Assembly: GCA_029265615.1 (NCBI GenBank) | Contig: JAJUIB010000010.1 | Span: forward strand, 1-64,000 | Direction of reading: 5' to 3' | DNA from: Spirochaetota bacterium | Lineage (GTDB): Bacteria; Spirochaetota; Spirochaetia; Treponematales; Rectinemataceae | Length of the DNA: 64,000 bases | In this document: positions 1 through 64,000 of the stretch, in pieces | Layout of the letters: every line of letters begins with the position of its first letter | Numbering within the stretch: the first letter of the stretch is position 1 | The notes under the pieces: model-generated | Told to the model about the DNA's origin: nothing | Databases searched by the model: none | The model's input: only the letters and a program-made list of their open reading frames with translations | Translations under genes and position numbers: made by a program

Positions 1-501
1 GAAGAAAATGATTGGGAGGACGTCGCCCTTGGCCAGGGACTCAACGGGGTTGGTCGGGACGATGTTGAGGAGAATTTGCGCAATAGTCGGCGCCTGTGCG
101 GCCTGCCCCTACACTGCCGCATCGCCGACGATGTTCATTCCAAGCCCGGGCTTTAAGATGTTGGCGAAAACGAGGCCGATCACCACCGCGAGAGCCGAGG
201 TGAGAAGGTAGTAGCCCATAATCTTAAGCCCGACACGCCCAAGGCGGCCGGGCGCGATGCTCGCCGCGCCCGAAATGAGCGAAAAGAAAATGACCGGCAC
301 GACAATCATCTTGAGAAGCCGAACAAAAAGGTCGCCGAAGAACTTGACGTTGTCTGCGTAGGGCTTCACCGCCGCAGGAAAGAATCCGAGGATGATACCC
401 ACGGCCGCGCCGAGGACGAGGCCGATGAGAATACGCGCAAGGAGGTTGGTCTTGAAATACCACCCCATCGCGCCCTTTTTGACGCCAGAATCCTGTGCCA
501 T
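1..501 (-). pseudogene. Dicarboxylate/amino acid:cation symporter (DAACS family), interrupted by in-frame TAG, cut by window edge
   Basis: The reading frame opens at ATG 501 behind a good ribosome binding site (GAGGAGG, six bases upstream). It encodes an inner-membrane sodium- or proton-coupled carrier of the GltP/DctA type, with an N-terminal TM segment ([18 protein letters not shown]), [19 protein letters not shown] and further helices. At 111-109 a TAG codon interrupts the frame after residue 130. The same frame continues downstream without a shift, and its translation ([18 protein letters not shown], then LPIIFF) is the family's conserved 'IPTNPxxxLAxGxxLxII' region. The lesion is therefore a clean nonsense codon and not the end of a gene. 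It could be a true pseudogene, a sequencing error or a suppressed stop. The gene runs off the left edge, so the state of the rest is unknown. Confidence 0.8.
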
Positions 502-670
502 GCACGCCTCCTCTGGTACGGTCGTGAATCCGGACGGCGCACCAGCGCCGACGCCCGCCTGTAGCGTCGCAACACCTGCCTGCGGCGTCGCGCCCGGAAT
601 TCACGATGCTCAGTGTAGACTGTTTTTGCAGGTCGGAAAATGCTCCAAATGGTGTATGCGCCGCGCAAAA

Positions 671-1342
671 CTAGACAAGTCGCTCTTCGAGCGCCTTGCG
701 TACGATTTCCGCCCGCGAGGAGACATTGAGTTTCTGATAGATGTGAAGGATGTGCTTTTTGGCGGTCGCCGCCGCGATGCCATGCTTCTCGGCGAGTTCG
801 CGGTAGGTAAGGCCGTCGACGACATCGCGGAGCACCTCGCGCTCCCGGGGCGTGAGCTCGTACTCGCCCGGATCGCGGGCAGGTGCGCCGCGCTGAAGCT
901 CCTCAAGGAGACGACGCGCCACAGTCGGGCTCACCGGCGAGCCCTCATCGAGTGCGGAGAGCACCTGCTCAAGGAGGAGTTCAGGGCGCGTGGTTTTGAG
1001 AATGTAGCCCTTTGCCCCCGCACGGATCGCGGAAAGGATTTTGTCTTCCTCTTCAAAAATCGTGAGCATAAGCACGACGGTTTTGGGATGCTCGCGACTG
1101 AGCCGCCGCGCCGCCTCGATACCGTCCATTCCGGGGAGGTTAATGTCCATGAGAACGATCTCGGGCGCGCGGTTTTGGGTGAGCCACGAAAAGAGCCCTT
1201 CTGCAGCATCAAATGCCGCGGTGACACGGATTCTCCCGTCAAGGGAGAGCAAATAGCGAAGGCCCTCACGCACCTCGGCCTCGTCCTCGACGATCGCAAG
1301 AGTCGCGACCGCAGGCCTCGACGGGCCGCTCTGGCTGGACAT
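671..1342 (-). CDS. NarL/FixJ-family response regulator (receiver + LuxR HTH)
   Basis: A 223-residue DNA-binding response regulator. The receiver domain (about residues 14-130) has the acidic pair at VEDE (D20), phospho-acceptor D66 in LMDINLPG, and the conserved Lys in GAKGYILK. A LuxR-type helix-turn-helix (about 155-215) carries LTPREREVL, TAKKHILHIYQKL and SSRAEIV. The ATG at 1342 was chosen because it begins just before the receiver; an upstream extension in the same frame overlaps the kinase gene and has no domain content. It lies 13 bases downstream of the histidine kinase stop, so the two form a cognate cotranscribed pair. Its target is unknown. The adjacent transporter is a possible one because its gene lies just downstream on the same strand. 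Confidence 0.93.
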   Translation of the reverse strand: MSSQSGPSRPAVATLAIVEDEAEVREGLRYLLSLDGRIRVTAAFDAAEGLFSWLTQNRAPEIVLMDINLPGMDGIEAARRLSREHPKTVVLMLTIFEEEDKILSAIRAGAKGYILKTTRPELLLEQVLSALDEGSPVSPTVARRLLEELQRGAPARDPGEYELTPREREVLRDVVDGLTYRELAEKHGIAAATAKKHILHIYQKLNVSSRAEIVRKALEERLV

Positions 1343-1355
1343 GGCCTTGGTGCCC

Positions 1356-3233
1356 TTAGACCCTTTCCGCAGCGAGCGCAGGCGAAGATGCATCGGCCGC
1401 GTCCTTGACGGGAAGCGGTAACGTGAAAGCGAAACTTGCGCCGCCACCCGGACGGGAGCTGATTCGGAGTCGGCCACCAAGCCGCTCGATTCGGTAACGG
1501 ATGTTGCGGAGCCCCATGCCTCGAGCTTCGCCGGGATCGAAACCCTGCCCGTCGTCCGAAAAACGAGCGCGAAGCATGCCGCCCTCAATACGGAGGCGGA
1601 GGCGTGCGCGGGCTGCGCCCGAGTGCCTCAGGGTGTTGCTCACAAGCTCGTCGAACACGAGGCGAAGATCGGCCTTGACCGCATCGGGGAGAGCGTCGAG
1701 CGCGCGGCGGGCGCGGATGCGCGCATCGAGGGTTATGCCGCCAGAATCAAGTCGCTCGCCTGCGGCCGCCGCGATCGCGTCGGCGAACCGCCCGGTCTCG
1801 TGCACCCCCTCGCACTCCTCCTCGTCGCGAAGCCCAAGGACGATTTCCTTGAGGCTGGTTACCGCCGCAAGGCAGTTCGTCTCGATCTTGTCGTGCATCG
1901 CTGAAAGCCCCTCAGGCGGCCCGCCCGGCAGGCCGCGCGCAAGCTCGCGGGCGACGCCGTTGCAGAAAAACACATTGGTGAGCTTCGCTCCGATCGAGTC
2001 GTGAAGATCGCGGGAAATCCTCCGCCGCTCCTCAAGGAGCCTGAGACGCTCGTTCTCCGCAAGGAGGGCTGCCGCGGCCTCCGTCCGCCGCCTCACCTTC
2101 TCTTCAAGTTCGCGCGCGTTCGCATCGACCGCATCGGCGAGTTTGTCGATTTCGCGCCCAAGGAGACCAAACTCGTCGCTACCGCCCGGCCCGACCCGCG
2201 CCGCGCGGTCGCCTGATTCAAGGCGATTCACCACCGCGACGACGCGCTCGAGTGGGCGCACCACGAGGCGCCTCGCGATAACCGATAGCGCGAAGGCAAG
2301 GAGCGCCATGAGAAGGGCACCTGAAACGCCAAGGAGATTGAGTACCCGCCGGACCGGCGCCAGCGCCGTGTCATACGGCATTCCGACGACGATCGTCCAC
2401 CCGAGTTGCGGCGCATCCCGCGCGAGAATACGTGTCAGGACGCCGTCGACCCGTCCGACGAAAGTCCTACGCGCAGTGCCTCCGCCTCTGGCAGCACCCC
2501 CGGCAAGCTCAAGGACTGTAGGCGGGCACGCATGCGCATCGCCTAAGGTAAACTGGCTTGCAAGCACCGATCCATCGGGGCCGAGTAACGCCGCACGACC
2601 GCCTTTTGGAATGTCGAGCGACTCGAGGACCGAGGCAAGGTCGTCAAGGAGGATGTCGAGGCCGAGCACACCTTCGAGCCGGCCGTCTTTAGCGCGCAAA
2701 GGAAGAACGCAGGTGATGCCGAGCGCGTCAACGCTTGCAAAGCGATAGGGCGCGGTGACGGAAAAACCCTCGCGAGCCGCGGCGAGCGCATACCAGGGCC
2801 GCTCGCGCGGATCATAGCCGGGCGGGAACGCGGGCACATGGTCGACAAAGCCTGTGCCCTCGCCCCACTCGTGCATCGCACCCGATGCGGTACCGACATA
2901 CACGGCCCTGAGATAGCTCCGCCGCGCGGCAACCGTGGCAAGAAAGAGATCGCGCATACCTGCAGGATCCTTTCGCCGCACAGCATGGGTGGCCGCAAGC
3001 CCTTGGGCAAGCTCCTTAAGCTCGTCAAAAAACCGCGCGAACCGGGCCTCGGTCTGGTCGAGATAGGCTTCCGCGATCTCATCTGCCGATGTGATCGCAT
3101 AGCGGGACAGAAGAAATCCCGCGACAGCCAAGCTGAGCGTGAGAAAGACCGCCACAGAAAGCGCGACAAAGAGCGTGAATTTCGCGCCAATGCCCCAGGG
3201 AGACGGCGGCGTACGACGCGCCAAAGGATTCAT
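1356..3233 (-). CDS. Membrane sensor histidine kinase with Cache sensor (NarX/HisKA_3 type)
   Basis: A 625-residue two-TM sensor kinase. TM1 lies at about residues 18-40. An extracytoplasmic segment of about 255 residues follows (FPPGYDPRERPWYALA, VLGLDILLDDLASVL) and has the look of a dCache small-molecule sensor. TM2 is at about 300-320 and leads into HAMP (VVRPLERVVAVVNRL). The HisKA_3 dimerisation helix with RRRISRDLHDSIGAKLTN puts the phospho-His near residue 410, and a HATPase domain ends the protein (DELVSNTLRHSGAA, GMGLRNIRYRIERLGG). The ATG at 3233 starts directly before TM1; the Shine-Dalgarno sequence is weak. It pairs with the NarL-type regulator downstream. The ligand cannot be read from sequence, but Cache domains commonly sense amino or carboxylic acids, which would fit the neighbouring symporter. 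Confidence 0.92.
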   Translation of the reverse strand: MNPLARRTPPSPWGIGAKFTLFVALSVAVFLTLSLAVAGFLLSRYAITSADEIAEAYLDQTEARFARFFDELKELAQGLAATHAVRRKDPAGMRDLFLATVAARRSYLRAVYVGTASGAMHEWGEGTGFVDHVPAFPPGYDPRERPWYALAAAREGFSVTAPYRFASVDALGITCVLPLRAKDGRLEGVLGLDILLDDLASVLESLDIPKGGRAALLGPDGSVLASQFTLGDAHACPPTVLELAGGAARGGGTARRTFVGRVDGVLTRILARDAPQLGWTIVVGMPYDTALAPVRRVLNLLGVSGALLMALLAFALSVIARRLVVRPLERVVAVVNRLESGDRAARVGPGGSDEFGLLGREIDKLADAVDANARELEEKVRRRTEAAAALLAENERLRLLEERRRISRDLHDSIGAKLTNVFFCNGVARELARGLPGGPPEGLSAMHDKIETNCLAAVTSLKEIVLGLRDEEECEGVHETGRFADAIAAAAGERLDSGGITLDARIRARRALDALPDAVKADLRLVFDELVSNTLRHSGAARARLRLRIEGGMLRARFSDDGQGFDPGEARGMGLRNIRYRIERLGGRLRISSRPGGGASFAFTLPLPVKDAADASSPALAAERV

Positions 3234-3302
3234 GGAAAGGAATTGTAACGGCGTTTTTGGAAGCCGCGCAAGGCGCAAAGTTCCAGACGCAAAATGCGCC
3301 GC

Positions 3303-3332
3303 TCGACCAAGAACTCGAGGACGGCATATACT
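3303..3332 (+). promoter_or_regulatory. Candidate sigma-70 promoter for the RluA gene, giving a leaderless mRNA
   Basis: TCGACC at 3303-3308, an 18-base spacer and TATACT at 3327-3332. The start codon is at 3340, so a transcript beginning about seven bases after the -10 box would start at or next to the ATG. No Shine-Dalgarno sequence precedes that ATG. Confidence 0.4.
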
Positions 3333-3339
3333 CGCGTCC

Positions 3340-4227
3340 ATGAAACAGCACGGCGGCCCTTCGCGTCGCATCCCCCCGGGAGCCCCAGGCCATCCCCGCC
3401 CCGCCGAAGAACGCTTCAATGGCTCAGCCCTCCCCGCGCGGCGGCGAGAGGAAACACGACCAGGACAGAACCGCGGCTTGGCCGCTCCGCGCCATGCGGA
3501 AAGCGCGGCCAAGGTGGTCTTTCTCTACGAAGACGAGGACCTTGTCGCCGTCTCAAAGCCCGCAGGGCTCCCCGTCATAGCGCCCGAGGGGAGTCGTGCG
3601 CGGAGCCTCCTCGACATCGTGAGCGCGCGCATCCGCGAACGAAATCCCAAAGGCCGTGCGGCCGTTGTGCACCGCATCGATCGCGACACCTCGGGACTCC
3701 TCATTTTTGCGAAGAGCGCGAAGGCAAAGCGGGCGTTCATGGAGAATTGGGACAGCCTCGTTCTCGAGCGGCGCTATGTCGCTCTCGTCGAGGGCACGAT
3801 GGCCGACACCGAGGGAAGGTATGAATCTTGGCTCGCGGAAAACCGCGGCGGCGAGGTCTATGTCGCCGACCGCGAGACGCGGGGGGCAAAACGCGCCGTG
3901 ACACAGTGGCAGCTTCTAGCAAGCGGCAACGGACTCAGCCTTCTCGAGCTCAGACTCGAAACAGGCAGAAAGCACCAGATCCGCGTCCAACTCGCGGCCG
4001 CAGGCCATCCCGTCTGCGGCGACCAGAAGTATGGCCGAGCGCGCGACCCCCTCGGGCGGCTTGCACTCCACGCCACGGGTCTTACGCTCATCCAGCCCTT
4101 CACCAAGGAGCGGCTCGAACTCACATCGCCGCCGCCTTACGGCTTCAAGGCGGCGTTCCGAATAACGACTGGGCCGGCTTCCGAGCCGGCAGCCGGCCGC
4201 AAGCCACGGCGCTTTAGCGCCAGGTGA
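3340..4227 (+). CDS. RluA-family pseudouridine synthase
   Basis: A 295-residue protein that isomerises uridine to pseudouridine in rRNA or tRNA. After a basic, probably disordered N-terminus of about 58 residues comes the catalytic fold: YEDEDLVAVSKPAGLPVI, HRIDRDTSGLLIFAKS with catalytic Asp near residue 114, RYVALVEG, and LETGRKHQIRVQLAAAGHPVCGDQKYG. There is no S4 domain, so it is of the short RluA type and not RluD or RluC. The ATG at 3340 is preferred over an upstream in-frame ATG that would lie inside the divergent kinase gene. The last 14 bases overlap tail-to-tail with the transporter gene. The exact target uridine cannot be assigned. Confidence 0.9.
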   Translation: MKQHGGPSRRIPPGAPGHPRPAEERFNGSALPARRREETRPGQNRGLAAPRHAESAAKVVFLYEDEDLVAVSKPAGLPVIAPEGSRARSLLDIVSARIRERNPKGRAAVVHRIDRDTSGLLIFAKSAKAKRAFMENWDSLVLERRYVALVEGTMADTEGRYESWLAENRGGEVYVADRETRGAKRAVTQWQLLASGNGLSLLELRLETGRKHQIRVQLAAAGHPVCGDQKYGRARDPLGRLALHATGLTLIQPFTKERLELTSPPPYGFKAAFRITTGPASEPAAGRKPRRFSAR

Positions 4228-5485
4228 ACCAGACGAAGAGCGAGGCGACGAGCGTCGTAATGAGCGTAAATGGCCCCGCGACCTTGAGCCATGCGCCGAA
4301 ATCCACCCGGTCGCCCTCTCTTCGCGAAAGGCTACAGGCGACGACATTGGCCGAGGCACCAAAGGGCGTGAGGTTGCCGCCCATGCATGAACCGGTGAGG
4401 AGGCCGAACATATAGAGCTCCTGCGGGAGCCCCAGGTTCTTGGCAAGCGACGCCGCAACGGGGAGCATCACGATGATGTAGGGCACGTTGTCGATGAACC
4501 CCGAAAGAAGCACCGAGATGCCGACGATCACCACGAAGCCGAGAAGCATATTCCCGCCGATGAAGCCCTCGAGGATGCGAGCGAGATCCGCAAGAAGGCC
4601 AACTTCGGCGATGGCGCCGATGACGACGAAGATGCCAATAAGAAACAGGATCGTCTCCCAGTCGAGGCCTTTGACGAGGCGGAGCGCGTCCTTCGCAGAT
4701 TCCTTGCGGACGGCGACGTACCACACAAGGCCGGAGAGGGCGAGAGCCATGCACCAGATGCCGGAAAGGGCAAGCCCCTCGAAAAAGAACGAGATAGCCG
4801 CAAGGCCAAAAATGAGTCCGAAGAGGAGTGCCGTCGGTAGCCAGGATACGATTTTCTCGACTCCAAGCCCCACATTGGTTTTTCCGTATTTCCGGAAGTA
4901 GAAATAAAAGTAGACGGCCCCCGCAAGCGCCCCGATCTGCACCGCCCAGAAGATCGACAAGCGCCCCTTCCTGAAAAAGAAGTCGTTAAACGAGTAGTGC
5001 GCATAACTTGCAAAAATCATCGAGGGGGGGTCGCCAACAAGCGTGGCGGTTCCCTGGAGGTTCGCCATCACCGCAAGCCCCATAAGGAACACGGCCGGCT
5101 TCATACCAACTTTCTTTGAGAGGGCTATCGCGATGGGCGCCATGACGAGAACGGTCGCCACATTCTCGACGAAGGCCGAAATGAGGCCGGTCATCACGAG
5201 GATAGCGACAATGCCGAGGCCGAGGGTCGGCGCCTTCTCGACGATCTTTTCCGCGATGTATGCCGGGACGCGCGAATAGATGAAAAGCTCAGCGATGACA
5301 AGACTCCCGACATAGATGAGAAGCACGTTCCAGTTCACAAGCTCGAAGATCGCCGCGGACGGCGTGACGACACCAAGCGCGAGCACAAGCGCGGCAGCGC
5401 CGAGAGAAAACCATGCTTTCTTCTCGGAAAAGGCGATGACAAGACCGTACATGGCGATGGCGATGGCAAGAACGGCGAATTTCAT
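4214..5485 (-). CDS. ArsB/NhaD-type ion transporter (SLC13-like permease)
   Basis: A 423-residue polytopic membrane protein with about 11 hydrophobic segments. Family features include the FVENVATVLVMAPIAIALS block, NLQGTATLVGDPPSMI, and the C-terminal repeat GFIDNVPYIIVMLPVA followed by GGNLTPFGASANVVA. This layout belongs to the ion-transporter superfamily containing ArsB arsenite pumps, NhaD Na+/H+ antiporters and CitM/SLC13 carriers; substrate is not decidable from sequence. The ATG at 5485 has a strong AAAGGAG nine bases upstream. The roughly 210-base leader between it and the helicase gene contains a strong hairpin with a U-tract, so expression may be attenuated. No ars genes are nearby, which argues mildly for a cation or carboxylate role. 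Confidence 0.85.
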   Translation of the reverse strand: MKFAVLAIAIAMYGLVIAFSEKKAWFSLGAAALVLALGVVTPSAAIFELVNWNVLLIYVGSLVIAELFIYSRVPAYIAEKIVEKAPTLGLGIVAILVMTGLISAFVENVATVLVMAPIAIALSKKVGMKPAVFLMGLAVMANLQGTATLVGDPPSMIFASYAHYSFNDFFFRKGRLSIFWAVQIGALAGAVYFYFYFRKYGKTNVGLGVEKIVSWLPTALLFGLIFGLAAISFFFEGLALSGIWCMALALSGLVWYVAVRKESAKDALRLVKGLDWETILFLIGIFVVIGAIAEVGLLADLARILEGFIGGNMLLGFVVIVGISVLLSGFIDNVPYIIVMLPVAASLAKNLGLPQELYMFGLLTGSCMGGNLTPFGASANVVACSLSRREGDRVDFGAWLKVAGPFTLITTLVASLFVWFTWR

Positions 5486-5520
5486 GACGACCGTGGCTCC
5501 TTTCGGAAAAAGGGAACGGC

Positions 5521-5575
5521 ATAAAAAAAGACCTTTCGCATCCGCCCGATGCCTCGGGCCAATGCGAAAGGTCTT
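5521..5575 (-). terminator. Strong intrinsic terminator or leader attenuator between helicase and transporter
   Basis: Read on the minus strand, AAGACCTTTCGCAT (5575-5562 complement) pairs over 14 bp with its partner at 5541-5528, and the run of T follows immediately (5527-5521). Within the loop a second perfect stem GCCCGA/TCGGGC closes on a four-base loop. It lies about 120 bases past the helicase stop and 35 bases before the transporter start. It could be the helicase terminator or a regulated leader element for the transporter. Confidence 0.8.
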
Positions 5576-5696
5576 GTTTCCCCGTACAGCGCGGAGCCGC
5601 GAAACCAGGTCGCCTCCCGGCGGCCGGCTGTTGATTCCGCGGTGCAACTACTCCCCTTCCGATGAAACTGATGATACCGACCGAGGGAGCATGCGG

Positions 5697-7043
5697 TCAA
5701 GCGGGCTGCGAGCCGCGCCCCCTGGCGCGAGGGGGGCGTTGCGGAGACCGCAGGGCGGGGCGCGGAGCAGAGTGTGCGGGCCTGCCGCTCGAGCCTCCGC
5801 GGTGCGGAACTGGCGGCGTAGCGGCGACGCTACGCGCCAGGACTCGCCCGGCAGACTCTGCACGCGCTTCGGCGGCCCGCCCGGCCTCGAGCGCCCTGAA
5901 GGCGGCGTCGATATCCGGCCCGTTCGCGATGGGCACCTTTTTTCCGATAAGTCGCTCGATGTCGCGAAGGAGGGGCTTTTCCTCGGCGTCGCAGAGCGCG
6001 ACCGCACGGCCGGAGGCACCAGCGCGGGCGGTGCGTCCGATGCGGTGCACATAGGTCTCAGGCTCGTTGGGAAGTTCGTAATTAAACACATGAGTCACGC
6101 CGTCAATATCGATGCCACGCGCCGCGAGGTCCGTGGCGACAAGCACGCGCAGCCCCCCCGACCGGAAGCCCTCGAGCGTGCGGACGCGGTTGTTCTGGCT
6201 CTTGTTCGCATGGATCGCGGCTGCCGCAATGCCCGACTTCTCGAGCGACCGCGCAAGCCTATCTGCCCCATGCTTGGTGCGCGTGAAGACGATGGCACAG
6301 CGCGCCTCAGACTCCTCGATGAGTGCGGTGAGGAATGCCCGCTTGTCGTCCTTGTCCACGTAGGCGACGCTCTGCTCGATAAGCTCCACAGCTGGCTGCT
6401 CCGGAGCGATATTCACCCGGACTGGCTCCTTGAGTATCCCTGCGGCGAGGGAAGCGATCGAGGGGGGCATGGTTGCGGAAAAAAGGAGCGTCTGTCTGTC
6501 GCGGGGGAGGAGTGCGACGATCTCCCGTACATCGTGGATGAAGCCCATGTCGAGCATGCGGTCAGCCTCGTCGAGGACGGCGATTTCCACCAAATCGAGG
6601 CGAAGCTTCCCCTCGCCATGGAGATCGAGGAGGCGCCCGGGCGTTGCGACAAGGATGTCGACGCCGCGCAACAGCGAGCGCTCCTGCGGCGCCTTGCCAA
6701 CCCCTCCGAAGATACACGCATGGGAAAGGCGCGTGCCGCGAGCGTAGGTGGAAAAACTTGCGTCGATCTGTGCGGCGAGCTCGCGGGTGGGTGCGACCAC
6801 GAGGGCGCGGACGCCGCGGGGCAGGGTCCGTCGCGGCGCAGACGCAAGACGCTGGATAATGGGCAGAGCGAAGGCCGCGGTCTTTCCGGTGCCGGTCTGC
6901 GCGGTGCCGAGGAGGTCACGGCCCGCCAAAAGGCTTGGGATGGCGGCGGCCTGGATGGGCGTTGGGCGTTCGTAGCCCGCCGCGCGAAGGGCCGCAAGGA
7001 TGGCCTCAGAGAGGCCCAATGATTCGAAACTGGAATGGTTCAT
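5697..7043 (-). CDS. DEAD-box ATP-dependent RNA helicase (RhlE-like)
   Basis: A 448-residue RNA-unwinding ATPase. In order: Q-motif GLSEAILAALRAAGYERPTPIQ, split here as GYERPTPIQ around residues 23-31; Walker A AQTGTGKT (48-55); PTRELAAQ; TPGRLLDL; VLDEADRMLDMGF (DEAD); FSATMP; then the second RecA domain with VFTRTKHGADRLA, VATDLAARGIDIDGV and YVHRIGRTARAG. The C-terminal tail is rich in Arg, Pro and Gly, typical of RhlE/CsdA-type enzymes acting in ribosome assembly or cold adaptation. ATG 7043 has AGGAAAA just upstream and begins right before the Q-motif. The gene stands alone. It ends about 120 bases before a strong terminator-like hairpin. Confidence 0.93.
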   Translation of the reverse strand: MNHSSFESLGLSEAILAALRAAGYERPTPIQAAAIPSLLAGRDLLGTAQTGTGKTAAFALPIIQRLASAPRRTLPRGVRALVVAPTRELAAQIDASFSTYARGTRLSHACIFGGVGKAPQERSLLRGVDILVATPGRLLDLHGEGKLRLDLVEIAVLDEADRMLDMGFIHDVREIVALLPRDRQTLLFSATMPPSIASLAAGILKEPVRVNIAPEQPAVELIEQSVAYVDKDDKRAFLTALIEESEARCAIVFTRTKHGADRLARSLEKSGIAAAAIHANKSQNNRVRTLEGFRSGGLRVLVATDLAARGIDIDGVTHVFNYELPNEPETYVHRIGRTARAGASGRAVALCDAEEKPLLRDIERLIGKKVPIANGPDIDAAFRALEAGRAAEARAESAGRVLARSVAATPPVPHRGGSSGRPAHSAPRPALRSPQRPPRARGRGSQPA

Positions 7044-7229
7044 GCTTTTCCTGAGGATGGGGCTTTCGCACATATCGTACATGGCGCACTATATGCGCGG
7101 CGAATAAAGGGAGGATTTTCGTCTGTTTTTCAAAAAAACACCCGATTCTCTCTTGCGCCTACTATGAGGCACAGGAAAGAGTATACCCAAAGCGCCGCCC
7201 TTCGGGGAAGCCCCTTCCGCGGAGCGCCA

Positions 7230-7688
7230 TCAATGGCGAACGCAGAGGTCGATCTCGAACTCACCGCCGGGCACAGAAAACCCGAGCGCGGTCACGGGGC
7301 CGATAGACGGCCAGCTTATGCGGTGCTGCGGTCCACGAATGACGACAGGCGGGGCGATTTCGATATCGAGACCGGCAAGTGCGGACGTGGCGGCGCCCGC
7401 CATGATGTTCGTTAGTTCGGCGACAAGGCCGCCCTCAAGGGCGCGCGCATCCTCGGCCGCGGCGACGCCGGTCGCTACAAGCAGCCTGCCGACGAGTTCG
7501 CCGGTCAGCCGGAATGCGACGACGCCTTGCGCCTGTCCTGCAAGACCGATCAGTCCCGATATATCCCAGTCGTGATCTTCATCCGCGTCGAGAACGCGAG
7601 GCGCCTTGGCCCGCGGCGACAGCCCAAACATGTCGCGGAAGGTTCCCTCCGCCGAAGCGCGAAACGCGTCGATAAGTTTCGATTCCAT
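7230..7688 (-). CDS. cheX: Chemotaxis protein CheX (CheY-P phosphatase)
   Basis: A 152-residue protein of the CheC/CheX/FliY phosphatase superfamily. The single-site signature ELTNIMAGAA (Glu91, Asn94) supplies the E-x2-N residues that position water to hydrolyse CheY phosphate. VVAFRLTGELVGRLL and the C-terminal GGEFEIDLCV strand also match CheX, which works as a beta-sheet-swapped dimer. Spirochaetes use CheX instead of CheZ, in line with the motility genes at the other end of this window. No other che gene lies beside it. A GGGGGAA sequence precedes ATG 7688. It is divergent from the VWA operon across 60 bases that hold that operon's promoter. Confidence 0.88.
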   Translation of the reverse strand: MESKLIDAFRASAEGTFRDMFGLSPRAKAPRVLDADEDHDWDISGLIGLAGQAQGVVAFRLTGELVGRLLVATGVAAAEDARALEGGLVAELTNIMAGAATSALAGLDIEIAPPVVIRGPQHRISWPSIGPVTALGFSVPGGEFEIDLCVRH

Positions 7689-7710
7689 GCAAATTCCCCC
7701 GTTTCAAGCG

Positions 7711-7738
7711 TTGACGCCGCACATTCTTCATCTAGAAT
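7711..7738 (+). promoter_or_regulatory. Sigma-70-type promoter of the VWA/MoxR operon
   Basis: TTGACG at 7711-7716, a 16-base spacer and TAGAAT at 7733-7738. Five of six bases match consensus in each hexamer. It points toward the VWA gene starting at 7749, leaving only a few leader bases between the expected transcription start and the ATG. Confidence 0.6.
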
Positions 7739-7748
7739 AGAAGGTCAC

Positions 7749-10013
7749 ATGACAGGCCACAAGTGGGATGCGGCAAAAATCGCCGCCTGGACGTTCCCGC
7801 TTTTCCTTCTCGCCGCGTACGCCCTCGGCGCGGCCCTCCCGCTACCCGCCAGGCTTCTCCCCGAGCGTAGCTACCTTGCCTTCACGCGCGGTGCGAGCGC
7901 GGCCGAACTCAAGGCGGCGCGCGGCCGCGCTCGTGAGGCGTTTCTAGTTTTGCCCGACCGGCTCTTCCCCCTTCCCGGACGCGACGCCGATGTGGCGGCA
8001 TACGAACCTGCGGCACGACTGCTTCCCGAGCGGACGAATATCCAAGCAGTGCTCGCCGATCTTGTAGCGGCGAGTGGAGATGGATGGAAAAGCACGCCCC
8101 GCCGCGCACGACTTGTCATGGACGAAAGCCCGGGTATCGATGAGATCGCGGCGCTGGACGCGGTAGCGCGGCGGGTGGCATGGCCATTCTCCCTTGACCT
8201 TCGACCACGCACGGAGGCATCGGCGATCCTCGGACTTGCCTACCGCATCGCGCCAAACGACACGCGGCGGACTTTCGAGCTCGCGCTGTCTTCCCGCCTC
8301 CGGAATGCATCCTCGATCGTTGTGAGCGCGGGGACTGAAGCCGCGTCCCACGTGCTGTGGCGAGGAGATGGGGAAACGCTCCCCAAGGACCTCGTACTCA
8401 GACTCTCCGCGGAGTCAGCGGCGCTCGAAACGGGCATCTTTCTTGCGGTCGCCGGAAACGGGATGGATGAGCGGCGTCGGTTCGACCTTGCCGTCGAGTC
8501 GGCGGAGCGGCCGCGCGTCCTCGTCATAAGCGAAAAATCGAAAACCCTCCGCTCCTTCGTCGAACGCCTCTATCCTGCGGATCGGCTTTCCCCCGCGGAA
8601 GCAGCACTCCGGAACCTGCGCGCCTACGAACTCATCGTCATCGATGGCCTGCCCCTTAAGCGGCTCGAGCCTGAGCTGCGCGCCGAACTCCTCGACATCG
8701 CGCGGCGAAGGACGGGATCCATCCTGTTCGCCGCCGACTCCCCCGACTTCGGACGACGCGGCGACGATCCGGAGCTCGAGGCAATCCTTCCCGTCGCGCT
8801 CATGCCGCGCGAGCTTAAAAACATCCCCGATCTTGCGATCCTCATCCTCGTCGATGTCTCGGGCTCTATGTTCGGCGACAAGCTTTCGCTCGCCAAGGTA
8901 AGTGGCCTCGAGCTACTGCGCACCCTCAAACCGGGCGACAGGGTCGGTCTCATGCTCTTTTCCGACGAACGGCGCTGGATATACCGCTTCGAGCCGAATT
9001 CGGAAATTAGGGCGGCGCCGATCCTTGAGCCGCTCCGCGCAAAAGGAGGAACCGATCTCGCCGCCGCTCTCGACGAGGGGCTTGCCCTCCTCGCCGCCCA
9101 GGAGCGCAAGGAGCGGCACGTCGTTGTCATTTCAGACGGCGTCACCAAGCCCGCCGATTTTGCGGCCCTCGCCGACCGCGCAAGAAGCATCGGCGCGACG
9201 GTGTCGGCCATGGGAATCGGCGAAGAGGTTGACCGTTCACTGCTTGAACGCCTTGCCTCACGTTGCAAAGGCCGCTACTATGCAGTGCGCACGCCTGACG
9301 AAGTACCCGCCCTCCTCTTCGAAGACCGGAAAAGCGCTTCCCGACCGCCTTTCGCCGAGGGGAACATCCCCATTCTTGCTCTCAACGGCACACGTATCGC
9401 AAACGTCGGCGGCATGGCGCAGTATGCGGCGAGCGAACCCGCGACCGTGCTCTTTGCCAACGAGTTCGGCGATCCGCTTTTCGCTTCGCGCGAATACGGA
9501 AACCGCGCCATCATGCTCTTTGCAAGCGACCTGTATGGCGGGTACACGGCGGATTTTTTCGCAAGCGTCGACGCAGCGGGCGCTATAAAAGACAGACTCG
9601 ATGCCCTCTTCGCCGAAAAGCCGCTTGAAGTGTCAGTCAGCGAGAACGCACGGGGTCCCTTCGTCCTTGTGACGAGCGACGCGCTCGTCGCCCCTCGAAT
9701 TCTCATAACGCGAGAGGGAGAGTCACCGCGAGAACGCTCCTTTGACCGGGCTGGTGCCGGGGCCTGGGCGGCACGTATTGCGCTTCCAAATGCGGGGCGT
9801 TATCACGCCGCCGTCATCGACCGCGGTTCGGCCATCGCCTCATTCCCCCTCGCATCGAATCCCGGACTTGCGGGCATCGATCAAGGAGCGGCCAATGCGG
9901 TATTGCGCATCCTGTCTCGAGCGGTTTTCTGGTGTCATGACGACAGGCTATGGCTTGCGCTCTTTTTCGCCGCAAGCCTTGCCTGCACCATTATTCTTAG
10001 AGTAAAGAGATGA
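7749..10013 (+). CDS. Membrane-anchored VWA protein with amidotransferase-like segment
   Basis: A 754-residue protein. An N-terminal TM helix (about residues 13-33, AAWTFPLFLLAAYALGAAL) precedes a long extracytoplasmic region. Residues about 270-350 (YELIVIDGLPLKRL, GSILFAADSPDFGRRG) resemble the class-I glutamine-amidotransferase-like fold that often sits before VWA domains in large membrane VWA proteins. The VWA domain (about 363-540) has an intact metal-ion site: LVDVSGSM at 367-374, GGTDLAAALDEGL and VVISDGV. A C-terminal hydrophobic helix (LWLALFFAASLACTII) ends the protein. AGAAGG precedes ATG 7749. First gene of an eight-gene run with overlapping or very short junctions that includes MoxR and DUF58. 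Its role is inferred only from that context: probably metal-dependent protein binding at the membrane, controlled by the MoxR ATPase. Confidence 0.82.
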   Translation: MTGHKWDAAKIAAWTFPLFLLAAYALGAALPLPARLLPERSYLAFTRGASAAELKAARGRAREAFLVLPDRLFPLPGRDADVAAYEPAARLLPERTNIQAVLADLVAASGDGWKSTPRRARLVMDESPGIDEIAALDAVARRVAWPFSLDLRPRTEASAILGLAYRIAPNDTRRTFELALSSRLRNASSIVVSAGTEAASHVLWRGDGETLPKDLVLRLSAESAALETGIFLAVAGNGMDERRRFDLAVESAERPRVLVISEKSKTLRSFVERLYPADRLSPAEAALRNLRAYELIVIDGLPLKRLEPELRAELLDIARRRTGSILFAADSPDFGRRGDDPELEAILPVALMPRELKNIPDLAILILVDVSGSMFGDKLSLAKVSGLELLRTLKPGDRVGLMLFSDERRWIYRFEPNSEIRAAPILEPLRAKGGTDLAAALDEGLALLAAQERKERHVVVISDGVTKPADFAALADRARSIGATVSAMGIGEEVDRSLLERLASRCKGRYYAVRTPDEVPALLFEDRKSASRPPFAEGNIPILALNGTRIANVGGMAQYAASEPATVLFANEFGDPLFASREYGNRAIMLFASDLYGGYTADFFASVDAAGAIKDRLDALFAEKPLEVSVSENARGPFVLVTSDALVAPRILITREGESPRERSFDRAGAGAWAARIALPNAGRYHAAVIDRGSAIASFPLASNPGLAGIDQGAANAVLRILSRAVFWCHDDRLWLALFFAASLACTIILRVKR

Positions 10014-11017
10014 GGCGACAATTCACGGCGATTTCGGCCCTCGCACTCTGCGCGGCATTCCTCCCCATCGGCGCGGCGCCGCTCGATCGCGGGGCGGCGC
10101 TTGCGGTCGTCGCTTCGGACATCCGGCCCTATCGCATCTGCCGGGCAAAGGTGATCCCCGAAGAAGGCTTCCCCGGTAGCCTCCGCGTCATCGCAATTGA
10201 TTTCACCGGCGCTGAGCGAACGCTTTTCGAAGCTACATACGAAGCCTACGCAGAAGCCGCACAGGTCGCGTTCTACCTTGATGAGGAGATAAAATCCCTA
10301 CGCTTCGAAGCGTCCCTCGCATCAGGACGCGCGGTCGCAACCATCGACCTCGGCGCCGACACACCAATCGCGGATGCGGCAGAAACCGCGCGGCTCGCCC
10401 GCATGCGCGTCCTCGCCCCGCCGCCCTACCTTGTCGGCTCAAGCGCCCCTTACCGCCTTGCGTTCAACGAGACAAGCATCGAAGGCGCAAGTGGTCCCAC
10501 CACGGGAATGCTCGCGCCGCGCCCTCCCCTTGCGGCGCTTGCCGTTCTTGCTGCCTTCGTCGGCGCGGCAACGGCGCTGGAAAGCGTTAAGAACTACCGC
10601 GCCCGACTCGGTGCGATCATCGTTACGAGTGTCATTGCGGCGCTGGCCGCCGTGCTCCTTGCGAGGCCTGAGGCGGTCCTGGCTGTCGTGCGGCTTCCGA
10701 ATGCGGCAGACAAGGCGGATGCGGCCGCACCCCGGCTTTCGGGACGGCTCGAGGCCGTTGAGGAAGCGCAGAACGGCATTCTTATGCGCAGGTACGGAGA
10801 GCGCCATAGCGGCGCCGAAGGAGGCCTTTCGCTTATTGGTCTTGCAACGCCAGGGAGAAGTACAGTACCTCTCAGTCTCGTCATGGGCGATCTCGCCATT
10901 GGCGAGGACGTGAATTGTCGCTTCTTCAAGCCTCCCCTCATTATCGAACGCGATGGTTCGTTCGCCCTCCGCGCGCATGAGCCGATGCTGGGCTGGTTGC
11001 TCCATGCGCGGCCATAG
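10010..11017 (+). CDS. Unrecognised exported/membrane protein of the VWA/MoxR operon
   Basis: 335 residues, no family recognised. A signal peptide or TM is visible at the N-terminus (RRQFTAISALALCAAFLPIGAAP). About 150 extracytoplasmic residues are followed by two hydrophobic helices (PPLAALAVLAAFVGAATAL at about 172-190, and IIVTSVIAALAAVLLA at about 203-220) and a soluble C-terminal domain of about 110 residues ending in RAHEPMLGWLLHARP. The start ATG overlaps the stop of the preceding VWA gene as ATGA, and the end overlaps the next gene by 14 bases, so translation is coupled. Composition matches its neighbours. Position suggests a subunit or partner of the VWA protein. Confidence 0.7.
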   Translation: MRRQFTAISALALCAAFLPIGAAPLDRGAALAVVASDIRPYRICRAKVIPEEGFPGSLRVIAIDFTGAERTLFEATYEAYAEAAQVAFYLDEEIKSLRFEASLASGRAVATIDLGADTPIADAAETARLARMRVLAPPPYLVGSSAPYRLAFNETSIEGASGPTTGMLAPRPPLAALAVLAAFVGAATALESVKNYRARLGAIIVTSVIAALAAVLLARPEAVLAVVRLPNAADKADAAAPRLSGRLEAVEEAQNGILMRRYGERHSGAEGGLSLIGLATPGRSTVPLSLVMGDLAIGEDVNCRFFKPPLIIERDGSFALRAHEPMLGWLLHARP

Positions 11018-11477
11018 GCTGGTCGCAAGATTCCTCGCGCTCATTCCCCTGCTGGGAGCCGCAGTGCTCTCCGCCTCGGGAGTGATCGCCACGCCGAGGA
11101 CGGGCGCACTGTTCTTCGCACTCGCATCATACGCAAGGCTCGCCGCCCATGCGCTTGAACTTGACGGGAAAGAGAGCGCGATCCTTGCCCTCGAACACAC
11201 GCCCTTTTTAATCTTCGCATTCGCACGAAGCGGGTCTAAAGAGGGCATAACGGCCTTCGCCGAGGCGGCTTCGGCAATCATAGCTTGGGCCACGCTCATC
11301 GCGCTCGAAGAGCTATTGCGCACGCGGCGGCATGGCTTTGCGGCTGTCATTCTCTTCTCGATCTCAGCCGCGGGACTCGGCGTAGCCATCGAAACAGTCC
11401 CGCTTGCGACGGCAGCGGCGGCGACGACAACCCTCTCGCTTGCAGGTTATGTGATGCTACGACGGAGGGGGCGATGA
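11004..11477 (+). CDS. Small polytopic membrane protein of the VWA/MoxR operon
   Basis: 157 residues, mostly hydrophobic, with about four to five predicted TM helices (FLALIPLLGAAVLSASGVI; ALFFALASYARLAAHAL; ITAFAEAASAIIAWATLIAL; FAAVILFSISAAGLGVAI; ATTTLSLAGYVML) and a basic C-terminal end (RRRGR). No family is recognised. It overlaps the previous gene by 14 bases and shares ATGA with the next, so it is real and translationally coupled despite the lack of homology clues. A scaffold or membrane partner role is possible but only inferred. Confidence 0.65.
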   Translation: MRGHRLVARFLALIPLLGAAVLSASGVIATPRTGALFFALASYARLAAHALELDGKESAILALEHTPFLIFAFARSGSKEGITAFAEAASAIIAWATLIALEELLRTRRHGFAAVILFSISAAGLGVAIETVPLATAAAATTTLSLAGYVMLRRRGR

Positions 11478-12616
11478 TACACAAGCCCCAAAACGCGGAT
11501 CTTCGCGAATTAGAACGCGGCATAAAACGTCGGCTCCTCCGCCATGTGCAGGTAAGCCTCCGCCGCCAGTTCGCCATCTGGGCGCTCTGCTCACTCGCCG
11601 TCTGGGGGCTCGCCAACGCCGTCTTCCTGCTTGCCGCAGCTCCTCGCGAGGCGGCGACCGGTCTTGCCCTCTTCCTGGCCTCCCTTCTCCCTGCATTCCT
11701 CCTCTGGCCCGAGAGCTTCGAGGCTCTGACACACGCGCTCCGCTGCGTCGATCCCGACACCGTGATCGAGGCATGGCTCGATGCGCCGCGGGGCCCAGCG
11801 AAAGAGATTCTTGCACGCCGCGTGGCGGAACGATCCGCCCTCCTCGCACGCGAGCGGTCGCCGCGCGAAAAGGCGCGTGCGGGGCTCCGCCCTCTTGCTC
11901 TTGCCGCGGCCGCATCCATCGCGCTCTTCGAAGCGGTCGCACTTGCCACCCACGGAACGCCACTTACCATAGCCGTGCCCCGTGAGCCAGTCATAGCGCG
12001 CCACGACGATGAAAAGAGCTTCGCAGCTCCAGAAGAAGCGGATCAAGCGGCTCGTGACGAATTCCCTAAGCCTTTTGAAACGGAGCGGGTGCAGGATCGG
12101 CCCGAGGCCTCGCCACCCCGCGGCTCTGCGAACGAAGCCCGTGCGGACAGGGAACGCGGGGCAGAAGCGCGTAAAGAAACGCAGCTTGCGCTTGAGAGCG
12201 CATCGAACAGCGCTCCCGACGCAGAAGAGGACATGCGGCGATCGGCGGAGATACCGAGGGACGCTTCTCGCGCCACGGATCCAGGGATGGGCGCCGTGCA
12301 TAATGCCTCGTCGCAGGCATCGCGCGACTCAGAGAATCGAGGAAAGAGTGCAGCTCCAACGGGCTGGGAAGCCGCCGATGAAAGCCTTGTCAGAAGCCCC
12401 CTCGTTGACTATCGCGCTCGCTTTTTCCGCGTCCTTGCCGAGCGCACCCGCATGGAAGTGGAGGCGGGCGAAAGACTCTCGCTTGCGGAGCTCCGTTCGT
12501 ATGAGCGGCGCTACTTTACATCGTTTTCACTTCCGGCGGGCATCGTTCCCCGCGAAGACGCCTTTGCGGCGCTTCTCAAACGCCGGTGGCGCGAGCTTTT
12601 TGGCGAAGCGCGGTAA
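11474..12616 (+). CDS. Unrecognised two-to-three-TM protein with long charged linker
   Basis: 380 residues. Residues 1-30 are basic and cytoplasmic. TM helices lie at about 31-52 and 60-78 (QFAIWALCSLAVWGLANAV; AATGLALFLASLLPAFLLW). A helical domain follows (FEALTHALRCVDPDTVIEAWL), then another hydrophobic stretch near 145-160. About 140 residues of Glu/Arg/Ala/Ser-rich low-complexity linker come next, and a conserved-looking C-terminal domain (VDYRARFFRVLAERTRMEVE; LAELRSYERRYFTSFSLPAG). The layout vaguely recalls the large unannotated proteins in other MoxR/VWA operons, but no family is assigned. ATGA overlap with the preceding gene. Confidence 0.65.
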   Translation: MIHKPQNADLRELERGIKRRLLRHVQVSLRRQFAIWALCSLAVWGLANAVFLLAAAPREAATGLALFLASLLPAFLLWPESFEALTHALRCVDPDTVIEAWLDAPRGPAKEILARRVAERSALLARERSPREKARAGLRPLALAAAASIALFEAVALATHGTPLTIAVPREPVIARHDDEKSFAAPEEADQAARDEFPKPFETERVQDRPEASPPRGSANEARADRERGAEARKETQLALESASNSAPDAEEDMRRSAEIPRDASRATDPGMGAVHNASSQASRDSENRGKSAAPTGWEAADESLVRSPLVDYRARFFRVLAERTRMEVEAGERLSLAELRSYERRYFTSFSLPAGIVPREDAFAALLKRRWRELFGEAR

Positions 12617-12657
12617 GGAGGAAGGTCACGTTCAACACCACAAGCAGAGCGCGACAC

Positions 12658-13323
12658 ATGGAGGCGCAGCATCGCCCCGCGATGAGGACTTCCTCTGGGC
12701 CTAGCGCAGTCGCCGCCATTGGCTACATAGCCATAGGCGGAGCCGCGTTATACGGCAGCATAGTCACCATCGAAGGCCTTGCCGCAGCACTTCATTACGC
12801 AGATGAGCCGCTTCGACTTGCGCGGAACGCCTTCATCGAGGAGGGCGCAAAGGCAGTTCTTCTGTTCGTATCCGCGACCGCGAACAGCGCTGCCGCGAAA
12901 AAGACGACGATGCGCGCACGGTCCTATGCGGCAGCACGCGGTCTTTCGCTCGGCCTTGCCGCGGTCGCTGCATTCGCGGCGCTCGAAACTTTTGTGTACT
13001 TCCTCGCCTTCCCAAGCCGCGGAACGGTCATGCGACTCCTCTGGTCGCTACCCACGCACCTGGTTGCCGCCTTCGCAACCGCCCTCGGCGCTGCGGAGTT
13101 CCTCGTAAAAGGTCAGAAGGTGATGCGGGAAGCCTTGTGCTTCCTGTGCGGCTTTTTCTCCGCGGTCGCCTGGCACCTTGCCGCAAATCTCCTTGCGGCG
13201 CAGGGCCCCGCCCCGTGGATATTCGTAGTCTGGTCGATCGCGAACTTCGCGGCGCTTTTTGCGCTCGGTGGCGCGTTTTTGAAAAACGTTCTCCTGGGAG
13301 GATTTCTTCATGGGCAAAGCTGA
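12658..13323 (+). CDS. PrsW-like glutamic-type intramembrane protease
   Basis: 221 residues with about seven TM helices. It has the full pattern of conserved PrsW motifs: FIEEGAKAVLL (Glu61-Glu62, Lys65), AAFAALETFVYFL (Glu110), LPTHLVAAFATALG (His134) and AWHLAANLL (His173, Asn177). In PrsW (Bacillus subtilis site-1 protease for anti-sigma RsiW) these Glu and His residues in TM helices are needed for cleavage. The start is uncertain. ATG 12658 is used; ATG 12682 is the alternative, and AAGGAGG at 12615-12621 lies upstream of both. It sits between the linker protein and moxR and overlaps moxR by 14 bases, so it is part of the operon. Its substrate is unknown; the operon's membrane proteins are the obvious candidates. 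Confidence 0.72.
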   Translation: MEAQHRPAMRTSSGPSAVAAIGYIAIGGAALYGSIVTIEGLAAALHYADEPLRLARNAFIEEGAKAVLLFVSATANSAAAKKTTMRARSYAAARGLSLGLAAVAAFAALETFVYFLAFPSRGTVMRLLWSLPTHLVAAFATALGAAEFLVKGQKVMREALCFLCGFFSAVAWHLAANLLAAQGPAPWIFVVWSIANFAALFALGGAFLKNVLLGGFLHGQS

Positions 13324-14401
13324 GCATGAACGCGGCCGCGAATCCGACACCGCGCGCGGCGACACCAACGAACGACGCCCTGGAGCGAACAGCAGCTACG
13401 GCACGGAGAGCCTCGAGCGCGACCTCGAGACGGTAGCAGAATTCGCGCAGGCATATCGCGGATATCTTGAATCGCGCATAGTGGGCGCATCCAGCATCGT
13501 CGATAGGCTTTTCATCGCCCTCCTCTGCGAGGGCAATGTGCTCCTCGAAGGGGCGCCGGGTCTCGGCAAAACCAGCCTTGCCAAAGCCTGGGCAACATTC
13601 CTCGGTCTTGAGTTGCGTCGCGTGCAGTTCACCCCCGACCTCATGCCGCTCGACGTCATCGGTTCGAGCGTGCTTGATAACGATCCCGAAGGCGGGCGCT
13701 CCTTCAGGTTTTACGAGGGTCCCATCTTCGCAAACATTGTGCTAGGAGATGAAATAAACCGAGCCACGCCGAAGACGCAATCAGCATTCCTTGAGGCCAT
13801 GGAGGAAAAGCGCATTACCTTCCTCGGAAAGACACGCGAACTGCCTTCACCATTCTTCGTCATTGCAACGCAGAACCCAATAGAGCTCGAGGGAACCTAC
13901 CCCCTGCCCGAAGCGCAGATCGACCGTTTCCTGATGCGTCTTTTTTTCACGATGCCCGATTTCACGACATTGAGATCCATCCTCGACGCCACGGAAAGAG
14001 CGGGGCTCGGCTCCCCCGCTGGTAGGGAGGCGACACTCGCAGCGATCGAGGCACACCGACGCGCCTCGGCCGAGATCATCGTGCCTGAGGAGGTCAAAAG
14101 CTTTATCGCACGTCTTGTCATTGAAACACATCCGGAGAGGAGTTCCGTCGAATCAGTGCGAAAGTACGTCCGCTACGGCGCATCGCCTCGTTGCGCCCTT
14201 GGTCTTTTGCGCGCGGGCAAAGCGCGGGCAATTGCTGCGGGGAGACCGAACCTCTCCTTCGAGGATGTTGAAAATCTCTTCGTCGACGTTGCAAATCATC
14301 GCGTCATACTCGGCTTTGAGGCGGAGGCCGAGGGCATCGGGACCGGTGAAGTTCTTGCGGCGGTGCTCGCGGCGGCACGGCGCGAATATCGGGGGTTTTG
14401 A
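13310..14401 (+). CDS. MoxR-family AAA+ ATPase
   Basis: 363 residues. After a charged N-terminal extension of about 35 residues come Walker A GAPGLGKT (81-88), FTPDLMPLDVIGS, Walker B IVLGDEINRA, the EAMEEKRITFLG loop, sensor-1 VIATQNPIELEGTYPLPEAQIDRFLMR, and the C-terminal lid with SPRCALGLLRAGKARAIAAGRP. This is the standard MoxR chaperone-like ATPase that acts with VWA-domain partners. GGGAGG lies upstream of ATG 13310. It is followed without a gap by the DUF58 gene (TGA then GTG), the usual MoxR-DUF58 pairing. The N-terminal extension is longer than in most MoxR proteins. Confidence 0.95.
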   Translation: MGKAEHERGRESDTARGDTNERRPGANSSYGTESLERDLETVAEFAQAYRGYLESRIVGASSIVDRLFIALLCEGNVLLEGAPGLGKTSLAKAWATFLGLELRRVQFTPDLMPLDVIGSSVLDNDPEGGRSFRFYEGPIFANIVLGDEINRATPKTQSAFLEAMEEKRITFLGKTRELPSPFFVIATQNPIELEGTYPLPEAQIDRFLMRLFFTMPDFTTLRSILDATERAGLGSPAGREATLAAIEAHRRASAEIIVPEEVKSFIARLVIETHPERSSVESVRKYVRYGASPRCALGLLRAGKARAIAAGRPNLSFEDVENLFVDVANHRVILGFEAEAEGIGTGEVLAAVLAAARREYRGF

Positions 14402-15289
14402 GTGACATCCTACGGGGGAAAAACCGCAAGGCACGCGGGGGCCTGTGCGCTCATCGACCCCGAGGCCGCCTCGCTCATCCGCGCATTTCGACGCCGCACA
14501 CCACGCCGCCCTCCCCTCGCCGCCGAAGTGAGCCGCGACCCGATGTTCCGCCGCACAGGCTCGTCATTCGATCTTAAGAACATCCGCGAATACCAATTTT
14601 CGGACGATCCGCGGCGGATAGATTGGAAGCTCGAGGGCCGGACGGGCCGCCTCTATGTCAAGGAATACTACGACGAGGAACGGGAAGGGGCGGCGTTGCT
14701 CGTCGACCTTTCAGGCTCGCTCGGGGTCTTCGGCGCACTAGATGCGCGACGTGTCGGCGCAACGCTTGCCTATCTGATCTCTGCGCTCGGCCTCTCGGTC
14801 AGTCTGGCAGTCTTCGACACGGCAACACGGCGAAGGCTCGCGCTGAGACGCGGAGGGGCAGTGCCGAGCGCCATTGCCACGTTCTTCTCCGACCTTGCGC
14901 CGGAGGGCCGCACCGACATCCGTGCTGCACTCGCCGAAGCGCGCGCGGCGAGTCGCCACCGCAGGCTCGTTCTCGTATCCGATTTTTTCGACCGCGGCTT
15001 TCAGCCTGCACTGAGCCCCTTTTCCCGCAATTTCTTCGTGTGGCTGTACCGGCCCTTAGAGGATCTAGGACCGGGGAACGGCGAGATCGAGGTCGAGGAT
15101 CCGGAAACAATGAGCCGCCTGCATCTCCCCTGGGATGAGGCCGCCAAAGCCGCCTACCGACGCCGGGAGGCCGAACTCGCGGCGCGATTCCGCGACGCCG
15201 AGCGTGCGGGAGCCTTCTACGCGCGCGTACAGCCCGAAACGCCAAAGCGCGGCCTCTATTGGTCGTTTCTTGAGGCGCTCTATGCCTAG
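14402..15289 (+). CDS. DUF58 domain protein (MoxR partner)
   Basis: 295 residues starting at GTG 14402, the base after the moxR stop. The DUF58 signature IREYQFSDDPRRIDWKLEGR (61-80) with LYVKEYYDE follows, then a VWA-like fold with LVDLSGSL (Asp102-x-Ser104-x-Ser106, a complete MIDAS triplet) and LVLVSDFFDRGF. Unlike many DUF58 proteins it lacks N-terminal TM helices, so it is probably cytoplasmic and can contact MoxR directly. It overlaps the next VWA gene by eight bases. Confidence 0.92.
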   Translation: MTSYGGKTARHAGACALIDPEAASLIRAFRRRTPRRPPLAAEVSRDPMFRRTGSSFDLKNIREYQFSDDPRRIDWKLEGRTGRLYVKEYYDEEREGAALLVDLSGSLGVFGALDARRVGATLAYLISALGLSVSLAVFDTATRRRLALRRGGAVPSAIATFFSDLAPEGRTDIRAALAEARAASRHRRLVLVSDFFDRGFQPALSPFSRNFFVWLYRPLEDLGPGNGEIEVEDPETMSRLHLPWDEAAKAAYRRREAELAARFRDAERAGAFYARVQPETPKRGLYWSFLEALYA

Positions 15290-16979
15290 TTTTTTCGAAC
15301 CCCTTCTCCTCCTCCTCGCACCCGTCGCCGCACTCCTTTTTTTGAACTTGCGGCTTTCAAGACGCCTTGTCTACCCGCATGAACTCCTTGCGGAAGAAGT
15401 CCGCAAGACTGCGGCGACCATGTTTTTCCGCGCTATCCGAGCCTATTACGACCTGCTTTTCGACATGGGGATTGCCGTTGTCGCAGCGCTTGCGATCGCC
15501 GCATGGGCCGCATCCCAGGGGGATGTTCCGCCTGGTAGCGCGGCGCGAAAGAGCAATGCTGCTGTCGTCATCGACTGTTCAAGGTCTATGTTCATGGGGC
15601 GGCCGGGGAGCCGCCCCCTCGACCTCGCGCTCAAATTCCTTTCGAGCGATCAAGAGCTCGCTCAGGCTAAAGCGTTTGCACTCGCATTCGATCCCTCGAG
15701 CCTCAAAAGCCGCCTGACGCCCCTTTACCCCATCTTCGGCAGGGAAAAGCGCGGCCATAGAGACATCGTCGTTGACAACATCGCCGCCGACGGCACCTTT
15801 GCCGACACTAGCGTTGCGTCGGCGCTACTTCGAGCCGAGTTCGACTTCTTCGCAGTCGACTACAGCGTGATGGACGAGTTACGGCGCAAGGGATTCGATC
15901 GCATAACGCTCATAACCGACTTTTTCCCGGAACGTCCTGTTGGTTTTGAGGTTGTCGAAGTCGGCTTCGCCGACGGGACGCCGCGAACCGCCGAATATGA
16001 AGCCGCCGAAGCGACGACCTCCGGCGCCGAGAGGGGCGGGTTTTCAGCCTATCCCACCTCAATCCGGCTCGATGGGGCATCAGGGACATTTCTCGTGGCA
16101 TTCGCCGAATCAGGGCCGCGCGACGGACTCGAAATCGGAGCACTTCGCGAAGACGGCACGACGTTCCCACTCCCCGTCGAACGGTTCCGCATCGAGGAGC
16201 GGGCCGTCGGCCGCGCAATCCGCATCGCCTCGGACGGCCTCTACCTTGTCAGATTGCGGGCGCCCCAGGGCGAGGAGGACGCCGTGTTCGCCTTCCGCCT
16301 CCCTTCCGGGACGATTCATGCCGCCGCGAACGGTCCCTTCTCCGCGCGCGTCCTCGACGCCCTGCCCTACCTCGAGCGATCGACCCGCCCCGAGCTCCTT
16401 CTCGCGGACGGCGACCTTGCGCAGCCGGGCACTCCTGCTCCCCGTAGCACCCCAGGCGGGGCGATGACGATCCGCGGCGCAACACGCCTTGTGCGAACAC
16501 ACATTGTCGAGAGCGATGAGCGGGAACTCCTTTCCGCGGCATTCTCCGGAGCCCGGCTTATCGTCGGTGGCGCGCGCGGAGGCGCTCAGCCGTCACAGGC
16601 TCCACACAGGGATGCGACCAGACGGGGCGACATCGAATGCCTACTCGGCCCGGCGGCGCGTGCAAACGAGGACCTAGCCCTTTTCTATGACGGCATCATC
16701 ACATCGACGGCAGAAATGCCGTTTGCAACCGCAGTTCCAGAGGGCACGCGTCATCTCATTCCGCTCGCACCGGGCACCTACCTCGCAGAGACGCCGCGGG
16801 GCATGGTGCCGCTCAACGCGCCACCAAGGGAGTTCTTCGTCCCCTCGCGCGAAGGCGTCATGCGCCTGCCACCCCAACCGCCAGGGCGCATGCTCTACGC
16901 CACCCTCCTTGCGCTTCTTTTCGCGGGCAAGCTCCTCGCGTGGCGGCTTTCGTCGGGCAAATCCCTCGTGTCCCGCTGA
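15282..16979 (+). CDS. BatA/BatB-like membrane VWA protein
   Basis: 565 residues. The N-terminal helix FFEPLLLLLAPVAALLFLN with following Arg residues is the usual start of BatA-type proteins. A second TM is at about 62-78. A VWA domain then starts with VVIDCSRSM (Asp98-x-Ser100-x-Ser102, complete MIDAS), but the rest of the domain is divergent. A beta-rich extracytoplasmic region of about 300 residues leads to a final TM (MLYATLLALLFAGKLLAW) at about 540-557. It closes the operon. Bat proteins are linked to envelope stress and aerotolerance in Bacteroides and Leptospira, but the function here is inferred only. Confidence 0.8.
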   Translation: MPSFFEPLLLLLAPVAALLFLNLRLSRRLVYPHELLAEEVRKTAATMFFRAIRAYYDLLFDMGIAVVAALAIAAWAASQGDVPPGSAARKSNAAVVIDCSRSMFMGRPGSRPLDLALKFLSSDQELAQAKAFALAFDPSSLKSRLTPLYPIFGREKRGHRDIVVDNIAADGTFADTSVASALLRAEFDFFAVDYSVMDELRRKGFDRITLITDFFPERPVGFEVVEVGFADGTPRTAEYEAAEATTSGAERGGFSAYPTSIRLDGASGTFLVAFAESGPRDGLEIGALREDGTTFPLPVERFRIEERAVGRAIRIASDGLYLVRLRAPQGEEDAVFAFRLPSGTIHAAANGPFSARVLDALPYLERSTRPELLLADGDLAQPGTPAPRSTPGGAMTIRGATRLVRTHIVESDERELLSAAFSGARLIVGGARGGAQPSQAPHRDATRRGDIECLLGPAARANEDLALFYDGIITSTAEMPFATAVPEGTRHLIPLAPGTYLAETPRGMVPLNAPPREFFVPSREGVMRLPPQPPGRMLYATLLALLFAGKLLAWRLSSGKSLVSR

Positions 16980-17071
16980 CGGAAGCCTCCTTCCGCCGCG
17001 CACAGCGCACAGACTTAAGGCCACTTGCACACGACGCATAAACCGGTGTACAAACATAGTATAGGATACCC

Positions 17072-18463
17072 ATGACCAAATCACACCGCATTCCCCTCCT
17101 CGGTTCCGCGGGCTTTTACCGCGAAGCGCTCGCGATCGTTGTCCCCGTGATGCTCCAATCGCTCGTCACGGGCTTAGTCTCGCTCGTCGACAACTTCATG
17201 GTCGCCGCCCTGGGCGACGCGAAAATGGCGGGCGTGAACGTGGCGAATCAGATTAATTTCGTCTACCTTGTGATCGTCAACACCGTCTGTATGGCGGGGG
17301 GGATATATCTCTCCCAGCATCGCGGCGCGAACGATGAGGAAGGCATGCGCCAGGCATTCCGTTTCAAGCTTGTCGCAGCGGGCATCGTATCCGCGGTCCA
17401 CCTCATCGTCTGCCTGGCCGTTCCAGAACCCATGCTCCGCCTGATGCTCGGAGGGAACCCCGAGGGAGAGCGCATCGTCGCCGAGGGCGCCCGTTATCTT
17501 CGTGCGGTGTCCGCATCGTTCTTGCCAATTGGATTCGCATCAGCGATGGCGACCTCGTTCCGCGACATCGGCGTCACAAAAGTGCCGCTCCTCGTCTCGA
17601 CAAGCGCAGCCCTCGTCAATACATTTTTCAATTGGGTGCTCATCTACGGCAACCTCGGCGCGCCCCGTCTCGAGGCGCAGGGCGCCGCAATCGCCACTGT
17701 GATCGCCCGCCTTGTCGAGACAGGCGCCTTCGCACTCATGCTGCGAAAGCTCCGTCCCGCCTTCGCGGTTTCGCCTCGCCGCGTCTTCGACATCGACCGG
17801 GGGCTCTTCGGAGCCATCCTCTCACGTTCGGGCATGATGCTCTTTTCGGAAACCGCATGGGTCCTCTCTGAGACCATCATCACCGCCCTGTACAACGGCC
17901 GCGGTGGCGCGGAAACTGTCGCAGGCATGGCCGCAGGCTGGACGATAGCCAACCTCATTTTCCTTGTCTTTCCCGCCATCCATGCAGCCACAGGCGTCAT
18001 CGTGGGCGCCACGCTCGGCTCGGGCAAACTCGAGGAAGGGCGACACAAGGCCCGATGGATCATGTCAGGCGCCGTCATCTTCGGGCTATTCGCCTCCGCG
18101 GCGGCCGCGCTTGCCACCCTCGCTATTCCCCTCGTGTTCGGAAATCTTTCAGACAGCGCGCGTGCTGTAACACGGGGGCTCGTATTCGTGATCGCCGGCT
18201 ACCTTCCGCTGTGGTGCCTCCTCAACGCCCAGTTCGCCGTCTCGCGTTCAGGGGGTGACACACTCATGGGCGTCTGGGTTGATGTGGGCGTCACCTACGC
18301 CGTGTTTATCCCTGCGGCCCTCGCGATAGCGGGTCTTACAAGCTGGGGGCCTGTCGCCCTTTTCGGCGTCGCAAAGGTCTCCGACATTCCAAAGGCCGCA
18401 GTTGCGCACTGGTGGCTCAAAAAGGGACGCTGGGTGAAAAACCTCGCCGCGGAACGCCCTTAG
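17072..18463 (+). CDS. MATE-family multidrug/toxin efflux protein
   Basis: 463 residues and 12 predicted TM helices in two homologous halves: EALAIVVPVMLQSLVTGLVSLVDNFMVAALGD at the start (shown by MLQSLVTGLVSLVDNFMV), and ILSRSGMMLFSETAWVLSE opening the second half. The LVDNFMVAALGD motif in TM1 is characteristic of NorM/DinF-like exporters using a Na+ or H+ gradient. AGGA lies five bases before ATG 17072. It is a single gene after the VWA operon (92-base gap) and convergent with the NlpC lipoprotein gene, overlapping it by four bases. Drug specificity cannot be read from sequence. Confidence 0.93.
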   Translation: MTKSHRIPLLGSAGFYREALAIVVPVMLQSLVTGLVSLVDNFMVAALGDAKMAGVNVANQINFVYLVIVNTVCMAGGIYLSQHRGANDEEGMRQAFRFKLVAAGIVSAVHLIVCLAVPEPMLRLMLGGNPEGERIVAEGARYLRAVSASFLPIGFASAMATSFRDIGVTKVPLLVSTSAALVNTFFNWVLIYGNLGAPRLEAQGAAIATVIARLVETGAFALMLRKLRPAFAVSPRRVFDIDRGLFGAILSRSGMMLFSETAWVLSETIITALYNGRGGAETVAGMAAGWTIANLIFLVFPAIHAATGVIVGATLGSGKLEEGRHKARWIMSGAVIFGLFASAAAALATLAIPLVFGNLSDSARAVTRGLVFVIAGYLPLWCLLNAQFAVSRSGGDTLMGVWVDVGVTYAVFIPAALAIAGLTSWGPVALFGVAKVSDIPKAAVAHWWLKKGRWVKNLAAERP

Positions 18464-19011
18464 GGGGGAATAAGCCTAAGCCTGCCAAAATGGATAAACT
18501 TGGGTGAGTCTGCAGGATAGCTCCGCTCACTCACGCAGCCAGTGATAGTCGTCGCATCAATGAAATGATACGTATTTCCTATTTCCGCCACCTCGACCCG
18601 GACAAAAAGTGCCACGTGTTCCACCATCTTGTCGCCCATGAAGCAAAGGTCGCCTTCCTCGGGCACTTCGACCTGATCACAATACGCCTGCATTCCAGCT
18701 GTGTTCATGTCATCAAAGGGAAGACGATAGCCGAAATCTGATGCAGCGTACGCATAGCAGCGCACCACGAGGCCCGAACAGTCAACATAAATCGTCCGGG
18801 GTAGCGGGTCCTGAGCTCCCCATGCGTATGCCGCTTTTTCTTCGATATATCTTTGCGCATAGTCAAGGGCCCGCTTGCGCAGAGCTACAGGGGCCGGAAC
18901 AGTTGCGGAGCCCGGAAGCAAAGGCTGCGTACATGCCACAAGCGCAATACATATTAGCGCACATGAGGCAAATGCGCCGACTGCCGGGAAAGGCTTGTTG
19001 CGCGGAAGCAC
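18460..19011 (-). CDS. NlpC/P60-like lipoprotein peptidase
   Basis: 183 residues from a GTG start at 19011. The N-terminus MLPRNKPFPAVGAFASCALI leads into a lipobox LVAC (Cys27), so the protein should be lipidated and face the periplasm. The catalytic domain has YVDCSGLVVRCYAYA (Cys78, the NlpC/P60 DCSG motif), EGDLCFMGD, EHVALFV (His132) and YHFID, giving a Cys-His-His peptidase expected to cut gamma-D-Glu-diamino acid bonds in peptidoglycan. The start lies 10 bases after the rhomboid stop and within a perfect hairpin, so it may be translationally controlled. Other starts upstream would overlap the rhomboid gene without adding a better signal. Confidence 0.75.
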   Translation of the reverse strand: MLPRNKPFPAVGAFASCALICIALVACTQPLLPGSATVPAPVALRKRALDYAQRYIEEKAAYAWGAQDPLPRTIYVDCSGLVVRCYAYAASDFGYRLPFDDMNTAGMQAYCDQVEVPEEGDLCFMGDKMVEHVALFVRVEVAEIGNTYHFIDATTITGCVSERSYPADSPKFIHFGRLRLIPP

Positions 19012-19020
19012 AACAAGCCT
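18991..19020 (-). other. Perfect 10-bp hairpin at the rhomboid/NlpC junction
   Basis: AGGCTTGTTG at 18991-19000 is the exact reverse complement of 19011-19020, with a 10-base loop. In the leftward mRNA the stem begins right after the rhomboid UAG and includes the first base of the proposed GUG start. No U-tract follows, so it is more likely an RNA structure affecting initiation or stability than a terminator. Confidence 0.6.
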
Positions 19021-19819
19021 ACTCGATGATCCACCAGTAGCTCCTGCCGGGAAGCCCCCTGCGAAGCAAGGCCTCGCGCTCCGCGGCCAGGCGCCGCGCC
19101 TCGCTTTTGCGGTAGCGCCGCGCCCAGAGCCAGCCAATGGCGAAGCCGCCAAGGTGTGCGGCATAGGCGACACCACCTGCGCTCCAGTCCGAAAGCCCCC
19201 CCACAACCTGCATGACAAACCAGAGACCGATGACGACCCAGGCATGGAGCGCAGTCGGTAGAAAGCCGAACATGAGGACAGTCACACGATTCCCAGGAAA
19301 GAGCACAAGATACGCGGCCATGATCCCCGATATCGCGCCCGAAGCGCCGACCATCGGCGTGTAGAGCCCTTCGCCGAGAACAGCGCAGCCAATTGCATGG
19401 ACAAACGTTCCGACAATCCCCGCACCCAGATAGAGAGCAAGGTAGCGAAGCCTCCCGATCCTGCACTCAACATTGTCGCCGAAGACGGCGAGAAAAAGCA
19501 TGTTTCCCAAAAGATGTGCAAGACCGCCGTGGAGAAACATCGACGTGAAGAGGGTGAGGATGATGGGGATCGGAGTGCGGGCGAGGCCCTGCACCTCGAT
19601 GAGGCGCCCCGAGAAGGGGTCAAGAAGCCGCTGGGTGGCGGATACGACATCCTTGCCAGAAAGAAGCTCCGCAGGCACGGCCGCATAGGCCGAGATAACG
19701 CCCGCATCGGTCCCGAAGCCCTGGATAAAGATAAACACGAGGCAGTTGAGCGCAATGATGGTCCAGGTGAGCCATGCGGCGCCCCGCCTGCAACTGTTGT
19801 CATCGCCAATCGGTATCAT
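19019..19819 (-). CDS. Rhomboid-family intramembrane serine protease
   Basis: 266 residues and about six TM helices. Catalytic features are the L1/TM2 motif HGGLAHLLGNMLFL (His102, Asn106), the serine motif GASGAISG (Ser160) and AHLGGFAIGW (His222). These give the Ser-His dyad and oxyanion residues of active rhomboids, so it should cut TM helices within the membrane. The C-terminal tail (RYRKSEARRLAAEREALLRR) is charged and cytoplasmic. It lies 26 bases downstream of the nicotinate phosphoribosyltransferase gene on the same strand, probably in the same transcript. Confidence 0.92.
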   Translation of the reverse strand: MIPIGDDNSCRRGAAWLTWTIIALNCLVFIFIQGFGTDAGVISAYAAVPAELLSGKDVVSATQRLLDPFSGRLIEVQGLARTPIPIILTLFTSMFLHGGLAHLLGNMLFLAVFGDNVECRIGRLRYLALYLGAGIVGTFVHAIGCAVLGEGLYTPMVGASGAISGIMAAYLVLFPGNRVTVLMFGFLPTALHAWVVIGLWFVMQVVGGLSDWSAGGVAYAAHLGGFAIGWLWARRYRKSEARRLAAEREALLRRGLPGRSYWWIIE

Positions 19820-19845
19820 GCACGCCTCCCTTTTAGGCCATGCTT

Positions 19846-21276
19846 CTAGGATGCGCCGCCGAGGCGCTCGGCGATGAAGGCGAGTTTGAGGTCGCGCAGT
19901 CGCGGCGAGATGGAGACCTTGTACACATGGGGGTTGAGGAGGCGCAGATAGGTCGAATCAAAGGCCTCGAGGCGGCTCCGGAGCCCGCCGCGGATTTCCG
20001 CGAGCGAGGGGAGCGGCGCAGCAATGCGGCCCCCTTCCATCACCCGCTCAAGCAGAGGTTCGACGCGGGCGGGCCGCAACGAAAGACGGCGCCAGTCGCC
20101 CGAGGGGTGGCGAAGCTCGACCTCGTGGCCGGGAAGCGGCGGATCCTCCTCGACAAGCGCGACAAGGTCCGCAGCCGCCTGGCCCTTCTCGTCATAGAGG
20201 CGATACACCTGCTTTACCCCGGGATTGGTGGATTTTTCGGGGTTGTCGGAGAACTTCATAGTCGGCTCGAGTCGGCCTGAGGATTCGACGGCGGCAAGTT
20301 TGTAAACACCGGTGAAGGCGGCATCCTCGCCACCTGTGACAAGGCGAGTGCCGACCCCCCAGACATCAACGGGAGCACCGTCTTGGACAAGGTGTTCGAC
20401 GATGCGCTCGTCAAGATCGTTCGACACAGTGATGAAGGCGTCCTCGAGCCCTTCCGCATCGAGCGCCTTGCGCACCTCGCGGGAAAGATAGTCGATGTCA
20501 CCTGAATCGAGACGGACGCCGAAGCGCTTCCCCCGCTCTGCAAGCGCGCGCCCTGCGGCAATGGCATTTTTGATGCCGGAGCCGAGCGTGTCGTAGGTGT
20601 CAATGAGAAATGTCGTCCGCTCGGGATATAGCGCGGCATAGGCTTTGAAGGCCTCGAGCTCGGACGGGAAGCTCATAATCCATGAATGCGCCATCGTCCC
20701 AAGGACGGGAATCCCGAAGAGCCGCCCCGCAAGCGCATTCGAAGTGCCCTCCGCTCCGCCTATGTACGCAGCGCGGCTCGCGGAAAGCGCGCCGTCAGGC
20801 CCCTGGGCACGCCGGAGGCCGAACTCCATAACACGGCCATAGCCAGAAGCACGCCAGACACGCGCCGCTTTGGTAGCGACAAGGCTTTGGAAATTGAGGT
20901 AGTTGAGCACCAAGCCCTCGACCACCTGGGCTTCAACCAGATCGGCGTGAATGCGGAAGAGGGGCTCCTGTGGGAAGACGATCCGCCCTTCGGGTATGGC
21001 CCAGGCTTCCCCGCGGAAGCGGAAATCGGAAAGCCACGCCAGAAACGCAGGCTCGAACATGCCAAGTGTTTCAAGGTAGGCAATATCCTCAGGTGCGAAG
21101 CGAAAATCTTCAAGCGCGTGGAGGAGGGGTTCAAGGCCCGCGGCGACGGCATAGCCGCCGCCGAAGGGCTGCCTGCGAAAAAAAACATCAAACACGGCTT
21201 GTCGCGCATGGCCAGACTTCCAAAAGCCCTGCGCCATCGTGAGCTCGTAAAAATCGGTGAAAAGCGCGCTCTGCAT
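19846..21276 (-). CDS. pncB: Nicotinate phosphoribosyltransferase
   Basis: 476 residues. It condenses nicotinate with PRPP to make nicotinate mononucleotide for NAD salvage. Supporting motifs: LFTDFYELTMAQGFW at the N-terminus, EFGLRRAQGPDGALSASRAAYIGG, GTMAHSWIMSF, LIDTYDTLGSGIKNAI, GVRLDSGDI and VWGVGTRLVTGG. ATG 21276 is five bases after the pncA stop; the longer open frame upstream lies inside pncA and is not needed. Together with pncA it converts nicotinamide to NaMN. Length and motifs match the bacterial PncB type. Confidence 0.95.
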   Translation of the reverse strand: MQSALFTDFYELTMAQGFWKSGHARQAVFDVFFRRQPFGGGYAVAAGLEPLLHALEDFRFAPEDIAYLETLGMFEPAFLAWLSDFRFRGEAWAIPEGRIVFPQEPLFRIHADLVEAQVVEGLVLNYLNFQSLVATKAARVWRASGYGRVMEFGLRRAQGPDGALSASRAAYIGGAEGTSNALAGRLFGIPVLGTMAHSWIMSFPSELEAFKAYAALYPERTTFLIDTYDTLGSGIKNAIAAGRALAERGKRFGVRLDSGDIDYLSREVRKALDAEGLEDAFITVSNDLDERIVEHLVQDGAPVDVWGVGTRLVTGGEDAAFTGVYKLAAVESSGRLEPTMKFSDNPEKSTNPGVKQVYRLYDEKGQAAADLVALVEEDPPLPGHEVELRHPSGDWRRLSLRPARVEPLLERVMEGGRIAAPLPSLAEIRGGLRSRLEAFDSTYLRLLNPHVYKVSISPRLRDLKLAFIAERLGGAS

Positions 21277-21280
21277 GCGC

Positions 21281-21916
21281 CTAGCCCTCGATCGCGTCCG
21301 CGCGCACAAAGGCGACACCACGATCGCGCAGTTCGGAAACAACCGTGGCGACACGCCCCGCGGGCACGTCCACGCCACGCACGGCATCCTCGACAACGAC
21401 GACCTCGAAGCCGAGCCGGAGGGCATCGAGGGCGCTATAGTACACGCAATAATCGGTGGCGAGTCCTGTTATGAAAAGGCGCTCGACCCCGAGGACGCGG
21501 AGCCATCCCTCAAGTCCAGTAGGCGTTTTTTGGTCATTCTCATAAAGGGCTGAGTAGGAATCGAGGCGCGAGTGACAGCCCTTGCGGAGAATGAGGTTCA
21601 CCGGCTCGAGGGCAAGGCCGGGATGGAAGGCGGCGCCTGCAGATCCCTGCACGCAGTGTTCGGGCCAGAGCACCTGGGTAATGCCGTCGACCTCGATGGT
21701 CTCGTAGGGGCGGTGCCCCGCGGCGTTTGTTGCAAACGAAACGTGGTCGGCAGGGTGCCAGTCCTGCGTGGCGACAACATGGCGGAAGCGCCGCGAAAGC
21801 CGATTGATCGGGCCGACGACGGCATCGCCGTCGGGCACCCCGAGGGCGCCGCCGGGACAAAAATCGTTCTGAACATCGACAATGAGAAGCGCACTTCGCT
21901 CCGCCGCAAGTCGCAT
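21281..21916 (-). CDS. pncA: Nicotinamidase
   Basis: 211 residues of the isochorismatase-like fold, hydrolysing nicotinamide to nicotinate and ammonia. Catalytic triad: Asp14 (LIVDVQNDFCPGG), Lys112 (ILRKGCHS) and Cys157 (GLATDYCVYYSA). Metal site: Asp52, His54 and His58 (QDWHPADH). GGAGGAAG precedes ATG 21916. Directly upstream of pncB with a five-base gap, forming a two-step salvage unit. A TATGAT box lies about 37 bases upstream (21958-21953), so a local promoter is possible. Confidence 0.95.
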   Translation of the reverse strand: MRLAAERSALLIVDVQNDFCPGGALGVPDGDAVVGPINRLSRRFRHVVATQDWHPADHVSFATNAAGHRPYETIEVDGITQVLWPEHCVQGSAGAAFHPGLALEPVNLILRKGCHSRLDSYSALYENDQKTPTGLEGWLRVLGVERLFITGLATDYCVYYSALDALRLGFEVVVVEDAVRGVDVPAGRVATVVSELRDRGVAFVRADAIEG

Positions 21917-21953
21917 GGATCGGCTTCCTCCGCAAGGCTGACGTGATGCCCTA

Positions 21954-22973
21954 TCATACCTTGTTCTCGGCCTCGGGGGAAGCGGCCCGCTTCTTCGCTG
22001 CGATGCGCATCTTTCGATATTCCATGATGGGCCGATCGCCGGAGAAAAGGAGCTCGCCAGCGCCGATGCCCTCGCCTTTGGGTAGTTGCGTGTTCACGAC
22101 GCGGCGATCCTGGTGCGCAACGACGAGGTTGAAGCGAGAAGCAAGCGCAAGAACAAGCGAGCGAAGAACCGGAAGTCGCATGAATGACTCGTAGAAACGC
22201 AGGTAGAGAAGCGTTTTCTCCTCACTCACGGGCACAAAGGCGCCGACAACGCGCACAGAGGGGGAGATGTAATTCTGCCACAGGTTTGGGAAAAGAAATT
22301 CGAGCTTGTAGTCGCGGTTCGGATCGGGAACAGGCACCTCCTCACTTGTTCTGCGGGGACTTCCGTCGTCTTTTCGGTTATACACGTAGACGAAAAAGCC
22401 CTCATCGACCTTCATGATGCCGGGACCATCGACTACCGTGCGGTTTCCACGCCCGATGGTATTGTGATGCACAAAGGGAAGATGAGCCTGGTCAAGCTGA
22501 TTTTCAATGACGCGGCTATAGTGGTTGTCCCAGGGATCGACAACAGTGGCATAGAAGAACTCAGGGCCGATGTCATCAAAAAACCGGGGGGGCGGCGGCG
22601 GTACGGCCATGGTCGCGGCGGGATCTGCAGCCCAATAGACCCAGATAAACCCTTGCGCCTCATGCACCGGATAGGAGACAAGGCGGAAATTCTCGGGAAC
22701 GGGGGCGGATCGACCGTTCGCAGGTATGACCACGCATTTCCCCGATGCATCGTACTCAAGACCATGGAACGGACACTGTATTCGGCCTCCTTCGACAAGC
22801 TTGCCGCTGGCAAGCGACGCGCCGCGATGAGCACAGCGGTCAAGATGGCAACGCGCCCTGCCCTCCGCATCGCGCCAGAACACCAGGCGCTCACCAAAGC
22901 GAATCGCCCCAAGGGGACGCCCGCGAAGCTCTCTCGATTCAAGAACGACATACCACTGATTTCTAATCATCAT
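21954..22973 (-). CDS. Rieske [2Fe-2S] oxygenase, pheophorbide-oxygenase/aromatic dioxygenase alpha-like
   Basis: 339 residues. The N-terminal Rieske domain has ligands C47-x-H49 (CAHRGASL) and C67-x2-H70 (CPFHGLEYD). The C-terminal domain has the mononuclear iron motif NQLDQAHLPFVHH (His164, His169), so both metal sites needed for O2-dependent oxidation are present. The order and size resemble PaO-type monooxygenases and other single-component Rieske enzymes; no reductase or ferredoxin gene is adjacent. GGAGG precedes a double ATG (22973, 22970). The start at 22973 is used. An O2-using enzyme is unexpected among spirochaetes, many of which are anaerobic. Confidence 0.85.
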   Translation of the reverse strand: MMIRNQWYVVLESRELRGRPLGAIRFGERLVFWRDAEGRARCHLDRCAHRGASLASGKLVEGGRIQCPFHGLEYDASGKCVVIPANGRSAPVPENFRLVSYPVHEAQGFIWVYWAADPAATMAVPPPPPRFFDDIGPEFFYATVVDPWDNHYSRVIENQLDQAHLPFVHHNTIGRGNRTVVDGPGIMKVDEGFFVYVYNRKDDGSPRRTSEEVPVPDPNRDYKLEFLFPNLWQNYISPSVRVVGAFVPVSEEKTLLYLRFYESFMRLPVLRSLVLALASRFNLVVAHQDRRVVNTQLPKGEGIGAGELLFSGDRPIMEYRKMRIAAKKRAASPEAENKV

Positions 22974-23049
22974 CCGCCTCCTGCGCCCCGAACCCTTTTC
23001 ACTCTCGCATAGGAGAGCGCTCCGCGCAAGGACGAGTCCATCCGCCCTT

Positions 23050-24636
23050 TCAGAATGTCGCGCGATAGGCGGCCGAGAACGCGAGGCTCGTGGCCGTTTC
23101 GGCTTGAGATAAATGACGAGGGAGCTCAAGACGCGCACCGAGCTCTACCGACACGCCGCCGCGCAGGGGAAGCTTGAGGCCAAGATTAGCGCGCAGGTCT
23201 TGCGGGCCAAGGCAGCCTGGCACCTCCGCCTTTCCTGAAATGCGTAAGCCGCCATCAAACACAGGTCTACGCAGCCCGCGACGCGTGCAAAACGCGCACT
23301 CGAGGGCATAGGACTGAGACGCCTCGTTCGAAGGGCGGGATGCCTTGACGGCGAGGCGGAACCCAAATGGGGCGCTTGAGGTTGTAGCTACTCCGAGCAC
23401 CGCGGCCCATGAAGGCGGTGCGAGTATTGAGGCGTGCTCAAACTCGAAACGCGGTTCGAGCGCGACGAAATCCCCCACGAAAGGTAGCCGCGCCGCGATT
23501 GCGAGCGAGGGACCGATCCATGGCGTTGCGAGAAAGGCGCCTTCTGGTCTTCCGTCCGGCGGCCGCGGCGCCTCGGCGACAAGGCGCGCGGAAACAGAAA
23601 GCTGTGCGGCGCGGCGCAGCGCGCGCCGCAGGTCGAGACCTGCGGCGAACCTACGGCGCGACGATTCTCCGAGGATGCCCCGGAACTGTTCACTGGCAAG
23701 TGAGGCAAAGGCGCGTACTGAGCTTGAGCCAAACCGGGTTTGCGCTTCGAGACGCAGAGCGAGACCGGGCGCCCCCGCCTCCTCAAGCGATGCGCCAAGA
23801 CCGAATGCGGCAAAGCCGCAGGCGGTTCGGCGCTCCGCCACGAGTGCGAGCGCAAGGCCGGTCGAGGCGGCCTGTGGCAGCGGCACGGGATGCCAGCCCC
23901 CGCCGCCTGCGTAGCTAGCCCTGCGATGCGCGACCGAAAGAAGCGAAAGGCCGCCCTCCCCGGCGGCAACATAAAGGCTGAGTCCACCCGCGACGGCCTC
24001 GGGAAAACCAGGCACTTCGCCGCCATCCTGGGCGGCGCGCTCATCCTCAGGCGTCACCTCAGACGCGGAAGCCCCCTGAGCTCCAAGGAGAAACCCGCCA
24101 GAATGCCCCTCGGCAAGGGCAAAGGCCGAAGCGCCTATAACGCACCCGACCCCGGCTACCGGCAGCGCTCTTTGCACTGCGAGAGCGGCGACCGAAAGGC
24201 CCGAGCGAAGCGCGCCGTCAAGCGCAAGCGGAGGAAGGCCCGCACCGTCCCCCGGCGCCGCCTTAAGGTCGATGGCGCCGCTTGTAAAGCCTGAACCACA
24301 GGCCGTCGGATCTGCAAGCAGTCGGAGCGGCCCCGTCATCCGTCCAGGACCGACGACGAGGCCGCGGCCTGCAAAGCCAAGCCGCGCCTCAGGCCCGGCC
24401 AGAGAGGCGCGAAACGCCCCACGAAGGACGTCCCTTCCCTCGCGCAGGCCCACTGAAAGCTCGAAGATGGGGATGCCTGAATCCGCACGGCCGGAGCCTG
24501 AAACAGCAAGGCCCTTGGTCTCAAAATCGGCGCACAGCTCGCCGCCACAAGGGGCGGCAAAGGCGAGGAGAGGAATCGCCAAGAAACAGAGCCTGGGGAT
24601 CGCGCGGCGCGCAGGTTGTGCAAGGTTCCGCATCAA
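23050..24636 (-). CDS. Predicted outer-membrane beta-barrel-like protein
   Basis: 528 residues, no family recognised. A signal peptide (RAIPRLCFLAIPLLAFAAP, cleavage near APCGG) starts the protein. The rest is Gly/Ala-rich with many short alternating strands (LALRLEAQTRFG, QLSVSARLVAEA, DLRANLGLKLPLRGGVSVELGARLEL). It ends in SLAFSAAYRATF, with the terminal Phe usual for proteins inserted by the BAM machinery. It contains several Cys residues, unusual for a barrel. It is divergent from the glutaredoxin-like gene and first in a minus-strand run with the Rieske gene 76 bases downstream. Confidence 0.65.
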   Translation of the reverse strand: MMRNLAQPARRAIPRLCFLAIPLLAFAAPCGGELCADFETKGLAVSGSGRADSGIPIFELSVGLREGRDVLRGAFRASLAGPEARLGFAGRGLVVGPGRMTGPLRLLADPTACGSGFTSGAIDLKAAPGDGAGLPPLALDGALRSGLSVAALAVQRALPVAGVGCVIGASAFALAEGHSGGFLLGAQGASASEVTPEDERAAQDGGEVPGFPEAVAGGLSLYVAAGEGGLSLLSVAHRRASYAGGGGWHPVPLPQAASTGLALALVAERRTACGFAAFGLGASLEEAGAPGLALRLEAQTRFGSSSVRAFASLASEQFRGILGESSRRRFAAGLDLRRALRRAAQLSVSARLVAEAPRPPDGRPEGAFLATPWIGPSLAIAARLPFVGDFVALEPRFEFEHASILAPPSWAAVLGVATTSSAPFGFRLAVKASRPSNEASQSYALECAFCTRRGLRRPVFDGGLRISGKAEVPGCLGPQDLRANLGLKLPLRGGVSVELGARLELPRHLSQAETATSLAFSAAYRATF

Positions 24637-24712
24637 AGCAAGGAACGCCGCATTCCTATCCTGGATGCTTTAAGGCGTCCGGTGTACGCCAGCAACGACT
24701 GACACGAGGCGC

Positions 24713-24741
24713 TTGACGACATAGATCATACATAGTATTTT
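24713..24741 (+). promoter_or_regulatory. Sigma-70-type promoter of the glutaredoxin-like gene
   Basis: TTGACG at 24713-24718, a 17-base spacer and TATTTT at 24736-24741, in an AT-rich patch that stands out from the GC-rich surroundings. The expected start leaves a leader of about 20 bases containing AAGGAG before ATG 24770. Confidence 0.6.
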
Positions 24742-24769
24742 CAATATATAACACACACAAGGAGCGACC

Positions 24770-25000
24770 ATGTCGGTAAGCATCTATACAACGCCAAGTT
24801 GTTCATATTGCCGCCTTGCGAAAGAGTACTTCCGTCGGCACAACATAGCATTCACGGAATATAATGTCGCCTCCGACCTTCGCCGCGCGGAGGAAATGGT
24901 GCGCCGCAGCGGACAGATGGGGGTTCCCGTGATCGACATAAACGGGCGGATTATTCTCGGCTTCAACGAAGCGGAAATCGAGCGCGCCCTAAAACGGTAG
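24770..25000 (+). CDS. Glutaredoxin-like protein (NrdH/Grx fold)
   Basis: 76 residues. Thioredoxin-fold dithiol oxidoreductase with active site Cys11-Ser-Tyr-Cys14 after IYTTPS, cis-proline motif MGVPVIDING, and the FNEAEIERAL C-terminal helix. It should reduce protein disulfides or serve as electron donor to ribonucleotide reductase; no nrd gene is nearby to choose between these. AAGGAG lies six bases before the ATG. Its stop codon falls inside a 10-bp hairpin. Confidence 0.92.
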   Translation: MSVSIYTTPSCSYCRLAKEYFRRHNIAFTEYNVASDLRRAEEMVRRSGQMGVPVIDINGRIILGFNEAEIERALKR

Positions 25001-25015
25001 CCCCCTTTAGGGCGC
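24984..25015 (+). terminator. Stem-loop spanning the glutaredoxin stop codon
   Basis: GCGCCCTAAA (24984-24993) pairs perfectly with TTTAGGGCGC (25006-25015) across a 12-base loop that contains the TAG. No U-tract follows, so it is at best a weak or factor-assisted terminator or an mRNA 3' stabiliser. Confidence 0.4.
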
Positions 25016-25030
25016 CCCGCGTCTTAAGGC

Positions 25031-25060
25031 TTGTTTTACGATCCAAAGCTCCCCTATTAT
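25031..25060 (+). promoter_or_regulatory. Candidate promoter giving leaderless mRNA of the HExxH gene
   Basis: TTGTTT at 25031-25036, an 18-base spacer and TATTAT at 25055-25060. The ATG at 25067 is exactly where transcription would be expected to begin, and no Shine-Dalgarno sequence precedes it. Confidence 0.45.
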
Positions 25061-25066
25061 GGCCGC

Positions 25067-25864
25067 ATGAACCAAGAGAGAGTGCGGGCCATCCTACTCG
25101 ACACGGCGGAAGCGGAGACCGACTTCACCGTGATCTTTTCGGGCAAGGAAAGCGCGGTCGCAAACGGCCTGTACAAGCCCCAGACGCGGGAAATAATCCT
25201 CCACAACCGCAACTTCGACTCAGACGACCAGCTCATTTATACGGCGCTTCACGAGTATGCCCACCACCTCCACTGTGAGCGAAAGGGCTTTGTGGTTTCC
25301 GGACGGGCGCATACGAACGAGTTTTGGGGCATTTTCCACGAGCTTCTGGTCACAGCCGAAGCGAAGGGACACTACAGGAACATCTTCGACACGGAACCAG
25401 CCTTTGTCGAGCTTACGCGGAGGATCAAGGAATCCTGCATCGCCGAAAACGGCAGACTCATGCTTGAGTTCGGCAGGCTCATGATCGAGGCGCAGGCGCT
25501 CTGCGAACGATACACAATGAGGTTCGAAGACTATGTCGACCGGGCCCTCGGTGTACCGCGGACGACAGCGACGGCGGCTTCGCGGGCCGCGGTGTATGCG
25601 GTCGATCCTTCGATTGGCTGGGATGGGCTCAAACTCGCCGCTGGCATCCGCGACCCTGAGGAGCGCGCAGAAGCGGTCGCCGCCCTCAAGGGCGGAGCGA
25701 GCCCCGCCTCGATTCGCGCGCGCTTTTCCGCCGACAAGCCGCCTGAAAACAAGGCGGAGCGGCTTCTCAAGGAAAAAGCCCGGATCGAAAAAAACATCCG
25801 CATTCTCGAAGAAAAGCTCGCCGAAGTTGAAAAGCGGCTTGCAGAGGCCGAGGGGCTAGCCTGA
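25067..25864 (+). CDS. Putative zinc metallopeptidase-like protein with C-terminal coiled coil
   Basis: 265 residues, family not recognised. A LHEYAHHLHC motif (His62-Glu63-x2-His66) fits a zincin HExxH site, preceded by YTALHEYA in a helix and followed by HTNEFWGIFHELL, which could supply a third ligand. Residues about 220-260 form a charged coiled coil (ENKAERLLKEKARIEKNIR; LEEKLAEVEKRLAEAE). No signal peptide, so cytoplasmic. A short LDTAEAETDFTVIFSGKE segment precedes it, as in small SprT- or ImmA-like proteins, but neither assignment is firm. It shares TGATG with the SGNH hydrolase gene and is cotranscribed with it. Confidence 0.65.
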   Translation: MNQERVRAILLDTAEAETDFTVIFSGKESAVANGLYKPQTREIILHNRNFDSDDQLIYTALHEYAHHLHCERKGFVVSGRAHTNEFWGIFHELLVTAEAKGHYRNIFDTEPAFVELTRRIKESCIAENGRLMLEFGRLMIEAQALCERYTMRFEDYVDRALGVPRTTATAASRAAVYAVDPSIGWDGLKLAAGIRDPEERAEAVAALKGGASPASIRARFSADKPPENKAERLLKEKARIEKNIRILEEKLAEVEKRLAEAEGLA

Positions 25865-26751
25865 TGCTTTCCTTCCTCATCCTGAGCCTTGTCTTGGGCG
25901 GGCTGTTCGCCGTTCTTCTTGTCTCGCTCGCGCTCTCGCTGTCGCGCGCGCGGATCGAACTTCCGCCGAATGCGCCCACACGGCTCCTCGAGGCGCTCGG
26001 GGAGGCAGGACGGGCGGCGCCGCGCGCGGCGCGGAAAGGCAGGCCGCTTGTAGTCTGCCTGGGAGATTCCATCACGCACGGGGTCTTGAGCGCGAACTAT
26101 GTCGCACTCCTCGAGGCGCGCCTTCCCGAATGGTCATTCTCGAACGGCGGGGTTAACAGCGAGCTAGCCTACAATCTCGCGGCGCGGCTCGACGATGCGA
26201 TCGCCCTCGATCCGGAAGCGGTGACGGTCCTCATCGGCTCGAACGATGCGAATGCCACCTTCGGACTCAAATCAGCGCTTGGCTACTACGCCCTCCACAA
26301 GCTGCCCGAACGGCCGAACCTCCTCTTTTTCCGCGAAAACCTCACGCTCATCGTCCGCCGCCTTAAAAAGGAAAGCCGTGCGCGCATCGCTCTTCTCTCG
26401 ATTCCGCCCATCGGCGAAGATCCGAAGCACTACGCATGGCTCCGGACGGAAGAATATGCGCAGGCAATCAAGGATATCGCCAAGGAGGAAGGCGTCGAGT
26501 ATCTGCCGCTCCGCGAACGGCTTTGCGCCTACCTCGAATCGGTGCCGGCGGGGCGGGCGATTCCCTTCGAGCGCTTCGGACAGGCGCAGAACCGCGCGGC
26601 CCGCTCGAGGCTCCTCCTTGGCAAGAGCTTTGACGAAATAGCCGCGGCCAACGGCTTTCATGTTCTCGTCGACGGCATCCATCTTAACACCCACGGGGCG
26701 GCGATTATCGCCGACCTCATCGAGGGTTTTTTGCGCGGAGCGGCGAAATAG
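25864..26751 (+). CDS. GDSL/SGNH-family hydrolase, membrane-anchored
   Basis: 295 residues. An N-terminal TM (LILSLVLGGLFAVLLVSLAL, about 5-26) anchors an SGNH esterase domain: block I VCLGDSITHG (Ser69), block II Gly in NGGVNSE, block III IGSNDAN (Asn127) and block V DGIHLN (Asp270, His273). The full Ser-Gly-Asn-His set is present, so an active extracytoplasmic esterase or acyl/deacetylase is expected. The substrate is not predictable. Start overlaps the previous stop (TGATG). It is convergent with the NrnA-like gene. Confidence 0.88.
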   Translation: MLSFLILSLVLGGLFAVLLVSLALSLSRARIELPPNAPTRLLEALGEAGRAAPRAARKGRPLVVCLGDSITHGVLSANYVALLEARLPEWSFSNGGVNSELAYNLAARLDDAIALDPEAVTVLIGSNDANATFGLKSALGYYALHKLPERPNLLFFRENLTLIVRRLKKESRARIALLSIPPIGEDPKHYAWLRTEEYAQAIKDIAKEEGVEYLPLRERLCAYLESVPAGRAIPFERFGQAQNRAARSRLLLGKSFDEIAAANGFHVLVDGIHLNTHGAAIIADLIEGFLRGAAK

Positions 26752-26752
26752 C

Positions 26753-27733
26753 TCACTCCTCGAGGGCGGCGAAGGCGGGCGCGAAGGCCCCGAGGAGGAG
26801 TTCGCGCACCTCGTCGATCCGCCCCCGGATGGACAGTCCCGCCGCAAGGCGGTGCCCGCCGCCGCCGAATGCGGCGGCGATCTTGCCCACATCCACTTGC
26901 TCGCGGGCGCGAAGGCCGACGGTGCAGTCGGTTTCACTCTCCTGGCGGATGATGACGGCGGCCTCGCAGCCGGCAACGGAGAGGAGTAGCTGATACAGCA
27001 TGTCGGAGTCGCGACTTGCAAGCCCGTAGCGCTGCTGGTCGTCGAGTGTCACATAGGACACAAGGAGCCGGTCTTCGAAATACGGCTCAGTGCGCGTGAG
27101 TATCTCGCCCATGAGACGCCGCGAAAACAGGGATTTTCCGCCATACATCTGCGCAAAGGCGCGCTTGGGCGAAGCGCCAGCGGCGACAAGCCGAGAAGCT
27201 GCGGCAAAAGTCTCCGCGCTCGCATCGTCAAGGTGGCGAAAATAGCCCGTGTCCGTCGCAAGACCGAAAAACAGGTATTCGGCCTCCTCCTTGGTAGGCA
27301 CCTGGCCCATCGCCTCGATAAGCGCAAGCACCATGAGCGTCACAGCGGGGGCACGGTCATCGATGTACACCGCCTGCCCCGAGGCCGAGCCCGAGGCATG
27401 ATGGTCGATAAAGGCGGTTGGCACCGCAGGAAGGCTCTCTGCGATGGAGCCGATGCGCTCGCGGCTTGAGCAGTCGAGGATGATGGCCGCAGCGCGCTCG
27501 TAGGCGCGTTCGGCCGGCGCGGTTGCCGAGAAGCGGTGCTCGAAGGAGAGGATCTCCGTCCGCGTGAACGGCCCCGCAGAAAGAAGCGCCGCATCTTTGC
27601 CAATACGGCGCAAAAACGAGGCCAGGGCTAGCTGCGAGCCGATGCAATCGCCGTCGGGCTCTTTGTGGCCGACGACATAGAACGCCTGATGGCCCTCGAT
27701 GAACTCGAGAATATCGGGAGGAACGGGTTTCAT
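26753..27733 (-). CDS. DHH/DHHA1 phosphoesterase, NrnA-like (oligoribonuclease / pAp phosphatase)
   Basis: 326 residues. DHH motifs: GHKEPDGDCIGSQLAL, AIILDCSSRERIG, AFIDHHASGSA and FFGLATDTGYFRH. The C-terminal DHHA1 domain has AAFGGGGHRLAAG. This composition is that of NrnA/GdpP-type catalytic modules without sensor domains. NrnA degrades 2-5 nt RNAs and pAp with Mn2+. ATG 27733 was chosen because it starts right at the N-terminal helix; the upstream in-frame extension is short. It stands alone, convergent with the SGNH gene and downstream of a hairpin terminator. Confidence 0.88.
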   Translation of the reverse strand: MKPVPPDILEFIEGHQAFYVVGHKEPDGDCIGSQLALASFLRRIGKDAALLSAGPFTRTEILSFEHRFSATAPAERAYERAAAIILDCSSRERIGSIAESLPAVPTAFIDHHASGSASGQAVYIDDRAPAVTLMVLALIEAMGQVPTKEEAEYLFFGLATDTGYFRHLDDASAETFAAASRLVAAGASPKRAFAQMYGGKSLFSRRLMGEILTRTEPYFEDRLLVSYVTLDDQQRYGLASRDSDMLYQLLLSVAGCEAAVIIRQESETDCTVGLRAREQVDVGKIAAAFGGGGHRLAAGLSIRGRIDEVRELLLGAFAPAFAALEE

Positions 27734-27770
27734 GGCTTGCCGCCCTTCATAGTATTTCGCGCACAAGACA

Positions 27771-27794
27771 GCCGTCCGGGATGTCCCGGACGGC
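27771..27794 (-). terminator. Perfect 11-bp hairpin after the secreted-protein gene
   Basis: GCCGTCCGGGA (27771-27781) and its exact complement (27784-27794) flank a two-base loop. On the minus strand it lies 35 bases beyond the stop of the secreted-protein gene and is followed by a short mixed T-rich stretch (TGTCTTGTG). Probable terminator, weak U-tract. Confidence 0.55.
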
Positions 27795-27829
27795 CTTCGG
27801 TGCGCGGATCGGTGCGAGGTCTCAGTCTA

Positions 27830-28219
27830 TCAGAACTCGGGTTTTAATTCATCCACATTGAATTTGCCCCGCCCGACATCGGGCTCAAGGACACCCCAGG
27901 TCTCATCCTTCATGCTCGCTTTTACGTAGAGGCGGACATGACTGAACTTCCCTTCCTTGTAGTAGAGCACCACATAGGGGAAGCTCGGATCGTTCGCCCG
28001 AATGAGTTCCGCCTTGCCGCCGGGGACAAACCACTTCGCGGGGATGTAGAACTCCGCCATGCCCGTAGATCCCTTGCGGTAGATCACCCGGTAGCCCTCA
28101 GCATGGGAATAGACCTTGACCACGTCGAAGCGCAGCGGATAGAAGGAGGAAGTTTCCGCCGAGAGGGTAAATACGGCGACAAGCGCGACAAGGCCGAGGA
28201 CGATCAAAGCGCGTTTCAT
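27830..28219 (-). CDS. Small secreted protein of unknown function
   Basis: 129 residues. A clean signal peptide (MKRALIVLGLVALVAVFTLS, cleavage after SAE) precedes a beta-rich domain of about 108 residues (VIYRKGSTGMAEFYIPAKWF; PYVVLYYKEGKFSHVRLYV). No cysteine in the mature part and no lipobox, so it is periplasmic or exported. It resembles short periplasmic proteins seen in other spirochaetes, but no family is named. Single gene, divergent from endonuclease III. Confidence 0.75.
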   Translation of the reverse strand: MKRALIVLGLVALVAVFTLSAETSSFYPLRFDVVKVYSHAEGYRVIYRKGSTGMAEFYIPAKWFVPGGKAELIRANDPSFPYVVLYYKEGKFSHVRLYVKASMKDETWGVLEPDVGRGKFNVDELKPEF

Positions 28220-28309
28220 GCGACCCTCCGTTTCAAGAAAAAGTATACGATCCTGCGCCCCGCGCGCGCAAGGCGAAAACGCGAAGTTCTCCGCGATAGC
28301 CGACCGAGC

Positions 28310-28339
28310 TTGCCGCGCGCACCTTGAGGCGGCTATATT
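28310..28339 (+). promoter_or_regulatory. Candidate promoter of endonuclease III, leaderless arrangement
   Basis: TTGCCG at 28310-28315, an 18-base spacer and TATATT at 28334-28339. The GTG start at 28347 lies seven bases after the -10 box, with no Shine-Dalgarno sequence. Confidence 0.4.
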
Positions 28340-28346
28340 TCGGCTT

Positions 28347-29012
28347 GTGACCACGGAGCTTTCCATCCTCACGGCCCGGGCGGATGCGGCGTTTTCCATC
28401 CTTTCACCCCTCTGGCCCGACGCCGTTCCGCTTCTTGCGCACCGAAACCCCTTCGAGCTCCTATGCGCCACCGCGCTTTCGGCACAGACCACCGATGAAC
28501 AGGTGAACCGCGCGACGCCCGGCCTTTTCGCCCGCTGGCCCGACGCCGCGGCGATGGCGAAGGCCCCCCTTGAGGAAGTCGAGGGCGCGATACGCGGCAT
28601 TGGTTTTTGGAGGACCAAGGCACGGCACCTCATCGAAACCGCGCAGATCCTCGTCGAGCGCCATGGCGGTGAGGTGCCCCGGACTATGGAGGAGCTTCTC
28701 GCCCTGCCGGGCGTGGGGCGCAAGACCGCAAACCTCGTCCTTTCGGCCTGCTTCGGCGTGCCCGGCCTTATCGTCGATACACACGTCATGCGGGTGGTTC
28801 TCAGACTCGGGCTCTTCGACAAACCCGACCCCGTCGCGATCGAGCGGCGGCTTCTACTGCTTGTCCCGCCCGAGCGCCGCACGGCCTTCTCGCACGCGCT
28901 CAACCGCCACGGGAAGCACTGCTGCCGCGCCCGGAACCCCGCGTGCCTGCGCGGATCTCCCTGCCCCCTTGCGAAAATCTGCCCCAAGATCGGCCTTGCA
29001 CCGCAAGCGTAA
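28347..29012 (+). CDS. nth: Endonuclease III (DNA glycosylase/AP lyase)
   Basis: 221 residues from GTG 28347. It removes oxidised pyrimidines and nicks AP sites. The helix-hairpin-helix LPGVGRKTANLVL carries the Schiff-base Lys126, and IVDTHVMRV carries catalytic Asp144. LLCATALSAQTTDEQVN matches the family's DNA-reading loop. The C-terminal iron-sulfur motif is C193-x6-C200-x5-C206-x5-C212, whereas the usual spacing is x6-x2-x5, so the cluster loop has three extra residues. The GTG is preferred because it starts just before the first helix. The longer frame upstream lies in the region divergent from the secreted-protein gene. Confidence 0.93.
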   Translation: MTTELSILTARADAAFSILSPLWPDAVPLLAHRNPFELLCATALSAQTTDEQVNRATPGLFARWPDAAAMAKAPLEEVEGAIRGIGFWRTKARHLIETAQILVERHGGEVPRTMEELLALPGVGRKTANLVLSACFGVPGLIVDTHVMRVVLRLGLFDKPDPVAIERRLLLLVPPERRTAFSHALNRHGKHCCRARNPACLRGSPCPLAKICPKIGLAPQA

Positions 29013-29039
29013 CGGGGGACGTGGGGGCGTTCATCCTGC

Positions 29040-30542
29040 ATGCAGGACCTTTCTGCAAATCTCCATGAGGTCTGCGACCCGGTCGCCGCCTCTGCACGCG
29101 AGCGTTTTGGCCTGTCCTACCTCTATCCCCTCCAGCGGCTTGCAATTGCGAACATCCTCGACGCCGAGTGCGCCGAGGAGCCGATGCGCCAGCTCGTCCT
29201 CCTTCCGACCGGTGCCGGCAAATCGCTGTGTTTTCAGCTACCCGCCCTCTTCCTTTCAGGACCCTCGATCGTTGTCTATCCCCTTCTTGCGCTCATGGCG
29301 GATCAACAGCGCAGGCTCGAGGAGCTAAGCATACCGAGCGTCATGTTCCGTGGCGGCCAAAGCGAGGAGGAGCGGCGCGCCGCATGCGAAGCACTGCGCC
29401 GCCGCGAGGCAAAGGTCGCCATCGCCAATCCCGAAGTACTTGGTAACGAAGATCTCCTTGGCTTTCTCGCCGATCTTTCGCCCTCCCATCTTGCCATCGA
29501 CGAAGCGCACTGTGTGACCGAATGGGGGGAAACGTTCCGGCCTGCCTATCTCCGCCTGGGCGCCATCGTGGAGCGGCTTGCGCCGCATGCGCTTTCCGCC
29601 TTTACCGCGACCGCAAGCCCCGAGGTCGTCAGCGCACTCGAAGCGGCACTGTTCCACAGGGCGCCCTACCGCCTTGTCGTGGGTAATCCCGACCGTCCGA
29701 ACCTCTTTTACGCGGTGGTGCCCAGTCTTGCACCGATCCGCAGTCTTGAAGGGCTCGTCCGCGAGCTTCCCAAACCCCTCATCGTTTTCTGCGCTTCACG
29801 CAAGGGCACCGAGCTCGTCGCGGAGACGCTCTGCGAGCGCCTTGCTACCCAGGAGGTCCGCTTCTACCACGCAGGACTTGAACGCGCGGAAAAACAGTCG
29901 GTCGAGGAATGGTTTTTCGCAAGCACAACGGGGGTGCTCGTGGCAACCTGCGCCTACGGACTCGGCGTCGACAAAAAGAACATCCGCACGGTAGTCCACT
30001 ATGAAGCGCCGAGCTCGGTGGAGGCCTATCTCCAGGAAGCGGGACGGGCAGGGAGAGATGGACTACCGGCGCTGGCGGTGCTCATCGCCGGCCCTGAGGA
30101 GGGGAAAAACAGCAGAGAAAATGCCGACGCGGCCCGCGAAGCGCGAAGGGCGGCGTTTCGCGCCTATGCGCGGGGCTCGGGCACCTGTCGCCGCGCAGCG
30201 CTTCTCGGCCTCCTGGGCGCGAGCCTTGAGGGGCCCTGCGCAGGCTGCGATCGCTGCGTGGGAAAGGCGATCGAGGAGGCGGAAGGCCGGGCCGAACTTG
30301 TGGAATTTCTCCGCCGCAACCCGCGGCGCTTCGGGGCAACCGAGGCGGCGGAGCGCCTACGCGGGCGGCCAGGCTTGGAGCCACCGCAGGTCCCCGGCGG
30401 AGAAGCTCTTTCAAGCTGGCGGCTTGAGGATATCGCCGCGGCGATCGGTGCAGCCACCGGCCTCGGCATCATCACGGAAGTGGCGCGGGGACCCTGGAAG
30501 GGCAGGCTCGCTCCCGCGCGTCGTAGCGCCCGGGAAGCTTAG
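29040..30542 (+). CDS. RecQ-type ATP-dependent DNA helicase, short form
   Basis: 500 residues. SF2 helicase with motif 0 YPLQRLAIANIL, Walker A LLPTGAGKSLCFQLP (Lys61), DEAH box AIDEAHCVTEWGETFRP with the RecQ aromatic-rich loop, SAFTATAS, FCASRKGTELVAETL and motif VI YLQEAGRAGRDG. A RecQ zinc site follows (C-x16-C-x2-C-x2-C: SGTCRRAAL ... PCAGCDRC). A short winged-helix-like end completes the protein. The HRDC domain is absent, making it shorter than E. coli RecQ (about 610). It lies 27 bases after nth on the same strand, a plausible DNA-repair pair. The last four bases overlap the opposite-strand small gene. Confidence 0.9.
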   Translation: MQDLSANLHEVCDPVAASARERFGLSYLYPLQRLAIANILDAECAEEPMRQLVLLPTGAGKSLCFQLPALFLSGPSIVVYPLLALMADQQRRLEELSIPSVMFRGGQSEEERRAACEALRRREAKVAIANPEVLGNEDLLGFLADLSPSHLAIDEAHCVTEWGETFRPAYLRLGAIVERLAPHALSAFTATASPEVVSALEAALFHRAPYRLVVGNPDRPNLFYAVVPSLAPIRSLEGLVRELPKPLIVFCASRKGTELVAETLCERLATQEVRFYHAGLERAEKQSVEEWFFASTTGVLVATCAYGLGVDKKNIRTVVHYEAPSSVEAYLQEAGRAGRDGLPALAVLIAGPEEGKNSRENADAAREARRAAFRAYARGSGTCRRAALLGLLGASLEGPCAGCDRCVGKAIEEAEGRAELVEFLRRNPRRFGATEAAERLRGRPGLEPPQVPGGEALSSWRLEDIAAAIGAATGLGIITEVARGPWKGRLAPARRSAREA

Positions 30543-30778
30543 AGGCTCTCTTCTTCTCCCTCGGTCGAGGGCGCCGCAGGCGCGCTAGCCCTGGCCTTAG
30601 CCCCCCTGTTGGTAGCGCCTTTGGCGGCGACGCGCGCAGAAGGCGGGCGGGGCTTCTTATACACAAGCCCCACATAGCGAAAGAGCGACCAGCTTATGAG
30701 TATCGCCACCGCCGCCCCGATCACGCGGACATCGGCGAGCACGGCGAGCGAGAGGTCAAGGTATTCCCGTATCGGCAT
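30539..30778 (-). CDS. Small single-TM protein of unknown function
   Basis: 79 residues. One TM helix at about 15-35 (ADVRVIGAAVAILISWSLF), then a basic, Ala/Pro-rich tail (YKKPRPPSARVAAKGATNRG) ending in acidic EGEEESL. It starts four bases after the stop of the PilZ-like gene and is probably translated from the same mRNA. Nothing in it points to a specific function. Its placement suggests a membrane partner for the PilZ-like protein. Confidence 0.55.
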   Translation of the reverse strand: MPIREYLDLSLAVLADVRVIGAAVAILISWSLFRYVGLVYKKPRPPSARVAAKGATNRGAKARASAPAAPSTEGEEESL

Positions 30779-30781
30779 GCC

Positions 30782-31990
30782 CTAGGCCCCGCCACCGAAA
30801 AAGTCCGGGCAGGCAAGGCCGTAAAGGCCGAGTGCCAGCTCGGCCCGCGCCTCGCCCGAGAGCCCTTCGAACTGAAATCCATAACAGCGAAGCTTGCCGG
30901 AATCATAGCCCCGCGCAACCCGGCCCTGGCAGGAAATGCTTCGGCCGCCCACGGTGATAAGAAGCTCGGTCGCCTGACCGATTCGGAACCGCGGCGCCTC
31001 GCCCTCCAGGGCGAGGAGTAGTCCCGCGGGACTCGCGTCGATCACCGAGCCGCGGCTTCGCTTGCCCGACGCCGTCCCGGAGCCGAAGTAGCCGTGGCGT
31101 TTGAGAAGCCAGGCGAGGCGCCGCGCAAAGTCCCAGGCAAAATCGACAGAGCGAAGATCGAAAGGCCGCCGCGAGGCGGCGTCATTACCAAGATAGACGA
31201 TACCAACGGCATAGCGATAGTACAGCACCGGACACCACAGCGCCGAAGCAAGCCCCTCACGGGCCCGGGCGGCAATAAACCGCCCGACTTCCGAATCGCC
31301 TGCGAACGAAGCGGGGCTTTCGAAATCTTCAAGTAGCTCGCGGGTGAGTATGCGCCCCTCGGGATAGGGATCGGCGATAGGAAGACCGCTTAAGGTCGAG
31401 GGCAGGTAGAGCACGCGGCCAAGGGCCGCGGCGGCCGCTTCCGCGGGATCGGCGGGCCCCTTCTCCGCTTTCCAGAGCGTTACCCGGCTTTCTGAGGCGT
31501 GGAGCTCCGCCTTTTCCTTGAACTCGGCAACGAGCGCGGCGAAGGAGTCCGCGGCTACAGCACCAGGCGGCGGTTCCGGATCGGTATATTCGCGGCACTC
31601 GGGACAGGAAAGCCGGAGATCAGCGCCGGGGAGAAGAAGATCGGCCGCAAAATCCTCAGGTGGTGCGACACGCGGCCAACGGCGCGAAAGCGCCCGGTAC
31701 ATGGTATCCGGAAACGCGAGCTCGAAAAAACCCGAGGCTGCCTTTTTGACCGGCGCCGAAAAGGCGACCGGCTGCCCCCGGAACTCGAGCTGGACCTGCA
31801 CCCGCTCCCAGGGCACGAGCCGGGCGCGCTCCTCCTCGAACATCGCAAACCGCAGAAGGTCCTTGTCCACGCGGGCGAGCTTGCACTGAAAGGTGCGGCC
31901 CGGCGCATGGATACGCGCGGAAGCACCTTCCTCGGCCGCCGCGCCAAGGATGAACTCTTTTTCAACTCGATCGATGCGCGCCGCCACCAT
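30782..31990 (-). CDS. PilZ-like protein with N-terminal and GAF-like segments
   Basis: 402 residues. The N-terminal half has a PilZ-/YcgR-N-like beta layout (ARIHAPGRTFQCKLARVDKD; VQVQLEFRGQPVAFSAPVKK), a SCPEC pair, and a middle region with GAF-like character (VGRFIAARAREGLASALWCP; LYYRYAVGIVYLGN). The C-terminal domain has RSRGSVIDASPAGLLL and RVARGYDSGKLRCYGFQF, resembling PilZ c-di-GMP receptors though the canonical RxxxR...D/NxSxxG pattern is imperfect (SRGSVIDASPAG). Start: ATG 31990 with CGGAGGG immediately upstream and TATACT at 32014-32009 as a -10 box. An in-frame ATG at 32017 and a GTG at 32029 would lie over that box. Binding to c-di-GMP and a motility or biofilm role are inferences. 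Confidence 0.65.
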   Translation of the reverse strand: MVAARIDRVEKEFILGAAAEEGASARIHAPGRTFQCKLARVDKDLLRFAMFEEERARLVPWERVQVQLEFRGQPVAFSAPVKKAASGFFELAFPDTMYRALSRRWPRVAPPEDFAADLLLPGADLRLSCPECREYTDPEPPPGAVAADSFAALVAEFKEKAELHASESRVTLWKAEKGPADPAEAAAAALGRVLYLPSTLSGLPIADPYPEGRILTRELLEDFESPASFAGDSEVGRFIAARAREGLASALWCPVLYYRYAVGIVYLGNDAASRRPFDLRSVDFAWDFARRLAWLLKRHGYFGSGTASGKRSRGSVIDASPAGLLLALEGEAPRFRIGQATELLITVGGRSISCQGRVARGYDSGKLRCYGFQFEGLSGEARAELALGLYGLACPDFFGGGA

Positions 31991-32040
31991 GGCCCTCCGA
32001 CCGTCCGAGTATAGCATAATTTTCGACACGGGAGCGTCCC

Positions 32041-32069
32041 TTGATGAAGGGAGAAAGCGGTTATAGAAT
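32041..32069 (+). promoter_or_regulatory. Sigma-70-type promoter of the pgi-murG-cvpA operon
   Basis: TTGATG at 32041-32046, a 17-base spacer and TAGAAT at 32064-32069. It leaves a leader of about 64 bases with AAGGAG before ATG 32140. Confidence 0.55.
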
Positions 32070-32139
32070 GGCGCCGTCTGCCCCGCCTTTGCGATTGAAA
32101 AGCGGGAGCTATTTCGATCACGGTCCAGAAGGAGCCGAT

Positions 32140-33762
32140 ATGGCCGTTTTCATGAACCTTGACACGACACGGGCCTTCGCGGAACTACGCCGCTACGCGG
32201 AACCGCCCCGCCTCGATACGCTCCTCAACGCGGCTCGCGTCCGCGCCTGCGAGGTGCCCATGGGCGGAGGGCTCTCCTTCAACTGGGCCGCCTGCCCCAT
32301 CGATGCACCACGCCTTGCGGTGCTCAAGGCTCTCGCAGCCGAGATGGAGCTCATCGAAAAGTTCCGCATGATCGCTAAAGGCGAAGAGATGAACCCAGGC
32401 GAAAAGCGCATGGTGCTCCACCACCTTGCGCGCGGTGAACTCGCAGGCCCCGTGGTGCGCGCAGGCCGCGATTATCGTGCCTTCTACGAAGGCGAACGCA
32501 GGAAGATCGCCGAATTTGCGAAAGCGGTGCACGAGGGACGCATCCGCGGTTCGAGCGGCAAGGTATTCACAACCGTCGTACAGGTGGGAATTGGCGGCTC
32601 GGATCTGGGACCGCGCGCCCTCTACCTTGCACTCGAGCGCTGGGCAAAGGCGACAGGCCGCTTCAAGCTGGCCGCACGCTTCATTTCCAACGTCGATCCC
32701 GATGACGCCGATTCGGTCATCGCGCAGATCGATCCCGCCGCGACGCTCTTCATCCTTGTCTCGAAATCGGGCACGACGCAGGAAACCCTTGCGAACGAAA
32801 ATCTCGTCCGCGCGCGCCTTGCCGCCCTCGGCCTCGATCCCGCGAAGCACCTTGTCGCGGTGACGAGCGAAACGAGCCCCCTTGCGAAAAGCCCGAACTA
32901 CCTCGCCTCCTTTTTCATGGACGACTATATTGGCGGCCGCTACTCCTCGACGAGTTCAGTCGGCGGAGCGATCCTCTCCCTGGCGCTAGGACCCGAGACC
33001 TTTGCCGAACTGCTCACTGGCGCCCACGAGGAAGACCTCCTTGCCCTGGAACCAGAGCTCGAGCGGAATCCGGCGCTCCTCGACGCCCTTATCGGCATCT
33101 ATGAGCGGAACGTCCTCGGCTGGTCGGCGACCGCAGTTCTCCCCTATGCCGAGCCGCTTGCACGCTTTCCCGCGCACCTTCAGCAACTCGACATGGAGTC
33201 GAATGGCAAACGGGTCAACCGCTTCGGCGAGCCCGTCGCATACGCCACCGGCCCTCTCGTTTTTGGCGAGCCCGGTACGAACGGCCAGCACTCGTTCTAT
33301 CAGCTCCTCCACCAGGGGACGGACATCGTGCCGCTCCAGTTCATCGGCTTCCGCGAAAACCAGATGTCCGCAGACATCCTCTCCGAGGGCTCTTCGAGCC
33401 GTGCAAAGCTTGACGCGAACCTCGTCGCGCAAATCGTCGCCTTCGCCGTGGGAAAAAGCGACACTGACGGCAATAAGCACTTCCCCGGCGGCCGCCCTTC
33501 GAGCCTCATCCACGGCGAGCGGCTCGACGCGCGGGCCCTCGGCGCCCTCCTTGCCCACTACGAAAACAAGGTCGCCTTCCAGGGCCTTGCGTGGAACCTC
33601 AACAGCTTCGACCAGGAGGGCGTGCAGCTCGGCAAGGTTCTTGCAAAAAAGGTACTCGCAGGCCTCGATCCTGCGGCCTCCGGCGTCGAAGGAGCCCTCG
33701 GCGCCTATGCCGCCCTCCTCGGCCTTCCCTCGGCCGGAGTAGCCAATGCCGCACGCGGCTAA
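32140..33762 (+). CDS. pgi: Glucose-6-phosphate isomerase
   Basis: 540 residues. It interconverts glucose-6-phosphate and fructose-6-phosphate in glycolysis. Family landmarks: GIGGSDLGPRALYLAL, VSKSGTTQETLANE, GGRYSSTSSVGG, signature LQQLDMESNGKRVNRFGEP, FGEPGTNGQHSFYQLLHQG, and LNSFDQEGVQLGKVLA with the catalytic Glu/Lys/His set. Full length for the larger bacterial type. ATG 32140 is preceded by AAGGAG; an upstream in-frame ATG lacks one. It overlaps murG by 17 bases. Confidence 0.96.
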   Translation: MAVFMNLDTTRAFAELRRYAEPPRLDTLLNAARVRACEVPMGGGLSFNWAACPIDAPRLAVLKALAAEMELIEKFRMIAKGEEMNPGEKRMVLHHLARGELAGPVVRAGRDYRAFYEGERRKIAEFAKAVHEGRIRGSSGKVFTTVVQVGIGGSDLGPRALYLALERWAKATGRFKLAARFISNVDPDDADSVIAQIDPAATLFILVSKSGTTQETLANENLVRARLAALGLDPAKHLVAVTSETSPLAKSPNYLASFFMDDYIGGRYSSTSSVGGAILSLALGPETFAELLTGAHEEDLLALEPELERNPALLDALIGIYERNVLGWSATAVLPYAEPLARFPAHLQQLDMESNGKRVNRFGEPVAYATGPLVFGEPGTNGQHSFYQLLHQGTDIVPLQFIGFRENQMSADILSEGSSSRAKLDANLVAQIVAFAVGKSDTDGNKHFPGGRPSSLIHGERLDARALGALLAHYENKVAFQGLAWNLNSFDQEGVQLGKVLAKKVLAGLDPAASGVEGALGAYAALLGLPSAGVANAARG

Positions 33763-34885
33763 GGCGGCGACGGCTAGCCGTGTCATCGCCTTTACAGGCG
33801 GCGGCACGGGCGGGCACATCTATCCGGGTCTTGCCGTGATTGAACGCCTCCGCGAGTCCTTTGACGGCAGAATCGTCTGGATCGGTTCAGAAAAGGAATC
33901 GGACCGGCGGACGGTGGAGGAAGCGGGCATCGAATACCGGGCCATCCCCTCGGGCAAATTGAGACGCTCCCTGTCCCTTGAAAACATCGCCGATGCCTTC
34001 CGGGTCCTTGCAGGCTACCGCGCCGCCGCAAGCCTCCTTGCGGAGCTTAAACCGCTCCTCCTGTTTTCGAAGGGCGGCTACGTAAGCGTGCCCCCCGTCG
34101 CCGCCGCAGCGCGGCGTGGCATTCCGGTATTCACCCACGAATCCGACCTTACGCCTGGCCTTGCAACGCGCTTGAACGCCCGCCGCGCGGAACGGATTCT
34201 TCTCTCCTACGAACAAACCCGCGCCCATCTAGCGCCAGAGCTCCGGGAGCGGGCCTTTGTCGTCGGCAATCCGACGCGACGGGCGATCCGCCTGGGCGAT
34301 GCCGCGCGCGGCCGTGCCTTTCTTGGCGCACCCGAGGGCCTTCCCATCATCCTCTTCCTGGGCGGAAGCCAAGGCGCGAGGCAGATCAACGAGCTTGTCG
34401 CGGCCGCGCTCCCCGAGCTCAGCGCCTTCGCCTTTGTGGCGCACCAGACGGGCGAAGCGCTCGCAGACGCGGCCCTGCCAGAGACTCAGGCGACATACTC
34501 AGAGCGCTACCGTGCCTACCCCTATCTTCGTGCTGAACTGCCCGATGTGCTTGCGGCGGCTGACCTCATCGTCGGGCGCTCGGGCGCGGGCACGCTCTGG
34601 GAGTGTGCGGCGCTCGCAAAACCCATGCTCCTCGTGCCGCTTGCGGGCTCGGGCACGCGGGGCGACCAGGTGGACAATGCCCGGTTTTTTGCACAGGCGG
34701 GTGCCGCACGGGTCCTCGTCGGCAAGGATGCACGCCCCGAGCGGCTTGCCGCTGAAGCGCGCGCCATGCTTGCAGACCGCGCCGCCCTCGCCGCAGCGGG
34801 GAGAGCGGCGGCCCAGCTTGCGGGGGCCGATGCAGCCCTCGCGACCGCGCGGCTCATCCTTGAGCGCATAGGAGTCCCCCAATGA
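33746..34885 (+). CDS. murG: UDP-GlcNAc:lipid I N-acetylglucosaminyltransferase
   Basis: 379 residues, GT-B fold. It adds GlcNAc to lipid I on the inner face of the membrane, making lipid II. N-terminal GGGTGGHIYPGLA (18-30), KGGYVSVPPVAAA, THESDLTPGLATRL, and C-terminal LGGSQGARQIN, SGAGTLWECAALAKPMLLVPL and GDQVDNARFF. Starts within the end of pgi (17-base overlap) and ends with ATGA into cvpA. The pairing of murG with pgi instead of other mur or fts genes is unusual. Confidence 0.95.
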   Translation: MPHAAKAATASRVIAFTGGGTGGHIYPGLAVIERLRESFDGRIVWIGSEKESDRRTVEEAGIEYRAIPSGKLRRSLSLENIADAFRVLAGYRAAASLLAELKPLLLFSKGGYVSVPPVAAAARRGIPVFTHESDLTPGLATRLNARRAERILLSYEQTRAHLAPELRERAFVVGNPTRRAIRLGDAARGRAFLGAPEGLPIILFLGGSQGARQINELVAAALPELSAFAFVAHQTGEALADAALPETQATYSERYRAYPYLRAELPDVLAAADLIVGRSGAGTLWECAALAKPMLLVPLAGSGTRGDQVDNARFFAQAGAARVLVGKDARPERLAAEARAMLADRAALAAAGRAAAQLAGADAALATARLILERIGVPQ

Positions 34886-35475
34886 GCATCCTCGACTGGA
34901 TCCTCCTCGGCGTTGTCGTCCTCCTCGCTCTCCGTTGCCTTGTACGCGGCTTTGTGGAAGAGCTTCTATCCGTCGCCGCCTATGCCCTTGGGCTCGGAGC
35001 GGCGATCTTTCTCTACCGCCCGCTCGGAAGCTATCTCGCCGGGCGCTTTGCCCAGCTCCCCCTTCCGGAAGCTATCGCCTTCGCGGTGCTCTTTATCCTG
35101 GGCTTTCTCGGCACGCGGCTCGTCGGGAAGCTCCTCAAGGAGGGTCTCGAGGCATCCGCGCTCGGCGGCCTCGACAAGGCGGCGGGCCTTGCGCTCGGCC
35201 TTGCCGAGGGACTCGTCATCGTGTCACTCGTCCTCCTCATACTCAAAGTACAGCCGATTTTCGACACGAAGAAGCTCCTCGACGATTCGGCCTTCGCGCG
35301 GGCGATCCTCCCCGTGGTGGAGCCACGCGTCAAGCGAGCCCTGGGGCCGCGGGCAGAGGAACTTAAGCCTGCGGCGCCTAAGGTTCCCGACGCACTCAAA
35401 AAGCTCGTTCCGCCTGCGCCCTCGACGCCCGTACAAGGTGGGGGGAGCGCTCAGACAGCGCCGAAAAAACCATAG
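34882..35475 (+). CDS. CvpA-family membrane protein
   Basis: 197 residues. Four N-terminal TM helices (LDWILLGVVVLLALRCLVRG; LLSVAAYALGLGAAIFLY; AIAFAVLFILGFLGTRLVG; AAGLALGLAEGLVIVSLVLL) with CvpA signature RGFVEELLSV and LDKAAGLALGLAEG. A Pro/Ala-rich cytoplasmic tail of about 60 residues follows. CvpA proteins are linked to colicin V production and envelope stability, with unknown mechanism. ATGA overlap with murG places it in the same operon, in line with an envelope role. Confidence 0.88.
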   Translation: MSILDWILLGVVVLLALRCLVRGFVEELLSVAAYALGLGAAIFLYRPLGSYLAGRFAQLPLPEAIAFAVLFILGFLGTRLVGKLLKEGLEASALGGLDKAAGLALGLAEGLVIVSLVLLILKVQPIFDTKKLLDDSAFARAILPVVEPRVKRALGPRAEELKPAAPKVPDALKKLVPPAPSTPVQGGGSAQTAPKKP

Positions 35476-35489
35476 CGGCGAGGCCTAGG

Positions 35490-36821
35490 GTGTTTGACAA
35501 CCTTCTCGGCCAGGACGAGATCGTGGCGCGTCTCTCCGCCGACCTCGGAGCCTCAACGCTTCCACCTTCGCTACTTTTCGCAGGTCCGCCCGCCTCGGGG
35601 AAGCTCACGACGGCGCTCGAACTTGCGCGCGTCCTCTCCTGCGATCGCGGGCCGCTTGCGGGAAAGGGGCTTGATGCGCCTTGGGCTTGTAGCTGTCCCT
35701 CCTGTACACGACACCGCGTTCTCGCCCACCCCGACCTTCTGCTCCTCGGTCCGCGTTCCTTCCCCGAGGAGATCGGCGCGGCGCTCGACCTTCTTGCGCG
35801 CTCGCCGGGCAAGGCGAGCGCGTACTTCTTTGTCCGCGCCCTGCGCAAGCTCGCAAAACGCTTCGATGCGCCGCTCTATGAAGGCGAAGAGTCGCGCCTT
35901 GCGAAGGCCGCGCCCTTTGTCCGCGAGATCGAGGAGCGGCTCGAAGCGATAGCGCCCGAGCGGATCGAGCCAGGCACGCACAGCACAGAACTCACCGAGG
36001 CCGCCGGCGCCGCCGCGGCCGCCGCGCGCAAACTCGAGGCCCTGGTTCCCGCGGCGCCCCCCATCTTCCAAATCCGCGCCCTCGAAACCTGGGCTCACCT
36101 TGCTCCCAACGGCCGAAAGAAGACCATCGTCATCGAAAACGCGGACCGTATGGCGGACGCCGCGCGAAACGCCCTGCTCAAGATACTCGAAGAGCCTCCG
36201 CCGAGCGTCGAGTTCGTGCTTCTCTCTGCGCGAAGGAGCGCGCTCATCGCGACGATCCTTTCGCGCGTGCGCCCTTACACCTTCGCGCCGCGCTCCGCCG
36301 CCGCACAGGGGCTTGTCCTTGAGCGCGTGTTCAGGCTCGGCTCCTCATCGTGGGAGCATGGCGTGCCCGACATAGCCGCCCACCTCCGCTCGCGGCGCCC
36401 CTTCCCACCCGCCGCCGCGCGGAAGGCGGCCGCGGGTTTTCTTATGGCGGCTCTTGAAGTCCGCGCAGGCCGCACCGCGCTTGGACCGGCACTCGAAGCT
36501 TTTAGACTCCGCCTTGCGGCGGAAACCACAGACGGCGAAGGGGCACGGTCCCTCGATGGAGCGCTTGCCGCCCTCCTCGAGGCGACCAAGGATTTTGGTC
36601 AGCGCGACGACGCGTTTGCGGATTCCTTCGAATCCTTCCTCGCGGCCTTCGCGGAGCTCTTAGGCGAAGCCCTGCGCGAGATCTGTCTTTCAGCCACGGA
36701 GCTTGAGCTCGTGGGGTCCTGGGCCCGGGCCGCACGGGAAGCGCGCTCGCGTCGCGAGACCTACAACCTTTCGCCGACGCTTCTTGCGGAAGGACTCCTC
36801 TACGGGATGGCCGGCTCATGA
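35490..36821 (+). CDS. DNA polymerase III clamp-loader subunit (delta-prime/HolB-like)
   Basis: 443 residues from GTG 35490. AAA+ fold with P-loop-like GPPASGKLT (32-40), four Cys of a zinc site (C51, C67, C69, C72), AHPDLLLLGP (79-88), KTIVIENADRMADAARNALLKILEEPP at about 211-237 (shown by IENADRM), and the SRVRPYTF element equivalent to the SRC motif. It is thought to help load the sliding clamp. Two oddities: the sequence between AHPD and IENADRM is about 130 residues, roughly 90-100 longer than in E. coli HolB, and the P-loop lacks the usual GKT end (GKL). Overlaps the histidine kinase gene by ATGA. Confidence 0.8.
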   Translation: MFDNLLGQDEIVARLSADLGASTLPPSLLFAGPPASGKLTTALELARVLSCDRGPLAGKGLDAPWACSCPSCTRHRVLAHPDLLLLGPRSFPEEIGAALDLLARSPGKASAYFFVRALRKLAKRFDAPLYEGEESRLAKAAPFVREIEERLEAIAPERIEPGTHSTELTEAAGAAAAAARKLEALVPAAPPIFQIRALETWAHLAPNGRKKTIVIENADRMADAARNALLKILEEPPPSVEFVLLSARRSALIATILSRVRPYTFAPRSAAAQGLVLERVFRLGSSSWEHGVPDIAAHLRSRRPFPPAAARKAAAGFLMAALEVRAGRTALGPALEAFRLRLAAETTDGEGARSLDGALAALLEATKDFGQRDDAFADSFESFLAAFAELLGEALREICLSATELELVGSWARAAREARSRRETYNLSPTLLAEGLLYGMAGS

Positions 36822-38020
36822 GGCGCTTTGTCGAGCGGGCGCTCGCGAAATCGGCCCGCATGAACGAGGAGCAACTCCGCGCCCTCTTGCAGGCGCTCGC
36901 CGAGGAAAACGGCCGCCTCGAGGCGGCGCTCGATTCGATGCTCGACGGCATCGTCGTCTGCGACCGCGACCACCTCCCGACGATCTACAACAAGTCGGCG
37001 GAGCGCATGCTCGGTCTTGCGGGGGGCGAACCTTCGGAGCGTCCAGTCTGGCTCTCCGTCGCCGACCGCGAAATGGCGGAATTCCTCCGCGACACGCTCG
37101 AGGGCGAGGAAAGTGTCCTCGACCGCGAGTTCGAGCTCGAAGCGCCGGGAGGCAGGACGAGGATCGTCGCCGCAAGCGCAACCGCCCTGGTTTCCCGCGG
37201 TCGCATCGCGGGCACACTCCTGCACTTCGAGGATGTCACCGAAAAGCGGAAACGCGAGGCGCAGCTCCGGAGGGCGGAAAGCCTCGCCTCGCTCACGACG
37301 CTCGCAGCCGGCGTCGCCCACGAAATCAAAAACCCGCTTGGATCGATATCCATCCATGTCCAGCTCCTCAAAAAGGGGCTCAAATCGGGAAAGCCGCTCA
37401 ACCCTGAAACCGTCGACCGCCACCTCGGGATCGTCACGGAAGAAATCGAGCGGCTCAACAAGATCGTCGTCGACTTCCTCTTTGCCGTGCGGCCCATGGA
37501 CGTCGAGCTCCGCGAGGCGGACCCCTGCGCACTTGTCCGCGAGGTCGCCGACTTTCTCCGCTACGAGGCGGAAAGCTCGGGTGTCGAGATCGAAACCATG
37601 GTGGCGGACAACGTACCGCGCATCCTCCTCGACAAGCGCTACATGAAGCAGGCGCTCCTCAATCTCGCGAAGAACGCGCTCGCGGCGATGCCCGAAGGCG
37701 GGCGTCTTGCGTTTGAGGTCGCGGAAAAGGATGGCGAAGTGCTCATCGCCGTCTCCGACACGGGGACGGGCATCCCCGAGGAGGCCCTGCCCAAGATATT
37801 CGAACCCTATTTCACGACGAAGGAGTCGGGCACCGGCCTCGGCCTTACGATCACCTTCAAGATTGTGAAGGAGCACAACGGCGTTATCGATGTGCGGTCG
37901 CGCCCCGGCTCGGGCTCGACATTCACCATCTATCTCCCCGTGCCGCAGAAGGACCGGCGCCTCCTCCCCTGGCGCGATGACGGCGGGCCGGACAAGGCTG
38001 ATCGGAGGGACAGAGCATGA
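36818..38020 (+). CDS. Cytoplasmic PAS histidine kinase (NtrB/AtoS-like)
   Basis: 400 residues with no TM segment. A short helical N-terminus, a PAS domain at about 36-145 (LDSMLDGIVVCDRDHLPTIYN; HFEDVTEKRKRE), HisKA with GVAHEIKNPLGSISIHVQLL (His168) and HATPase_c with LLNLAKNALAAM, SDTGTGIPEEALPKIFEPYF and TGLGLTI. It phosphorylates the sigma-54-dependent regulator encoded immediately downstream (ATGA overlap). The signal is unknown and must be cytosolic or membrane-proximal. Its location at the end of the pgi-murG-holB chain is unusual. Confidence 0.94.
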   Translation: MRRFVERALAKSARMNEEQLRALLQALAEENGRLEAALDSMLDGIVVCDRDHLPTIYNKSAERMLGLAGGEPSERPVWLSVADREMAEFLRDTLEGEESVLDREFELEAPGGRTRIVAASATALVSRGRIAGTLLHFEDVTEKRKREAQLRRAESLASLTTLAAGVAHEIKNPLGSISIHVQLLKKGLKSGKPLNPETVDRHLGIVTEEIERLNKIVVDFLFAVRPMDVELREADPCALVREVADFLRYEAESSGVEIETMVADNVPRILLDKRYMKQALLNLAKNALAAMPEGGRLAFEVAEKDGEVLIAVSDTGTGIPEEALPKIFEPYFTTKESGTGLGLTITFKIVKEHNGVIDVRSRPGSGSTFTIYLPVPQKDRRLLPWRDDGGPDKADRRDRA

Positions 38021-39396
38021 AGGCAAACATCCTCGTCGTCGACGACGAAAAAAACATACGCGAAGGGCTCGCGGAGGCGCTCTCGCTCGACGGGCATGCG
38101 GTGCGCGTCGCCGCTGACGGCACCGAGGGTCTCAAGGCGGTCGAAGAAGGCGCCATCGACCTCGTCATCACCGACCTCAAGATGCCCGCGATGTCCGGCA
38201 CCGAACTCCTCAAGACGCTTGCGGGGCGCTACCCAGGCCTACCGGTGATCGTCCTCACCGGCCACGGCACGATCGAGGACGCCGTTGAGGCCATGCGCTA
38301 CGGTGCCTTCGACTTCCTCACAAAACCCGTCAATCTTGACCACCTGTCGCTCCTCGCAAAGCGGGCGCTCGAGCGCGGTGAGCTTGCGCGCAAGAACCGC
38401 GAACTCGAAGCGGAGGTCGAGGCCCAGCGCAGGCGAAGCTCGATCGTGGGCTCGAGCGCCGAGATGAAGCGCGTCTTCGACCTCGTGCGCCGCGTGGCGC
38501 CGACCCGCGCAAGCGTCCTCATCACGGGCGAATCGGGCGTCGGCAAGGAACTCATCGCCGACGCGATCCACAACCTTTCCCCGCGGCGCGAGGGCCCCCT
38601 CATCAAGGTGCATTGCGCCGCGCTCGCCGAAAGCCTCCTCGAAAGCGAGCTCTTCGGACACGAGAAGGGGGCTTTCACCGGCGCGCAGGGCCGCAAGCGC
38701 GGAAGATTCGAGCTCGCCGACAAGGGGAGCCTTTTCCTCGACGAGATAGGCGAAATCAACCAGAACGTCCAGATCAAGATACTCCGCGTCCTCCAGGAGC
38801 GGAAATTCGAACGCGTCGGGGGCGAAGAGACCGTGGAAACGGATGTGAGGATCATCGCCGCGACAAACCGCGATCTTAAAAAGGAGATCGCCGAAGGGCG
38901 CTTTCGCGAGGACCTCTACTACCGCCTTAATGTCGTGAACATCCACGTCCCGCCCCTCCGCGAACGGCGGGACGACATCCCCCTCCTCGCCATGGCCTTT
39001 CTCAAGGAATTCGCGGGCGAGGACGGCAAGGAGGTCGAGGGCTTCGATCCAAAGGCGCGCCAGGCGCTCTACGCCTACTCCTGGCCGGGCAATGTGCGCG
39101 AACTGCGGAACTGCGTCGAGAGCGCGGTCGTAATGGCGCGGGGTCCCCTCATCACGGTGGATGACCTCCCCCCCACGCTGCGGGCTTCGGGCGAGTCGCG
39201 CGACATCCGCATCCCCTTGGGTTCCTCGCTCGAGGAGGCCGAGCGCATCCTCATCCGAGAAACGCTCGCTGCGCAGGGCGGCAACAAAAGCCGCACTGCC
39301 GAGCTCCTCGGAATCGGCAGGAAGACGCTCTACCAGAAGATCGAGGAGTATGGCATCGAGTCCGGGACAAAGAGCGAAAGCGACAGAGCGGAGTAG
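38017..39396 (+). CDS. Sigma-54-dependent response regulator (NtrC family)
   Basis: 459 residues. Receiver (1-120) with D9/D10, phospho-Asp53 (ITDLKMPAMS) and Lys in DFLTKPVN. AAA+ activator domain with GESGVGKE (about 171-178), GAFTGA loop (about 218-223) contacting sigma-54, LFLDEIGEIN and RVGGEETVETDVRIIAATN. C-terminal Fis-type HTH (SRTAELLGIGRKTLYQKIEEYG). All parts needed for sigma-54 activation are intact. Targets are not visible here; no clear -24/-12 promoter was found in the window. Confidence 0.96.
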   Translation: MKANILVVDDEKNIREGLAEALSLDGHAVRVAADGTEGLKAVEEGAIDLVITDLKMPAMSGTELLKTLAGRYPGLPVIVLTGHGTIEDAVEAMRYGAFDFLTKPVNLDHLSLLAKRALERGELARKNRELEAEVEAQRRRSSIVGSSAEMKRVFDLVRRVAPTRASVLITGESGVGKELIADAIHNLSPRREGPLIKVHCAALAESLLESELFGHEKGAFTGAQGRKRGRFELADKGSLFLDEIGEINQNVQIKILRVLQERKFERVGGEETVETDVRIIAATNRDLKKEIAEGRFREDLYYRLNVVNIHVPPLRERRDDIPLLAMAFLKEFAGEDGKEVEGFDPKARQALYAYSWPGNVRELRNCVESAVVMARGPLITVDDLPPTLRASGESRDIRIPLGSSLEEAERILIRETLAAQGGNKSRTAELLGIGRKTLYQKIEEYGIESGTKSESDRAE

Positions 39397-39428
39397 GCGG
39401 CGCACAGAAGCCGCCTTGCAGGGCCGCC

Positions 39429-39458
39429 TTGCGGGAGCTTTAGCGCCTGCGCTATGCT
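39429..39458 (+). promoter_or_regulatory. Candidate promoter of the L-serine dehydratase genes
   Basis: TTGCGG at 39429-39434, an 18-base spacer and TATGCT at 39453-39458. ATG 39468 is nine bases further on, so the leader would be very short. No Shine-Dalgarno sequence is apparent. Confidence 0.35.
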
Positions 39459-39467
39459 TACGCTCAC

Positions 39468-40175
39468 ATGACCGCGACGACGACTGGCATTCTCGACATC
39501 CTTGGGCCCGTGATGATCGGCCCCTCGAGCTCGCACACGGCGGGCGTTGCGCGCATCGCCTTCCTTGCGCGGAAGATATTCCCCTACCCCCTCCTTCGGG
39601 CGCGGGTGAGCTTTTACGGCTCGCTTGCGCGCACCTACCGAGGCCACGGCTCGGACAAGGCCGCGCTCGCGGGACTCCTCGGCATCTTGCCCGAAGACGA
39701 ACGGCTCGGCTACGCCCGTGAACTCGCCGAACGCGAAGGGCTCGCCTATGAGATCGTGCCCGTGTACGAAGGGCCCGAGCGCTACCATCCGAACACCGCG
39801 GTAATCGAACTCTGGGCCGCGGACGAGAGTGGCGAAAAAAGCGCGGAACGCTACATTCGCATCCGCGGCGCCTCGATCGGCGGCGGCGAGATCAGGCTCC
39901 AGTCGATCGGCGGCTTCGAGGCCGACCTGGACGGCTCGCTCGACGCACTCCTCGTCCTCCACCGGGACGAAATCGGCGTCATCGCCATTATTTCGCACAT
40001 TCTTGCGGCGAACCGCTTCAACATCGCAAGCGCCGTCTCGCACCGCAAAGACAAGGGCGACGAGGCCCTTCTCGTCATCGAGGTTGACGGCGTCGTGCCC
40101 GCGGGCATCGTCGCGCAGGTGCGGGAGCTCCCCGCAGTGCGCGAGGTCGTCTACGTGCCCTCTATCCGGGCTTAA
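39468..40175 (+). CDS. sdaAB: L-serine dehydratase, iron-sulfur-dependent, beta subunit
   Basis: 235 residues. Together with the alpha subunit it deaminates L-serine to pyruvate. The N-terminal catalytic half shows GPVMIGPSSSHTAGVARIAF and FYGSLARTYRGHGSDKA. The C-terminal ACT-like domain has IISHILAANRFNIASAVSHR, a probable serine-sensing fold. The two-gene form is typical of Firmicutes and many spirochaetes. Followed after 11 bases by the alpha subunit. Confidence 0.95.
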   Translation: MTATTTGILDILGPVMIGPSSSHTAGVARIAFLARKIFPYPLLRARVSFYGSLARTYRGHGSDKAALAGLLGILPEDERLGYARELAEREGLAYEIVPVYEGPERYHPNTAVIELWAADESGEKSAERYIRIRGASIGGGEIRLQSIGGFEADLDGSLDALLVLHRDEIGVIAIISHILAANRFNIASAVSHRKDKGDEALLVIEVDGVVPAGIVAQVRELPAVREVVYVPSIRA

Positions 40176-40186
40176 GGAGGCGCGCG

Positions 40187-41068
40187 ATGAACTGGAAATT
40201 CTCCACCGCGTCAGAACTTTTTGCGCGCCTTGACGAATCGGGCCTCGATCTTCCCGCCTATCTCCTTGCGCGGGAGTCGTTCTACGCGGGTAAAACAGAG
40301 ATGGAGCTCAGGGAGGAAATCGCGCGGCGCATCCGCGTGACGAAGGCGGCCCTTGACCGCGGCATCCGGGAACCGCAGGTCTCCTTCTCGGGGATGACAC
40401 AGGGCGGCGCCGCGAAGCTCGCCCACAGCGAATCCTGGCCGGTTGAAGACGATCTTTTTAGGCGCGCCCTAACCTACGCGCTTGCGATCAACGAGGTCAA
40501 CGCCTGCGGCGGCAAGGTGGTCGCTTTTCCGACGGCGGGCTCCTGCGGCATCGCGCCCGGCCTTCTATGGGCCTACCGCGACGCGCGGGACGCCGCCCTG
40601 GGACCTGATCATCCGCGGTTCCAGGACGCCTTCATCGTCGCATCCGCAGTCGGCATGCTCATCGCGGCCCGCGCCACCCTCGCGGGCGCGGCGGGGGGAT
40701 GCCAGGCCGAATGCGGGGCAGCCGCCGCCATGGCGGCGGCGGGTCTTGCGTGGCTCCTCGGCGAAGACGAAAGGGGCTCACTCGACGCGGCGGCGCTTGC
40801 ACTCAAAAACACGCTCGGCCTCGTCTGCGATCCCATCGCGGGCCTCGTCGAGGTGCCCTGCACTAAACGCAACGCGTTTATGGCGGCGGAGGCGCTCACC
40901 GCAGTCTGCTTGAAGCGCGCAGGTATCTCGAGCGTTATTCCCTTTGACGAGGTGCTGGGCGCGATGAAGATGATCGGCGACTCGATGCCCTCGACGCTCA
41001 AGGAGAGCGCCGAGGGCGGCCTTGCGGCGACACCGACGGGGCTTTCCTACTGGGAAAAGATCAAATAG
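40187..41068 (+). CDS. sdaAA: L-serine dehydratase, iron-sulfur-dependent, alpha subunit
   Basis: 293 residues. Carries the oxygen-labile [4Fe-4S] cluster site with Cys in INEVNACGGKVVAFPTAGSC-type context (NACGGKV, GSCGIAPG), GGCQAECGAAAAMAAAG, LVCDPIAGLVEVPC and IPFDEVLGAMK. The cluster is the Lewis acid in serine deamination. AAGGAGG lies seven bases before ATG 40187. Serine breakdown to pyruvate and ammonia would feed fermentative metabolism. Confidence 0.95.
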   Translation: MNWKFSTASELFARLDESGLDLPAYLLARESFYAGKTEMELREEIARRIRVTKAALDRGIREPQVSFSGMTQGGAAKLAHSESWPVEDDLFRRALTYALAINEVNACGGKVVAFPTAGSCGIAPGLLWAYRDARDAALGPDHPRFQDAFIVASAVGMLIAARATLAGAAGGCQAECGAAAAMAAAGLAWLLGEDERGSLDAAALALKNTLGLVCDPIAGLVEVPCTKRNAFMAAEALTAVCLKRAGISSVIPFDEVLGAMKMIGDSMPSTLKESAEGGLAATPTGLSYWEKIK

Positions 41069-41084
41069 CGACACCCGCCTTACG

Positions 41085-41103
41085 AGGGCCTAAAAAAAGC
41101 CCT
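41085..41103 (+). terminator. Small hairpin between convergent sdaAA and J-domain genes
   Basis: AGGGC (41085-41089) and GCCCT (41099-41103) flank an A-rich nine-base loop. It is the only structured element in the 42-base gap between converging genes, and it may act as a weak terminator in both directions. Confidence 0.3.
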
Positions 41104-41110
41104 ATAGCGT

Positions 41111-41782
41111 TTAGGACTTGGCACCGATCTTTCGCGCATAGGCGCGGAGCTCGGGGTCCTCGTCGCGAAGCGCCGCCGCGAGGGCCGTGCGGAAAAGCGG
41201 CTCGCGGGTCGCGGCGGCTGTCTCAAGGATGGCCCGGCGCAGGGCAGGGCCCGAACGGCTGTAGAGCGCCGCGACCTCGCCTTCCGCCTGGCGCGCGCCG
41301 AGGAGCGCGACGGCGCGGATGGCGGCGGATGCGACGCCGGGATCGGGATCGTACAACGCACGCCTGAGAAACACATACGCGGCGGTGCGCCCCGAAAGGC
41401 CGAGACGAGAAACGGCGGCGGCGCGCACTTCGGGGTCCCTGTCCGTCGCAAGCACCTGGCCGAGCGCGAAGAGGTCCTCGCCCGCCTCGATCACCCGCCT
41501 GTAGCGCGAGGCGGCCGAGGCATGCGGCCCCCCCGCGAGAGGGGGGCGAGCGCAGAGCACCTTGTAGGCGCGGGTGAGCCGTGCGAACTGGCGGGCCGTA
41601 GTGGGATCGCCCGAACTGTCCGGATGCCAGCGCTTGGCAAGGCGCCGATACGCGGTGCGGATGTCCTCCGTGTCTGCGCCGGGGCCGAGTGCGAGCACAG
41701 CAAGGAGGCGCGACTCGGCCTCCTGTGGCGGAGAAAAGCGGCCTGAGCCCGTATACGGGCCGTCATCGCGGGAGGCGCTCAT
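41111..41782 (-). CDS. J-domain protein with HEAT-like repeats
   Basis: 223 residues. A J-domain at about 22-85 contains IRTAYRRLAKRWHPD (HPD motif 53-55), the Hsp70-stimulating signature. Then about 115 residues of HEAT-like helical repeats (DPEVRAAAVSRLGL, DPGVASAAIRAVALLG, EDPELRAYARKIG) likely bind a client. No Gly/Phe or zinc domain, so it is a dedicated co-chaperone and not a general DnaJ. Its ATG overlaps the last four bases of the Hsp70 gene. Confidence 0.85.
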   Translation of the reverse strand: MSASRDDGPYTGSGRFSPPQEAESRLLAVLALGPGADTEDIRTAYRRLAKRWHPDSSGDPTTARQFARLTRAYKVLCARPPLAGGPHASAASRYRRVIEAGEDLFALGQVLATDRDPEVRAAAVSRLGLSGRTAAYVFLRRALYDPDPGVASAAIRAVALLGARQAEGEVAALYSRSGPALRRAILETAAATREPLFRTALAAALRDEDPELRAYARKIGAKS

Positions 41783-43527
41783 GGCGGCGCCTCGCGCAGG
41801 GCGGCGCGATGCTCGGAACGCCGGGCGAGGAGCTCGCCGACAAGCCCCTCGAGCTCGGCCTTGAGGAGTTTAAGCTCGCCCTCCGCCTGGTTGACCCGGG
41901 CAGCAGAGGCGCGGCGAGCCGCCTCTTCAAGCTCGGCGGCGAGCCCCGCCTCGAGCGAAAGCCCTGCCGCAAGCTCGGCGATGCGGGTAGCTAGGAGCCG
42001 CACCTTGTCGACTAAGTCCGCGGGACTCTCGGCCTGAGCCCCCCGATCAAGGTCGGCGATGCTGATCGCCTGGACCGCGCCCGTATCGAGATCCACCGCC
42101 TCGACATGGAGGATGTCCGACTCGTCGATGCCAAAATCAACCTTGATGCGGGGCTCGCCCGCGCGGGCAGGCCGCACGCCCGAAAGGAGGAAACGGCCGA
42201 GCGAGAGATTCTCCGCGGCCTGCGGGGAATCGCCCTGGAGCACGTGGATCTCCACCGAATCCTGGCCGTCCGCGACTGTCGTGAAGACACGGCTTCGTAG
42301 ACTGGGCACGGGGCTATTTTTCCGGATGAGCGGCACGAAACGCCCCCCATCGATTTCCACACCATAGGTGCGTGCAACGACATCGCGGACGCGAAGCCGC
42401 TGCGATCCGGAGGCAAGCGATGCCTCGACGGCGGCGCCGAGCGCGACGATCTCCTCAGGGTCGATACCGCCCGCGGGATCAAGCCCAAGGCGCTCCTTGA
42501 GAAGGCGCCGGACCAAGGGGATGCGGCTCGAACCGCCTGAGAGCACGAGGACGTCCACGTCGCTTGGCGCGAGTCCCGCGTCATCAAGGGCCCGCGCGGC
42601 GAGTTCAAGACTGCGCTCGACATAAGGGGCGGCGATCGCCTCAAATTCGACGCGAGAAATCGTATGGACGGGATGAACGACCTTCGCCGCCTCATTTCCA
42701 CGGGCCGGTGAGAGGGCGAAGGGCAGACTCATCGCGGCTTCAAGACGCTCGGAGAGCTCTATTTTTGCCCGTTCCGCCTGCTCGGCGAGCGCCTGGGCGA
42801 GAAGGCGGTCGGCATCGGCGTCAAGGCCGTATTCAGCGGCAAAGGCCGCGGCGGCGCGGCTAAATAACTCGCGATCGAGATCCGTACCGCCAAGCCGTCC
42901 ATCCCCCCGCGAAGCGAGAACGACACAGTCCGACTCTGCCTGACGGAGCACGGTAACGTCGAAGGTGCCACCGCCAAAGTCATAGACGAGAATGAGCCGC
43001 GCATCGGCCGCTTCGCTACTGGTGACGGCGCCGCCGCGGCCTGCAAGCTGGAGGGACCAGGCTCGGGCAACTGCCGCGGCGGTGGGCTCATTGACAATGC
43101 GGAGCACCTCAAGCCCGGCGAGCCTCCCCGCCTCGAGCAGGGCGCGACGCTCGCGCTCGGAAAAGTTGGCCGGTGCCGTGATAACCGCCCGCTCGACCTC
43201 GGTGCCAAGGTGGCGCTCGGCATCGGCCTTGAGCGAGGAAAGAATGAGGGCGGCGATCTCCTCGGGGCGCCAGCTCCTTCCGCCAAGGGTGATGAGCTTC
43301 CCCGAACCAAGGAGTCGTTTTACCCCGGCAACCGTATCGGCAGGATTGACAAGCGCCTGATTTTTCGCCGATTCACCGACAAGCGTCTCGCCGCGCGCGG
43401 TAACCGCGACAACACTCGGCGTCGCGCGAGCGCCCCGCGCGTTCGGGATTATGGCCGGACGGTCGCCATCGAGCCAGGCGCAGAGGGAGTTGGTGGTTCC
43501 GAAGTCGATGCCTATGACGGCCGCCAC
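41779..43527 (-). CDS. Divergent Hsp70/DnaK-like chaperone
   Basis: 582 residues. The nucleotide-binding domain has IGIDFGTTNSLCAWLDGD, VNEPTAAAVARAW, VYDFGGGTFDVTVL and VLSGGSSRIPLVRRLL. The substrate-binding beta domain follows (VEIHVLQGDSPQAAENLSLG, PRIKVDFGIDESDILHVEAVD). The lid ends in a Leu/Glu-rich helix and is shorter than in DnaK, with no EEVD-like tail. It resembles HscA-type or accessory Hsp70s. No isc genes are nearby, so an iron-sulfur role is not indicated. It pairs with the J-HEAT gene and follows a coiled-coil membrane gene by two bases. Confidence 0.88.
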   Translation of the reverse strand: MAAVIGIDFGTTNSLCAWLDGDRPAIIPNARGARATPSVVAVTARGETLVGESAKNQALVNPADTVAGVKRLLGSGKLITLGGRSWRPEEIAALILSSLKADAERHLGTEVERAVITAPANFSERERRALLEAGRLAGLEVLRIVNEPTAAAVARAWSLQLAGRGGAVTSSEAADARLILVYDFGGGTFDVTVLRQAESDCVVLASRGDGRLGGTDLDRELFSRAAAAFAAEYGLDADADRLLAQALAEQAERAKIELSERLEAAMSLPFALSPARGNEAAKVVHPVHTISRVEFEAIAAPYVERSLELAARALDDAGLAPSDVDVLVLSGGSSRIPLVRRLLKERLGLDPAGGIDPEEIVALGAAVEASLASGSQRLRVRDVVARTYGVEIDGGRFVPLIRKNSPVPSLRSRVFTTVADGQDSVEIHVLQGDSPQAAENLSLGRFLLSGVRPARAGEPRIKVDFGIDESDILHVEAVDLDTGAVQAISIADLDRGAQAESPADLVDKVRLLATRIAELAAGLSLEAGLAAELEEAARRASAARVNQAEGELKLLKAELEGLVGELLARRSEHRAALREAPP

Positions 43528-43529
43528 GG

Positions 43530-44234
43530 CTAGACCTCCGCCTCGCGGCGGCTTGCGCGGGATTCTTCGAGCGATACAAGAAGCTCCACTTCCGCCACCG
43601 TTGCACCAAGCCGCGCGGCGATGAGCTCAGCGGAGAAGCCCTTGCGGTAGAGCTCCGCAGCTTCTTCGCGAAGCGGGCGTGGAGGGATCACGCTTTCGGC
43701 AGCACGCACAAGGGCCGGAATGGCCGGAGCCTCTGCGGAAGAAGCTCCGCGCTCAGAGGAAGCACCGCGCGGGGCCTCCGCCTGCTCACGTAGAGCGCCC
43801 TGCGCGCCTGAGCGCCGCGCCTGGCCGGCAAGCTCAAGCCGGATCGGTTCGCGCGCGGCCTCCTGCGAGGGCGGGGCGGCGGCGACCGTTCCGAGGGACG
43901 CGGCTTGCGGAGCCTCCGCATTAGGACGCGGACGCCTAAGGTGGCTATACACCTCGCGCTCCGCCGCGCGAGTTTCGACTTCGCGACGCATGACGCCGAT
44001 CCGGCGATCGGCCTCCTCAAGGAGCGCCCTAAGCGCAGCCATCCTGTCCTCGAGAAGGCTGATGTTGCGGTCGGCGGTCTCGTTGAGCTCGATGTTGAGC
44101 GCGCGCACTTCCTTACGAATGTCCGCAAGCAAGCCTTCGAGCTCGAGGGCGCGCTTAAGCCGAGTACGCACATAGAACCAGAGGAGAAGGAGACCGAGAA
44201 GGTCGAGGGCGACAAGCGTGAAAAAACTAGCCAT
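43530..44234 (-). CDS. Membrane-anchored coiled-coil protein with C-terminal helix-turn-helix-like segment
   Basis: 234 residues, not recognised. N-terminal TM (FFTLVALDLLGLLLLWFYV, about 4-22), a coiled coil at about 25-95 (ELEGLLADIRKEVRALNIEL; ISLLEDRMAALRALLEEADR), an Ala/Glu/Ser-rich linker, and a C-terminal 50-residue unit AAELYRKGFSAELIAARLG that looks like an HTH or a small helical bundle. Near-identical topology is known in spirochaete proteins near whiG, but no name is given. It sits between the 112-residue gene and the Hsp70 gene. Confidence 0.6.
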   Translation of the reverse strand: MASFFTLVALDLLGLLLLWFYVRTRLKRALELEGLLADIRKEVRALNIELNETADRNISLLEDRMAALRALLEEADRRIGVMRREVETRAAEREVYSHLRRPRPNAEAPQAASLGTVAAAPPSQEAAREPIRLELAGQARRSGAQGALREQAEAPRGASSERGASSAEAPAIPALVRAAESVIPPRPLREEAAELYRKGFSAELIAARLGATVAEVELLVSLEESRASRREAEV

Positions 44235-44240
44235 ATGCTC

Positions 44241-44579
44241 CTAGCCGGAAAGATCGATCTTCGTGCCGAGGTCGGGATCGCGGACGACCTCTTCCCCTTG
44301 CGCAGCTTCCTCTTCAGTGCCGTCGCGCCCGCCCTCCTCACCCGGCCCCTGGCCCTTTCGACCTGGCCCGCGCTCCTTGCGATCCCGCACAGGCGGCGCA
44401 CCGCCTTCAGGCTCCTCGGGCCGACGCACCGCCTCCTTTGTTTCATCGCGCCGCTTTTGCTCGGCCGCGCCCTTTATCGCCGATTGAAGAAGGGCGCCCT
44501 CCTTCTCGGCCGCCTGTTCGCGACCAACCTGCTGCATCTGCATGAAGAGAGTCTGGAGGTCAATCGGCCTTATAGGCAT
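44241..44579 (-). CDS. Small charged protein of unknown function
   Basis: 112 residues. A helical N-terminus (PIRPIDLQTLFMQMQQVGRE) is followed by highly charged Glu/Arg/Gly-rich low-complexity sequence ending in DPDLGTKIDLSG. No TM or signal. Overlaps the end of the FapA gene by 20 bases, supporting coupled translation. Short proteins beginning with a similar DLQTLFxQM helix are found next to fapA in other spirochaetes, which supports it as a real gene. Function unknown. Confidence 0.55.
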   Translation of the reverse strand: MPIRPIDLQTLFMQMQQVGREQAAEKEGALLQSAIKGAAEQKRRDETKEAVRRPEEPEGGAPPVRDRKERGPGRKGQGPGEEGGRDGTEEEAAQGEEVVRDPDLGTKIDLSG

Positions 44580-46542
44580 CGGGAGGCCCCCTCTTAAGTA
44601 TCTCGTCCTCAGGCTCTTCGTACTTTGTCGTGCGGATGAGCTGGTTCTCGAGATAGAAGGTTATCGCCTTGAGCTCGGTTTTGATGTCTTCGCGAACATC
44701 CTTGATGCAGATCTTGACGCCGGGATATACGCGCCCCGAGGCGCTCACTCGCCCGCGTATCTTGAGGCCGTTGAGGTAGGTCTGTACGCCTTCGATCTCC
44801 TTCGCGACAGCGCGGAGTTCGGCGACGAGCTCCGTACGTTGCGCGATGTAGTCCTGGAGCACAGCCTCTTTGTCCTCGGGTAGCTCCTTCCGCTGCTTTT
44901 TGAGCGCGTTGAGCGTCGCTATATTCTTGTCAAGGCCGTCAACCTGCCGGGAAAGTTGCCCGGCCTGCGCCTGGAGCTGGTCGAGCTTTTCCTTGCTCTT
45001 CGGGTCATAGCCAACTTCGAGCACGGTCTCCGCGCCGCCAACGGGGGAGCCCAAGGTCTTTGCGTTGATCTCCTCGCAGGCGCGGTAGCGACCACCGACA
45101 ATCGCCGCGCGCTTACCTTGGCAAATGATCTTCTTGTTTGCGACCACCGTCGAGTTGATGATGCCATCCGACACGATGAGATTTTCGCCGGCCTCGACAA
45201 AGGCGTTCTCGATGAACTTGGACCAAATGTTCTTGCCGGCCTGGACGATGCCGCCGGATTTCGCAGCCACGCCCTGGTGGACGACGATGTCTCCTTCGGC
45301 GATGAGCTCGCTCTTGCCGACGGTGCCGCGCACCTCGATGTTGCCCGAGGCCTTGACGGAAAAGCCGTCTTCGACATTGCCCTGCACGATGACCGTGCCG
45401 AGAAACATGATGTTCCCCGTTTTGAGCGAAACATCGCCCTGAACGGTCAGTATCTCCTCGACGTTGATCTTGCCGCCGATGTAGGTGACCTGGCCGTTGA
45501 TGTCGGCGACGATCGTGACACCGTCGTCGGCGAGGTGCACATTTCTGCCGAGCGGTGGCGGCGCATCCTTGCCATTCTTCGCGGGGATGCTCTTGCCAGT
45601 GACCGTACGCCCCGCCTGGCCATTCTCTGGCGGCAGGCGCCGGGCGAGGGGCTGGCCTGCGACGACATTCTGGATGAGGCCAAGCTCCTTCCAATTGACG
45701 CGGCCGTCCGAGGCCTCTTTGAGCTTGAGCTTGGACTTATCGGTTTCGAAATTGAACTGGACACCCGCATCCCGGCCATTCTGGGGCCGGGTACCTTCCG
45801 CGACAAGCACGGGCTCGCGATACCGCGGACGATCCTCGAGCGCCTGAACCGCCTCGTCGATGATGCCGTAGACAACACGGTTGTTGCGAAGAAAGGCGAG
45901 GATTGCATCCTTCGAGAGGTCGCAGCCGCCAGGCCCAGGCGGGGTGAGCTGGACAAAGGCCTTCATCTCCTGATCGGTAATGTCCACGGTGAGGAGGGCG
46001 TCATTCGCGGGGTTCGCGATAAACTCGCCCACCTTGACGTACTCGCCCGAAGCGCGGCGCACGGCCTCCTTCACGAGCGCCTCGTCGTAGTTCCGTACCG
46101 CGCGCTGCTCAAGACGCTCAAAGGCCTGGCTTTCACTCGCACGGCGCCCCTTGCCGACAGGCGGTGTCACCTTGAGCAGGGCCCCATCTGGCGCAAGGCG
46201 GACAAAGCATTCGCCGTCGCGGTCCTTGGGCAGCTCGGTGGCGGCGGCAACGGCGGCAAAGACATCCACCTCCTCGGGAAGCGCCACTTCCTTTTTCTCC
46301 GCGGCAAGGTAGACGCGCAGCCGCCAGGGCTTGCGGCCAATGCCGAGGGGACCTGCAAGCCCCTTTTCAAGCACCTCGTACTCAAGACGAGACAGCGGTA
46401 CGGAAAGCTGGACAGCAGCGTCGGCGAGCGCCTCTTCGCGGCTCATCCCCTCGACGACGAGGGACTTTTTCCCCTTATCCTCCTCGAGGTGGAGCCGCAT
46501 GAGCTGGGCAACCTCGGCCAGACCGACTTTCCGTTCCGCCAT
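44560..46542 (-). CDS. FapA/DUF342-family protein with Jag-N-like domain
   Basis: 660 residues. Residues about 20-75 (VVEGMSREEALADAAVQLSV; LAGPLGIGRKPWRLRVYLAA) match the Jag/KhpB N-terminal domain. The middle and C-terminal region carries the FapA signature: GRTVTGKSIPAKNG, a beta-helix-like stretch of imperfect repeats (GNIMFLGTVIVQGNVEDGFS, IEVRGTVGKSELIAEGDIVV) and a C-terminal coiled coil (LDQLQAQAGQLSRQVDGLDK). FapA proteins are common next to whiG/fliA in spirochaetes and Clostridia, with a suspected role in cell elongation or polar localisation. Starts four bases after the whiG stop. Confidence 0.85.
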   Translation of the reverse strand: MAERKVGLAEVAQLMRLHLEEDKGKKSLVVEGMSREEALADAAVQLSVPLSRLEYEVLEKGLAGPLGIGRKPWRLRVYLAAEKKEVALPEEVDVFAAVAAATELPKDRDGECFVRLAPDGALLKVTPPVGKGRRASESQAFERLEQRAVRNYDEALVKEAVRRASGEYVKVGEFIANPANDALLTVDITDQEMKAFVQLTPPGPGGCDLSKDAILAFLRNNRVVYGIIDEAVQALEDRPRYREPVLVAEGTRPQNGRDAGVQFNFETDKSKLKLKEASDGRVNWKELGLIQNVVAGQPLARRLPPENGQAGRTVTGKSIPAKNGKDAPPPLGRNVHLADDGVTIVADINGQVTYIGGKINVEEILTVQGDVSLKTGNIMFLGTVIVQGNVEDGFSVKASGNIEVRGTVGKSELIAEGDIVVHQGVAAKSGGIVQAGKNIWSKFIENAFVEAGENLIVSDGIINSTVVANKKIICQGKRAAIVGGRYRACEEINAKTLGSPVGGAETVLEVGYDPKSKEKLDQLQAQAGQLSRQVDGLDKNIATLNALKKQRKELPEDKEAVLQDYIAQRTELVAELRAVAKEIEGVQTYLNGLKIRGRVSASGRVYPGVKICIKDVREDIKTELKAITFYLENQLIRTTKYEEPEDEILKRGPPDAYKAD

Positions 46543-46546
46543 ATTC

Positions 46547-47335
46547 CTACAGAATACCCTTGCGCACGTTGGTGAGCTTGGCCCGTAGACGCAGAATCGC
46601 CTTAGTGTGGAGCTGGCTGACCCGCGACTCCGTCACCTCGAGCACCTGGCCGATTTCCTTGAGAGTAAGGTCCTCGTAGTAGTAGAGCACGAGAACCTTT
46701 TTTTCCTTTTCAGGTAGCTCGTTGATCGCCTGAACGATGACGCGCTTCACCTCTTCACGCTCAACGGCGGAGTCGGGATTGAGGCTTGCGGGGGACTCGA
46801 TGCTCTCGCCGATAGAAATTTTATCCGCGTCGTCGCCCGAATACCACACATCATTGAGCGAGAGAATCGAGGTGCCCGATATCTTGAGCATCGTCTTGAC
46901 GAGCTCGTCCTCGGAAAGTCCGAGCGATTCGGCTATCTCCTGGTCGGTGGCGGGTCGCCCAAGCTTGGCCTCGAGGCTCACGATGGCCTCTTCGAGCTCT
47001 TTTGTCTTCTGGCGGACCGAGCGCGGCACCCAGTCGATCGAGCGGAGCTCGTCAAAAATCGCCCCGCGGATACGCGTCACCGCATAGGTCTTGAATTTGA
47101 CGTTTTTATCTGGATCGAACTTATCGATCGCATCGAGGAGGCCGAACACTCCAAAGCCGACCAAATCCTCAAACTCGACCGTGTTCGGCATGCTCGCGGC
47201 GACCTTGCCCGCCACGTACTTCACGAGGGGAGCGTACTGCCGTATAAAGGCGTCGCGGATTTGAGGATCCCTCGTGCGTTTGTAGAGGGACCAAAGCTCG
47301 TCTTCGCCTAATCGCGCGTGCGGGTTTTCGGCCAT
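46547..47335 (-). CDS. whiG: RNA polymerase sigma factor WhiG/FliA (sigma-28)
   Basis: 262 residues. Sigma-70 group 3: region 2 ([53 protein letters not shown]), region 3 ([20 protein letters not shown]) and region 4 HTH ([20 protein letters not shown]). The length and [16 protein letters not shown] segment mark FliA/WhiG. It drives late flagellar genes such as flagellin. No FlgM anti-sigma gene lies adjacent. It is separated from the upstream membrane gene by six bases. Confidence 0.95.
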
Positions 47336-47341
47336 CTTCGC

Positions 47342-48235
47342 TTACCCTTTCTGATCACGTTTGAGCAAAGTCCTCACGGCCTGCGCAAGGAGGGCGGGAT
47401 CGGTGTCGCGCTGCGCGCCACCTAAAGCAGCATCGCCGCCTAAAGCGGCGCGCGCATAACTCCCCGATGCGCTGTCCTCGCGCACCGCGGCAGCCACCTC
47501 GCCGGAGCGCGGCGCCGAGAAACTGTCGGACAAGGCATCGAGGTCCGGAAGCACATCGAGGTCTTCAAGGCCTTCCGCTCGCGCGGCGGCGGGGGGGGTG
47601 GGCGGGACGGCTGCCGCGGATTCCTCCTCGGCGTCGAGGAGACTTGCGGTGCCGAATTCAAAGTCCTCATCCCCTTCGGGCTCGACAAGCGAGGCGGTAA
47701 CAGGCCTGAGTGCCGCACTGCGCGAACTCTCACCGACCCTCACCGCATCCGCAGGGCGCATATCCAGAGCAGGCGCATCCTCCCGGCCCTCTGGCTGAGC
47801 GCCGCGCCCTCCTGCGACGGATGTAGCAGGAGAGGCCGCGCTCCCCGGCTCCTCGCCGGGAAGGACGATGTCGACCGCAGAGCCGGGACGTGGAAATTCG
47901 CCGCGGACGGCGTCATCGTTTGCGGCGTACTCCAGAGACGCCGTGCCACGCGGCGTTTTGGCGTCCGCGGCGTCGCCGTCCGCGGCGTCGCCGTCCGCGG
48001 CGTCGCCGTCCGCGGCGTCGCCGTTCACGGCGTCGCCGTTCACGGCGAACAGCTCGGGGAGGAAGCGCCGCATTGCCCACAGCGCCCCATAGACGAAGGC
48101 ACCGATGACGAGGCCTCCTAGGAGGGCGCGCAGGGCAAGGACGAAGAAGGGGGCGCGGTAGAGCGCGCCGACAATGGCCGACAGCGCCGCAGCCGCCCCG
48201 GAGGCGATGAGCGATGCTCGCAGATCCTTGTCCAC
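47342..48235 (-). CDS. Two-TM protein with pentapeptide-repeat linker, between flhG and whiG
   Basis: 297 residues. GTG 48235 is chosen because GGGGAGG lies seven bases upstream; a GTG 21 bases further up (48256) is the alternative. N-terminal TM helices (LIASGAAAALSAIVGALY; FVLALRALLGGLVIGAFVYG), then a five-residue repeat run G-D-A-A-D (about residues 65-90) encoded by a 15-bp tandem repeat. An acidic, Ala/Ser-rich region follows, with a helical C-terminus (LAQAVRTLLKRDQ). No family recognised. The position between flhG and whiG is occupied by a hypothetical gene in Treponema too. Confidence 0.6.
   Translation of the reverse strand: MDKDLRASLIASGAAAALSAIVGALYRAPFFVLALRALLGGLVIGAFVYGALWAMRRFLPELFAVNGDAVNGDAADGDAADGDAADGDAADAKTPRGTASLEYAANDDAVRGEFPRPGSAVDIVLPGEEPGSAASPATSVAGGRGAQPEGREDAPALDMRPADAVRVGESSRSAALRPVTASLVEPEGDEDFEFGTASLLDAEEESAAAVPPTPPAAARAEGLEDLDVLPDLDALSDSFSAPRSGEVAAAVREDSASGSYARAALGGDAALGGAQRDTDPALLAQAVRTLLKRDQKG
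47963..48047. repeat. 15-bp in-frame tandem repeat inside the flhG-whiG spacer gene
   Basis: Four identical copies of GTCCGCGGCGTCGCC (47963-48022), then a variant copy and a partial copy with GTTCACGG at the start. Each unit encodes five residues on the minus strand, so copy-number change alters the length of the linker without a frameshift. Confidence 0.95.
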
Positions 48236-48312
48236 CGAGGCCCTCCCCCCATTCACTCAAGATTAGGCCGAAATCCGACCAGCCGTCAAGTTCGGCCGCC
48301 CACGCACGAGCC

Positions 48313-49236
48313 TCACTCCTTGCCGAAAAGTTTCTTGATGAAACGGCCTATGCCCTTGTCGTCGGCGAATTCTGTCTTTTCGATGCGCCCCACGAGGTGA
48401 TGCACCGAAATAGCGGCCTTGGACTTGGGTTCTGCAACGATAAAGGGCCGTTGCCGCACCACGCCGGCGGGCACGACGGGATCATCGTAGATGCACCCGA
48501 GATACTCGACCTTGAGATTAAGGAACTGGCCCGAGATGTTGATGATGCGCTCGGCGACGCGGCGCCCCTCCGTCACCGATTTGACGCGGTTAACGACGAG
48601 CTTAAGCCCTATGTTGAGGTTCTCGATCTCGGTTGCGATGATCTTGATGATGCCGTAAGCATCGGTGATGGCGGTCGGCTCGGGAGTCGTCACGATGATC
48701 GCGTCGTCCGCCGCCGCGATAAAGGAGAGGACGTTGCTCGAAACGCCGGCGCTCGTGTCGATGATGATGATATCGGCCTCGGAAAGCGTGTACAGCTCGC
48801 CTATGAAGTTCTGCCGCTCCTCCTCGGAGAGATTCGCGATCTTCGAGAACCCCGAGGCCCCCGCGACGATGCGAATCCCGTACTCCGTGTCGAGGATAAT
48901 GTCGCGCATCGTCTTCTGCTTCCGAATCACATGGTACAGGTTGTACTTCGGGATCATGTTGAGCATAACGTTGACATTCGCAAGCCCGAGGTCCGCGTCC
49001 ATAACCACGACGCGCTTGCCGAGCTGGGCGTAAGCAATCGCGAGGTTGACGGAGAGGTTCGTCTTCCCAACGCCGCCCTTGCCGCTTGCGACTGCGATAA
49101 TCCGCGTCTTCTTTGCATCGCCCCCGCCCCGCGCCCCCGCCTGCGTGGTCGGCTGTGCCGCACCCGGGCTCTCCGGCCGCGCGGACTGAGGGCGCGCCCC
49201 CATGATCTCCCTAAGGGCCTGTGCCTGGTCTTCCAT
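48313..49236 (-). CDS. flhG: FlhG/FleN MinD-like ATPase
   Basis: 307 residues. Deviant Walker A SGKGGVGKT (51-59), switch VVMDADLGLANVNVML, IIIDTSAGVSSNVLSF and TTPEPTAITDAYG. The protein limits the number and position of flagella with FlhF. An N-terminal extension (residues 1-40, ending QAGARGGGD) includes a DQAQALREIM helix, the FlhF-activating motif in this family. The final LFGKE tail corresponds to the amphipathic membrane-targeting sequence. Lies 24 bases after flhF. Confidence 0.94.
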   Translation of the reverse strand: MEDQAQALREIMGARPQSARPESPGAAQPTTQAGARGGGDAKKTRIIAVASGKGGVGKTNLSVNLAIAYAQLGKRVVVMDADLGLANVNVMLNMIPKYNLYHVIRKQKTMRDIILDTEYGIRIVAGASGFSKIANLSEEERQNFIGELYTLSEADIIIIDTSAGVSSNVLSFIAAADDAIIVTTPEPTAITDAYGIIKIIATEIENLNIGLKLVVNRVKSVTEGRRVAERIINISGQFLNLKVEYLGCIYDDPVVPAGVVRQRPFIVAEPKSKAAISVHHLVGRIEKTEFADDKGIGRFIKKLFGKE

Positions 49237-49260
49237 ACCTCGTCTCCGTTCCGCCCGTTA

Positions 49261-50478
49261 TCAGAGGGCCTCGTGCCCGCGGCGCGATGCGGATTCACCG
49301 TAGCGCTCCTCAAGCCGCGGCCTGTCGACGCGGAAACCCTCGAGTCTCGTGAGGAGGCCCGTGACGGTCGCCCGCTCGATATCCTGGGGCACGCGTTGCC
49401 CCGTGGTCACATAGGAAAGTGGCTTCCGGCGCTCGGCAAGCACCGAGACCGCATTGCCCACGCGGTTGGTTTCATCAAGCTTCGTGAGCACGACCGCGCG
49501 GTAGCCGAAGGGCTCGAACTGTCTGAGCGTCTCGGCCATATCGCTCGCCTTCATCGTCGCCGGCACGGCAAGATGCACCTCTGCCTGCGGCCCGCAGGCG
49601 GCGATGAGCCGCTGCATCTCCGCAAGGCGGACCGCATCGCGCGGGCTCTTGCCAATGGTGTCCACGAGGATGAGGTCGGCGTCAGCGTGGAAGGCGAGCG
49701 TCTTCCTGAGGTCTTCGGCGGTTTCGACGCAGGAGACGGGCACCCCCATGATGTTGCCGTAGGTCTCTATCTGCTGACGGGCGCCAATGCGGTAGTTGTC
49801 GATCGTGACCATGCGCACCGATTTCGGCCGTTCGCCGAGCATCCCAACCGCATAGATAGCGGCGAGCTTCGCAATAGTCGTCGTTTTGCCGACCCCTGTC
49901 GGCCCCACGAGGGCAAGAACCCGGGGACCGCGCGGGGGTCGCTGGTCGCCCTCGCGCCAGAGCTCGACAAGGTCGCCGATCCGTTCAAGGAGCGCCGCCT
50001 CAAGGCCCTCCCAGTCCTCGAGGGCTTCGAGGGTAAAATCACGCCGGAGGGAGCCAACGAGCTCGCGCCTGAGCGTGTCGGTAAAATCGTTTTGTGCTAG
50101 GAGCTCTTCGGCACGGCGGATCGATTCGTGTTCCTCCTCGGATGGGGGACGGACGAGAACGCCGATGCTCTCCTTAAGACCGCGTAGCTCCTCGAGCACC
50201 TTGCCGAGCGCTTCATCGGACTTTGCCTGATCGGCGCGGGCGCGTTCGAGGATCTTGCGCTTTTCCTCCTCAAGATCCTTGGGCGTCGGCCGGGGCTCGA
50301 CCCGGGGAGCAGGGCGGATGTATCCCGTCACTTCGACCGCCTCCCGCGCGAAGAGGCCGAGGACGCCCCCCGTGCGCACGGTCCGATGCGAGAGTATCTG
50401 CGCCTGATCGCCGTATTTTGCGCGCACCCGGTCAAGCGCTTCCCGGTGTGTCGCACCTTGCTCGGTGAAATACTGCAT
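49261..50478 (-). CDS. flhF: FlhF SRP-type GTPase
   Basis: 405 residues. Basic N-terminal B-domain, N-domain helices and the G-domain with G1 GPTGVGKTTTIAKLA (about 191-205), VRMVTIDNYRIGA, LVDTIGKSPRD and VLTKLDETNRVG. GTP-bound FlhF recruits early flagellar proteins to the pole; in spirochaetes this sets the subpolar insertion sites. Starts six bases after flhA. Confidence 0.95.
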   Translation of the reverse strand: MQYFTEQGATHREALDRVRAKYGDQAQILSHRTVRTGGVLGLFAREAVEVTGYIRPAPRVEPRPTPKDLEEEKRKILERARADQAKSDEALGKVLEELRGLKESIGVLVRPPSEEEHESIRRAEELLAQNDFTDTLRRELVGSLRRDFTLEALEDWEGLEAALLERIGDLVELWREGDQRPPRGPRVLALVGPTGVGKTTTIAKLAAIYAVGMLGERPKSVRMVTIDNYRIGARQQIETYGNIMGVPVSCVETAEDLRKTLAFHADADLILVDTIGKSPRDAVRLAEMQRLIAACGPQAEVHLAVPATMKASDMAETLRQFEPFGYRAVVLTKLDETNRVGNAVSVLAERRKPLSYVTTGQRVPQDIERATVTGLLTRLEGFRVDRPRLEERYGESASRRGHEAL

Positions 50479-50484
50479 GACGTT

Positions 50485-52575
50485 TTATCCTTCCAGTCGT
50501 ATCTCGCCCACCGCCTCGACCCTCGCCTCGGCGACTATCTCGGGAACCGAGAGCACCACAAGATCGGGGATTTCCCGCTCCGTGCTCGACTTGACGAGCG
50601 CCCGCGCCGCCTCGGAGCATAGGATGACCGGGAACCAGCCCTTCGCCTGCACGGCAGCCACCGCGCGCGTGAGCGCCTTGATCCACTGGCGCTGCACGAC
50701 CGGCTCGAGGGCGGACATCGCGCCCATGGGCGAGTCGACGCGGCTCTCGATTATCTTCTGCTCAAGCGAGGGCTCGATCGTAAGAACGCGTAGCGTGCGG
50801 TCCTGGTCGGCATACTGAAGGCATATCTGTCGGCCGAGGGCCTGGCGGGCTTTCTCGACAAGAAAGCCTATGTCCTTCGTGACGCCGGCATAGTCCGCAA
50901 GCGTCTCGAGGATGGCGACCATGTTCCGGATCGACACCTGCTCGCGCAAAAGGCCCTGAAGGACCTTCTGCGTCTCGCCGAGCGACAGCCGCTTTTGCGC
51001 ATCCTCGACAACCGCGGGGTAATCCTTCTTGAGCGCGTCGAGGATCGCCTGCACCTCCTGGCGGCCGAGTATTTCGGCTGCGTGGCGCTTGATGATCTCC
51101 GTAAGATGGGTCGCGACAATGCTCGGCGGGTCGACCACCGTGTAACCTGCGCGCTCGGCGCGGTCGCGGTTCTCCTCGGAAATCCAGAGCGCGGGGAGCC
51201 CAAAGGTCGGATCCTTCGTGCGCTCGCCCGGAAGGTCCTCGAGGGCACCGCCTGGATTGATGGCGAGGTAGTGGCCAATGCGGATGAGGCCGCGGCCGAC
51301 CTCGACGCCCTTGATCTTGAACGAGTACTCCGAAGGCTCAAGGCGCATGTTGTCGATGATGCGGATGCGAGGCACGACAAGGCCCATGTCGAGGGCGCTC
51401 TCCTTCCGAATCCGCGTTATCCGCTCGAGGAGGTCGGCGCCCTTGTCCTTATCGACGAGCGGGATGAGACCGTAACCCAGCTCGAGACTGATGGGATCGA
51501 GGGGCACGACGGGCGCAAGCTCGGCGGGGGCTTCGGCCTTCTTGACCCCTCCCGCCTGTGCCGCGCGCGCCTTATCGGCTGCCGCAGCCTCCTTCCGTGC
51601 AAGCCGGATGCCGATGAAGGCAAGGAGCCCCGCCATGGGGATAAGCACATACCAGGGAAAGCCGGGTAGGATGGCGAGGAGCGCGAGCACCGCCGCCGCA
51701 ACAAAGTATATCTTCGCGCTCTGCGTGAACTGCGTCGCGACCTCGCGGCCGAAAGTGCCCTCGGCATTGGCGCGAGTGACGATGATGCCCGTCGCAACCG
51801 ATATAAGGAGGGCTGGGAGCTGGGACAAAAGGCCGTCGCCGACAGTGAGTGCCGTGTAGGTAGTGATAGCTGTCTGGAAGCTCTCACGATGGAGCACCAT
51901 GCCGATAATGAAGCCGCCAAGGAGGTTCACGACGGAGATGAATATGCCCACCTTGACATTACCCGATATGAACTTCGAGGCGCCGTCCATCTGGCCGTAA
52001 AAGTCGACCTCGCGCTGGACCTCGGCCTTGCGCCGTATGGCCTCCTCCTCGGAGATAGCGCCCGAGTTGTACTCCGCCTCGATGGCCATCTGCTTACCGG
52101 GAAGTCCGTCCAGAGTAAAACGCGCCGCGACCTCGGCGATGCGCGTCGAGCCCTTCGTGATGACAATAGCCTGCACCGCGATGATGACCACGAAGATGAT
52201 GAATCCGATGACCAAGCCCTCGGTGCCACCCGAGCCGACGACAAAGGTCGCAAAGGCGCGGATGAGCCGCGAGTCGAAATTTGCGCCCTTCGTGAGTATG
52301 AGCCGCGTCGACGAGATGTTGAGCGCGAGGCCAAAAACCGTCGACACGAGAAGCATCGTCGGGAAGATGGAGAACTCCGTCGCCTTCCGCGTGTAGAGGA
52401 CGATGAGGATGGTGAGGATTGCCAACGTGAGGTTGAAGGCAAGAAGCGCGTCGAGAAGGACGGCGGGCACGGGGATAATGATCATGAGGACGACCGCGAT
52501 GGTCGCCGCCGCGACCGCTATGTCTGAGGGGTTCGCAAGGAGCGTTTCGCGGACCGCCCTCTGGGTATCGGACAT
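50485..52575 (-). CDS. flhA: Flagellar export apparatus protein FlhA
   Basis: 696 residues. Eight N-terminal TM helices, FHIPEP signature ARFTLDGLPGKQMAIEAEYN, cytoplasmic export domain from about 340 including GVEVGRGLIRIGHYLAI, FGLPALWISEE and TVVDPPSIVATHLTE. It forms the nonameric ring that selects substrates and couples proton flow to export. The first residues (MSDTQRAVRETLLANPSDIA) include an N-terminal cytoplasmic helix. Full length for the family. Fourteen bases from flhB. Confidence 0.96.
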   Translation of the reverse strand: MSDTQRAVRETLLANPSDIAVAAATIAVVLMIIIPVPAVLLDALLAFNLTLAILTILIVLYTRKATEFSIFPTMLLVSTVFGLALNISSTRLILTKGANFDSRLIRAFATFVVGSGGTEGLVIGFIIFVVIIAVQAIVITKGSTRIAEVAARFTLDGLPGKQMAIEAEYNSGAISEEEAIRRKAEVQREVDFYGQMDGASKFISGNVKVGIFISVVNLLGGFIIGMVLHRESFQTAITTYTALTVGDGLLSQLPALLISVATGIIVTRANAEGTFGREVATQFTQSAKIYFVAAAVLALLAILPGFPWYVLIPMAGLLAFIGIRLARKEAAAADKARAAQAGGVKKAEAPAELAPVVPLDPISLELGYGLIPLVDKDKGADLLERITRIRKESALDMGLVVPRIRIIDNMRLEPSEYSFKIKGVEVGRGLIRIGHYLAINPGGALEDLPGERTKDPTFGLPALWISEENRDRAERAGYTVVDPPSIVATHLTEIIKRHAAEILGRQEVQAILDALKKDYPAVVEDAQKRLSLGETQKVLQGLLREQVSIRNMVAILETLADYAGVTKDIGFLVEKARQALGRQICLQYADQDRTLRVLTIEPSLEQKIIESRVDSPMGAMSALEPVVQRQWIKALTRAVAAVQAKGWFPVILCSEAARALVKSSTEREIPDLVVLSVPEIVAEARVEAVGEIRLEG

Positions 52576-52589
52576 CGTGCTCTATCCTC

Positions 52590-53798
52590 CTAGGCTTCGG
52601 CCGCGGCCTCGCGGCGGAATGCATCCGCCTCGCCGCTCGCCGCATACACGTGCGCGAGGACGGCGGCGATTGCCTGGTAGTACTTTTCCGGGATTGAGTC
52701 GCCTATCTCGACATCGGCATAGAGCGCGCGAGCGAGGGGCCGGTTTTCAACAACCGGCACGCCGGCCTCTTCCGCGATGCGACGGATCCTGAGCGCGACC
52801 TCGTCGGCGCCCTTCGCGGTGACGGTGGGAGCGGTCATGCGTTCGCGCTCCCACTCGAGCGCGACGGCATAGTGCGTCGGGTTTGCGATGACGACATCGG
52901 CCTTGGGCACGTTGGCCGCCATATTGCGTGCAAGGAGCTCGCGCATGCGTTCGCGCATCCTGCTTTTGACGAGCGGATCGCCCTCCTGCATCTTCCGCTC
53001 TTCCTTGACCTCTTCCTTCGTCATCTTAAGGGATTCCATATACTGCCTGCGCTGGAACAGGTAGTCGGGAACCGACAGGGCAAGGAGGATCACGGCGACC
53101 TCGATGAGGAGCCGCATCGCGAGCGAGGCGACAAGCTTCACCGAGGACCAGAAGGGCACGCTGAACATCGCCATAAGGCGCTTAAACTCGCCCGCTATAG
53201 TAAAATAGGCGACCATGCCGATGATGGCCACCTTGAGGAGGGTCTTGCCGAAATTGTACAGCCCCTCGACCGAAAAGAGCGTGCGCTTAAGGTACTGCCC
53301 GAATCGCGGCACGATTCGGGAAAAGTCCGGCGTTATCGGCTTGAGCGTGAACAAAAAGCCCGTCTGAAAGAGATTCGCGGCGAGGAGCGCGACGAGGGCG
53401 ACAAGCGCTATGGGGAGCGTGAGACGGGCGAAGTACGAGAAAAAAGCGGCGGCAAGCGGGCCTGCATCGGTCGTCACGTCGGCTTCCGCGGCCTTTGAGA
53501 AGTAAAACACGATCATCTCACGGATCGTCCGACCCATATACGGTGCGAGGATCGCGAGGGCGACCGCAGGGAGGAGAAGTCCAAGGGCGCCGACGAGCTC
53601 CTGGCTCTTCGCAACCCGCCCCTCCTCGCGCGCCTTCCGTATCTTGTACTCAGACGGTTCCTCAGTCCGTCCTTCATCCTCGGCCGCGAACCACTGCAAA
53701 TGGATAGCAGCAGGACTCATCTCGGAAGTGCAGTGGTTCGCGACGGACCACTGCAAATAGATGGCGGCCGACGCAGCGGCGGAGCGCCGCACCATCAT
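52590..53798 (-). CDS. flhB: Flagellar export switch protein FlhB with duplicated N-terminal segment
   Basis: 402 residues. The core begins at LQWFAAEDEGRTEEPSEYKI, followed by four TM helices and the cytoplasmic autocleavage site NPTHYAVAL (about 305-313), where cleavage between Asn and Pro switches substrate class. The ATG pair at 53798/53795 has GGGAGG upstream and overlaps the fliR stop, while ATG 53720 before the core has no ribosome site. The N-terminal 26 residues contain AAIYLQW, which repeats 19 residues later as AAIHLQW: the 57-bp unit has been copied in frame. Confidence 0.92.
   Translation of the reverse strand: MMVRRSAAASAAIYLQWSVANHCTSEMSPAAIHLQWFAAEDEGRTEEPSEYKIRKAREEGRVAKSQELVGALGLLLPAVALAILAPYMGRTIREMIVFYFSKAAEADVTTDAGPLAAAFFSYFARLTLPIALVALVALLAANLFQTGFLFTLKPITPDFSRIVPRFGQYLKRTLFSVEGLYNFGKTLLKVAIIGMVAYFTIAGEFKRLMAMFSVPFWSSVKLVASLAMRLLIEVAVILLALSVPDYLFQRRQYMESLKMTKEEVKEERKMQEGDPLVKSRMRERMRELLARNMAANVPKADVVIANPTHYAVALEWERERMTAPTVTAKGADEVALRIRRIAEEAGVPVVENRPLARALYADVEIGDSIPEKYYQAIAAVLAHVYAASGEADAFRREAAAEA
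53685..53758. repeat. 57-bp-period duplication with 14-bp inverted repeat inside flhB
   Basis: ACCACTGCAAAT occurs at 53690-53701 and again at 53747-53758, a 57-base (19-codon) period in frame. CGCGAACCACTGCA (53685-53698) is also repeated inverted at 53729-53742, giving a 14-bp perfect stem across 30 bases. The element looks like a palindrome-associated local duplication. Confidence 0.85.
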
Positions 53799-54583
53799 CG
53801 CGCACCTCCCACGAGGAGGGCGAGATCTGAAAAGCCCGCGTCAATGATGCGCGAGAAGGCCTCCATCATGAGCGGTAGCGCCGTGAGCATGATGAAGTAC
53901 GTGACAAGAAGGCTTACCGGAAAGCCCTCGCTCATGAGGTTCATCTGGGGGGCAGCCTTGGAAAGGAGCCCGAGGCCGACGGTGACGACAAACAAGGTCC
54001 CGAGCACCGGCATCGAGAGCACGAGCGACTGGAGAAAGAGCGCGCCGACGGACCTGCCGAGAAACCCGACAATATCGGCACCCCTCCCCACGAGATCGAT
54101 GGCGCGCATCGCGCTGAAAGACCCTTGGACGCCCACAAGGAAGAGCCGCTGAAAGCCTTTAGTCGCAACGAAGACGAACATGGCGATGAGATTGAGAAAC
54201 TGGCCCATCACGGGGATCTCGATCTCCGCAAGGGGGTCGAAGGTCTCCATGGCACCAAAGCCGATCTGTAGCGAAAAGAACTGCCCCGCCGTGGTGAAGG
54301 CGGAGTACACGATAGAGAGGAAAAACCCCATGACAAGGCCAATCATCGCCTCTCCCGCGATGAGGAGGAGATAGGCCACCCCATCTTCAGGAATGGGGTA
54401 GCCCGCTGCCTTTACCGCGGGGAAGACGGCGGCCGCAGCGAAGGCGGCAAGCCCCACCTTCGCCACCTGAGGCACGCCCGAACTCGAAAGAAGCGGCGCC
54501 ACCTCGATCAGCGCAAGCACGCGCGCCGCGATGACGAGGAAGAGATTCCAGTCGCCGATTGGCCAGCCCACCGCGTTCCTCAC
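53795..54583 (-). CDS. fliR: Flagellar export gate protein FliR
   Basis: 262 residues from GTG 54583, which overlaps the fliQ TGA. Six TM helices, FliR motifs VAPLLSSSGVPQVAKVGLA, LLLIAGEAMIGLVMGF, QIGFGAMETFDPLAE and LMSEGFPVSLLVTYF. Forms the helical FliP5-Q4-R1 export gate. Other in-frame starts upstream would lie within fliQ. The fliR stop overlaps the flhB start. Confidence 0.94.
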   Translation of the reverse strand: MRNAVGWPIGDWNLFLVIAARVLALIEVAPLLSSSGVPQVAKVGLAAFAAAAVFPAVKAAGYPIPEDGVAYLLLIAGEAMIGLVMGFFLSIVYSAFTTAGQFFSLQIGFGAMETFDPLAEIEIPVMGQFLNLIAMFVFVATKGFQRLFLVGVQGSFSAMRAIDLVGRGADIVGFLGRSVGALFLQSLVLSMPVLGTLFVVTVGLGLLSKAAPQMNLMSEGFPVSLLVTYFIMLTALPLMMEAFSRIIDAGFSDLALLVGGAR

Positions 54584-54849
54584 CGTGCCATCGAGGGAAT
54601 CATGGCGAAAAGCCCGCGGGCGTACTGCTCGAGGCTTCCGAACATCCAACCGCCGAGAAGCGCAAGCACGAGGAGAATGGCCGCAATCTTCGGCACAAAA
54701 GTGAGCGTCTGCTCCTGGATCGAGGTCGTCGCCTGGAGAATCGAGATGACAAGCCCCACGGCCATCGCCACAAGGAGGACCGGCGCCGAGAGAATGACGA
54801 TTTCCATGATGCCACCGCGAAGGATGCCAACGGCTTCGCCCACGCTCAT
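54580..54849 (-). CDS. fliQ: Flagellar export gate protein FliQ
   Basis: 89 residues and two TM helices (IVILSAPVLLVAMAVGLVIS; IAAILLVLALLGGWMFGSL), with the family motif ATTSIQEQTLTFVPKI between them. Standard length. Ends as GTGA into fliR. Eighteen bases after fliP. Confidence 0.95.
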   Translation of the reverse strand: MSVGEAVGILRGGIMEIVILSAPVLLVAMAVGLVISILQATTSIQEQTLTFVPKIAAILLVLALLGGWMFGSLEQYARGLFAMIPSMAR

Positions 54850-54866
54850 TCGATTCCTCCCTTCCT

Positions 54867-55760
54867 CTACATGAACGAACGGACAATCTGCTCGGTGAGC
54901 AGGTTCCAGCCGTCGACCAGCACAAAGAGAATCAGCTTAAAGGGCGTGGAGATCATCACGGGCGGCAACATGATCATGCCCATCGACATGAGCACCGAGG
55001 CGACAACCATGTCGATGATGATGAAGGGGATGAAGAGGAGTATGCCTATCTTGAATGCAACCGTGAGCTCGTTGAGGACAAAGGCCGGCACGAGGACATA
55101 GGTCGGCACATCGGCGAGACTGCGCGGCTTCGGGAGGCCCCGCATTGACATAAAGAGCCGGATGCTCTCGGGGTTTTCCTTGAGTTGCGAATACATAAAA
55201 ATGCGGAAGGGTTTTTCCGCCGCTCTGTACGCCTCTTCGACACCGATGCGTCCGTCCGACAGTGGCTTCAGGGAATTGTCATACACCTCCTGGAAGGTGG
55301 GCCACATGATGAACACGGTAAGGAAAAAGGCGATGCCGAGTAGCACCTGGTTGGGCGGAACCTGCTGGAGCGAAAGGGCACGCTTGATAAAATCGAGCAC
55401 GATGGACACGCGGAGGAAGCTCGTAACGAGGATAAGGAGGCTCGGCGCGAGGGACAGCACCGTGAGGAGGAGAAGGAGCTGGACCGAGAAGGCGACTTCC
55501 TTCCCGTTTTGCGGATTTTTGACGCGAAGGTCGACAAGTGGCACGAGGGGCACCTGGGCGGGCGCGGCAGTTGTGCCGCGCGCGCTCCCCTGGGGGAAGC
55601 TCGCGGCGGGCGCGGAGGGGCTGGGGGGCGAAGGTGTTGGAACGAGGACGGCCGAATCGCGCGCGCGGATCGTCGAAGGGGCGGCTACGCCCTGGCCGAA
55701 GACCGGAGCCGCGGCAAGGAGGGCGGCAAGAACAGAGGCGGCGCGGAGAAGGCGGTTCAT
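54867..55760 (-). CDS. fliP: Flagellar export gate protein FliP
   Basis: 297 residues. A signal peptide (RLLRAASVLAALLAAAPVFG) and a Pro/Ala-rich periplasmic segment precede four TM helices. Family motifs: LRVSIVLDFIKRALSLQQVP, PNQVLLGIAFFLTVFIMWP and the FliP signature FIPFIIIDMVVASVLMSMGM. The N-terminal Pro-rich segment (about 25-65) is longer than in E. coli. The start overlaps the fliO stop by four bases. Confidence 0.95.
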   Translation of the reverse strand: MNRLLRAASVLAALLAAAPVFGQGVAAPSTIRARDSAVLVPTPSPPSPSAPAASFPQGSARGTTAAPAQVPLVPLVDLRVKNPQNGKEVAFSVQLLLLLTVLSLAPSLLILVTSFLRVSIVLDFIKRALSLQQVPPNQVLLGIAFFLTVFIMWPTFQEVYDNSLKPLSDGRIGVEEAYRAAEKPFRIFMYSQLKENPESIRLFMSMRGLPKPRSLADVPTYVLVPAFVLNELTVAFKIGILLFIPFIIIDMVVASVLMSMGMIMLPPVMISTPFKLILFVLVDGWNLLTEQIVRSFM

Positions 55761-56416
55761 GGCTTGTACTTCCTCAGCCGTTCGCGTTGCCGTGCGAGGT
55801 AGCCAGAGCCCAACATCTCGCCAGAGGCCTGCGCGGCTGTGGCTTTTTCGGAGAAGGCATTGCCGCTATGCCCCTTCCCGAGCAGGGAGCCGAGGAGGGC
55901 GCCAAAGTCACCCTTCGGTGCGGCAGCCGAGGAGGATGCGCGGAGTTCGAGCGCATCGATCAGGTCCTTGTCCTCGATCCGGTCGATGAGGGATACCGAA
56001 GCATCGGTGGCGCCGATCAGGTAGGCCTTATCGCCGAGCGCGACGACGAACAGTGCGCGCCCGGGGCCAAGCCCCCTGGTCGCAAGGACGCGGACTGCCG
56101 CGTCTTCGCCGCCTGTAGGGCGGCCTGCGCGCTTGAGGAGCCTGAAAACAACATACATAACCACCACAAGGAGCGCGAGCACGAGCACCATGCGGAGGAA
56201 ATTGAGCGTTGTGGAGGGCGCCGCCACCTTTGCCCCCGTCGCCGCGGGAGCCGCCTGATCGCCGATAGCGAGCGCCGTCTCATCCACCGCCTGCGCGTTC
56301 CCCAACGCCCCGGCGGCGCCCTGCGCAGGCGCGCCTACTGCGGCTTGCGCGGTCGCGACGACACCCGCCCCGAGCGCCCAGATGACGGCGCTGAGAACGA
56401 GCACATACTTTTTCAA
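55757..56416 (-). CDS. fliO: FliO/FliZ-type export-gate assembly protein
   Basis: 219 residues. Signal-like N-terminus (KKYVLVLSAVIWALGAGVVA), an Ala-rich periplasmic region, one TM (FLRMVLVLALLVVVMYVVFR) and a cytoplasmic FliO domain (VRVLATRGLGPGRALFVVALGDKAYLIGAT, shown by GPGRALFVVALGDKAYLIG). It stabilises FliP during gate assembly. A 186-base gap upstream separates it from fliY. Confidence 0.88.
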   Translation of the reverse strand: MKKYVLVLSAVIWALGAGVVATAQAAVGAPAQGAAGALGNAQAVDETALAIGDQAAPAATGAKVAAPSTTLNFLRMVLVLALLVVVMYVVFRLLKRAGRPTGGEDAAVRVLATRGLGPGRALFVVALGDKAYLIGATDASVSLIDRIEDKDLIDALELRASSSAAAPKGDFGALLGSLLGKGHSGNAFSEKATAAQASGEMLGSGYLARQRERLRKYKP

Positions 56417-56557
56417 AAGACCCCTCCCAAAAGCACATTCTACGGCAAAGAGCTAGCGAATGCAAGCGTTTTTGCTCGCACATCGAAGCCCCTGTGCACG
56501 CGGCGCAGAGAATGCACACGCGCCGCCAGGGAAGGGCATACAGAACAAATGGGCGCC

Positions 56558-56590
56558 GTGCGCGGCCTTTCAAGGGATAATGCCGCGCAC
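56558..56590 (-). other. Stem-loop in the fliY-fliO gap
   Basis: GTGCGCGGC (56558-56566) pairs perfectly with GCCGCGCAC (56582-56590) over a 15-base loop. It lies 13 bases beyond the fliY stop and has no U-tract. It may protect the 3' end of upstream messages or set the level of downstream gate genes. Confidence 0.55.
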
Positions 56591-56602
56591 AAGGCGAAGG
56601 CC

Positions 56603-57814
56603 TTATCCTAGATCCGACATCCGCTCCATAGGCGAGACAATCTCGGTGACACGAACACCGAAGTTCTCGTCGATGACGACGACTTCGCCCTTGGCAATCA
56701 GTTTGTGGTTGACAAGGATGTCCACCGGTTCGCCTGCGAGTTTGTCGAGCTCGATGATCGTGCCTTCACCCATGCCGAGTATCTCCTTGATCGGCTTCCG
56801 GGTGCGGCCGAGCTCGACCGTCATCTCCATAAAGACATCCATGATGAGGCCGATGTTGCCGGGCTCGGGAGCCGCCTGCTGCATTTGAAGGCTCGCAAAC
56901 TGCACAGGCTGCACGTTCGGTGGGTTCATGCCGTAGCCACCCATCGCCTGCATTCCCGTAGCCGGCATACCCATGCCCGCGGGCGCGCCGAAGCCACCCA
57001 TCGCGCCATAGCCCTGAGTCTGGCCCATGGGCATGCCGCCGCCCATCATAGGCATACCGCCGCCGGCCATCCCCATGCCCGCCTGGGGCGCCCCAAAACC
57101 GCCCATCGCGCCGCCGTCGCTCGCATCGGGAGCCCGAGCCTGGGGCGGCGTCTGGACAGCCGCCCCCCCGGTCGAGGCAACAAGGTCTTTCACAAAGGGG
57201 AGCGCAAACAGCTCGACGAGGCGGTCGCCCTCGCCTTCGCCGATCTGGAGGCGGTACACAGCCCGAACCATGTCCCCTGAAGGAACCCTGGCGAGCGCCT
57301 TGGGGCCGAAGCTCCCCTCGGCCACCCCCGCCTGGATGTTGCGGTTGCCGGTCTTTTCCGCGATCACGGTGACCTGGGTGCCGGTGAGCGTGGAGACGCA
57401 CTCCTGCACCGCGGAGATCGCCATGTCGTCGAGCTCCGCAAGCCCCTCGTCCTTGTTGGCAAGCGAGGCGATCTTGAGCGCAGTCTCCTTGGACATCGCA
57501 AAGACGTGCTCCCCGGGGAGCGAGCCCGCATAGGGCACGGTCACCGCGAGAATCTCTTCGGGGACATCACGGAGAAAGCCATCCCGGTTCACGGTGTCGA
57601 CGACGGGCGCCTGCACGGTCGCAGGAAGACCGGTGATCATCGACAGATTCTGGGACTGCGCGCCGACCGTCGCATCGAGGATCGCCTTGAAGGCCTGCGT
57701 CTCGGGCGCCGAGAGGGCGCTGCCCGCCTTCGGGGACGGCGCGGGCGCGGCGCCGCCGTCGAGTCCCGCAAGGAGGGAATCTATCTCTTCCTGGGAGAGG
57801 GCGCCGTCACTCAT
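56603..57814 (-). CDS. fliY: Flagellar motor switch protein FliY (FliN-type C-terminus)
   Basis: 403 residues. N-terminal CheY-binding motif LSQEEIDSLLAGL, a CheC-like middle domain (residues about 35-200), a Met/Gly/Pro-rich linker of about 90 residues with repeated AMGGFGAP and GMPMMGGGMPM units, and a C-terminal FliN (SpoA) domain (VELGRTRKPIKEILGMGEGT; GEVVVIDENFGVRVTEI). In active FliY/CheC phosphatases two E-x2-N sites are expected; here the corresponding stretches read QSQN and DDMA, so phosphatase activity is doubtful. It forms the C-ring with FliM. Overlaps fliM by eight bases. Confidence 0.93.
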   Translation of the reverse strand: MSDGALSQEEIDSLLAGLDGGAAPAPSPKAGSALSAPETQAFKAILDATVGAQSQNLSMITGLPATVQAPVVDTVNRDGFLRDVPEEILAVTVPYAGSLPGEHVFAMSKETALKIASLANKDEGLAELDDMAISAVQECVSTLTGTQVTVIAEKTGNRNIQAGVAEGSFGPKALARVPSGDMVRAVYRLQIGEGEGDRLVELFALPFVKDLVASTGGAAVQTPPQARAPDASDGGAMGGFGAPQAGMGMAGGGMPMMGGGMPMGQTQGYGAMGGFGAPAGMGMPATGMQAMGGYGMNPPNVQPVQFASLQMQQAAPEPGNIGLIMDVFMEMTVELGRTRKPIKEILGMGEGTIIELDKLAGEPVDILVNHKLIAKGEVVVIDENFGVRVTEIVSPMERMSDLG

Positions 57815-58841
57815 AGTTTTCGTCTCCTTCGGATGCCAGTTCCTCGAACTCTTCCTGGCCGAGGTCCTCGAGCTTCTTCGTTATCTGCACAGCCATCTTT
57901 TTGCCGATGACGCCAGGCCTGCAGAGGAATTTCTTCTTGTTACCCACGTTGAGCGTCATCGGGTCGTTCACGCGCACCGAATAGAGTCGCACGATGTCGC
58001 CCGCCCTAAGGGCGAGGACGTCGCGCACCGAGATGTCGATTTTGCCGATTTCCGCGATGACGGGGATCTCCACCGAAGAGAGTTTCTCTTTGAGGATGTT
58101 GAGGTTTTCGGTCGTCGCGCCGCGGCGGACCGAGGAATACCAGTACTGCGCGGAGAGCTTCGAAACGATCGGCTCAATCGTCAGGTAGGGGATACACAGG
58201 TTCATCATGCCCTCAACCTCGCCCACCTTCGTCTCGAGCGTGACGAGAACAACCATCTCCGTCGGCGGGACGATCTGCGCGAACTGGGGGTTCGTTTCGA
58301 TCTGCGAGAGCCGCGGACGGAGGTCGATGACCTGGGTCCAGGCCTCGCGCATGTTCCCAAGGATGCGGACGATGATGCCCTCCATGACCGAGTGCTCGAT
58401 GTCGGTGAGTTCGCGGTTGAGCTTCGCCCCCTCGCCCGAGCCGCCGAAGAGGCGGTCGATGATCGTGAACGTGACCGAGGGGTCGATCTCGAGGATGGCC
58501 TGGCCTTTAAGGGGATCCATGCTGACGACGGCGAGGGTCGTTGGCGTCGGGATGGAGCGGATGAACTCCTCATAGGTAAGCTGATCGACCGATGCGACGT
58601 GCACATGGACGAGCGTGCGCAAAGAAGCCGAAAGGCTCGTCGTCGTGAGACGGGCGAAGGTCTCGTGCATGATCTGCACGGTGCGTATCTGCTCCTTGGA
58701 GAACTTGTCCGGCCGCTTGAAGTCGTAGATCTTGATCTTGCGGGTGTCGGCGGCCGGCTTGATCGTCTCGATTTCGGTCTCGCCCGCGTTGATTGCGGTG
58801 AGGAGCTGGTCTATCTCATCCTGTGACAGGACTTCGGTCAT
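57807..58841 (-). CDS. fliM: Flagellar motor switch protein FliM
   Basis: 344 residues. CheY-P binding peptide LSQDEIDQLLTAI at the N-terminus, the middle domain with LRTLVHVHVASVDQLTYEEF, FGGSGEGAKLNRELTDIE and the GGXG-like motif, and a C-terminal SpoA-like domain (VRDVLALRAGDIVRLYSVRV). Complete for the family. Upstream gap to fliL is 66 bases, with a 14-base palindrome around the fliL stop. Confidence 0.96.
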   Translation of the reverse strand: MTEVLSQDEIDQLLTAINAGETEIETIKPAADTRKIKIYDFKRPDKFSKEQIRTVQIMHETFARLTTTSLSASLRTLVHVHVASVDQLTYEEFIRSIPTPTTLAVVSMDPLKGQAILEIDPSVTFTIIDRLFGGSGEGAKLNRELTDIEHSVMEGIIVRILGNMREAWTQVIDLRPRLSQIETNPQFAQIVPPTEMVVLVTLETKVGEVEGMMNLCIPYLTIEPIVSKLSAQYWYSSVRRGATTENLNILKEKLSSVEIPVIAEIGKIDISVRDVLALRAGDIVRLYSVRVNDPMTLNVGNKKKFLCRPGVIGKKMAVQITKKLEDLGQEEFEELASEGDENYE

Positions 58842-58903
58842 GCGGCCTCCACGGGCTTCACGGAACCCCAGATGCCCCGCCGGGCGCCCAGGCCGTGCAT
58901 CGC

Positions 58904-58917
58904 CGGACTAAAGTCCG
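58904..58917. other. Short palindrome across the fliL stop codon
   Basis: CGGACT at 58904-58909 and AGTCCG at 58912-58917 around two bases. The fliL TAG lies inside. Short but perfect; possibly an intercistronic hairpin. Confidence 0.35.
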
Positions 58918-59462
58918 ACGACGTCGAATTTCTCGAACAGGACTTCCTTGATGCTCGGCTTCGAGAGAATGCGGTTCAGACTGTGTCTGAGCTCATCCTT
59001 GAGTTCCTTCTCCTTGTCGGGCGTAAGCTCCTCCGCGTACTTGTTGCTGAAATAGGAGCGCAGAAAATCGCGAATCTGGTAAAGCCGCGCTGTTATCTCG
59101 TTCGGCGTCTCCTTGTCATCCTTGGCAAAGCCGACGTTGATCTTGACGACGACCGAGGAAGGCTCCTTGTCGCGGGTGCGGGCACGGATCTCGCCGATGT
59201 TCGTCGCGTATGCTAATATGGGTGTCGAGGCCTGGTACTCCTCGCTCTGCGCGACGGGGCTCATCGGCTTCCCCTGCTTGTTGATCACGTTCACGGTGAT
59301 CACCACCACCGTGACGATGAGAATCACCGCGCCGAGCGCGATTCCCACGATCATGAGGATTTTAAGAAGGCCAGGGCCCGCCCCCTTCGCCTTCGGGGCG
59401 ACGGCATCGGCGCCTTCGCCCTCGGACAAATTAAGGTCGGAATTGTCGACGCTGTCGGCCAT
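58908..59462 (-). CDS. fliL: Flagellar basal-body-associated protein FliL
   Basis: 184 residues. A disordered N-terminus, one TM (LLKILMIVGIALGAVILIVTVVVI, shown in part as LMIVGIALGAVILIVTVV at about 36-57) and a stomatin-like periplasmic domain (VVVKINVGFAKDD, NEITARLYQIRDFLRSYFSN). FliL rings enhance stator function. The gap to motB upstream is 182 bases and contains a -10-like TATACT (59569-59564) and a hairpin, so a secondary start is possible. Confidence 0.92.
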   Translation of the reverse strand: MADSVDNSDLNLSEGEGADAVAPKAKGAGPGLLKILMIVGIALGAVILIVTVVVITVNVINKQGKPMSPVAQSEEYQASTPILAYATNIGEIRARTRDKEPSSVVVKINVGFAKDDKETPNEITARLYQIRDFLRSYFSNKYAEELTPDKEKELKDELRHSLNRILSKPSIKEVLFEKFDVVGL

Positions 59463-59563
59463 GCTCTAACCTCCCTCAAGGCCGCGGCGTTGCGCGGCCC
59501 GAAGAGCGCGCGAACCCCGCCCGCCCTCTCACTCCGATTATCGGAAGGGAACGGGTGGACATT

Positions 59564-59569
59564 AGTATA
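59564..59569 (-). promoter_or_regulatory. Possible -10 box upstream of fliL
   Basis: TATACT on the minus strand about 100 bases before the fliL ATG, in the only long gap between motB and fliL. The best -35-like sequence (TTCAAG, 16 bases upstream) is weak, so an internal promoter is only a possibility. Confidence 0.3.
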
Positions 59570-59615
59570 CACAAGCGAAGGCTGACTTGAAAAGCGCCGA
59601 TTGCCGCCTTCAAGC

Positions 59616-59634
59616 CCGCGGCAGAGAACCGCGG
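59616..59634 (-). other. GC-rich hairpin after motB
   Basis: CCGCGG at 59616-59621 and 59629-59634, a palindromic stem with a seven-base loop, 11 bases beyond the motB stop, without a U-tract. Confidence 0.4.
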
Positions 59635-59644
59635 CGGGGGCGTC

Positions 59645-60376
59645 CTAGAGGTGCGCCTCGTCGAGGATGACGATGTCGACCCGACGGTTGTAGGCCCGCC
59701 CCTCCTCGGTGTCGTTCGAGGCAAGGGGCACCGTGTCGGCGAAGCCAGCGACGCGGAAGCGCCGCTCATCGACCCCGAAGTCGGCAAGGTACTTGAGCGT
59801 ATTGATCGAACGCGCGGCGGAGAGCTCCCAGTTGGACTTCCAGGGGCCACTAGGGTCGACGGGGGCCGAATCGGTATGCCCTTCGATCGCGAATTTACGA
59901 TCCTTGAGCTCGTCGGAGGCAAGAAGGGCAGCAAGCCGCACAAGGAGCTCACGCGTCTCCTCTATGTTGATCTGGGCGCTCGCGGGCCGAAAGAAGGCGT
60001 CGGAGGCGAGGCTGATGACAATGCCCCGCTCGTTCGAAGAAACGCGCACTTTATTCGATTTAATTTCAGGTTGAAACAGCGAGACCGCCTTTTTCAAGGC
60101 GGTTCCGAGCGACCTGCCCTTTTCCATCGAAGGGAGGGTCGCGACGGTGTTGCCGAGCTCGGCGAGCTTGCCCGAGGCGAGCGTCGCGCCGCCCGTCGCG
60201 CCGCCCATGCCGATGTTATTGAGGCTCGAGATCATCATTTCGGTCTGGACAACCTCGGCCTCGGTGGTGTCGAAGAGGGCGACGAAGAAGCAGAGGAGGA
60301 GGGTGACCATGTCGCCGTAGGTGACGACCCATTCGCCGATGCCGCCTACGGCCATCTCTTTCTTCTTCTTGGCCAC
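59645..60376 (-). CDS. motB: Flagellar stator protein MotB
   Basis: 243 residues. The TM helix after YGDMVTLLLCFFVALFD carries the proton-binding Asp22. The plug region is followed by an OmpA-like peptidoglycan-binding domain (FAIEGHTDSAPVDPSG; NWELSAARSINTLKYL; RFRVAGFADTVPLASN). Basic N-terminus MAKKKKE. MotB anchors the MotA-MotB channel to the wall. It starts nine bases after the motA stop. Confidence 0.96.
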   Translation of the reverse strand: MAKKKKEMAVGGIGEWVVTYGDMVTLLLCFFVALFDTTEAEVVQTEMMISSLNNIGMGGATGGATLASGKLAELGNTVATLPSMEKGRSLGTALKKAVSLFQPEIKSNKVRVSSNERGIVISLASDAFFRPASAQINIEETRELLVRLAALLASDELKDRKFAIEGHTDSAPVDPSGPWKSNWELSAARSINTLKYLADFGVDERRFRVAGFADTVPLASNDTEEGRAYNRRVDIVILDEAHL

Positions 60377-60385
60377 GTCGCGCCC

Positions 60386-61174
60386 CTAGTCCGTCTTGTA
60401 CTTGTCAAGCACCGCTTGCTTCTGCTTCGGCGGCAAATAGCTTGCAAGCCGCACGAGCAGAATGCGCGGGTTGTCGCCCGCCTGGATCGAAAGCACGCCT
60501 TCGATCACCATCTCCTTCACCGTGGTTTCAGCGGCGTCGTCGATAACGAGCTTGCCCATCATCGGCTGGAGGATGAAGTTCGCCATGATAGCGCCGTAGA
60601 AGGTGGTGATGAGGGCGACGGCCATGTTGGGGCCGATGCGGCTCTTGTCCTCGAGGTTCTTCATCATGGCGATGAGGCCGAGAACCGTGCCGAGCATGCC
60701 GAAACCCGGCGCAAGCTTGGACCATGCGTCCACCTGCTTGATGCCCTGGCCGTGCCGCTCGTTCATCTGGGAGAGCTCGTTCTCCATAAGCTCGCGGATG
60801 ACCTCCGCGTCGGTACCGTCGACAACGAGTCTAAGCCCCTGTTGCATGAACTTGTCGTCGAGGTCGTTCATCTCTTCCTCGAGGGATAGGATACCTTCGC
60901 GGCGAGCCTTCTCCGAAAACTCGTAGAGCTTGTCGAGGAGCTTTTCGGCGCCATAGTCGTAGGTCTTAAAGCTGCGACTCAAAAGCTTAAAAACGCCAAG
61001 CGTCTCCTTAAGGCCATACTGGAGCATGAGGGCGAAAAAGGAGCCGCCGACGGTCATGAAAAACGAGGGCGCGTCGACGTAGGTCATGACCGTTCCGCCC
61101 GAGGTGAAGATCGAGAGGAGGATCATGGCGATACCGCCAACAAGTCCGATGAGGCTACCGAGGTTCATGCTCAC
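60386..61174 (-). CDS. motA: Flagellar stator protein MotA
   Basis: 262 residues and four TM helices. Family features: LGSLIGLVGGIAMILLSIF, the cytoplasmic loop with RREGILSLEEEMN containing charged residues that contact FliG, and KLAPGFGMLGTVLGLIAMM with the conserved Pro of TM3. ATGA overlap with flbD. Confidence 0.96.
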   Translation of the reverse strand: MSMNLGSLIGLVGGIAMILLSIFTSGGTVMTYVDAPSFFMTVGGSFFALMLQYGLKETLGVFKLLSRSFKTYDYGAEKLLDKLYEFSEKARREGILSLEEEMNDLDDKFMQQGLRLVVDGTDAEVIRELMENELSQMNERHGQGIKQVDAWSKLAPGFGMLGTVLGLIAMMKNLEDKSRIGPNMAVALITTFYGAIMANFILQPMMGKLVIDDAAETTVKEMVIEGVLSIQAGDNPRILLVRLASYLPPKQKQAVLDKYKTD

Positions 61175-61368
61175 TCCTCGTTCTTGAAGGCCCCGATGCG
61201 GCGTCGATACTCGACGATCCGCGCGATGACCTCCTCGACGCTCTCGAGGACCACATGCCGCTTGCCGCCCAGCATAGCAAGCGTCGTGTCCGGAGTTTTC
61301 TCAATATACTCGATCATGTGCGGGTTTATCCAGAAGGTTTTTCCGGAAAGCTGCGTCAGTTCGATCAT
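61171..61368 (-). CDS. flbD: FlbD-family small flagellar protein
   Basis: 65 residues. IELTQLSGKTFWINPHMIEY and GKRHVVLESVEEVIARIVEY are the two parts of the FlbD family (PF06289) found in spirochaete and Firmicute fla operons. Function unknown; the fixed position between flgE and motA suggests a regulator of stator or hook output. Standard length. Confidence 0.92.
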   Translation of the reverse strand: MIELTQLSGKTFWINPHMIEYIEKTPDTTLAMLGGKRHVVLESVEEVIARIVEYRRRIGAFKNEE

Positions 61369-61398
61369 GCCGCATCCCTCCTCGAAGTTTTACGGCGC

Positions 61399-61458
61399 GG
61401 GGCCTTAGGCGGGGCCTTAGGCGGGGCCTTAAGCGGAGCCTTAAGCGGAGCCTTACGC
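61399..61458. repeat. Five-copy 12-bp tandem array in the flgE-flbD gap
   Basis: Units begin at 61399, 61411, 61423, 61435 and 61447: two copies of GGGGCCTTAGGC, then GGGGCCTTAAGC, GGAGCCTTAAGC and GGAGCCTTACGC. The region does not encode a protein on either strand, and it ends just before a cluster of hairpins. Confidence 0.93.
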
Positions 61459-61488
61459 GGCGACGAAAGCCCGCCTTTAGGGTAGCGC

Positions 61489-61547
61489 CGTGCTAGGCGG
61501 TGCCCTAAAGGGCGGCGTCTAGCACGACTTTAGCTGTTTACGGCTAA
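61489..61547 (-). ncRNA. Candidate structured RNA in the flgE-flbD gap
   Basis: CGTGCTAG (61489-61496) pairs with CTAGCACG (61519-61526). Inside lies GCCC-TAAA-GGGC (61502-61513). A second hairpin TTTAGC (61530-61535) / GCTAAA (61543-61548) follows. No open frame. It may be an intercistronic regulatory or stabilising element for the hook and motor genes. Confidence 0.4.
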
Positions 61548-61572
61548 AACCCCAGGTCAGCCCGCCTTAAGC

Positions 61573-62967
61573 CTAGCGCTTGAGCGTCAGGAGCTCCTGG
61601 AGCATCTGGTCACTTGTCTGGATTGTCTTCGAGTTCGCCTGGAAGCCGCGCTGGGTGACGATCATGTCGGTGAACTGCTCGGAGAGATCGACGTTCGACA
61701 TTTCGAGCGTTCCCGCGATGAGCTTGCCCTTGCCGGCGATGCCCGAGGGGCCGATGTTCGCCATACCGGAGTTGTTCGACTGCACGAAATTTGTCTCGCC
61801 GATCTTTTCAAGTCCGTTCGGATTCGTAAAGCTCGCGAGGGCCATCTGGCCGATCGTGCGGTTCGACCCGTTCGAGTAGACGGCCGTGATGATGCCCTGT
61901 TGGTCGATCTTGAAGGAGTCGAGGTAGCCCATTGTGTAGCCATCCTGGGCAAAGACCTTCGTCGAAGAGCGCTCGGCCTGCTGCGTCACCGTGTTGGTTG
62001 CGGAACCGACCGTGCCGAGGGCGATGCGGAAGGTCTGCCTCGTGGGCGCGCCGCCCGCCCCGGCTGTTGCGCCCGCAACGTCGAAGGAGACGCCGATGTC
62101 GAGGGCCCCGGTCTCGGGCGAGAGTCCACCCTGCCCGTCCGCGACACGGCGGAGAAGACCGCGGTTGTCGAATTCAACCTGAAAGGCGTTCGCGTTGCCC
62201 GCCGCAGGCTCGCCGAGCGAGACGGCCGTGTTGGTCGGCGTGGCGGCCTCGGGATCGACGGTAACCGTTGCGTTCCAACGATTCGTCTCGCCCGCCGCCT
62301 TGCGGAACTCGATGCGGAGGATATGCGCCTCGCCAAAGGCATCGTAGACTTTCTCCTCGACGCGCCAGGTGCCCCGCTCGACTGTGTCCTCGCCGGCGCC
62401 TTCGGGGATCTCGGGCGTCCGCTTGTCGAGGTTGCAGGCCAGTTCGACACGGCTCGTCGCCTTCGCAGGATCCTTCGAGCCCACGGGGATAACAAGGTCC
62501 TCAAGCTGGCCGGAGGTCGAGAGCACTTCCTTGCCATTGACGGTTTTTGCGAGCCAACCCTGAACCCTAAGGCCCGAGCCCGGGTTAACGAGACGGCCAT
62601 CGCGGTCAATGCCGAAGGCGCCCGCGCGAGTGTACATCGTCTGCTCGCCCTTTTTGAGGACGAAGAAGCCGTTCCCCTGGATGGCGAGATCGGTCATCAC
62701 GCCGGTCGTCTGGAGCGCACCCTGGGTGTGCACCGTGTCGACCGAGGCGATCGACATGCCAAGGCCGATCTCTTTGGGATTGACGCCGCCCACCTCGGCA
62801 TTCGGCCGCGAGGCGCCCGACATCTGCTGGTAGAGAAGGTCTTGGAAGTTGACCCTCCCTTTTTTGAAGCCCGTCGTGTTGACGTTGGCGATGTTGTTGC
62901 CAAGAACGTCCATCCGGACCTGATGGTTCTGGAGGCCGGCGACGCCGGAATACAGTGATCGCATCAT
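61573..62967 (-). CDS. flgE: Flagellar hook protein FlgE
   Basis: 464 residues. N-terminal Flg_bb_rod motif [21 protein letters not shown]1 region, hook FlgE domain and the C-terminal helix ([20 protein letters not shown]). Lys165 (GSKDPAK) and Cys178-Asn179 (ELACNLDK) match the residues of the inter-subunit lysinoalanine crosslink that stiffens spirochaete hooks. ATG 62967 gives this exact numbering. One of the clearest spirochaete markers in the window. Confidence 0.97.
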
Positions 62968-63045
62968 AGGGCAAGCCCTCCTCGAGCTTCCCGGCGGAAT
63001 GAGCTCTCAAGGAAGCGCATTCCGCTTCGGGACCATATCGTCAAG

Positions 63046-63072
63046 GGCCGCGGGGGAGCTCCCCCGACGGCC
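63046..63072 (-). other. Palindromic hairpin between flgD and flgE
   Basis: CGGGGGAGCTCCCCCG (63051-63066) is a 16-base perfect palindrome, flanked by GGCCG (63046-63050) and CGGCC (63068-63072) with one bulged base. It lies just past the flgD stop and has no U-tract. Confidence 0.6.
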
Positions 63073-63075
63073 GCA

Positions 63076-63510
63076 TCAGTTCCGCACCGTTTCCACCTGT
63101 GCGAATTCGTACAGCTTTCCGTTAACTCCGACGAGGGGGAAATCACCGCGCACAACCTCGGTGACAATGCCGGTAACGAGGTTGTCGCCGTCGCGCAAGT
63201 CGACCTGTTTGCCCAGTACCTGAGCCGCCTCGCTCGATGCAAGGAGGCCGGAAAGGCGCTGGAACCCCTGGCTCATGTTGGTCATCTGCTCGAGCGAGGA
63301 GAACTGCGCCATCTGCGCGATGAACTCCTTATCCTCAAGCGGCGCAGTCGGATCCTGGTGCTGGAGCTGGGTGATGAGTATCTTGAGGAAATCATCCTTC
63401 CCCAGGTCCTTGCTCGCGGACTTGCCCGAAAGAAGCGCCTTATTAAAGGCGTCGGCCTCGACGCGCGTCCGTGCAAGCTCGGCACCCTTCATCGTGGCGT
63501 TCAAATCCAC
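63076..63510 (-). CDS. flgD: Flagellar hook-capping protein FlgD
   Basis: 144 residues from GTG 63510. FlgD N-terminal motif LGKDDFLKILITQLQHQDPTAP-type (LGKDDFLKILITQLQHQDP), DKEFIAQMAQFSSLEQMTNM and AAQVLGKQVDLRDG. It caps the growing hook. The GTG start is preferred over ATG 63516, because AGGAGG abuts the ATG (no spacing) but is six bases from the GTG. The FlgD tail domain is short, as in spirochaetes. Ten bases after fliK. Confidence 0.93.
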   Translation of the reverse strand: MDLNATMKGAELARTRVEADAFNKALLSGKSASKDLGKDDFLKILITQLQHQDPTAPLEDKEFIAQMAQFSSLEQMTNMSQGFQRLSGLLASSEAAQVLGKQVDLRDGDNLVTGIVTEVVRGDFPLVGVNGKLYEFAQVETVRN

Positions 63511-63520
63511 CGTCATCCTC

Positions 63521-64000
63521 CTAGGCCAGAATGTCGACCGCGCCGCGGCCAGCGTACGCGCGCGCCCTCGCGGCTTGCGGGACCTCGCCGTCAAAGGCTA
63601 AGGCGGCGCGCTTTTGCCGCTCGGACCAGTAGGGCGTTTCGGCGTCACCCGCGGCGCCTCCTGAGCCCGAGCCACCCGAGCCCACGGCGACCTCAAGTTT
63701 GGCCGAGTCGAAGCCCCCCTCGCGGAAGGCATCATGGAGCGCGGCCATGTTGCGCTCGAAGGCCGTCTTCGCCTCGTCGGATTCGACGACAATCTTCCCG
63801 CTTACTGAGTTTTCGGCGAGATTGAGCTCGATCTTGACGCTTCCAAGCGATTCAGGGCGGAGCCGCAAGCGTATCGTCCCCGAATCGCCGTCACGAAGAA
63901 CGATCTGGGCTCCCTGGACGATTTCGCCGTTCCAGGCCTCTTTGAGCCGCTCGGCAAGAAGGGCGGAAAAGTCCTGCGCGCCGCGCACCGCGCCACCACG
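63521..64000 (-). CDS. fliK: Flagellar hook-length control protein FliK, C-terminal part
   Basis: The frame stays open to the right edge; about 160 C-terminal residues are in the window. It contains the Flg_hook domain: IRLRLRPESLGSVKIELNLA and GKIVVESDEAKTAFERNMAAL. This domain switches FlhB specificity when the hook is complete. Afterwards comes a Gly/Ser-rich stretch (GSGGSGSGGAAG) and a basic end. The start lies outside. Its place before flgD matches tap1/fliK of Treponema. Confidence 0.85.
   Translation of the reverse strand, partial: RGGAVRGAQDFSALLAERLKEAWNGEIVQGAQIVLRDGDSGTIRLRLRPESLGSVKIELNLAENSVSGKIVVESDEAKTAFERNMAALHDAFREGGFDSAKLEVAVGSGGSGSGGAAGDAETPYWSERQKRAALAFDGEVPQAARARAYAGRGAVDILA

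What the first reader, a model, noticed from the sequence alone, without database searches (positions are those of the whole stretch)
7749..16979. Eight-gene MoxR/VWA/DUF58/PrsW operon with three unknown membrane proteins
Seen: eight plus-strand genes with overlapping or short junctions (the largest gap is about 40 bases), headed by one clear promoter at 7711-7738. They encode two VWA proteins with intact metal sites, a MoxR ATPase, a TM-less DUF58 protein, a PrsW-like intramembrane protease and three membrane proteins of no recognised family. Known: MoxR-DUF58-VWA (Bat) clusters work as membrane-linked chaperone or envelope-stress systems. Inference: adding an embedded PrsW-type protease suggests a system in which metal-binding VWA sensors are worked on by MoxR and a membrane partner is cleaved, perhaps an anti-sigma-like switch. 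I know of no described Bat operon with this combination.
Basis: partly seen in the sequence, partly recalled or inferred. Interest (0 to 1): 0.72.

Follow-up and report, generated by a model that had tools for sequence, protein, structure and literature searches.

The report
MoxR membrane machine with built-in protease
Some spirochaete bacteria carry one tightly linked set of eight genes that joins an ATP-driven protein-remodelling ring (MoxR) to a protease embedded in the membrane (PrsW type), a pairing we did not find described and which suggests a new kind of membrane-protein processing machine.

Summary
Eight plus-strand genes (7749-16979) form one translationally coupled unit. The block recurs in Spirochaetota: in 18 of 18 genomes with gene 8 (the window's own included) the PrsW gene lies directly before, and overlaps, moxR. 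But the locus was detected in only 19 of 116 genomes searched. Two MAGs titled Holophagaceae have it too, probably by transfer. The PrsW call is right: the published PrsW motifs are present (glutamates and histidines invariant in 19 of 19), operon copies of four genomes pass the PF13367 cut-off, and the best fold match is APH-1 (Z 15; high but not decisive for a helical protein). The window's own copy fails the curated cut-offs. TAGAAT lies 10-11 nt before the gene-1 ATG in 12 of 15 loci: one nearly leaderless promoter.

It is not the Bat operon: the genome has a separate one, and all 21 operon MoxRs examined form one clade apart from 17 other MoxRs. The anti-sigma idea has no support. Best reading: a dedicated MoxR/VWA membrane-protein remodelling or quality-control machine with an intramembrane glutamic protease as a subunit. 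Catalysis and substrate are untested; in one distant family the gene in slot 5 lacks most motifs, so a scaffold role stays open.

The parts
7711..7738 (+). Promoter, TTGACG-16-TAGAAT; -10 hexamer 10 nt before the ATG, so a nearly leaderless mRNA is expected
   Evidence: TAGAAT 10-11 nt before an in-frame ATG in 12 of 15 loci, window included; only 3 TAGAAT in the 64-kb window against 8.4 expected from base composition
7749..10013 (+). g1, 754 aa: N-terminal TM, VWA domain (364-520) with complete MIDAS, C-terminal TM
10010..11017 (+). g2, 335 aa: signal/TM, Ig-like domain, TM hairpin, second beta domain; no known family
   Evidence: on one ORF with g1 in one genome, G048
11004..11477 (+). g3, 157 aa, small protein with three hydrophobic segments, no known family
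11474..12616 (+). g4, 380 aa: three hydrophobic segments, low-complexity linker, conserved C-terminal segment (SPLVDYRARF..)
12682..13323 (+). g5, 213 aa (221 if from 12658): PrsW-type intramembrane glutamic protease; E53 E54 xx K57, F98xxxE102, H126, H165xxxN169
13310..14401 (+). g6, 363 aa MoxR AAA+ ATPase; start overlaps the end of g5 by 14 nt
14402..15289 (+). g7, 295 aa DUF58 (VWA-like) protein, taken as cytosolic
15282..16979 (+). g8, 565 aa BatA-like protein: two N-terminal hydrophobic segments, VWA-like domain with DxSxS and D but no conserved Thr, long C-terminal part

Best explanation
The eight genes encode one inner-membrane machine. SHOWN: a co-inherited unit with overlapping genes and one conserved promoter, holding a MoxR ring ATPase, a DUF58/VWA partner, two membrane-anchored VWA-type proteins, an Ig-like membrane protein, two further membrane proteins and an intramembrane protease of the PrsW type with an intact active-site set. 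INFERRED: the MoxR hexamer docks through the soluble VWA partner (g7), as NorQ does with NorD, onto a membrane complex built from g1/g2, g3/g4 and g8; VWA metal sites hold a client membrane protein; ATP hydrolysis remodels the client, or gates access to g5, which cleaves inside the membrane. The likely output is maturation or quality control of particular envelope proteins. The client is unknown and may lie outside the operon.
For: g5 lies beside g6 in 18 of 18 genomes with g8, and no change of gene order was seen (several blocks are cut by contig ends); the block is also in a distant family, G184. g5-g6 overlap of 14, 20 or 26 nt in 20 of 20 junctions (19 genomes; G015 twice); g7-g8 overlap of 8 nt in 17 of 18 (starts picked by rule). 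One promoter with a conserved -10 position, 12 of 15 loci. g5: E53, E54, E102, H126, H165, N169 invariant in 19 of 19 while mean column identity is 34%; these match the four PrsW motifs as given in PMC12943098 (passages), including the 24-residue step from the second-motif Glu to the third-motif His; 4 of 19 orthologues match PF13367 (E up to 1 allowed, best 5.9e-10), and operon copies of four genomes (G015, G048, G056, G083) are over its cut-off; model pLDDT 89.3, APH-1 at Z 15.0, rmsd 3.4, 179 residues. g1 and g2 share one ORF in G048. 21 operon g6, G133, G144 and G184 included, form one clade against 17 other MoxRs. NorQ/NorD mechanism: PMC9976466 (passages).
Against: No catalysis or complex is shown. 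The locus was not detected in 97 of 116 genomes, among them the one other same-genus genome, so it is dispensable. In G133 and G144 the protein in slot 5 keeps only EExxK of the PrsW motifs, and homology to g5 is not detectable. G059 lacks g2 and g3. Window g5 has no Pfam PrsW hit and scores 15.8 bits against a 225-bit NCBIfam cut-off. Helical models of unrelated proteins reach Z of about 14 by the tool's own note, and Foldseek gave no E below 0.001. Correlated gene distances (0.80-0.91 over seven genes, g3 left out) are expected from shared inheritance alone.
Confidence: 0.5

Rival explanations
1. g5 is a structural subunit, like APH-1 in gamma-secretase, and not a working protease: it organises the VWA proteins in the membrane for the MoxR ring.
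For: Best fold match is APH-1, Z 15.0, then a chain of the multipass translocon entry 7tm3, Z 13.0. In G133/G144 the protein in slot 5 lacks, as aligned, the second-motif Glu and both His.
Against: The active-site set is invariant in 19 of 19 copies and present in G184 and both Holophagaceae copies; the G133/G144 proteins may not be homologous at all.
Confidence: 0.22
2. A variant of the Bat (aerotolerance) operon doing the same job as Bat.
For: MoxR, DUF58 and VWA proteins in common; g8 has a BatA-like N-terminus in 2 of 16 members, weak, best E 0.064.
Against: The same genome has a separate Bat-type cluster with MoxR, DUF58, two VWA proteins, a TPR protein and two proteins without Pfam match; operon MoxRs form a clade of their own; no TPR gene here.
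Confidence: 0.12
3. A regulated-proteolysis switch that frees a sigma factor from an anti-sigma factor, as PrsW does with RsiW.
For: It is the characterised role of PrsW in the passages read (PMC4602095, PMC12943098).
Against: No sigma or anti-sigma gene among g1-g8 or the 7 neighbours scanned; the neighbours that recur in relatives are a CheX-like gene and a nicotinate phosphoribosyltransferase. Unlinked targets were not sought.
Confidence: 0.08
4. Unrelated membrane genes merely lie in one operon.
For: Patchy distribution: 19 of 116 genomes.
Against: Order and overlaps kept across families and in two Holophagaceae MAGs; g1 and g2 share an ORF in G048.
Confidence: 0.04

Closest known systems
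Bat operon of spirochaetes and Bacteroides (MoxR, DUF58, BatA, BatB, BatC, BatD)
   Same: MoxR ATPase, DUF58, membrane VWA proteins
   Different: No TPR (BatC); has PrsW, an Ig-like membrane protein and two further unknown membrane proteins; its MoxR belongs to another clade; coexists with a Bat-type cluster in the same genome
NorQ/NorD and RavA/ViaA (MoxR-VWA chaperone pairs)
   Same: MoxR ring with a VWA partner acting on a membrane enzyme (NorQD)
   Different: Here seven further subunits, most of them membrane proteins and one a protease
PrsW (B. subtilis) / CAAX-type glutamic intramembrane proteases / APH-1
   Same: All four sequence motifs; best fold match APH-1
   Different: Very divergent, six helices in the model, fixed overlap with moxR; the other PrsW genes examined in the relatives have no MoxR or DUF58 in the stretch searched
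MoxR-vWA ternary conflict systems (PMC7159879, passages)
   Same: MoxR plus vWA plus further subunits; g6 scores on the bpMoxR profile (2.9e-8)
   Different: No VMAP, iSTAND, FtsH or beta-propeller component was recognised; the held main text has neither PrsW nor DUF58

Membership tests
PrsW family (PF13367 / NF033739) | Four motifs EExxK, FxxxE, H, HxxxD/N | tested here: met
   E53, E54, E102, H126, H165, N169 invariant 19 of 19; position 57 R in 11, K in 8; position 98 F in 12, L in 5, V in 2; motifs as given in PMC12943098 (passages)
PrsW family (PF13367 / NF033739) | Profile score over the curated cut-off | tested here: inconclusive
   Window copy: no PrsW hit in Pfam, NCBIfam E 0.0082 and far below cut-off; 4 of 19 orthologues match PF13367 at E up to 1, best 5.9e-10; operon copies of four genomes are over its cut-off
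PrsW family (PF13367 / NF033739) | PrsW/APH-1 helical fold | tested here: met
   Top three rows are APH-1, Z 15.0, 14.6, 14.4; then 7tm3_6 13.0, then CcmB 11.3. Caveats: helical models without a clear match typically reach 14 (note); Foldseek best E 0.069, also APH-1; no PrsW structure was among the rows
PrsW family (PF13367 / NF033739) | Proteolytic activity | not testable with these tools
   needs an assay
Bat operon | MoxR and DUF58 | tested here: met
Bat operon | Two BatA/BatB-type VWA proteins | tested here: inconclusive
   g8 only weakly BatA-like; g1 hits a BatA model through the VWA domain alone
Bat operon | TPR protein BatC in the operon | tested here: not met
   no TPR in g1-g8; present in the genome's own Bat-type cluster
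Bat operon | Its MoxR belongs with the Bat-type MoxRs | tested here: not met
   Tree: 21 operon g6 in one clade (support 0.99 or more) against 16 MoxRs found beside DUF58 in Spirochaetota genomes plus one from L135; of these clusters only that of G000 was checked gene by gene. Identities alone are less clear: window g6 48-50% to distant g6 and 40% to own Bat MoxR, but L126 g6 47-48% and 47%
MoxR-vWA ternary conflict systems | VMAP, iSTAND, FtsH or beta-propeller third component | tested here: not met
   none recognised among g1-g8 in Pfam, NCBIfam or PADLOC; g8 has one weak hit, E 0.014, to a helical region of the FtsH-system vWA protein
PrsW/RsiW-type sigma switch | Linked sigma/anti-sigma pair | tested here: not met
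   none in g1-g8 or the 7 neighbours scanned; unlinked pairs were not sought

The most novel reading that the evidence does not exclude
A MoxR AAA+ ring and an intramembrane glutamic protease are fixed subunits of one bacterial machine: an ATP-driven membrane protease with ring and protease on separate chains, built around the same fold that gamma-secretase uses as APH-1, with VWA metal sites holding the client.
Probability: 0.3. Interest if true: 0.82.

Novelty: new variant of a known kind. Interest (0 to 1): 0.62.

Why it matters
MoxR/DUF58/VWA systems are widespread, yet for most their client and action are unknown. Deleting batABD in Leptospira biflexa changed neither growth, morphology nor tolerance to peroxides and superoxide; the one protein change reported was a lower HtpG level (PMC3557215, passages). 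A built-in protease with a recognisable active site gives a handle: catalytic point mutants and substrate traps could reveal what such a machine acts on. It would also link AAA+ remodelling to intramembrane proteolysis in a new way.

Tried and rejected
g5 as a chance look-alike of PrsW: rejected by motif invariance and orthologue hits, with the fold in agreement. Other PrsW genes of the relatives beside MoxR: 20 loci, most of them of a second PF13367 class, with up to 8 kb on each side (less at contig ends), and 30 stretches of 2.3-3.6 kb around the best PF13367 hits (29 newly brought in plus L001), gave no g6, g7 or g8 match (L066 is the L001 gene with wider flanks). One search listed more PF13367 places than these 50, so this is a part. 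G026 and G060 matches to g5 (E 0.005 and 0.009, stops inside) were dropped as spurious: no operon gene near them. g2 fold search: only generic Ig/Fn3-like matches to the N-terminal domain (Z up to 8.7), no function. g8 profile against PDB sequences: nothing. PADLOC: hits only for g6, all to AAA-type proteins. Profile comparison with the proteins in slots 2-5 of G133/G144: g3, g4 and g5 not significant, g2 E 0.00024 but probability 43%.

The Spearman correlations were not used as evidence of function, as no unlinked control genes were included. PMC3482391 (passages) proposes PrsW as an export and processing route for polymorphic toxins; no toxin domain was recognised here, so this was not pursued. 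A claim that the pairing is undescribed rests only (open-licence PMC papers; of the 34 papers ten were listed; a paper with all three terms would have come first, and none did).

Full report
What is there. Eight plus-strand genes occupy 7749-16979 with junctions of -4, -14, -4, +41, -14, 0 and -8 nt (+65 if g5 starts at 12682, as its orthologues suggest). Pfam names only g1 (VWA), g6 (MoxR AAA_3 plus lid) and g7 (DUF58); g2, g3, g4, g5 and g8 have no match below E 0.01. NCBIfam gives g5 its only hit, PrsW, at E 0.0082 over residues 46-186.

Source. The window is part of contig C45 of a 2.7-Mb genome. Contig lengths and positions of its nearest carriers equal those of MAGs titled Spirochaetaceae or Spirochaetes (G003 = JANYKC010000019.1, G004 = JANXYO010000122.1, G002 = JAKLFE010000004.1), so it is a member of the Spirochaetota (inference).

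Conservation. In 116 genomes (the window's own and relatives), g8 is found in 18 and g5 by single-sequence search in 18; 15 are shared. Iterated profiles on the fetched loci show g5 next to g6 in all 18 g8 genomes. In several the block is split or cut by contig ends, and genes beyond an end were not scored. G015 has g5-g6 on two short contigs without g8, making 19 of 116 with the locus. Two g5-only matches (G026, G060) were dropped. Many of the other genomes are incomplete, so 97 without detection is an upper bound of true absences. G059 lacks g2 and g3; in G048 and G056 the g3 slot holds about 0.5 kb without a detectable g3. In G048 g1 and g2 hit the same ORF (one search shows the same contig again), a single case.

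Wider distribution. Across the phylum, 7 of 344 sampled genomes, own included, have g8 at E 1e-6; three are new. G184 carries recognisable g1 (cut by the stretch fetched), g2, g4, g5, g6, g7 and g8, with an ORF of g3 size in the g3 slot. G133 and G144 carry g1, g6, g7, g8 with four ORFs of like size in between (g1 of G144 is cut by the contig end). A scan of genome contigs with g1 found 267 relatives, of which the best 80 were kept (79 loci): 16 Spirochaetota contigs and 2 from MAGs titled Holophagaceae hold the block or part of it (L132 only g1). The other 61 have a g1-like VWA protein and no g5 match; L134 and L135 (L135 titled Candidatus Riflebacteria) also have a g7 match, L135 a MoxR on the other strand, and four more have weak g6 or g7 matches.

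Holophagaceae copies. L117 and L118 nest inside the Spirochaetota copies related to the window (g1+g6+g7 tree: the clade with L119 and L120 has support 0.994, that with the window and L116 1.0; g6 tree alike). They share upstream ORFs with each other that matched no spirochaete flank compared. Among 150 genomes searched around G405 only G405 and G406 have g8, which suggests that G405 is not of the window's family. Transfer from a spirochaete is the simplest reading; mis-binning of a contig in both MAGs is not excluded.

One transcription unit. TAGAAT stands 10 (10 loci) or 11 (2 loci) nt before an in-frame ATG of g1 in 12 of 15 loci examined, window included; the exceptions are the two Holophagaceae copies and L129. 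In four loci this ATG lies upstream of the start picked by rule. A TTG-type -35 lies 16-18 nt upstream in all 12. Some of these loci are close relatives, so they are not 12 independent cases. With a start site about 7 nt after the -10 (general knowledge), the mRNA would be almost leaderless. g5 and g6 overlap in 20 of 20 junctions by 14, 20 or 26 nt (starts picked by rule), so separate expression of the two halves is unlikely; transcripts were not measured.

g5 is a PrsW-type protein. Invariant columns of 19 sequences include E53, E54, E102, R118, P124, H126, H165 and N169. PMC12943098 (passages) gives the B. subtilis motifs as E75E76xxK79, F110xxxE114, H138, H175xxxD/N179, with E75A/E76A and H175A of functional importance; PMC4602095 (passages) puts EExxK, the His of helix 5 and HxxxD into the predicted active site and names APH-1 as a member of the superfamily. 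PF13367 matches 4 of 19 orthologues at E up to 1, best 5.9e-10; the operon copies of G015, G048, G056 and G083 are over its cut-off; and a g5 profile finds other PF13367 proteins (best 2.5e-7). The AlphaFold2 model (pLDDT 89.3, six helices) aligns best with APH-1 (Z 15.0, rmsd 3.4, 179 residues), then 7tm3_6 (Z 13.0), then CcmB (11.3). Foldseek ranks APH-1 first too, but with E 0.069. The tool notes that helical models without a clear match typically reach Z 14, so the fold supports the call but would not carry it alone.

Results against a purely catalytic role. In G133/G144 the proteins in slot 5 keep EExxK but, as aligned, neither the later Glu nor either His; profile comparison with g5 finds nothing, so they may be decayed homologues or replacements. 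The window's genome also has a conventional PrsW elsewhere (C41), and 82 of 116 genomes have PF13367 matches, operon copies counted; of the 50 other PrsW stretches examined none holds a MoxR or DUF58 match.

Other parts. g1 has a complete MIDAS (D369, S371, S373, T435, D463; 11 of 11). g8 keeps DxSxS and D213, and an invariant D193, but the only conserved Ser/Thr column between them is residue 212, next to D213 (16 sequences). g7 reads DLSGS, T and SDF in the window sequence. g2 is modelled (pLDDT 83.6) as an Ig-like domain 31-113, hairpin 174-217 and a second beta domain. g4 and g3 have three hydrophobic segments each. That the VWA-type proteins face the periplasm is an assumption.

Not Bat. 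The genome's C18 locus holds MoxR, DUF58, a 317-aa protein, two VWA proteins, a TPR protein and a 568-aa protein, the Bat order (order recalled; domain list in PMC5700661 passages). In a tree of MoxR proteins, 21 operon copies (window, 15 Spirochaetota of the two main families, L117, L118, G133, G144, G184) form one clade with support 0.99 or more against 17 others: 16 found beside DUF58 in 16 Spirochaetota genomes, eight of which also carry the operon, and one from L135. A seventeenth stretch, L224, gave no MoxR match; two of the sequences used were short pieces (L211, L219). No g5 match lies in these stretches. Plain identities point the same way for the window (48-50% to G133 and G184, 40% to its Bat MoxR) but not for every copy (L126: 47-48% and 47%).

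Mechanism. PMC9976466 (abstract and passages) describes a MoxR ring (NorQ) plugged by a VWA protein (NorD) whose metal site is proposed to bind a membrane enzyme, with ATP hydrolysis needed for its activation. By analogy g6-g7 would act on the membrane complex. Where a cleavage product would go is unknown. Catalysis, complex formation and client are all inference.

Literature. Full-text searches for PrsW with MoxR gave 0 papers; MoxR with CAAX 2, each with one mention of either word (listing only); of the ten listed for two of DUF58/PrsW/intramembrane none held DUF58 (listing only).

Noticed in passing
window 19022-19819 (-) and 18463-19053 (-): A rhomboid intramembrane protease (PF01694, 4.5e-31) and an NlpC/P60 protein lie about 2 kb downstream of the operon.
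   Followed up: no
L202, L203 (G133, G144): Distant operons in which the membrane protein in slot 5 keeps only EExxK of the PrsW motifs: a possible natural test of protease against scaffold.
   Followed up: partly
L117, L118: Operon copies in two MAGs titled Holophagaceae, nested among spirochaete copies: probable transfer between phyla.
   Followed up: partly
L049:4622-7768 (same contig as L123): g1 and g2 on one ORF of 1049 aa.
   Followed up: partly
L052 (G059): Operon without g2 and g3, g1 followed 35 nt later by g4: these two subunits may be dispensable together.
   Followed up: no
L110:13449-14558 (-) (G031): A g4-profile match (1.4e-5) with no MoxR, DUF58 or g8 match in the 16.5-kb stretch; possibly composition.
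   Followed up: no
L135: A Riflebacteria contig with a g7-like DUF58, a g1-like VWA protein and, on the other strand, a MoxR, but no g5 match: a possible distant relative of the system without the protease.
   Followed up: partly
window 7233-7688 (-): A CheX-like gene (PF13690, 9.2e-13) divergent from the operon; similar opposite-strand ORFs precede it in several relatives.
   Followed up: partly

Follow-up and report, generated by a model that had tools for sequence, protein, structure and literature searches.

Hairpins that are unrelated in sequence recur across a spirochaete order at one junction of the flagellar operon, between the hook protein gene flgE and flbD. In the genome described here, this junction is a 204-nt untranslated intercistronic spacer (61369..61572, minus strand) that carries hairpins and a tandem array, a combination matched in no relative of the family. 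We put it near an even chance that the spacer works as an intercistronic stem-loop, marking where the hook-gene (flgE) part of the message has its 3' boundary.

The spacer in its operon

The window (the whole 64,000-nt stretch of DNA analysed) is part of a 2.7-Mb genome (G000, contig C45) from the spirochaete order that holds Treponema. Its minus-strand flagellar operon includes, in this region, flgD, flgE, flbD, motA, motB, fliL and fliM. The upstream neighbor of the spacer is flgE (61573..62967, minus strand; Pfam FlgE_D2 and Flg_bbr_C), which ends at 61573; the first gene past it is the swrD-like flbD (61171..61368, minus strand; Pfam FlbD, E 1.3e-26), which starts at 61368 and is followed by motA and motB. 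An earlier sequence-only reading had placed the gap exactly, and it was right that the 204 nt lack a frame and that most gaps in the operon are under 20 nt; no frame started by ATG, GTG or TTG lies on the coding strand of the gap. Other long gaps in the same genome are flgD-flgE (108 nt), motB-fliL (182 nt) and fliL-fliM (66 nt). Genes for Rho and PNPase are present in the genome. In T. denticola, flgE and motB have been described as belonging to one operon (PMC6930189), and a literature search found no paper on the subject of the flgE-flbD junction.

Two of the other long gaps have features of their own. The flgD-flgE gap (62968-63075) folds well (z -2.9) and holds the perfect palindrome GGGGGAGCTCCCCC, so that flgE is hairpin-flanked on both sides in this genome. 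Within the motB-fliL gap (59463-59644), the sequence GCTTGTGTATACTAATG around 59570 resembles an extended -10 element, and a TGnTATAAT-like site just past the motB stop codon occurs in about 15% of the genomes tested. This pattern suggests that some lineages have a putative promoter inside the operon, ahead of fliL.

Hairpins and a tandem array within the spacer

Read in the gene direction from the flgE stop codon, the spacer consists of a 13-nt arm, hairpin C, hairpin A, the overlapping hairpin B, the tandem array, the Shine-Dalgarno-like sequence GAGGAGGG of flbD (61376..61383, as read from the sequence) and the flbD ATG, all on the minus strand. The arm (GCTTAAGGCGGGC, 61560..61572) starts at the first base past the stop codon and is complementary to the array units (-19.4 kcal/mol). 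It is predicted to be paired with the array with a probability of 0.9-1.0 at all positions but one, and 27 of 1969 other 13-mers from the operon (1.4%) equal or beat this pairing. Hairpin C (61529..61548) is a weak 6-bp stem (-3.7 kcal/mol). Hairpin A (61489..61526) is a nested structure of 8+2+4 bp with the loop TTTA (-21.4 kcal/mol), and hairpin B (61474..61511; 9+4 bp, -20.3 kcal/mol) overlaps it. The two have nearly equal energies when each is considered alone, and B excludes A as a nested structure; B and the outer stem of A could together form a pseudoknot. When the whole gap is folded, the predicted ensemble gives A a probability of about 1 and B of about 0. The nested stem (outer 8 bp, inner 4 bp) and the second, 6-bp hairpin of the sequence-only reading are both real, the latter being the weak hairpin C; hairpin B and the arm had been overlooked.

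Hairpin A alone folds better than all of 300 shuffles (z -5.2), for a 42-mer picked after the structure had been seen. A stem scoring at least as high as B arises in 2 of 300 shuffles of the remaining, non-array sequence. The gap as a whole folds no better than its shuffles (z -0.86 for the sense and -1.0 for the antisense strand), because GC-rich sequence folds well regardless, and its 60-nt local folding minimum is unexceptional (p 0.35). With a whole-gap z of about -1, the query sequence by itself therefore proves little.

The tandem array (61397-61460) has a period of 12, 5.3 copies and 94% matches, and its TRF score of 93 is the second highest in the window. Its five 12-bp units (61397..61456, minus strand) read, in order on the coding strand, GTAAGGCTCCGC, TTAAGGCTCCGC, TTAAGGCCCCGC, CTAAGGCCCCGC and CTAAGGCCCCGC; unit by unit, the sequence therefore drifts stepwise, just as had been described. 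The array is beyond chance: its self-match at period 12 is 49/52, against a best value of 29 among 100 dinucleotide shuffles (periods 5-40). A genome search for the 12-bp unit, as the sequence-only reading had proposed, finds a single locus. The array is absent from the relatives compared, and weak matches elsewhere are short GC-rich stretches, mostly inside open frames. It is most likely a young slippage expansion.

Two other repeats were seen along the way. The window contains a 15-bp repeat of 5.7 copies at 47962-48047, inside a 304-aa open reading frame (47342-48256, minus strand), where it encodes a GDAAD/NGDAV pentapeptide repeat. In a member of the family (L203:877-937, G017:C93), a 12-bp repeat reads KAPSKAPSKAPS in one open frame and resembles one frame of the untranslated array described here; the likeness is probably a coincidence of GC-rich repeats.

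Several known kinds of element were sought in the spacer. The coding strand of the gap contains no open reading frame of at least 40 aa with a usual start, and no Rfam 15 family matches (best score 18.4 bits, against a gathering threshold of 37). There is no terminator-like site in the region, the 8 nt that follow the local structure have no more than 1 T, and an intrinsic transcription terminator was rejected for the query hairpin for lack of a T-tract. No promoter-like site was found inside the gap. A conserved internal promoter after flgE was also rejected, since TGnTATAAT occurs just past the stop codon only in genera g16 and g22, as was a dispersed palindromic repeat (REP/MITE-like), since the query gap is single copy in its genome.

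The same junction across the order

The comparison covered 100 flbD regions from the order plus 40 from elsewhere in the phylum. Gaps were measured between orthologous neighbors, with starts placed by alignment, so that lengths are approximate. The flgE-flbD gap has a median of 84 nt and is the longest among the directly adjacent junctions measured, compared to -8 to 25 nt for most neighbors and 51 nt for motB-fliL. For gaps of 40-300 nt, folding energy was compared to that of 100 dinucleotide shuffles and averaged by genus. The median genus z is -3.39 for flgE-flbD (42 genera) versus -0.82 for the operons' other gaps (52 genera; Mann-Whitney p=1.4e-8). This treats genera as independent, an approximation, though almost all of them appear to have gap sequences unrelated to those of the others. 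Paired within genus, the flgE-flbD gap is the more negative in 28 of 36 genera (p=1e-5). Among length-matched gaps of 60-200 nt, 79% versus 25% have a z below -2 (Fisher p=8e-9), and the contrast is similar in three bins of low, middle and high GC. Strong local hairpins are found in 63% of flgE-flbD gaps, versus 12-15% in the other long gaps, motB-fliL and fliL-fliM. The trend weakens outside the order, where it is seen in 50% of 16 flgE-flbD gaps.

The recurrence is one of position. The hairpins differ from genus to genus and have no sequence homology, and the gaps cannot be aligned between genera; the gap of a congener of the query is 75 nt long, with an unrelated hairpin. The one alignable set compiled for covariation, three g23 genomes, concerns a dispersed repeat and was left out of the evidence. 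In 14 of 59 genera all gaps are short (under 40 nt) and lack such a hairpin; g16, g24, g29 and g47 each include a species with a short gap and another with a long one, and in several genera the gap is bare when short and mostly carries a hairpin when long. The hairpin element is therefore dispensable. Where the genes are linked, 7 of 52 hairpins are followed by 5 T in 8, and most lack a T-tract. Selection on RNA only was rejected as a conclusion: the sense strand is favored over the antisense in 83% of cases, no more than in the control gaps (80%), and the energy difference between the two strands equals that of the controls.

Some of the relatives' hairpins have recognizable sources. Genus g23 (L049, L146, L200) carries palindromic repeats of about 130 bp, a family made up of ACGGTAA/ACGGTGG units that has dozens of matches in genome G040, some full and some partial; one copy lies exactly between flgE and flbD, and this gap hairpin is one of 47 matches, full-length or partial. 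Parts of the G004 gap hairpin are also found in a CACAGAG palindrome family that is scattered through G004 and G002, and part of the G041 gap hairpin recurs elsewhere in its genome. Palindromes of the CACAGAG type lie just downstream of flgE at L067, L140, L232, L236 and L237, in two separate families (f1 and f3), which suggests that this kind of repeat has been captured more than once. When the genera with known or suspected dispersed repeats (g3, g4, g23 and g24) are removed, 70% of the remaining 46 gaps still have a z below -2.

In the large genus g25 (L210-L239), the genomes examined have the gene order interrupted at precisely the flgE-flbD junction. Here the 100 nt that follow flgE have a z below -2 for 90% of 30 flgE genes, and flgE is mostly followed by an intrinsic terminator, with a hairpin and T-run in most.

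A model for the junction

On the simplest account of these data, RNA segments tend to end with flgE, at a terminator when the gene stands alone and at a U-less hairpin when flbD-motA-motB follow. In the proposed mechanism, RNA polymerase would read through flgE into flbD-motA-motB, and a stable hairpin (A or the alternative B) would block 3'-5' exonucleases and/or cause partial termination; the step might thus be protection, partial Rho-dependent termination, or both. The post-stop arm could pair with one array unit, possibly closing the base of the hairpin, a suggestion drawn from one sequence. Hook and stator messages could then differ in amount or lifetime. If the array has a function, it might offer several registers for the closing helix and might distance the hairpin from the flbD ribosome-binding site.

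The interpretation in the sequence-only reading is partly supported. One of its possibilities was a processing or attenuation site, which might set the ratio of hook to stator, and the comparison lends support to such a site: a stable hairpin recurs at the junction in many genera, far above the other gaps in the same operons, and a separated flgE is mostly followed by an intrinsic terminator. Its two other suggestions, a repeated protein-binding site and a new small RNA, fared less well. Together they are very improbable. The 12-bp units are regular and the spacer is structured and untranslated, but 12 bp is near and not equal to a helical turn, the array is confined to one locus and missing from relatives, and a small RNA would lack a promoter, a terminator and any Rfam match near the gathering score.

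A bistable switch or attenuator, in which A and B (or the pseudoknot) control read-through into flbD-motAB, is improbable, though somewhat less so. Perhaps it would be coupled to translation of the end of flgE, where ribosomes would cover the arm. The near-equal, mutually exclusive hairpins, the rarity of the stem B score among shuffles and the start of the arm directly past the stop codon are what one might expect of such a device, but the whole-gap ensemble is given over to A, there is no T-tract, and the arrangement was not seen in relatives. A frame through the array, which reads KAPLKAPLKAPPKAPPKAP, raises the further idea of a translated remnant, a basic KAPLKAPP-repeat peptide ATGA-coupled to flbD. 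Its 54 open codons end in an ATGA that overlaps the flbD start, but the frame was rejected because it has no ATG, GTG or TTG, and it is found in no relative; we regard this idea as scarcely credible.

The serious competitor, a real possibility, is a neutral and tolerant spacer in which palindromic repeats and slippage arrays pile up without any RNA function. This would fit the unrelated sequences, the variable presence of the hairpin within genera, the slippage-like array, and dispersed palindrome copies that could have settled neutrally in g23 and G004. Against it, strong local hairpins are several-fold rarer in the long motB-fliL and fliL-fliM gaps, and the excess of structure persists without the four repeat-bearing genera. 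The neutral explanation nonetheless keeps substantial weight, because the query gap is no more structured than its own shuffles, many genera are hairpin-free, some of the repeats are of mobile type, and there is no strand difference beyond controls.

A broader reading may be entertained, somewhat more tentatively: that the boundary between hook and stator genes has been rebuilt repeatedly, order-wide, from unrelated palindromes, the hairpin being selected and its sequence free. The palindromes would come from captured repeats, old terminators and inverted repeats beside slippage arrays. Such a function would be conserved by position only and would uncouple the hook message from the stator message in bacteria whose motility control is thought to be largely post-transcriptional. 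Dozens of genera have a hairpin at this one junction, which makes it a concrete place to seek differential hook and stator expression, and homology searches can miss an operon element that is kept by position only. The array of the query genome is probably of local interest.

Relation to known systems

In differentially decaying operons of E. coli, U-less hairpins after a favored 5' gene protect against 3'-5' decay, and the malE-malF intercistronic stem-loop is the classic case (Dar & Sorek 2018, PMC5927463). The query spacer likewise has a hairpin with no U-tract directly after an upstream operon gene; hairpin A is stable when taken alone, the gap as a whole folds no better than its shuffles, and the signal is strong across relatives. 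It departs from malE-malF in that its sequence is not shared even between genera and that it has the 12-bp array in addition. Some gap hairpins of relatives are copies of REP/MITE-like spirochaete families, whereas the query gap is not repeated in its own genome. The Treponema-type flgE terminators of g25 resemble the query in that a hairpin lies no more than 100 nt past the stop codon of flgE; most of these have a T-run and are no longer followed by flbD, whereas the query hairpin lacks a T-tract and flbD comes next.
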